This document shows positions 1-21,091 of a DNA stretch of 21,091 nt, one piece after another. The position numbers were made by a program, and so were the translations under genes. The stretch is from IMG/VR virus record IMGVR_UViG_3300045257_000086, positions 1 to 21,091 of that record, one strand, 5' to 3'. The number at the start of each line of letters is the position of its first letter. Positions within the stretch are counted from its first letter, which is position 1. The notes under the pieces are model-generated. The model saw nothing but the letters and a program-made list of their open reading frames with translations, ran no database searches and had not been told where the DNA came from. The DNA comes from a virus.

Positions 1-401
1 GTAAAGGAAATACCGGTGGAAGATACAGGGAGAGGCATTGTCTGACCGTCTGCTATAACGCCCCAATTGGCCGCAATCGCTCCATAGGCAAAATTCGGAA
101 TCCAATTAGCACCATCATACATGTAAATCATTTTCTTAGTGCTGTTAAACCAGCCTTGTCCTTCGCTAGGATTAGCTAGGGCGTTGTCTGTGGCAACGGA
201 AATATCAGGTGTACCGGTCGTACCAAGTTCTGGACATGAAAAATTCTCCAAGAGATGAAGAATGTTTTCATTCATGTCTTGCCCATAATTCAACGTCGTT
301 CTACCGAAGAGTGATAGATCGGTTGATGTATCGATGTCATCTTCCGCTATGGATATCGGCGTTTTGGATGAATCGGTATATTTGACGTTGTACTTGGTCA
401 T
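1..401 (-). CDS. Virion/tail-fibre-like structural protein, N-terminal part (3' end outside window)
   Basis: Partial gene: the ATG is at 401-399 and the frame stays open to base 1, giving about 133 residues. The start (MTKYNVKYTDSSKTPISI) and the following LSLFGRTTLNYGQDMNENIL and HLLENFSCPE segments match the N-termini of the next two genes upstream, so this is a third paralogue. The shared pattern runs from a YTD..K.PI strand, through an L..FGR..L.YG stretch and an H-L-L-E-N-F helix, to a segment ending in a W-F-N-S type motif and a YDGANW strand. This N-terminal architecture occurs in putative tail-fibre or other virion proteins of large T4-like phages (family knowledge from memory). GGAA lies 5-8 bases before the ATG and can act as ribosome site. 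The C-terminal half, which would carry any linker and receptor-type domain, is not visible. Confidence 0.75.
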   Translation of the reverse strand, partial: MTKYNVKYTDSSKTPISIAEDDIDTSTDLSLFGRTTLNYGQDMNENILHLLENFSCPELGTTGTPDISVATDNALANPSEGQGWFNSTKKMIYMYDGANWIPNFAYGAIAANWGVIADGQTMPLPVSSTGISF

Positions 402-411
402 TTCATTTCCA

Positions 412-579
412 TTATGATTCGTCGTAGCTTTCGATTTTTGAGCCTAACATTTTTGGAGAAAACTCAGCGTCTTCAATCTCAAAAACTTCATAGCCATCTT
501 GTTCAGCTTGCTTTTCGTTTACAAGACGATTGGCGTATCCTATGATTACGTTATCTGATTTGTTTACTAGAAGATACAT
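412..579 (-). CDS. Small hypothetical protein (55 aa)
   Basis: A 55-residue protein beginning MYLLVNKSDNVIIGYANRLV, between two paralogous structural genes. I choose the ATG at 579-577 over an upstream in-frame start at 657. That upstream start would overlap the preceding gene by 65 bases, while the chosen ATG has AGG seven bases upstream. The protein looks like a small mixed alpha/beta domain: an N-terminal hydrophobic strand, a second strand (NVIIGYANRL), then a Glu/Asp-rich C-terminal half with an F-S-P-K-M-L-G-S-K segment. I do not recognise a family. Its position suggests a structural accessory or assembly factor, which is only inference. A TATAAATA octamer overlaps its ribosome site and start codon, an odd arrangement reported separately. 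Confidence 0.6.
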   Translation of the reverse strand: MYLLVNKSDNVIIGYANRLVNEKQAEQDGYEVFEIEDAEFSPKMLGSKIESYDES

Positions 580-586
580 ATTTATA
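579..586 (-). promoter_or_regulatory. TATAAATA octamer, late-promoter-like, overlapping a start codon
   Basis: A perfect TATAAATA on the minus strand. With T4 late-promoter geometry (octamer about -13 to -6), transcription would start near 573, inside the 55-residue gene and downstream of its ATG. It could therefore serve the structural gene that starts at 401, or the match could be chance. Confidence 0.4.
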
Positions 587-592
587 CCTATC

Positions 593-1990
593 TTAACGCG
601 AACTTGCACGAAGAACGTTGAAGGAAATGGTTTGAGTAAAGTGTTGTCCAGACGCATCAGTTACATACACATCAAAATGACCGGTAATGCTGTAGCTCGA
701 ACTTCCGCACGATGCTTTAATGTCCAATCCTGTTATCGAACCGCCACTTGATGAAATTACACCACTGAAGACTGTGTGGCTACCAGTATAATCGATGGTA
801 GTTCCCCACCCATACAATGGATATCCGGCAAAATATACACATTCTCCGGCAGGCGGATAGGTGGCGTCGGTATTTACAACATTTTGCAAGGATACGGTAT
901 ATGGGGCAATGCCACCAGAAACGGTCACACCGAGTTCTGCACCTGTCCCATCGATGACATATGTTCCCGGCTTAGGAGCGCATTGACCAGCACTGCAAGT
1001 TATGAAACTTGCATCGCATGATTCATAGCCGTGATCGCGTACTGACGTGAAATCCTCCAAGTAACAAACGCTCAACATAGACCCTACATCACCGCCATTG
1101 GCACTATCGAAGACTGTAACATCAAGTGGTGTAATCGGTGACGGTGTTGGCGTCATCGTTGGTGTCGGTGTATGTGAGTGAGTCGGTGTTGGTGTAATGG
1201 AATGAGTTGGTGTCGGTGAGGCTACACGCGTCGGCGATGGAGTAAATGTCGGTGTTGGCGTTGGCGTATTTGGTGGTGTGACAGATACGGTTGGGGTTGG
1301 AGATGCTCCAATAGCAGGTGTTACTGTTGGTGTGATCGTTGGTGTCGGTGATGGAACGACCGGAACAAACGGTTGAACAGTTTGTGTATAATCACCATCA
1401 GCGTTAGTGCCGCCACGTATACCAATGATTAGATAGTTGACAAATCCATCTGTCAACACATTATCGTTGCCTATCAAATGGTATTGCATCTGGGCTGTAG
1501 CTACATTATCGGTGGAGCAATAATAGTAATTGAATCGACCGGCAAAACCTCCCGGTGACACGATCCAAATACATTCGGAATATGGAAACTCATAACCGTC
1601 TGCTGCAATCGGAGGTGGTAATTGCGTACCATGGGATACTTGACCCCAGTTCGCCGCATAGTCTCGATTACTTGCTAGCATATTCCACTGTGTCCCGTCC
1701 CACTGATAGAACCTTTTTCTGGAACTGTTGTACCAGAGTTGGCCTTGTGTTGGGTTGGATAATAGAACACCAGTAGCTACGCCGATGTTAGGGTTGCCAG
1801 CATTAGAACTATCTTCTGGGCATGCGAAGTTCTCCAACAAGTGGAGCAACGTTTCGTCAAGCTCTTCTCCATATTCCAAGAAGCCTCTACCGAACAATTG
1901 GATATCAAGACCGCCATTTGTCTCAGTATCATCAGAGACTGTGATTGGGGTCTTATTCGTATCGGTAAATTTTACAGCATAATCTGACAT
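593..1990 (-). CDS. Tail-fibre/virion-like protein with Thr/Pro linker
   Basis: 465 residues, ATG at 1990 with AGGGA upstream. Three parts are visible. Residues 1-205 are the N-terminal domain shared with both flanking paralogues (YAVKFTD near residue 4, [10 protein letters not shown] near 49, LWYNSS near 85, YLIIGIRGG near 186). Residues 213-288 are a low-complexity Pro/Thr/Ser linker made of P-T-P-T and T-P-T-x units. Residues 289-465 are a Cys-containing, probably beta-rich domain with [12 protein letters not shown] at about 355-366, a pattern seen in immunoglobulin-like and SprB-type repeats. No enzyme motif, signal peptide or membrane segment is seen. A surface-exposed virion protein such as a tail fibre or decoration fibre fits best. 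It lies 15 bases after the larger paralogue and is probably cotranscribed with it. The exact virion location is unknown. Confidence 0.75.
1127..1354 (-). repeat. Thr/Pro-coding low-complexity tract (gene at 593-1990)
   Basis: About 76 codons of degenerate ACN CCN units, read on the plus strand as repeated ggtgt/ggcgt words. It encodes the linker at residues 213-288. The repeat is degenerate at third positions, so it is conserved as protein more than as DNA. Confidence 0.85.
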
Positions 1991-2005
1991 TTTAGTCCCT
2001 ATCTA

Positions 2006-3925
2006 TTACGGCTTAAGATCAACGTTGTGAGTATAAATGTATGCACCAGAAGTCTCACCAGCAGCATAACATTTGTTCCCGGTATTAACCAAAGCTACCT
2101 TTATTTCGCCTATGTTTTCGATGTGTGTCACAACATCCCAGAACGGGGCTGACCCAAACTCAGGTCTGTTTGTATATTGGACTGGTAGTTCCATTCCTTC
2201 GTGCATGTCGCGAACCCATACACTAGAACCGTCACGGAGGACGACTGGAGTAGTCTCAGAAATGCGCAATGTGGCACCGGTCTTCATATGCAAACGAACC
2301 GCTTTCTGCATGTCATAACGTATGCTACGCACTTCGCCTATACTGAACACTGGTGCGTCCATACCATATGACATGTCCATTACATTGACCGCGTCGCCGA
2401 TTGCTAACTGTTCAACGGTTACACCATCAGAGACGAAACTAGATGGATCAACACAGCCGGGGCCGGGATGCTCGGAATTGTAACGTTGGTATCTCCATGC
2501 TACGGTCGTATTGGCATGATGCCCATGACTATCGACAGCATGTACAACCACAGTACCATCGGTATATATTTCTTGTGTTCCGCAAATACCTGTACCAGCA
2601 AATACAATTTTTCCGCCTAATAGCAAACCGTTCCATGTCCACGTAGGATTATTTATTGGGTCACCGATTACTGCACTACCACTAAACCCATAACCTGATT
2701 CTGGAGTGAATCTTTCAATAGAAAAAGTTGCACCATGAGTATCGCGGGTCACGATTGTCCATGTATCCAACGTCACAACATATGGCCCATATCCGCCAGT
2801 AACCTCAAAATACAGGTTATCGCCGTCATCCAATGATGTAATCACTGTATGTGGCAATGCGCCACCTGTTCCACATCCGGACGCGCTTCCGCGAATGTCT
2901 TCAACCATCGCCATACCAACGTCAAAGCCGAATGTATATGGTGTGCCGTTGCCATTAAAGACATTGATTGCCAACGGTGGGGCAACGGACGGTGTCGGGC
3001 TTGGAGTACGCGTTGGTGTCGGTGTAGGCGTGTGTGTAGGCGTGTGCGTGACAGTTGGGGTCGGAGTATGCGTCGGTGTACGCGTTGGCGTTGGGGTCGG
3101 AGATGAACCAACGCTGTGAGATGGTGTAGGAGTCGGCGAAATCGTCGCTGTTACAGAATGCGTCGGGGTAATCGTCGGGGTAACTGGTGGAGTGTGTGTC
3201 GGAGTGACCGAAATCGTTGGAGTTGGGGTTGGACTAATGCCCGGTGTCGGTGAAGGTACGACATACGGAGTAGTCGCAATTGATCCGATACTATGATTTC
3301 CACGTATACCGATAATCATGTAATTGGCATATCCGGCACGAAGCGAAGACTCACCAACAAACCGATATTGCATGGTTACCAATCCACCGGCTGACGTATA
3401 GCAACGCATGTATTCTATTTCATCATATGTGGTGCCATCGATGAAATCGAATGGAGATACCGTCCATGAGCATTCGCTGTAATCGAAAACGTTACCCAAA
3501 TCATCAACCGGTTGTGGAAGTAATTGTCCATGAGCGATGACGCCTGCAACGCCTACAATATCGCTTCCCCGCATCAACGGCTTCCAGCCGGAGCCATCAT
3601 AATAATTTGTTCGATTGTTAGTAGAATCGAACCACCGCTGCCCTAAAGTAGGGTTATCCAGAAGACTACCGAAAGCGACAGACCTATCAGGTAAGAATGG
3701 GTGAACCGTGGCATCTCCACCAGTATTGACGATGGATGGACAGGAGAAACCTTCCAGCAAATGGAGAACGTTCTCATCAAATATTTCACCGTAATCTAAA
3801 CGTGTCTTGCCGACCAGAGCAATATCGAGCTTATCGGTTACCAAGGAAGACTTGGTTATCGTGATGGTACCCTTTGATTGGTCAGTGTATTTGATTACAT
3901 AGGAATTGTCGGAACAGTTAGCCAT
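2006..3925 (-). CDS. Tail-fibre/virion-like protein with Thr/Pro linker and C-terminal Hint domain
   Basis: 639 residues, ATG at 3925, preceded by a perfect TATAAATA at 3954-3961. Residues 1-210 are the N-terminal domain shared with the two downstream paralogues ([35 protein letters not shown]). Residues 224-317 are a Thr/Pro/Ser/His linker. Residues 318-480 are a beta-rich domain with [12 protein letters not shown], comparable to the other paralogue. Residues 491-634 look like a Hint domain: Cys491 in a block-A-like segment ([20 protein letters not shown]), a block-B-like [13 protein letters not shown] near 554-566, and a C-terminal block F/G ending YIYTHN at 629-634, five residues from the end. 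The block-B His of T-x-x-H is absent, and Val, not Cys/Ser/Thr, follows Asn. Hedgehog- or BIL-type cleavage or crosslinking is therefore more plausible than classical splicing, and activity is uncertain. Confidence 0.75.
2975..3256 (-). repeat. Thr/Pro-coding low-complexity tract (gene at 2006-3925)
   Basis: About 94 codons encoding repeated P-T-P-T, T-P-T-H-T-P and T-P-T-R-T-P units (linker residues 224-317). It resembles the tract at 1127-1354 and is longer. The two tracts are about 1.6 kb apart in the same orientation, so they could recombine. Confidence 0.85.
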
Positions 3926-3953
3926 CTAGGGAACCCATTGTTGAATACTAATC

Positions 3954-3961
3954 TATTTATA
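3954..3961 (-). promoter_or_regulatory. T4-type late promoter octamer TATAAATA
   Basis: Perfect octamer in the 48-base gap before the Hint-tailed structural gene. T4 geometry places the start near 3948 and gives a leader of about 23 bases. A TTGAAA lies 18 bases upstream of TATAAA, so some host sigma70 use is possible, but the octamer recurs before other late-type genes and is the better explanation. Confidence 0.75.
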
Positions 3962-3973
3962 GGCAGCGACGCC

Positions 3974-4657
3974 TTAAATTTTCAAAGAGACATTCAATCT
4001 CTTTATTTTCTCAACGGTGTCTGGATTAGCCTTAAAACGGGATTCCCAGTTCTCTGAACCGATGTAAGCTTGATATCTGACACGGTCTTCGGCGGGACAT
4101 TTCCGCAGGAAAACCTTGAAACTATCACAATGGAATAAGAACCATGGGGTCATCTTCCGGCAATTAAGCATCAGAATTACTTCATTCATGCTTATATATT
4201 CCCAGACTTCACACAGTTCACATTGCATGATTCTGGCGCACTGGGAAACTGCCTCGATGGACAGTTCCACTTGTTTCATAGGGGTGTACAGATCATCGAA
4301 ACTGTCGATGAAATCCTGATACACACAGTCCAGACACCACGCATTTGGCAATAGCTGGAGTTTTGTCATGTGTTTGATATACCCGAACTTGTCAGGTATC
4401 ATCATTTTACTGGAAAAATTGACGAACTTACCGAGACCAGTAAAGTGCTTGGAATTGATGAAAGCGAGCTTCGTGGGGGTTTGATAACCCCTACACTGTA
4501 GCCAATACTCATAGCATCGGAAGGCTGCTCTCGTTACCTTAGAATCGATTTCTTCCCAACGTTTCTTGGGTTCGCATTTGTGTCTGTCTAAGGTGTTCTG
4601 TCTGGCGTATCTCTTATTGCAAAATTCGCATTCGAAGATGTCAAATTTTGGATTCAT
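3974..4657 (-). CDS. N-terminal C2HC zinc-finger protein, function unknown
   Basis: 227 residues, last gene of the clamp-loader operon. Its ATG overlaps the gp62-type stop in an ATGA junction, so the two are probably translationally coupled. Residues 10-28 form a zinc-finger-like CEFCNKRYARQNTLDRHKC segment: Cys10, Cys13, His26 and Cys28, with the aromatic and Leu spacing of a C2H2 finger. The remaining 200 residues are mostly helical and basic, with a second cluster of cysteines (WCLDC near 128-132; QCARIMQCELC near 159-169) that might bind another metal. Proteins with this N-terminal finger are, from memory, found in other large T4-like phages without assigned function. Nucleic-acid binding is a reasonable inference from the finger and from the replication-gene context. 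T4 has the translational repressor RegA in this general position, but the sequence does not resemble RegA. Confidence 0.7.
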   Translation of the reverse strand: MNPKFDIFECEFCNKRYARQNTLDRHKCEPKKRWEEIDSKVTRAAFRCYEYWLQCRGYQTPTKLAFINSKHFTGLGKFVNFSSKMMIPDKFGYIKHMTKLQLLPNAWCLDCVYQDFIDSFDDLYTPMKQVELSIEAVSQCARIMQCELCEVWEYISMNEVILMLNCRKMTPWFLFHCDSFKVFLRKCPAEDRVRYQAYIGSENWESRFKANPDTVEKIKRLNVSLKI

Positions 4658-5103
4658 TTCGCTTCAGCTTTCAATTCTTTTATAAAGGTGGCCTGTTCGC
4701 CAAGTTCTTCCGCCATTTCCACGATGTTATCCGTGTCCATCAAGGTAGCATAGTGCTTGGCCTTTTCGGGTGAGCAGTTCATATACCGTGAAATAACATC
4801 AATACGTTTTGACAGTTTCTCTTGCTTCTTGCGGGCTAGCCAGCGGTAGTAATGTTTCTTCTTGGGTGTGCAAGCGACCATGAGTTTGAAGAGTAGGTCT
4901 GGGTCTTTATACAGAGGGAAGGACAAGACATTGATCATATCATTGATCAAGACAAGTTGCGCCTTATCCTTGGTAGATGACAGCCAACGCTGAACCACGA
5001 TGGGGGCAAACCCCTTACGCTCTTCTTCTGACAAGTTTCGGAAATAGTCGATATCGTTCTGGTCGATCTTGTCGAGCAATTCCATCAAATTCAGCTTACT
5101 CAT
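4654..5103 (-). CDS. 62: Sliding-clamp loader small subunit (gp62-like)
   Basis: 149 residues. The best start is the ATG at 5103, with AGG five bases upstream, overlapping the preceding gene by 8 bases; the longer reading frame begins at TTG 5118. It has no ATPase motifs. A helical middle part carries L-F-K-L-M-V-A-C-T-P-K-K-K-H-Y-Y-R-W (about 71-88). This resembles the T4 gp62 segment with a P-x-G/K-K-R-Y-x-K-W core, followed in both proteins by a helix of the I..I...Y..N...A type. In T4, gp62 joins four gp44 subunits to load the gp45 clamp for the gp43 polymerase. The shorter length (T4 gp62 is 187) and position two genes after gp44 support the assignment. The identification rests on a short motif plus context. 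Confidence 0.72.
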   Translation of the reverse strand: MSKLNLMELLDKIDQNDIDYFRNLSEEERKGFAPIVVQRWLSSTKDKAQLVLINDMINVLSFPLYKDPDLLFKLMVACTPKKKHYYRWLARKKQEKLSKRIDVISRYMNCSPEKAKHYATLMDTDNIVEMAEELGEQATFIKELKAEAK

Positions 5104-5467
5104 CGTCGCCTGTGTCAACTTCCGGAAGACTTATTTTACGATTGCAGAACTTGCATATGGCGTGAGTGTCCAAGTGTGCCAAGCTATCCTTTGGATGGAT
5201 GCAGACCTTGACCAATTCGTTTCGAATATCGTTGATTTCATCCACGATTGGTTGCTTCTTCATGATGATTTCGAAAATCTGCTGTTCGAATGGTTCCAGT
5301 GTAGTCACCAGTTCCTGTAGCTTCTTCATCTTCCTGATCCATGCCAGACGTTCGTTCTTGTCAGCGTGCTTGGATATAGCATCGAGTTGCTTATCGATCA
5401 CTTCCGGTGTCGGAGACGGCTTCTCTAATGGCAGTTCAATGGTGGCTGGGTTTGTCGTATCTGTCAT
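5096..5467 (-). CDS. Zinc-ribbon-like small protein between clamp-loader genes
   Basis: 123 residues; GAGG stands five bases before the ATG at 5467 and the gp44 stop is 7 bases upstream. After an acidic, Pro-rich N-terminus (1-25), residues 26-88 are predicted helices with heptad character (LAWIRKMKKLQELVTTLEPF and IFEIIMKKQPIVDEIND). The C-terminus carries Cys89-x-His91 and, after His98 and His102, Cys105-K-F-Cys108, a probable metal-binding knuckle. I do not recognise a named family. Insertion between gp44 and gp62 subunits, with start-stop coupling on both sides, suggests coexpression with the clamp loader. It could be an accessory factor for the loader or clamp, or a transcription co-factor, since late transcription in T4 depends on the clamp. 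Both ideas are inference. Confidence 0.7.
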   Translation of the reverse strand: MTDTTNPATIELPLEKPSPTPEVIDKQLDAISKHADKNERLAWIRKMKKLQELVTTLEPFEQQIFEIIMKKQPIVDEINDIRNELVKVCIHPKDSLAHLDTHAICKFCNRKISLPEVDTGDDE

Positions 5468-5474
5468 GGTGACC

Positions 5475-6419
5475 TCAGAGTTGGGATAGTTTGATGACGC
5501 ACGCCGAAAAATTCATTTCTTTGTCGCCAACCTTATCGTTTCTATACATAAAATCGGAAAGGATGATTATACCAGCTTTCCACTTGAAAAGATCAGTCTT
5601 GAATTTACCGGACTCGTGCAAATACTTGTAGAAGAAGCGGTAAATATCGAGGAATTGATCGTCTTCTACGTTGGTACAGACGAACTCTCTAATCTTGTCC
5701 CACTCATCGTTTTCCATCATTTCCATGATATGAACTGAGTGTTCTAGATAGGCTTCGGATGATTGTTCAGAAAATTCCTGAAGTTCGCCATTGATGAAAT
5801 TCTGTTGCAACGCTCCCAAGAGATGACGGAAATCTGGAGCGAATCGGTTAACATAGGTCTCAACGCGATCCCATTCGATATCCGTCAATTCTCCACCCTT
5901 CTCCGTTTCAAGAACCTTGATCGCCTTGGCTGTGATCCTTTTCTTGTCGATGGACGGAAAAGCCAATTCTTGGCAACGAGAATGGATAGCTTCAATGATT
6001 TTGTGCGGAGAGTTGCACGCAAAGATGAAGCGTGCGTTTTCCACGCTATGTTCCATGACAGTTTTTAGGGCGTCTTGTGCCGCTGGCGATAGCCTGTCAG
6101 CCTCATCTAGGAAAACGATCTTGTATTCGGATACCGGGTACGTGGTGACGAAATTGGAGATTTTCGTTCTGACCATTTCGACACTGTTATCGACGGCAGC
6201 CTGAATCTCTAAGAAATCCGTTTCGTCTATCTCAAGAGCCGACCGAAGCAAATATGCCAATGATGTTTTACCTGTGCCGGGATGGCCGGATAGTAACAGT
6301 TGCGGTAAGTTCTTCGTGCGAACGTATTCGTTGATGATCTTCTCATGCGTTGCATCTTGGAAGATATAGTCCTTCAACACGGACGGACGATATTTCGCAT
6401 CCCATGGGAGCTTCACCAT
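5475..6419 (-). CDS. 44: Sliding-clamp loader large subunit, AAA+ ATPase (gp44)
   Basis: 314 residues from the ATG at 6419, chosen because AAGGA lies nine bases upstream and because the protein then begins MVKLPWDAKYRPSVLKDYIF, the usual start of clamp-loader ATPases (W-x-x-K-Y-R-P). The longer frame to 6476 begins at TTG inside the previous gene's end. Walker A is G-H-P-G-T-G-K-T at 45-52, Walker B is I-V-F-L-D-E-A-D, and the arginine-finger SRC motif follows (I-H-S-R-C-Q-E). T4 gp44 has 319 residues, so the gene is full length. Together with gp62 it opens and loads the gp45 ring onto primer-template DNA. The clamp gene itself is not in this window. A weak sigma70-like promoter may add to readthrough from the operon promoter. 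Confidence 0.93.
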   Translation of the reverse strand: MVKLPWDAKYRPSVLKDYIFQDATHEKIINEYVRTKNLPQLLLSGHPGTGKTSLAYLLRSALEIDETDFLEIQAAVDNSVEMVRTKISNFVTTYPVSEYKIVFLDEADRLSPAAQDALKTVMEHSVENARFIFACNSPHKIIEAIHSRCQELAFPSIDKKRITAKAIKVLETEKGGELTDIEWDRVETYVNRFAPDFRHLLGALQQNFINGELQEFSEQSSEAYLEHSVHIMEMMENDEWDKIREFVCTNVEDDQFLDIYRFFYKYLHESGKFKTDLFKWKAGIIILSDFMYRNDKVGDKEMNFSACVIKLSQL

Positions 6420-6447
6420 ATAAAAGAATCCTTTATTGTCAACAGTT

Positions 6448-6476
6448 ATCGTAGCAGAGTACGCTTTAAAAATCAA
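6448..6476 (-). promoter_or_regulatory. Possible sigma70-like promoter before gp44
   Basis: TTGATT (6471-6476), 17 bases, TGC-TACGAT (-10 at 6448-6453) on the minus strand. Each hexamer matches 4/6, with correct spacing and an extended -10 TG. The start would be near 6441, 21 bases before the ATG. It is moderate to weak, and other sites of this quality occur by chance. Confidence 0.35.
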
Positions 6477-7273
6477 GAACTGGAGGAAGTGTCATCCAGT
6501 TTACGTGCATCGCGGCGAATCTGATCAGAGGTAGCTAAATGATCCAATTTGATTGGGAGGGGTTGGTTACTGGGTACAACAGTTGGCTTGTTTTCTTGAT
6601 GATGTTTCAACGCGATATTAACTGCCAAAGTCAACGCAACCGCTAATGGATCGAATACCAAGACCAAAAGCAACATGAGATAGAATACCGCATTATCCGT
6701 TGACGTGTTAAGCACTTTCGAAATGAAAATGACTGGGCCAACTTGTGCTTCTCCGGCAATCGTCGTGGAATTGAATTTGGTTATTTCTGCTTGAAGATCA
6801 TCGCGACGTTTCATCAATTTGTCGGATTCGTCTTTGAAGGTTTTGATGAGACGCTGTTTAGCATTTGTCGATTTGGGTGGCATATCAGCGATTTGTTTAT
6901 CTATCTCTACCTTACGAGCATCCAGTCTAGCCAATTCTTCCTTATCAAAAGTTAGCTGTGTTGTCTGCTGTCGCAAGGTTACGGTATCGGTTTGGTATGC
7001 TGAAGTGAGATAGCCGGATATGCCGAGTGAGGTGATCAACATCAATGAAATGACTGCGGCCAACATGTACGTTTTTAACGCTATGGATATCTTATCCCAG
7101 AATCGATACAAGAATGAGGAAGCGACTAGCTTTCCTAATTCAAGGGCGCTTCCCATGATGACCACAGATAAAAAGGCACCTGAAAAGACTTGCCCCAAGC
7201 CGTATACACTGAAAAATGCTGCCGACCCTGCGAGTAGCAATGCAGAGACGATCAGTACAATGATGAAGCCCAT
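6473..7273 (-). CDS. Four-helix membrane protein with central coiled coil
   Basis: 266 residues, ATG at 7273, three bases after the preceding stop; no strong ribosome site, so coupling to the GroES-like gene is likely. Hydrophobic segments lie at about 3-22 (FIIVLIVSALLLAGSAAFF), 30-52, 68-88 and 193-222. Between the third and fourth is a 95-165 stretch rich in Leu/Lys/Glu/Asp (RLDARKVEIDKQIADMP, LMKRRDDLQAEITKF) that looks like a coiled-coil hairpin on one side of the membrane. The C-terminal 45 residues are polar and end in serines. I recall membrane proteins of this shape in other large phage genomes, without function. It is not a typical holin in size or context: it sits among replication genes. 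Anchoring replication or host takeover at the membrane is possible but unproved. Confidence 0.75.
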   Translation of the reverse strand: MGFIIVLIVSALLLAGSAAFFSVYGLGQVFSGAFLSVVIMGSALELGKLVASSFLYRFWDKISIALKTYMLAAVISLMLITSLGISGYLTSAYQTDTVTLRQQTTQLTFDKEELARLDARKVEIDKQIADMPPKSTNAKQRLIKTFKDESDKLMKRRDDLQAEITKFNSTTIAGEAQVGPVIFISKVLNTSTDNAVFYLMLLLVLVFDPLAVALTLAVNIALKHHQENKPTVVPSNQPLPIKLDHLATSDQIRRDARKLDDTSSSS

Positions 7274-7276
7274 TGA

Positions 7277-7582
7277 TTATTCGGCAATAGGCTGGTCAGC
7301 GACCGCCATTACCTTCTCTTCAGAGGTCGTCCAATACGATTTCCCTTCATGCTCGAAGCCCAATGTCCACATCATTGGTTCAATCAAGACGTATTGACCT
7401 TCCTTGACTGCTGAAATATCAGAGCCGACCTGTAAAACTTTTCCCCAACGCGGGCGCTTGATTTCATCGGTCTTCTGTTGAATTTCAAAACCCCATGATG
7501 TCTTGTTGGTAAAGTTTCCACCTTGGGTACGGTCTACGAATTCAAAAACCAAGCGACTATTGATTGGCCGGAACTGGTTCAT
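7277..7582 (-). CDS. GroES-like co-chaperonin (gp31-type role)
   Basis: 101 residues. ATG at 7582 overlaps the preceding gene's TGA (ATGA). The pattern follows GroES: F-R-P-I-N-S-R-L-V near the N-terminus (GroES I-R-P-L-x-D-R-V), a polar Gly/Asn/Thr stretch at about 17-35 in the place of the mobile loop, then W-G-K-V-L-Q-V-G (GroES G-E-V-L-A-V-G), V-K-E-G-Q-Y-V-L-I (V-K-x-G-D-x-V-L-F) and a C-terminal S-E-E-K-V-M-A-V-A (E-x-D-I-L-A-V-V). Length equals that of GroES. In T4, gp31 replaces host GroES so that GroEL can fold the major capsid protein; the same role is inferred here. The sequence is divergent, and no GroEL gene is in view. The alternative is an unrelated small beta protein. Confidence 0.62.
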   Translation of the reverse strand: MNQFRPINSRLVFEFVDRTQGGNFTNKTSWGFEIQQKTDEIKRPRWGKVLQVGSDISAVKEGQYVLIEPMMWTLGFEHEGKSYWTTSEEKVMAVADQPIAE

Positions 7583-7866
7583 TCTGTATCCTTCTTGACG
7601 ATTTTACGGCGGGTACGTTCGGCCACCGTCTCATTGTCAGAGACAGCTTCTGGTTGGCTCTCTTCGATTACTGGAGGAGGTGTCGCTACCATATCAGCCA
7701 CCATCGAATTAAGCACCTTCTTACCGCCACGGCGCTTCTTCATATCGATGAATTTTTCACGCTGCTTGATCGTAGAAGTGATCGGAGCTTCGTTCATTTG
7801 CTGTTTGATGGCAAACAAGTCGAAGTTGACCCATTCACCACGATGACTTTTGACTTTTCGTTCCAT
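7579..7866 (-). CDS. Small basic protein of unknown function
   Basis: 95 residues, ATG at 7866 with GAGGG seven bases upstream and a late-promoter-like CATAAATA at 7888-7895. The N-terminal half (KVKSHRGEWVNFDLFAIKQQ, then a helix with KQREKFIDMKKRRGGKK) is basic. The C-terminal half is low-complexity and mixed acidic/basic (PPPVIEESQPEAVSDNE, then RTRRKIVKKD), probably disordered. I recall similar short proteins with an S-H-R-G-E start in other large phages, without known role. Its own ribosome site and promoter-like element suggest expression independent of the upstream gene. Nucleic-acid binding fits the charge but is not shown by any motif. Confidence 0.65.
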   Translation of the reverse strand: MERKVKSHRGEWVNFDLFAIKQQMNEAPITSTIKQREKFIDMKKRRGGKKVLNSMVADMVATPPPVIEESQPEAVSDNETVAERTRRKIVKKDTE

Positions 7867-7887
7867 TAGGATGCCCTCGGTTAATTC

Positions 7888-7895
7888 TATTTATG
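7888..7895 (-). promoter_or_regulatory. Late-promoter-like CATAAATA
   Basis: One mismatch to TATAAATA, in the 39-base gap before the gene starting at 7866. The predicted leader is 16 bases, the same as for the perfect octamers before the gp16- and gp17-type genes. Confidence 0.45.
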
Positions 7896-7905
7896 CCGCA
7901 AAGGT

Positions 7906-8445
7906 TCAGCGTAAAAACTCATGTATATCAAGTTCGTAGGTCACACTGTCAACATCGTGAACTCCGATCAGATACAGTATATATGAGGCACAAGAACTAC
8001 CACGCCCAACTCCCCAAACGACATTTTTCTCTCGAAAGGTATCCACGATATAAATCAATGCGGCCAGAAATGTTTCTAGGCCGAAGCTTTCGAACACCGC
8101 CCATTCCTCATCAACTCTTAAACGCCGCTCTGCAATTTCTTGGGTAGAAAAACTAGATGTCGCGAGTTCCTCATTCAACCTAGTTTCCAGCCAAGTCCGA
8201 ATATCCAGCTTCAGATAGTTTTTCGGAATCGTCCAATTGTTACTGATATCAGCCAGTTTTTCCTTAATGGTCAAAGGAATTGTAGATACCCTATTGAACT
8301 GCCTCACCTCATCGGTGACTTCATTCACAAAAAGGTTTTCCTTCAGGGCATTACCCTTAAGGATATAATTTGCAAGGAAATCGGCATCAAGGCTGACACA
8401 ACCGTCAAACCATAGGAAGCGGTCATTAAGTTGCGTCCCATCCAT
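7906..8445 (-). CDS. DnaE-like (DNA polymerase III alpha) fragment, stand-alone
   Basis: 179 residues from the ATG at 8445, which follows the preceding TGA by two bases; a longer reading would use TTG at 8451. The C-terminus has V-V-W-G-V-G-R-G-S-S-C-A-S-Y-I-L-Y-L-I-G, then HDVDSVTYELDIHEFLR and stop. This closely follows the bacterial DnaE segment V-G-R-G-S-x-x-G-S-L-V-A-Y-x-L-x-I-T-D-x-D-P-L-x-Y-D-L-L-F-E-R-F-L-N-P. The protein stops a few residues before the point where DnaE carries its catalytic P-D-x-D motif, so it cannot be a polymerase on its own. The N-terminal 120 residues contain predicted helices and no other recognisable motif. No complementary DnaE part follows. I recall DnaE-like short proteins in other T4-like marine phages. 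A DNA- or nucleotide-binding role is possible. Confidence 0.7.
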   Translation of the reverse strand: MDGTQLNDRFLWFDGCVSLDADFLANYILKGNALKENLFVNEVTDEVRQFNRVSTIPLTIKEKLADISNNWTIPKNYLKLDIRTWLETRLNEELATSSFSTQEIAERRLRVDEEWAVFESFGLETFLAALIYIVDTFREKNVVWGVGRGSSCASYILYLIGVHDVDSVTYELDIHEFLR

Positions 8446-8447
8446 GA

Positions 8448-8828
8448 TCAAAACGCTGTTTGGTATGGCTGGCCAGAAAGATCATCGGTTTGCTTGAAGA
8501 CGGGGCTTCCACGCTGCTCAGGCGGACGTAGATCATTCTTAAAGGCCATTGGTTCATGTGACGGCACGTCAAGGTATGGAGAGGCATTAGGATCGAAATA
8601 AGGCTGTGGAGCCGCCATGGTTCGGTTCTGGTGCTGTGATGCCGCTGGAGCGGACACGCTATCTTCCAGCGTCATGATCTTGCTCTTGATCGTCTGCCAC
8701 TGTTCCGCAGTAGGAATCCAGTCATCCGGCTGGAATTCTGAAATTCCTTCAAGCCAATACTTGAGTTCCTGTACACTAATGGTCTTCTTGCCGCTGACGG
8801 CCTTTTTCTTTACTTGTTTGTTTGTCAT
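8448..8828 (-). CDS. Small hypothetical protein (126 aa)
   Basis: ATG at 8828 overlaps the preceding TGA (ATGA). The N-terminus is basic (KQVKKKAVSGKKT). Residues 16-55 form a compact segment, ISVQELKYWLEGISEFQPDD then a W-I-P-T-A-E-Q-W-Q-T-I-K-S-K-I helix, which I recall as a recurring domain in hypothetical proteins of large aquatic phages. Residues 57-126 are Pro/Ala/Gln/Ser-rich and probably disordered. No catalytic motif, membrane segment or metal site is visible. Context is the start of the early operon with two other unknown genes. I assign no function. Confidence 0.7.
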   Translation of the reverse strand: MTNKQVKKKAVSGKKTISVQELKYWLEGISEFQPDDWIPTAEQWQTIKSKIMTLEDSVSAPAASQHQNRTMAAPQPYFDPNASPYLDVPSHEPMAFKNDLRPPEQRGSPVFKQTDDLSGQPYQTAF

Positions 8829-9313
8829 GGTATTAAGTCACCTATGGTTGCATTTTTCAGATATTTATTGTAATTATCTGTGGGTGAAAGGCATATCCAA
8901 TGATCCGGGCCTATAGCATGACAGATCATTTGCGTCTTATGAAGAGATGGGCTGTAGATTTTTGTCGAGATGTGATAATCCATTACTTTGATCGGGGCCG
9001 GATACACACGGTCTGTCTTGTGGTTGTATGCCAAGGCAGTGAAGTTGTTATGTGTCAACTCATAGGCTTCAACAATATCCAATTGTGAGGTCTCTTCCGA
9101 ATAGATCAGAATATTCCAACTTGTTGGAATGGAAACCATGTAATCGTCAATGTTGAGGTCTAGGGCCTCAGTGGTCATCTCTTCGTTCATCAACAGCTTC
9201 GACAACATGAAATCTCGCTCTGCGAGATTCAATGTCCAGAAGAAGTCAATGATCAGAGGAGTTTCTACACTATCAATTACAATGGGGAAGTAATTTTCAT
9301 CCGAAATGATCAT
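8825..9313 (-). CDS. Conserved-looking phage protein of unknown function (162 aa)
   Basis: First gene behind the perfect sigma70 promoter at 9342-9370. ATG at 9313 with AGG eight bases before it; the leader is about 20 bases. The protein is acidic and probably alpha/beta: an N-terminal N-Y-F-P-I-V-I-D strand and F-F-W-T-L-N-L-A-E-R-D helix, a D-Y-M-V-S-I-P-T-S-W-N segment (57-67), Y-E-L-T-H-N-N-F-T-A-L-A-Y, and a C-terminal C-H-A-I-G-P-D-H-W-I-C-L-S-P followed by Y-N-K-Y-L-K-N. I recall proteins of this pattern in other T4-like environmental phages without assigned function. First position after a strong early promoter suggests early, abundant expression. That would fit a host-takeover or replication-support role, but this is inference. 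Confidence 0.7.
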   Translation of the reverse strand: MIISDENYFPIVIDSVETPLIIDFFWTLNLAERDFMLSKLLMNEEMTTEALDLNIDDYMVSIPTSWNILIYSEETSQLDIVEAYELTHNNFTALAYNHKTDRVYPAPIKVMDYHISTKIYSPSLHKTQMICHAIGPDHWICLSPTDNYNKYLKNATIGDLIP

Positions 9314-9341
9314 TCTTGATACCTATGTGTGGTCACTGTGC

Positions 9342-9370
9342 ATTATATGGAAGATACCGCCCAGTGTCAA
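9342..9370 (-). promoter_or_regulatory. Perfect consensus sigma70 promoter
   Basis: On the minus strand TTGACA (9365-9370), exactly 17 bases, then TATAAT (9342-9347), in the 60-base gap between uvsW and the next gene. Both hexamers are 6/6. The start is predicted near 9335, about 22 bases before the ATG at 9313. It would drive the whole 9313-to-3974 operon with unmodified host polymerase. Confidence 0.88.
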
Positions 9371-9373
9371 GAC

Positions 9374-10894
9374 TTAATCTATTTCTTTATACAATTCCTC
9401 GTATTCGATGGTCTTCTCGGAGAATGGATGTTGTTCAGAGTCGTAGAATTTCTTTCTCTTATTGGCGTGATCGCGAGAGAATGGCATGTTACTGTGTATG
9501 TCATACACCGTCACTTCACCTTTGTCATGTGCTTTCCGCAATGAACGGCCCAATGTTTGGATGATTCGAGTAAAACTCTTCTCTGCATCGATCATGACCA
9601 CGTTGAAAAGTCGCTTGATGCTAAGTCCAGTCGAAACAAGCTTGAAGGTCGCTATGACAACCATGTTATCGTTGTCGGCGAAAGCCGCATAGATTTTCTT
9701 GCGGACTTTCGCTTTATCTTCACCGTAAATGAAGATGGCCCCTTCGATCATGCTTGCCAGTTTTTTTCCGTGTTCGACACCTTTCAAGATGACCAACGTG
9801 TTACCCTTTGGCTTCTGTGAAATCCCATACATGAAATCAGCCAAGAACTCATTTCGTAATACACGCTTGGCCAAGAAATCCTTCTCCGTTTCATAGTCCG
9901 GAAGGTACACTTTCATGAAGCGTTTCATGGTCATTTTAGGGTTGGATTTATCCCTGAGATACTCCACATATTTCGGAGACTTAAGATACTCCGCATATTC
10001 CGTTGTAAGTGTCTCGGCAAGACACCACATTTTGATCGACAGTTCAGCTAACCAACCCGAATCGATCAGTTCTCTCGCGGTTATCGTATGAAGAACATCA
10101 CCAAGATAGACTCGCATTGTCATACGGTCTACAGGGTCTTCATGCAGCGTTCCAGTCAATGCAATACGGAAGCTGATATGTGAGGCAGCATTACCAAGAA
10201 TATCTTGTAGCTGCTCTCCTGTGACGCCGTGGCACTCGTCAACAATCAGACTGTTGAACTGCCCAAGAATGCCCTTGTTGTGTTGTATTGCCTGCCATGT
10301 TGACACGACAGTATCAGCGTCCAACATTTTGCGCTTACCAGAATATTCGCCAAGACTGAGTCCATAAATGGCGAGTTCATCGATGGTCTGTTCGATCAAG
10401 TCCTTGTTCGGAACAATGACGATATTTTTGGCACCATTCGTTTTGGTGAGAAGATCACATAAGACGGCAGTGAGCAACGTCTTACCGGCACCCGTACCAG
10501 CCAAAATGATTCCATTACCCTTCTCGGCGATAGCATGCATTTCTTCAAGCTGGTGCTTGCCTAAAGTGATACCGGGAAAATAGTTAGCATCGATAAAAGG
10601 AATCTCAAACAACCCGGCATGTCTTTGGTCGATGAACTTAAACTTATACCCCATGTGCTTCAGGGACGCGACAATCTCCGGCATGAGATGATTGAAGGTC
10701 AAGCCGCCCTTGGTAAAGAAATGTTTCTTGCCATCCCATTTCTTCAACTTAAAAAGTGGGTTGTATTGGTAACCCTTCTCATAATACCCGTACTGTTCAT
10801 ACAGCAGGTTCAATTCTTCTTGGCGAAGACCGATGACAGCAAATTTGATTTCGTCAAGAACCTTGATCGTGGCGATCTTCTGATACTCTGTCAT
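9374..10894 (-). CDS. uvsW: UvsW-type SF2 DNA/RNA helicase
   Basis: 506 residues, close to T4 UvsW in length. ATG at 10894 overlaps the UvsY-like stop (ATGA). After an N-terminal DNA-binding domain (about 1-105, with Y-N-P-L-F-K-L-K-K-W-D-G-K), motifs follow in SF2 order: L-G-K-H-Q-L-E-E-M (Q/I region, 111-119), Walker A A-G-T-G-A-G-K-T (132-139), D-E-C-H (219-222), A-L-T-G-T (245-249), S-T-G-L-S-I (421-426) and Q-T-L-G-R-S-L-R-K (446-454). In T4, UvsW unwinds Holliday junctions, stalled forks and R-loops and switches origin replication to recombination-dependent replication. It stands last in the gp32-uvsX-unknown-uvsY-uvsW group. All helicase residues are intact. Confidence 0.93.
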   Translation of the reverse strand: MTEYQKIATIKVLDEIKFAVIGLRQEELNLLYEQYGYYEKGYQYNPLFKLKKWDGKKHFFTKGGLTFNHLMPEIVASLKHMGYKFKFIDQRHAGLFEIPFIDANYFPGITLGKHQLEEMHAIAEKGNGIILAGTGAGKTLLTAVLCDLLTKTNGAKNIVIVPNKDLIEQTIDELAIYGLSLGEYSGKRKMLDADTVVSTWQAIQHNKGILGQFNSLIVDECHGVTGEQLQDILGNAASHISFRIALTGTLHEDPVDRMTMRVYLGDVLHTITARELIDSGWLAELSIKMWCLAETLTTEYAEYLKSPKYVEYLRDKSNPKMTMKRFMKVYLPDYETEKDFLAKRVLRNEFLADFMYGISQKPKGNTLVILKGVEHGKKLASMIEGAIFIYGEDKAKVRKKIYAAFADNDNMVVIATFKLVSTGLSIKRLFNVVMIDAEKSFTRIIQTLGRSLRKAHDKGEVTVYDIHSNMPFSRDHANKRKKFYDSEQHPFSEKTIEYEELYKEID

Positions 10895-11340
10895 ATGATT
10901 ATCGTAATATCACCGAGCAACGCAATTTTCAACTTGACAATGTTATTCAGTGAGTAGCCACGTTGCTCAAACGACTGCACAATCGACTTCGCTTTAGTTA
11001 GGCGTTCCTCGAATTCTGCTCTAGCCAGCGCATAACGTTTATATTCAGGATCGTCCTTGGACATTTTTTCTGTATTGCGCTCACCGATTAGGCGCGGATT
11101 TTGTGATATGACACGCATTGATTTGGCCTGAGCTATGTTGGCCATCAGGTCTACATGATTGTATAGACACTCAAGCTCCGCTTTGATTTGATCGTAATAG
11201 GCGTAATACGATGGTTGACCCATAATGGCTCTTTCAAGATTTTTACCACCAAGGAACAGATCATTTTCCCAATTGTCCATACGGGTGTCAAAGTCTCGGA
11301 GAATTTCCTTTAGGTTTGATAGGTCATCTTTGAGGATCAT
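10891..11340 (-). CDS. uvsY: UvsY-like recombination mediator (candidate)
   Basis: 149 residues; the ATG at 11340 overlaps the preceding TAA by one base. The protein is almost wholly helical and highly charged. A Y-x-x-Y-Y-D-Q-I segment and K-x-x-L-x-x-A-E-like helices lead to the C-terminal V-Q-S-F-E-Q-R-G-Y-S-L-N-N-I-V-K-L-K. This compares with the T4 UvsY end, I-K-S-R-G-F-A-I-K-H-I followed by a short tail. T4 UvsY is 137 residues and its gene lies beside uvsW. UvsY displaces gp32 and loads UvsX onto single-stranded DNA. The assignment depends on size, the RG[YF] motif near the C-terminus and position between uvsX and uvsW; overall identity appears low. The alternative is an unrelated coiled-coil protein. 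Confidence 0.58.
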   Translation of the reverse strand: MILKDDLSNLKEILRDFDTRMDNWENDLFLGGKNLERAIMGQPSYYAYYDQIKAELECLYNHVDLMANIAQAKSMRVISQNPRLIGERNTEKMSKDDPEYKRYALARAEFEERLTKAKSIVQSFEQRGYSLNNIVKLKIALLGDITIII

Positions 11341-11945
11341 TAGTTACTCTTTTTGGTTGTGTCTTCCGAACTGTATGCACTGGAAATAGCGAACTGTAGC
11401 GCGTCTACTTGTTCTGGCGACATTGAAACGGTATCAAACCCGCTGATGTAACGAGGACGGGTTAACTTTTCTAAAATATCCTTGTGTTCGGGATTTGACA
11501 ATAGGTCGGCATTAGTCTTTACATTACCATTCATGATGTCAGAAAGCAACTGCGGTTGTCCGCTTTTCATTACATCAAGCATGAATTGTAGATGCTCGTG
11601 AATTACGTTAACATCCTTGCTTTCCAAAACAATCATGGATGCTGTTAGATTCAATATATTGTGATACTTGTCTAGATTGTTGTCATCGATTACCAATGGT
11701 TTGCCTTCCACGGATATCACATCACCGACTTTGAGACCGACTCGGCCCTGTAAGGTTACAAAACCTAACGTGTGTGGAATGCGTTCGATGGATACCCACG
11801 TGATTTCCCGATCAAGTGTGATCAGGCGGCGTGCAGCATCAGACAAAGGCTCACGAAATACATCGAAAATGCGTTCCGTGAGCCTCTTTTTGTCAAAATC
11901 TCGTTTATCTATTGCGGCTTCTATTGAAATGCTGGAATAATCCAT
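11340..11945 (-). CDS. Hypothetical protein between uvsX and uvsY-like gene
   Basis: 201 residues from the ATG at 11945, chosen over a TTG at 11972 because GAGGG lies four bases before it. The N-terminus (MDYSSISIEAAIDKRDFDKK) is helical. A middle part (about 50-90) looks beta-rich (ITWVSIERIPHTLGFVTLQG then VGDVISVEGKPLVI). The C-terminal 100 residues are helical with Asn/Leu repeats and end in Thr/Lys/Ser. I do not recognise a family. It has no ATPase, nuclease or zinc motif. Location inside the recombination group and start-stop coupling to the UvsY-like gene suggest a role in replication or recombination. In some T4-like phages the helicase loader gp59 or other accessory factors lie nearby, but the sequence gives no clear link to them. 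Confidence 0.65.
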   Translation of the reverse strand: MDYSSISIEAAIDKRDFDKKRLTERIFDVFREPLSDAARRLITLDREITWVSIERIPHTLGFVTLQGRVGLKVGDVISVEGKPLVIDDNNLDKYHNILNLTASMIVLESKDVNVIHEHLQFMLDVMKSGQPQLLSDIMNGNVKTNADLLSNPEHKDILEKLTRPRYISGFDTVSMSPEQVDALQFAISSAYSSEDTTKKSN

Positions 11946-11961
11946 GAGACCCTCGATAGGT

Positions 11962-11983
11962 GAGAGCGTCAATTAACGCTCTC
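11962..11983 (-). other. Perfect 7-bp hairpin between uvsX and the next gene
   Basis: Stem GAGAGCG/CGCTCTC with an 8-base loop. There is no T-run after it on the minus strand, so it is not a typical terminator. It lies 16 bases upstream of the ATG at 11945 and just after an AATAAATA (11987-11994) at the uvsX stop codon. An mRNA 5'-end or processing hairpin is possible. Confidence 0.5.
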
Positions 11984-11989
11984 GATTAT

Positions 11990-13123
11990 TTATTCCAGTC
12001 CATCAGGTTCTGCGGCGGCTGCCAACAAGCCCTTATCTACCAGTTGCTTCAGCTTGGCACGGGTCTGCGCCTTTGCCTTCTTCTCTGGCACCATCTCTTC
12101 TACTACATCATCTGAGATGGCGTTGATTTCTACTTGTCCGAAATTCTTGACCGCTTCGAAAACCTTTTCCTGTACGTCCTTGAAGTTCTTGGCGAAGAAT
12201 TTCTCACCTTCAATGACCAGTTGATTTCCACTTGGCGTGACAATGCCAAGCGATTTCGCTACTGACAGGATACCTTCATACGGATCGAGACCTGTATCGT
12301 ATGGAACCACAATTTCTACCTGTTGGAACGGTTTGGTGAACCGGGTTTTCCATCCGAACACTTTCAGACGAATACCCTTCACCTCATCCGAACCCTCTTC
12401 CTTCTTCATCAGCAGGCGTGTCACCAACATCAACTGGGAGACGGCATATTTGATTGCTTCAGCCATCTTCCACGGCGGTGATGCATATTTTGTCTGATCA
12501 ACGTAGACATGTTTTGTTACAAGAACAGCTACCGGAAGATGCTTGATATTGGAAATCATCAAGTCAAGGAATTGCTTCATCTTCTTGGAATGCAATCCTT
12601 GATCGCTTCCCATTTCGCCAGACTTCTCGAACTCTTCCAACATGCCATCAACGAAGAGTAGGTCGAGAGAATCAACCACGATCAAAACTTTTGGAAGGTC
12701 ATCCATACTGCCACCGCTTTCGATGACATCGGTGTATTCTTTGGTGATCTTTTGGAATGATTTGACGCCAGAAGACATGTTCTTGACCGATGCGTAGAAG
12801 TAATCTTCTGAATCGGTGTCCACGCCGACCGCTTGTAAGTATTCATCGTCCAATGCATGTTCCGAGTCTAGAACCGCAACACAGAACCCTGTAGACAATG
12901 CTTGCTTGATGACGTTGGATATGATGAAGCTTTTACCAGACCCAGAAGGGCCTGCGAACATGGTTACACGGCCCTGTGGAACAGCACGTTCCCAATGACC
13001 TGACATTACCTTGTTGATGCAATAGTTGCCGCTACTGAGCCAAAATTTTGGTGTTGCTTTTTCAAGGGAAGCACCCTTTACTTTACTGATTGATTTTGAG
13101 AGCCTGTCTCTAAATGATGCCAT
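11990..13123 (-). CDS. uvsX: UvsX RecA-type strand-exchange recombinase
   Basis: 377 residues from the ATG at 13123, supported by GGAG six bases upstream. The longer frame to 13225 would run into the gp32 C-terminal coding region and give a non-homologous start. T4 UvsX has 391 residues. Walker A G-P-S-G-S-G-K-S is at 58-65, Walker B V-L-I-V-V-D-S-L-D at 146-154. The V-L-D-S-E-H-A-L-D segment (84-92) corresponds to the catalytic Glu region of RecA-like enzymes. A LVTKHVY stretch (201-207) corresponds to the beta-strand before the DNA-binding loop. The C-terminus is Lys/Glu/Ala-rich. UvsX coats single-stranded DNA with UvsY, displacing gp32, for recombination-dependent replication and repair. 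A terminator-like hairpin separates it from gp32, so it depends on readthrough or an unseen promoter. Confidence 0.94.
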   Translation of the reverse strand: MASFRDRLSKSISKVKGASLEKATPKFWLSSGNYCINKVMSGHWERAVPQGRVTMFAGPSGSGKSFIISNVIKQALSTGFCVAVLDSEHALDDEYLQAVGVDTDSEDYFYASVKNMSSGVKSFQKITKEYTDVIESGGSMDDLPKVLIVVDSLDLLFVDGMLEEFEKSGEMGSDQGLHSKKMKQFLDLMISNIKHLPVAVLVTKHVYVDQTKYASPPWKMAEAIKYAVSQLMLVTRLLMKKEEGSDEVKGIRLKVFGWKTRFTKPFQQVEIVVPYDTGLDPYEGILSVAKSLGIVTPSGNQLVIEGEKFFAKNFKDVQEKVFEAVKNFGQVEINAISDDVVEEMVPEKKAKAQTRAKLKQLVDKGLLAAAAEPDGLE

Positions 13124-13141
13124 TGTGAACTCCAATAAGAA

Positions 13142-13162
13142 GGGGGTAAGGTCATTACCCCC
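13142..13162 (-). terminator. Terminator-like hairpin after gp32
   Basis: GGGGGTAA/TTACCCCC, a perfect 8-bp stem with a 5-base loop, followed on the minus strand by TTCTTATT. It lies 22 bases after the gp32 stop and 18 bases before the uvsX start. The U-tract is imperfect, so partial termination (attenuation) is likely, setting gp32 above uvsX. Confidence 0.7.
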
Positions 13163-13184
13163 GTTGTATTTCCCTCTTGTGGTA

Positions 13185-14171
13185 TTACTCGGCAGCGGCA
13201 GCCGCAGCCTTCTTGGCTGCTGCACGTGCCTTCATGCGAGCTTCAATGCCATCGTCTTCGAGAACTTCAGCATCGACAATCGTCTTTGCTACCTGTGTCT
13301 GTGGACGCTTGGTGACCGCTGGAGAATCGTCTTCGACGACAACCCTGCGGGATGTACGAGGGGCTTCCTCACCGTCGTCTGCTGCCGGTGCCGCGTTGGC
13401 TGGCTTACGTGGTGACTCTGCTGGAGTTTCATCGGCTGCTGGTACACTGCCGCCCGTCAAATGGGCCTGAAGCAATGCATGAACCGCTTCTTCACCCGGA
13501 TTCGGTGGTAGAAGTGTTGACAAATCCAACGGTTCATAGTTGGCAAACAGTTCCGGGAACTTCGTGGTAATGTCTGTGGACTTACCAGAGAACCCGCTAC
13601 CGATGATGTAGTTGTCATACCCACCGTGTTCCATTTTCTTGATGATGAAGTTGAATCCATCCTTCAATTCCCATGGTGCCACGTCCATTGGTTCGTCATC
13701 ATTGAAGATTTGCTCAAGCATCTTCTGCATCAACTGATAGTTGACCTGAAAAGTCTTGATCTTGCCTTCTGCTGACTCACCGTTTGCATCCTTCGGGAGT
13801 GGGTCTTTCACGACAACGGCACGCAAATACGACTTGCGCTTACGGTAATACACCTTGCCCATCGCCTTGTCCTTCAGTACGTTGTAATACTTCTGGCTTA
13901 GTTCGCAGATTGGGCATGTGAGACCATACATGGAAATGCATGCGATCTTCCGATCCTTACCGTCGATAGGCAAGAAATGCTCGAACTTGTCGATGAAGAA
14001 AATGTCGGGGTTGTCTTTGTTTGCATCGCGTAGGATGCGGATGATTGCTGATTCATCAACCTTGATATCCCAGAATGGGTACATATCTCCGCTGACGGTG
14101 CTGGTGGTGGTTTTCTTTTCTTTGGACTTCTTGAAGCGTTCTTTCAATGAAGCAAGGTCTGGCTGTGACAT
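13185..14171 (-). CDS. 32: Single-stranded DNA-binding protein (gp32)
   Basis: 328 residues (T4 gp32 is 301). ATG at 14171 with GAGGA upstream. The zinc site of gp32 is visible: His65, Cys78, Cys86 and Cys89 (H-F-L-P-I-D-G, then I-A-C-I-S-M-Y-G-L-T-C-P-I-C), compared with His64, Cys77, Cys87 and Cys90 in T4. The N-terminal basic part (LKERFKKSKEKK, 9-20) corresponds to the cooperativity domain. The OB-fold core runs to about residue 225. The tail (235-328) is Pro/Ala-rich, then acidic (DDGEEAPR, VEDDS, AEVLEDDGIEA), and unusually ends in a basic Ala/Lys helix (RMKARAAAKKAAAAAAE). gp32 coats single strands at forks and recombination sites and binds other replication proteins by its tail. Two promoters (sigma70-like and late) stand in front of it. 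Confidence 0.93.
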   Translation of the reverse strand: MSQPDLASLKERFKKSKEKKTTTSTVSGDMYPFWDIKVDESAIIRILRDANKDNPDIFFIDKFEHFLPIDGKDRKIACISMYGLTCPICELSQKYYNVLKDKAMGKVYYRKRKSYLRAVVVKDPLPKDANGESAEGKIKTFQVNYQLMQKMLEQIFNDDEPMDVAPWELKDGFNFIIKKMEHGGYDNYIIGSGFSGKSTDITTKFPELFANYEPLDLSTLLPPNPGEEAVHALLQAHLTGGSVPAADETPAESPRKPANAAPAADDGEEAPRTSRRVVVEDDSPAVTKRPQTQVAKTIVDAEVLEDDGIEARMKARAAAKKAAAAAAE

Positions 14172-14252
14172 GGTGTAATCCTCTTAGTCTTCTTTTTATT
14201 ATTTTGGTGTTGCGTTCTTTTTCTTCTAGACTTCTATTCAATACTACAAGAG

Positions 14253-14260
14253 TATTTATA
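14253..14260 (-). promoter_or_regulatory. T4-type late promoter octamer TATAAATA (gp32)
   Basis: Perfect octamer in the 147-base gap before gp32. The predicted start is near 14247, leaving a 76-base leader, longer than at the other late sites. It is 25 bases downstream of the sigma70-like -10 element, making a tandem early/late promoter pair. Confidence 0.7.
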
Positions 14261-14284
14261 CGCCGGAATAAAAAGTGTACCGAT

Positions 14285-14312
14285 ATTCTAGCACACAAAA
14301 CCTATCCGTCAA
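14285..14312 (-). promoter_or_regulatory. Sigma70-like extended -10 promoter for gp32
   Basis: TTGACG (14307-14312), 16 bases, TAGAAT (14285-14290), with a TG one base before the -10 hexamer (TGC-TAGAAT). Each hexamer is 5/6. The start is near 14278. The -35 element lies inside the hairpin loop that follows the upstream gene. Confidence 0.72.
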
Positions 14313-14320
14313 GAGGTTTT
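14297..14320 (-). terminator. Weak terminator-like hairpin after the SWIM-type gene
   Basis: AAAACCT/AGGTTTT, a 7-bp stem with a 10-base loop. The 5' arm overlaps the stop codon at 14319-14321, and the 3' arm ends in TTTT. It is AT-rich, so weak. It would also insulate the gp32 promoter embedded in it. Confidence 0.4.
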
Positions 14321-14870
14321 ATTTCAGTATTTTCTCTGTCTTCAGTCTATTCGCAAGTGCCAACAAATGTTTACATACACCGGGAACGCGGTCAGGATTG
14401 ACCGGCGCACGTTCTGTTTTCTTTACATAGGTCGGAGGTGGCTTGCCTAACAGGCTGCCATTCTCGTAGTTCCATGTAGCGAATCTCCAATAGAAGTCTA
14501 GGCAATTACATGATACCTTTACATCTTCATTGGCATTGCGGGCCGGGATGATCCAATATGTAGCATCATCTGGAGCGACGAAACTGATAGCGTAAGCTGT
14601 TCCTTCTTCCACGTAACGCACATCACTGATTTGTATGTACGATTCGTATGTTTCATTCTGGCCTCTTGTTGTAGCTTTTGCAAGCAAAATTTTATCGGCG
14701 ACAGATGGAATTAATTCAACATCCGGAATTTGTACACGAACAGAACGTTGCTGGCGACCCTGATCGAAGAACACCTTAGTCGAAGAGGCCAATTGATTCA
14801 TAGTCGAAGTTTCCTTCAACTCCTCATCCACCCCAAGGAGGTCGTCAAGTTTAACGGTCAGAGTACGCAT
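14319..14870 (-). CDS. SWIM-type zinc-finger protein, function unknown
   Basis: 183 residues from the ATG at 14870, which has AAAGGA five bases upstream and sits 10 bases after the predicted late start; a longer frame would begin at GTG 14885. Residues 1-110 look beta-rich (SVRVQIPDVELIP, AYAISFVAPDDATYWIIP). The C-terminus has Cys121-x-Cys123 (VKVSCNCLDFYWRFATW) and, after a Pro/Lys-rich insertion, Cys166-x-His168 (GVCKHLLALANRL). This C-x-C-x(n)-C-x-H arrangement is that of SWIM zinc domains, known for DNA or protein binding. The long insert between the two halves (42 residues) is larger than in classical SWIM domains. Such proteins occur, from memory, in other large phages near late genes. 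A late, DNA-packaging or virion-linked role is inferred from the promoter and the position next to the large terminase. Confidence 0.72.
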   Translation of the reverse strand: MRTLTVKLDDLLGVDEELKETSTMNQLASSTKVFFDQGRQQRSVRVQIPDVELIPSVADKILLAKATTRGQNETYESYIQISDVRYVEEGTAYAISFVAPDDATYWIIPARNANEDVKVSCNCLDFYWRFATWNYENGSLLGKPPPTYVKKTERAPVNPDRVPGVCKHLLALANRLKTEKILK

Positions 14871-14885
14871 AGAAGTCCTTTTCAC

Positions 14886-14893
14886 TATTTATA
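14886..14893 (-). promoter_or_regulatory. T4-type late promoter octamer TATAAATA (SWIM-type gene)
   Basis: Perfect octamer overlapping the stop codon of the large terminase (14889-14891). The predicted start at about 14880 makes a 10-base leader that begins directly with the AAGGA ribosome site. Confidence 0.78.
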
Positions 14894-16481
14894 GTGCAAT
14901 GGGCTTGATATAGATGAAATGGTCGTCTGGATCGTATCCGATCTTTCCATCCTCTGAGGACAGCCAGTCTGTCTTGTTCTCAAAGGAATACATCATACTG
15001 TAGGCCGACATGTCGAACTCGACCATTTGTTCTATGATACGAATGATGATCAACAACGCTGAAATACAGTCGTCAGTCGCGCCCAAGTTGGCAGCATAGC
15101 TACCATCTTTACGCACATAATTCTGCATTTCCTTTATAAGCGTCAACGAATGGAACGTAAATGCCCCTCGTTCCACCATTTCCTTCATCTTGATACAGGT
15201 GGCCAGCTTGTTACGACCAGTAGTGGTCATACCCAGCTTGTTCCCCTTGACACCCGGCGTCATACCGACACCAGCTTTGATAGGTTCCGAAACCAGCAAC
15301 GCATTTGGTTGATTTTCATCCACTTCATACAACGCAATGACACCGTTTCCGATACCATTGTTTTCCACAGAGAAGTATACGCTACAACCGTATGAAGAAA
15401 TGTACTTGAGCAGGTTCTTCAAACGAGCATACAGCAATGGCGTACTGGTTAGGTTACCTCTGAATTCCATCACCTGTTCCAGCTTGGGGAAGCTGAAGAC
15501 CTGAATTACTGAATAGTCTTCACCGAGGCCGACAGACGGGTCAACCGATACCAGATATGTGGCACCCTTTTCAATTGGTGCCCAGAAGATTTGTTCACCG
15601 ATGTTGAAGACTGGAACCGTGCGATCCTTGATGCCTCGTTCAAGCTGTGCCAATACAACCGCGTCAAATAGGTTACCATCGGCACTCAAGAAGTCACATT
15701 CATACTCCTGCTTCCATTTACGTTCACCAAGCAAACCAATTTGAGTTTCTTTGAACTTGGCATCGCGTCCCGGTGGTGCATCCCATGGAATATGCTTGTG
15801 TTTGAAATCGTTGTTACCGAGTTCTGCGCCACGATACAACACAGCAAATTTGTTACTATCACCATTTGGGGTGGATGCGATGATACATGATCCACCGGTT
15901 GCTAGCGTTGGGCTTACGGAGTCCCAGAACTCTTCCTGAATATGTGGACGAACGAACGCGAACTCGTCACAAAATAGCAAGGAAATTGCGAGACCACGGC
16001 CCGAGTCCGAGGCAGTAGTGGTTGCGAGAATACGCGATTTGTTATCGAATGCACATTCGTGCTTGTTCCAGCTATTGTCATTGACACCCGGCTTCAACCA
16101 ATCCGGCAACTCTTCGTAAGCGTACTGAATCTTACCGATGATTTCCTTGGCATTCGTGGATTTGTTGGATACAACGAGGATGGTCTTGTCATCGTGAAAA
16201 ATAGCGTACCACAGCAAAAAAGCGCAAGTCGTTTCGGTTTTACCTGTCTGACGGGCCGACAAGAGAATGTTGTATCGATTCTCGACGTACATCCGCATCA
16301 CTTCTTCCTGATAACCATACAGGTCGAATTGGATGCGGCCACGGATTGGGTGTTTGATTTTTACATAAGTACGCGCAAAGTATATGGGATCATGCATACA
16401 CTTGACGAATTCTGTTACCTGTTCCGGCGTATATTCGTCGGTGGTTCCAGATTTTTTCAATCGCGGATTTCTACGTGCCAT
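14889..16481 (-). CDS. 17: Terminase large subunit (gp17), packaging ATPase/nuclease
   Basis: 530 residues; ATG at 16481 with AAAGG nearby and a perfect late octamer at 16501-16508. The ATPase domain has Walker A S-A-R-Q-T-G-K-T (75-82) and Walker B L-L-F-C-D-E (168-173), followed by S-T-P-N-G (203-207), the coupling region. The nuclease domain has the RNase H-like acid triad: Asp314 in V-S-V-D-P-S-V-G, Glu373 in S-V-E-N-N-G, and Asp470/Asp471 in A-T-D-D-C-I-S-A-L. The N-terminal region 17-60 (YTPEQVTEFVKCMHDPIYFA, then Y-G-Y-Q-E-E) is like T4-type gp17. It docks on the portal, cuts concatemers and pumps DNA into the head with the small subunit. T4 gp17 is 610 residues; the shorter length is common in other T4-like phages. 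All catalytic residues are intact. Confidence 0.96.
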   Translation of the reverse strand: MARRNPRLKKSGTTDEYTPEQVTEFVKCMHDPIYFARTYVKIKHPIRGRIQFDLYGYQEEVMRMYVENRYNILLSARQTGKTETTCAFLLWYAIFHDDKTILVVSNKSTNAKEIIGKIQYAYEELPDWLKPGVNDNSWNKHECAFDNKSRILATTTASDSGRGLAISLLFCDEFAFVRPHIQEEFWDSVSPTLATGGSCIIASTPNGDSNKFAVLYRGAELGNNDFKHKHIPWDAPPGRDAKFKETQIGLLGERKWKQEYECDFLSADGNLFDAVVLAQLERGIKDRTVPVFNIGEQIFWAPIEKGATYLVSVDPSVGLGEDYSVIQVFSFPKLEQVMEFRGNLTSTPLLYARLKNLLKYISSYGCSVYFSVENNGIGNGVIALYEVDENQPNALLVSEPIKAGVGMTPGVKGNKLGMTTTGRNKLATCIKMKEMVERGAFTFHSLTLIKEMQNYVRKDGSYAANLGATDDCISALLIIIRIIEQMVEFDMSAYSMMYSFENKTDWLSSEDGKIGYDPDDHFIYIKPIAL

Positions 16482-16500
16482 ATAAGTACCTTTGAAAAAG

Positions 16501-16508
16501 TATTTATA
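16501..16508 (-). promoter_or_regulatory. T4-type late promoter octamer TATAAATA (gp17)
   Basis: Perfect octamer in the 44-base gap before the large terminase. The predicted start is near 16495, with a 14-base leader. Confidence 0.78.
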
Positions 16509-16525
16509 TGGTCAAAATCAAGGTG

Positions 16526-18217
16526 TTACCTGCGCCACTTTCCATCTATGATATGAATCAAGGTGCGTTTACCGTCTGGATAGACGATAGCGTGCGAACA
16601 AATCCACGAACTTGGCCCGCGCTTGTATTCCAGATTGAGATAGGATGACACACCAACCTGTACACATCCCTCATAGATGCCCGGAGAATGTGAGTGGCCA
16701 ATGACTAACTTGGTTGACAGTTTGGCAAGATTTTTGATTGAACCGCGTGCCCCGTTGGGGCCTACGTCACCATGGAATGCCAATTCAATTCCGTTCAATC
16801 GGAAACTGTCATCACGTTTCAGGAAGGTCGTTTCCCCGATAGATTTCAGCCCCCTCGCGGTATCTGGGTTGTGGCACCAGAATTCGAACGGGTCTATCGA
16901 ATCGAACCCAGTCCGGTTCATCCGAATATTTTTCATTTGGTGATACTTCATGTAATAGTAGAACTGAGCGTTCTCATAGTCTCCACGAATGTCAGCCTCA
17001 CGTAACCAACGGTCAAAGGCTTCGTCGTGGTTCGACTTGACAACTATATTCTTTGTGCCCGGTCGCGTAACACGGTCAATGAAGTCGGCAGCTTGTTGCA
17101 AGCCCTTCTCAACGTTATTACGTCCAAAACGATGCTTGCCTGCGCCGATAATATCGTTGCCACGATGATGGTGGTTACGGGCGTAGTAATCGGTCAGGTC
17201 ATGGAAGAGATAGTTTTCCGGATTGACGACGTTTGCCAAGGAATCGACACTAGTGTATGTCGCCGCTTCAACTGCTGGGTCGATGAACTCTGCATGGATG
17301 TCGCCTGCGACCAACGCTGCGGCTCTGTGACCGTAGGTTACTCCTGTTGGGGTGTACAGGCCGTCCAGATCGTAAAACTCGCCTGTGGAAGCGTCAGCGT
17401 GGATATGGCGTATGTGGAAATTGCCGTTATCTTCGATTTCGATGACCAATGCCGCAAGACTGTGATGGAAAGCTCCTTTCCAACCGGCCTTTGAATCCGT
17501 GTAATTTTGGATCGTAACCGCGCCGGTTGTCGTGATGATCTTCGGATATGCGTTGTTGATAGTTGGTACCGATTTCAGTTGAATCTTAGGATGGCCGACA
17601 ATGGATGAATCCATACCGGTATGTCCTTCAAAGCCAGAAAGCGGTTCACTTGCTGTTGGCTGAATCTTGATACCACCAAGGATAACGAGTTTGTCCGTCA
17701 GTCGGACATTGTCTTCGATGATATATGGGTGCAATGGGGGTGCCCACCAATCGCCATCTTGATCTTGCGCTATCCAGATGGACGTTGGGTTCTTGTACCG
17801 ATAAGGGATGACAAGCAATTGAGCATCGTGTACGTTGCAATACGTCATCAGCGATGCAAAGAATTCTGGTGAAATCGGAGTGGCATTTTGGGCCGAAGTC
17901 ACAACGTAACGCTGGAACCCGGAGATATTTCGTGTAACCTTCCCAATCCCGTCGTTCTTTTCGATGGTACTCAAAAAGTTGTAATAGGCTTCAAGCTTGT
18001 CTTGCTCAAGAAATCCATTACCCTTTGATTCGAGAATGGCTAAATTGAGGCCAGTTTCCTTGTAGATAGCCAATCTGCGACGCAACAGAGAATCCGGCAA
18101 AATACCAAGTATCTTGGCAAATTGTTCACGGGTGAGTTTCGCTTTGATTGCTGCTTTGTATCTACTGATGAATTCCGGTGCGCTTATCTTGTTGTCTTCT
18201 TTCTTATCGGTAATCAT
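16526..18217 (-). CDS. Phage T5 A1-like metallophosphoesterase with N-terminal helix-turn-helix
   Basis: 563 residues from the ATG at 18217, preferred because GGAG stands five bases before it; an alternative ATG at 18238 overlaps the small terminase stop (ATGA). Residues 28-50 (LTREQFAKILGILPDSLLRRR) look like a helix-turn-helix. Calcineurin-like metal-binding motifs come in order: G-D-I-H-A-E (305-310), N-H-H-H-R-G-N-D (348-355), K-S-N-H-D-E (394-399), H-G-D-V-G-P-N-G-A-R-G-S (482-493) and G-H-S-H-S-P-G (507-513). The ending, with GPSSW, Y-P-D-G-K-R-T-L and N/D-G-K-W-R, matches the T5 A1 type of pre-early DNA-transfer proteins as I recall them. T5 A1 is required for second-step DNA entry and host DNA degradation. 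A DNA-acting phosphoesterase or nuclease role is inferred. Insertion between the two terminase genes is unusual. Confidence 0.8.
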   Translation of the reverse strand: MITDKKEDNKISAPEFISRYKAAIKAKLTREQFAKILGILPDSLLRRRLAIYKETGLNLAILESKGNGFLEQDKLEAYYNFLSTIEKNDGIGKVTRNISGFQRYVVTSAQNATPISPEFFASLMTYCNVHDAQLLVIPYRYKNPTSIWIAQDQDGDWWAPPLHPYIIEDNVRLTDKLVILGGIKIQPTASEPLSGFEGHTGMDSSIVGHPKIQLKSVPTINNAYPKIITTTGAVTIQNYTDSKAGWKGAFHHSLAALVIEIEDNGNFHIRHIHADASTGEFYDLDGLYTPTGVTYGHRAAALVAGDIHAEFIDPAVEAATYTSVDSLANVVNPENYLFHDLTDYYARNHHHRGNDIIGAGKHRFGRNNVEKGLQQAADFIDRVTRPGTKNIVVKSNHDEAFDRWLREADIRGDYENAQFYYYMKYHQMKNIRMNRTGFDSIDPFEFWCHNPDTARGLKSIGETTFLKRDDSFRLNGIELAFHGDVGPNGARGSIKNLAKLSTKLVIGHSHSPGIYEGCVQVGVSSYLNLEYKRGPSSWICSHAIVYPDGKRTLIHIIDGKWRR

Positions 18218-18234
18218 GCTATCTCCAAGGGCCT

Positions 18235-18681
18235 TCATTCTTTCTTTTCGTCTTTATTTCGAAGCATTTCCATCAAGTCATTGCGAGTGATATGCAAATT
18301 CTGATTGACAGTTTGTGGTGGTGCAGTCTTCTTCGCCGTCAATTTGTCCTTGTATTCCTTGATTCTGGCCTTCACGTTTAACGCATTCAAAGCCATGTTC
18401 AGGTGTTGTACTGAAACTTCAGCCATACGAGGGATGTAACGCGCTTCTACGCTGTCCATTTCATCTTGGATACGCTCGTGCCCCGACATTGCCTTGTCAT
18501 ACACTTCTTGGATGTCGGAATCTATTTCTGCGTCTTTGTTGTCATAGAGCGGGCTAACGACTAAATCTGTTGTTACCTGCTCTACACGTTCCACTAGAGT
18601 GCTTCCGGGGTCTATCTCAAAATAGTTCTCTAGTGGATGTTCTATCTGTTTAGTGACAAGTTGTTTGGTTTTGTTGCTCAT
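18235..18681 (-). CDS. 16: Terminase small subunit (gp16-like)
   Basis: 148 residues, ATG at 18681, GGGG upstream and a perfect late octamer at 18702-18709. There is a Pro/Glu-rich N-terminus (PLENYFEIDPGSTLVERV), a central helical hairpin (about 54-115: D-S-D-I-Q-E-V-Y-D-K-A-M, then V-Q-H-L-N-M-A-L-N-A-L-N-V-K-A-R-I-K-E-Y-K-D-K-L) and a C-terminal segment VNQNLHITRNDLMEMLRNKD. The order acidic N-terminus, long antiparallel helices and a short T-x-x-D-L-M-x-x-[LI] end is that of T4 gp16 (164 residues). gp16 forms rings that recognise DNA and stimulate gp17. Position upstream of gp17 supports this, although one gene intervenes. Sequence similarity is low, as usual for small terminases. Confidence 0.68.
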   Translation of the reverse strand: MSNKTKQLVTKQIEHPLENYFEIDPGSTLVERVEQVTTDLVVSPLYDNKDAEIDSDIQEVYDKAMSGHERIQDEMDSVEARYIPRMAEVSVQHLNMALNALNVKARIKEYKDKLTAKKTAPPQTVNQNLHITRNDLMEMLRNKDEKKE

Positions 18682-18701
18682 GAGAATGCCCCGGTTTTGT
18701 G

Positions 18702-18709
18702 TATTTATA
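18702..18709 (-). promoter_or_regulatory. T4-type late promoter octamer TATAAATA (small terminase)
   Basis: Perfect octamer containing the TAA stop of the upstream gene (18705-18707). The predicted start is near 18696, with a 15-base leader. It would also serve the A1-like gene, which has no octamer of its own. Confidence 0.78.
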
Positions 18710-18974
18710 CCGGGAACTGGCCTATTGAACCAAATTTGAAATCACTTGCTTCAGACCATGTAGACGGGAACTGCTCATTGAATGAATGTTCGAACCACGT
18801 TTTGAAGTCGAAGAGCCGACCCATACAGCACTGTACATATTCTTCATGATCGGACATATCACAACCAGTCTGCTCCGCCCATATTTCAGGAGAAGCGACT
18901 TGTTTCATGAACGTACCACCGTACATGATGTATTGGAGTAGAAAGCTGTCCAGTTCTTCTTTGTTGCGTTCCAT
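18705..18974 (-). CDS. Small hypothetical protein (89 aa)
   Basis: 89 residues; ATG at 18974 with AAAGGA seven bases upstream, 12 bases after the helicase stop. The protein is acidic and rich in aromatic residues (ELDSFLLQYIMYGG, DFKTWFEHSFNEQF, DFKFGSIGQFPV), with three cysteines. No motif is recognised. It follows gp41, so it is probably made early from the same transcript, and it ends inside the late promoter of the small terminase. A helicase or primase accessory factor is possible only by position. Confidence 0.65.
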   Translation of the reverse strand: MERNKEELDSFLLQYIMYGGTFMKQVASPEIWAEQTGCDMSDHEEYVQCCMGRLFDFKTWFEHSFNEQFPSTWSEASDFKFGSIGQFPV

Positions 18975-18986
18975 GAATATCCTTTA

Positions 18987-20600
18987 TCAGATTGATGTGA
19001 AGTAGTTAATCAGCAACTCGTGATCAAGTTCGTCAAGTTCGCTAGCTATTTCTTTTTCGTTTTTCTTATGTTGCGGTGGCGGCAATGAAGGTGCATCCGG
19101 CACCACGATTTTTGGCTGCGGTTTTACAACATCAGGAACGTCATCAGTGATACCCGTAACATCCTTTATGACGCGTCCGGTGTATTTTCCAACTTTCGTC
19201 TTTACCTTGGAATCATTCTCCACTGTTTGGAGGAATTTGTCTACCTTATCCGGAATTTCAGTGATAGATTGTGGATCAACACCCGGAAGATTTATATCCG
19301 TATCGATCAAGACTGCGTCTTTTGAAGCGTCCATTTTCTTACGCTTCTTCTTCAACATTGCAGACACTGTCTTGGCGTCGCCGTCTGGATCAGTGATACG
19401 CAAACACGTTGTATCAAATTGAAGCATGGAACTCTTGCCGACACCATCCGCCGAGCGTGTCTTGAGGAAGTGAGCTATCAATTCTCCACGGATTTTCATG
19501 GCGGGATCGGAATACAAGGAAATGTAGTTATCCACTTCGTTTACCTTGGCAAGACCACCGGCCACAACACCTTGTGTTGGAGCATTGTTGGTGAGGGCGT
19601 CACGATTCTGCTGTGAAGCTGTGATACCGATTGCGTTGATTTCTTTGATCAGTTCATACAATTCCTGAGCCTTCAACTGATCCTGCTCATAACCTTGGAG
19701 ATTTTTCACGCCGCCATTCGGACGCATCTTGTCAAGATAGTCAACGATCACAACGTCAGGGTTGTACCCACGTTCCAATTGGTACTGTTTGATCAAGGAA
19801 CGCATGTCGTTGGCAGTCGAGCCTGCCGGGAGTTCCTTGACAATGAATGATCCTGCTCCAGCATCCTTGATATTGAGGATGGAGCTAGCGATTCCGGGAA
19901 TCTTCGATTTCCATTCTTTCGCGTCAACCCCGGACATGATGTAGGAGTTTCGCAGGAATATCATGGAATCTGGCAACTCAAGCGATATCAACAGCACGTT
20001 CATCTTGTGAAGTGCTGAATAATTGACACCGAGATTGGCCAACATGATGGATTTACCGACACCGGAGTTGGCAGAGAAGAGCGTTAATTGCTTTCTAGCC
20101 AATCCACCGTTAAGGTGTTTATCGAGACCATCAATACATGTCGAGTAGTTGACCTCTGTGTTGAGAAGGCTATTGAGCCTTGTCTCTGGATCATCGTACA
20201 TGTCTATACCGATATCACGCTGAAGTGATATATTGAATGCTTTCTTGATGCATTCCATCATACCGCCGAGGTTGCCCTCTTCGATCAGATCAAGCGAATC
20301 GTGAACGGCCTGAAACATGGCACGCTCTTTACAAAACTTCTCGACGGTCGAGCAGGTATACTCTACAAGCGCCTTCGTCATAGTTTCCGTTCTTGATTTC
20401 AAGCCAAGATCGAATTTGGCATTCAAAATGTCGAAGGTCGGAAGTGCGGTGTAGGTTTTGTAATAGTCGGAGACGAACGCGACGGCATTACGATATTCCG
20501 GATCGAAGTAATCACCTGATATAATTGGCGAGCATCTTGCGTAGGTATCAGGGAACGAGAGGAGATTCTCGATGATTAACTTCTGTTCATTCGAATTCAT
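18987..20600 (-). CDS. 41: Replicative DNA helicase (gp41, DnaB-type)
   Basis: 537 residues; ATG at 20600 with GGAG six bases upstream and a strong sigma70-like promoter just before it. The N-terminal helical domain (1-135) is followed by a RecA-like core: T-C-I-D-G-L-D-K-H-L-N-G-G-L (154-167), Walker A S-A-N-S-G-V-G-K-S (176-184), S-L-E-L-P (206-210), Walker B D-V-V-I-V-D-Y-L-D (282-290) and the DnaB motif T-A-S-Q-Q-N-R (327-333). T4 gp41 is 475 residues. The extra length is a C-terminal extension from about 410, Lys-rich then Pro-rich (VVKPQPKIVVPDAPSLPPPQ), ending in an acidic helix. As gp41 it would unwind the fork 5'-3' on the lagging strand with the primase gp61, which is not in the window. 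Confidence 0.94.
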   Translation of the reverse strand: MNSNEQKLIIENLLSFPDTYARCSPIISGDYFDPEYRNAVAFVSDYYKTYTALPTFDILNAKFDLGLKSRTETMTKALVEYTCSTVEKFCKERAMFQAVHDSLDLIEEGNLGGMMECIKKAFNISLQRDIGIDMYDDPETRLNSLLNTEVNYSTCIDGLDKHLNGGLARKQLTLFSANSGVGKSIMLANLGVNYSALHKMNVLLISLELPDSMIFLRNSYIMSGVDAKEWKSKIPGIASSILNIKDAGAGSFIVKELPAGSTANDMRSLIKQYQLERGYNPDVVIVDYLDKMRPNGGVKNLQGYEQDQLKAQELYELIKEINAIGITASQQNRDALTNNAPTQGVVAGGLAKVNEVDNYISLYSDPAMKIRGELIAHFLKTRSADGVGKSSMLQFDTTCLRITDPDGDAKTVSAMLKKKRKKMDASKDAVLIDTDINLPGVDPQSITEIPDKVDKFLQTVENDSKVKTKVGKYTGRVIKDVTGITDDVPDVVKPQPKIVVPDAPSLPPPQHKKNEKEIASELDELDHELLINYFTSI

Positions 20601-20623
20601 TTACAACTCCGTGGCGAGCGGAG

Positions 20624-20653
20624 ATTATAGTTCGTCTTCGAGCGTTTTGTCAA
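20624..20653 (-). promoter_or_regulatory. Sigma70 promoter for gp41
   Basis: TTGACA (20648-20653), 18 bases, TATAAT (20624-20629) on the minus strand; both hexamers are 6/6. The TATAAT overlaps the stop codon of the upstream gene. The start is near 20617, about 17 bases before the ATG. Confidence 0.82.
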
Positions 20654-21091
20654 CCTTAGTGATGGATATTGATATATCATCAGCGTTTGGAGATTTATAT
20701 TCTTCCAGTCGAGTTTTCGAATCACGCATCTTAAATCTTTGATCTGATTCAAGTAATATCCAACCCTTTTTCATTGTAGAAAAGCGATACAACCGTGCTG
20801 GGATGTTTTTTCCGGGATATATCATACGGTGATAGTCCGCATTTTTAGGCATTGGAGGAAACGCATCACCTTCCGTAAACGGTAAACCGTTCGGTGGCAT
20901 TGCATCGATACCATAGACCCCACGATGACGATCCAAACGACGCATGTCCTTGCCTTTGCTGGCACCGTAGGCTATCAACTCTGGAGATAATTTCTCTATG
21001 TTGGCAAAATCAGTACCGTCTTCCGGTTTCATGGTATTAGCCGCTGCCTCGACGTTTTGACTGATCGCCGAATAGTCTTGATATTTCAGAG
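20625..21091 (-). CDS. Hypothetical phage protein, C-terminal part (5' end outside window)
   Basis: The frame is open without a stop from 21091 to the TAA at 20625, about 154 residues. An internal Met at 21032 is possible as a start, but the upstream codons look like coding sequence (DYSAISQNVEAAANTMKPED), so I treat the gene as 5'-truncated. Visible features: L-S-P-E-L-I-A-Y-G-A-S-K-G-K-D-M-R-R-L-D, R-G-V-Y-G-I-D, G-L-P-F-T-E-G-D, Y-H-R-M-I-Y-P-G-K-N-I-P-A-R-L-Y-R-F-S, and K-K-G-W-I-L-L-E-S-D-Q-R-F-K-M. I recall similar segments in unassigned proteins of large aquatic phages. It may be a virion component, but no motif shows this. Confidence 0.7.
   Translation of the reverse strand, partial: LKYQDYSAISQNVEAAANTMKPEDGTDFANIEKLSPELIAYGASKGKDMRRLDRHRGVYGIDAMPPNGLPFTEGDAFPPMPKNADYHRMIYPGKNIPARLYRFSTMKKGWILLESDQRFKMRDSKTRLEEYKSPNADDISISITKVDKTLEDEL

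Follow-up and report, generated by a model that had tools for sequence, protein, structure and literature searches.

The window analysed here, 21,091 nt in length, comprises positions 1 to 21,091 of IMG/VR record IMGVR_UViG_3300045257_000086. On its minus strand, a gene for a gp41-like replicative helicase (18987-20600; PF03796, E 6e-13; phrog_19, E 3e-61) precedes a block of three genes: the small terminase subunit TerS (gp16-like, 148 aa, 18235-18681; PHROG 445, E 1.2e-8), a predicted metallophosphoesterase of the phage T5 A1 family (16526-18217, 563 aa; identified by PHROG 1745, tblastn and a structure model), and the large terminase subunit TerL (gp17-like, 530 aa, 14889-16481; PF03237, E 7e-14; PF17289, E 4e-5). 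Genes for gp32 and UvsX come after the block. PHROG 445 matches TerS in 26 of 26 aligned relatives (best E 2.9e-30), and TerL is by its sequence a T4-type large terminase. An earlier note on this DNA had proposed an A1-like gene that splits gp16 from gp17, and both the open reading frame and its placement are confirmed, with TerS upstream and TerL downstream.

Two starts are available to the A1 reading frame. The longest form begins at an in-frame ATG at 18238 (16526-18238, minus strand, 570 aa), within an ATGA that also contains the TerS stop codon. The start at 18217 is consistent with the alignment and has the better ribosome-binding site, a Shine-Dalgarno-like GGAG at 18223-18226 (minus strand) found by direct reading of the sequence.

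Family, gene order and entry of A1

Sequence comparison places window A1, over its full length, in the T5 A1 family. Its match to PHROG 1745 ("DNA transfer protein") has an E value of 2.7e-159 (residues 97-569 against profile positions 79-541 of 542), and phage T5 A1 itself (AY543070, T5.004) is homologous over about 460 residues at 31-34% identity, with the same invariant metal motifs; the kinship with T5 A1 suggested earlier is thereby borne out. A tblastn search with window A1 matched 1125 phage records; its closest relatives are those of Stenotrophomonas phages RAS14 and CM1 and of Xanthomonas phage XacN1 (each 53% identical). The XacN1 gene is ORF263, annotated earlier as a "putative T5 A1-like protein". 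No match to the PHROG 1745 profile is found in Phosso, PBECO4, GAP32, PA5oct, Atu_ph07 and SCTP-2, jumbo phages that are more distant. A TerS relative was also sought at the equivalent place in the Rak2-like phage GAP32, and that candidate was rejected for lack of similarity. Six contigs binned as Patescibacteria (Lloydbacteria, Kaiserbacteria and Parcubacteria; L102, L103, L105, L109, L110 and L112) carry A1 homologs at 39-41% identity.

The order gp41-TerS-A1-TerL recurs in XacN1, RAS14 and about 20 IMG/VR contigs (A1 identity 48-59%), and a contig binned as a WWE3 bacterium also carries gp41-TerS-A1. Among relatives that share this order, the number of additional genes flanking A1 on each side ranges from none to several; XacN1 and RAS14 have extra genes between A1 and TerL, whereas in the window TerL follows A1 directly. 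The exception is relative L011, where A1 lies 39 kb from TerL, yet a TerL-ATPase-like gene comes directly after A1. The A1 family and the XacN1 annotation were already known; no published remark on the TerS-A1-TerL linkage or on the late promoter described below was found in the open-access literature searched.

Several other genes of the terminase region deserve mention. Directly after A1, several relatives encode a truncated paralog of the TerL ATPase domain that matches PHROG 5989 or, weakly, PHROG 2 (L041:12184-12936, L026:10808-11449, L007:11658-12287 and L011:11647-12207); some of these paralogs have a degenerate Walker A motif, and the window has none. Nine relatives encode a protein of about 365 aa, with no family match, between TerS and A1 (L007:8879-9979 and its counterparts). 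The gene that follows TerL in the window (14319-14885, minus strand) is conserved across the clade and ends in a C-terminal SWIM-like zinc-finger pattern (CxC...CxH).

Because loci collected by way of A1 are biased toward A1, a reverse search was run from TerL. A1 is present in 0 of the 80 TerL-seeded loci, and eight of these contigs, searched over their whole length (up to 155 kb, although they may be fragments), contain no PHROG 1745 match. In the three closest relatives that lack A1 (L140, L141 and L143), a gap of 30-79 nt separates the homologous TerS and TerL genes; this is the empty site, and it agrees with the adjacency of the two genes that had been presumed to be usual. In a TerL tree, obtained by a quick search with no bootstrapping, all A1 carriers group in a single clade with an SH-aLRT value of 95, and A1 and TerL distances are correlated (Mantel r 0.83, p 2e-4). 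The empty site and the single carrier clade argue that A1 probably entered once and was then inherited vertically, which is the simplest reading of these comparisons.

Catalytic core, N-terminal module and inserts

The earlier note had read from the sequence a calcineurin-like motif series and an A1-type ending (GHSHSPG, GPSSW and GKWR), and all five motifs and the ending are found. With residues numbered from the 18217 start and conservation taken from an alignment of 68 homologs, the motifs, all on the minus strand, are motif I (G-D-x-H, 17294-17305), motif II (H-D-x-x-D...N-H-H, 17168-17203), motif III (S-N-H-D-E, 17021-17035), motif IV (H-G-D-x-G-P-N-G, 16751-16774) and motif V (G-H-S-H-S-P-G, 16679-16699). 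The eight predicted metal ligands (D306 and H308 in motif I, D340 in motif II, N396 and H397 in motif III, H482 in motif IV, H508 and H510 in motif V) are each identical in 68/68 homologs. G305 of motif I is likewise invariant (68/68), and D343 and H350 of motif II are present in 67/68. In the GPSSW/GKW ending, W538 is found in 68/68 and W561 in 62/68. The protein thus carries the motifs of the calcineurin-like superfamily (D-x-H / GD / NH(D/E) / H / GHxH), with motif II reading HDxxD, H replacing G, in most members, and phosphoesterase activity is predicted.

A confident structure model of A1 built from 68 sequences (pLDDT 91.8) shows an N-terminal helix-turn-helix (HTH) followed by a calcineurin-like phosphoesterase. 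The HTH, suspected beforehand, is seen in the model as helices 13-25, 30-37 and 41-55 (residues 13-55, codons at 18053-18181, minus strand) and weakly in Pfam. Among viral models, the best Foldseek match is A1 of the Chakrabartyvirus pf16 (TM 0.78; 39% identical to window A1), and calcineurin-like phosphoesterases come next at probability 1.0. In the PDB, where a sequence search finds no solved relative of A1, the best structural match is DP1, the exonuclease subunit of archaeal PolD (E 6.7e-4), and the metallophosphodiesterase MPPED2 stands lower among the weak matches. By fold and motifs, DP1 and other calcineurin-like phosphoesterases belong to the same superfamily as A1, but the TM score to DP1 is only 0.28-0.34 and window A1 matches no Pfam phosphoesterase model. 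The A1 protein of L011 reaches PF00149 (E 1.1e-4).

Window A1 is not alone in having an HTH or another N-terminus of DNA-binding type. An HTH is present in the jumbo clade, in pf16 (where it is clear) and in several other members of the family, a zinc-ribbon-like N-terminus is found in 32 of 42 non-jumbo homologs, and four have no module. The occurrence of exchangeable DNA-binding-type N-termini on one catalytic core suggests a nucleic-acid substrate. We also considered whether A1 replaces the gp47/SbcD nuclease. Each A1-bearing genome searched encodes several further calcineurin-like proteins above the Pfam cut-off, and so A1 is probably not such a stand-in.

In two relatives, A1 is interrupted by in-frame inserts that look, from their sequences, like inteins (L034:6070-7056, 329 aa; L039:9327-10307, 327 aa). 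The inserts are 65% alike, have Cys as first residue and Asn as last (ahead of a Ser), and sit at exactly the same site within motif V (GHSH^SPG). They fall below threshold with the Pfam and NCBIfam intein HMMs, and a structure model of the insert is of low confidence (pLDDT 39). Inteins prefer essential active sites, and so these inserts suggest strong constraint on the motif V site, which would fit A1 being an enzyme under strong constraint. No reports of A1 inteins were met in the literature searched. Large terminase genes also contain inserts (L008:3396-6173, and those of L028, L039 and L041), and the one in L008 matches Intein_splicing (2e-10) and LAGLIDADG (6e-17). A group I intron was rejected as the explanation for the interrupted A1 and TerL genes, since there is no Rfam match and the A1 inserts are in frame.

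Transcription and possible roles of A1

Six copies of the T4-type late promoter motif TATAAATA are present in the window, every one on the coding strand; 0.51 would be expected, and none of 100 shuffled sequences reaches six. A motif scan places one copy before TerS-A1 (18702-18709, minus strand) and another before TerL (16501-16508, minus strand). Across the clade, ATAAATA is found before TerS in 22 of 29 members (1.5 expected from shuffles) and before TerL in 16 of 23 (1.7 expected), but directly before A1 in 0 of 30. TerS and A1 are nearly contiguous in the window and adjacent or overlapping in many clade members. The late promoter that had been claimed ahead of A1 therefore exists as a motif before TerS, whereas A1 has no late promoter of its own. 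With a late motif before TerS and none before A1, A1 would most simply be expressed from the late TerS message as its second cistron, and by the mark of a T4-type late gene (TATAAATA upstream on the same transcript) it would count as late by way of the TerS motif. Late leaders seemed on inspection to begin with conserved hairpins, but this idea was rejected: 115 late-motif leaders were folded, and their mean z was -0.08 compared to -0.45 for controls.

These results can be assembled into a model in which A1 is a late-acting DNA phosphodiesterase of this clade that works at the packaging stage, a reading to which we assign a probability of roughly 45%. According to this model, an ancestor of the XacN1-like jumbo phages would have gained, a single time and between TerS and TerL, a predicted metal-dependent phosphodiesterase that belongs to the T5 A1 family and carries an N-terminal DNA-binding module, and the gene would have been kept there since. 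Read from the late TerS transcript, on which it is the second cistron, A1 would be made during DNA packaging, and it could then cut or trim DNA at that time, acting either on branched or damaged concatemers or on leftover host and competitor DNA. The structural match to PolD DP1, which acts on DNA, counts in favor of a DNA-processing A1. The placement of A1 would not by itself prove a role shared with terminase, and both the possible early production of A1 by read-through and the distant location of the gene in L011 count against a late role in packaging. A narrower version, in which A1 is a dedicated packaging part in XacN1-like jumbo phages that either processes DNA at the motor or is carried in the virion for use at injection, is put forward more tentatively and falls clearly short of an even chance.

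The best surviving alternative, though an unlikely one, is that A1 acts early as in T5, in host-DNA degradation or host shut-off, and that the terminase site is a neutral landing place. T5 A1 mutants do not degrade host DNA (PMC13250531; PMC8541194). Many other phages keep A1 amid replication genes; in pf16, for example, it follows DNA primase in the replication region, with no annotated terminase within 7 kb. A perfect sigma70-like promoter (TTGACA-N18-TATAAT, 12/12; 20624-20653, minus strand) lies before gp41, and no terminator-like site was found between gp41 and TerS in 16 of the 17 loci checked, so that early A1 production could occur by read-through on a transcript headed by gp41. However, only 7 of 27 relatives have the strict sigma70-like pattern ahead of gp41, and the closest promoter motif to A1 is a conserved late one. 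The genetic setting is also different. In T5, A1 is a pre-early gene within the terminal repeat that is transferred in the first step, near A2, an essential partner for DNA transfer, whereas window A1 follows TerS behind a late motif. A2 was not found in five A1-bearing genomes of the window's clade, and the 66-kb terminal repeats of XacN1 do not include its A1 gene (152-154 kb). The two-step-transfer setting of T5 is thus inapplicable as it stands to window A1 or its clade.

Late synthesis, as inferred from the promoter motifs, could be reconciled with the early role known in T5 if A1 were carried in the capsid and, once injected, immediately attacked the host DNA in the next cell. This possibility seems improbable, as no packaging signal was identified, and ORF263 is not named in the text on XacN1 virion proteomics (PMC5852040). 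A somewhat more doubtful proposal is that A1 is mainly an RNA polymerase-binding regulator, with the phosphoesterase domain secondary. T5 A1 co-immunoprecipitates with RNA polymerase, and the A1-bound polymerase shows altered transcription on T5 DNA (PMC3556154); the N-terminal HTH would suit such a function, but the invariant metal ligands and the intein-like inserts in an active-site motif point to an enzyme. Least probable of all is the degradation of a cyclic-nucleotide alarm signal to counter host immunity, a role that a comparative jumbo-phage study predicted for orthologs of T5 A1 (PMC7824862) and in line with the weak match to MPPED2, since most A1 homologs have DNA-binding-type N-terminal modules and the gene is placed late, alongside terminase.

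If the packaging-stage model is correct, the A1 family would include an enzyme with a late role, unlike the pre-early A1 of T5, and these jumbo phages would have A1 as a third player next to their TerS-TerL motor. T5 A1 is essential, but its biochemistry has been hard to pin down because mutants show many simultaneous effects. A lineage in which A1 is freed from A2 and from two-step DNA transfer, and tied instead to terminase, would offer a cleaner system for analyzing A1 function.

Two further features lie elsewhere in the window, both on the minus strand. A second perfect sigma70-like promoter (TTGACA-N17-TATAAT, 9342-9370) closely follows UvsW and precedes an uncharacterised gene. The reading frame at 2006-3925 encodes a protein rich in threonine and proline that may be a tail protein; its C-terminus resembles a Hint/intein segment (CVDPSSFV...THNVDLKP), with no match in Pfam or NCBIfam.
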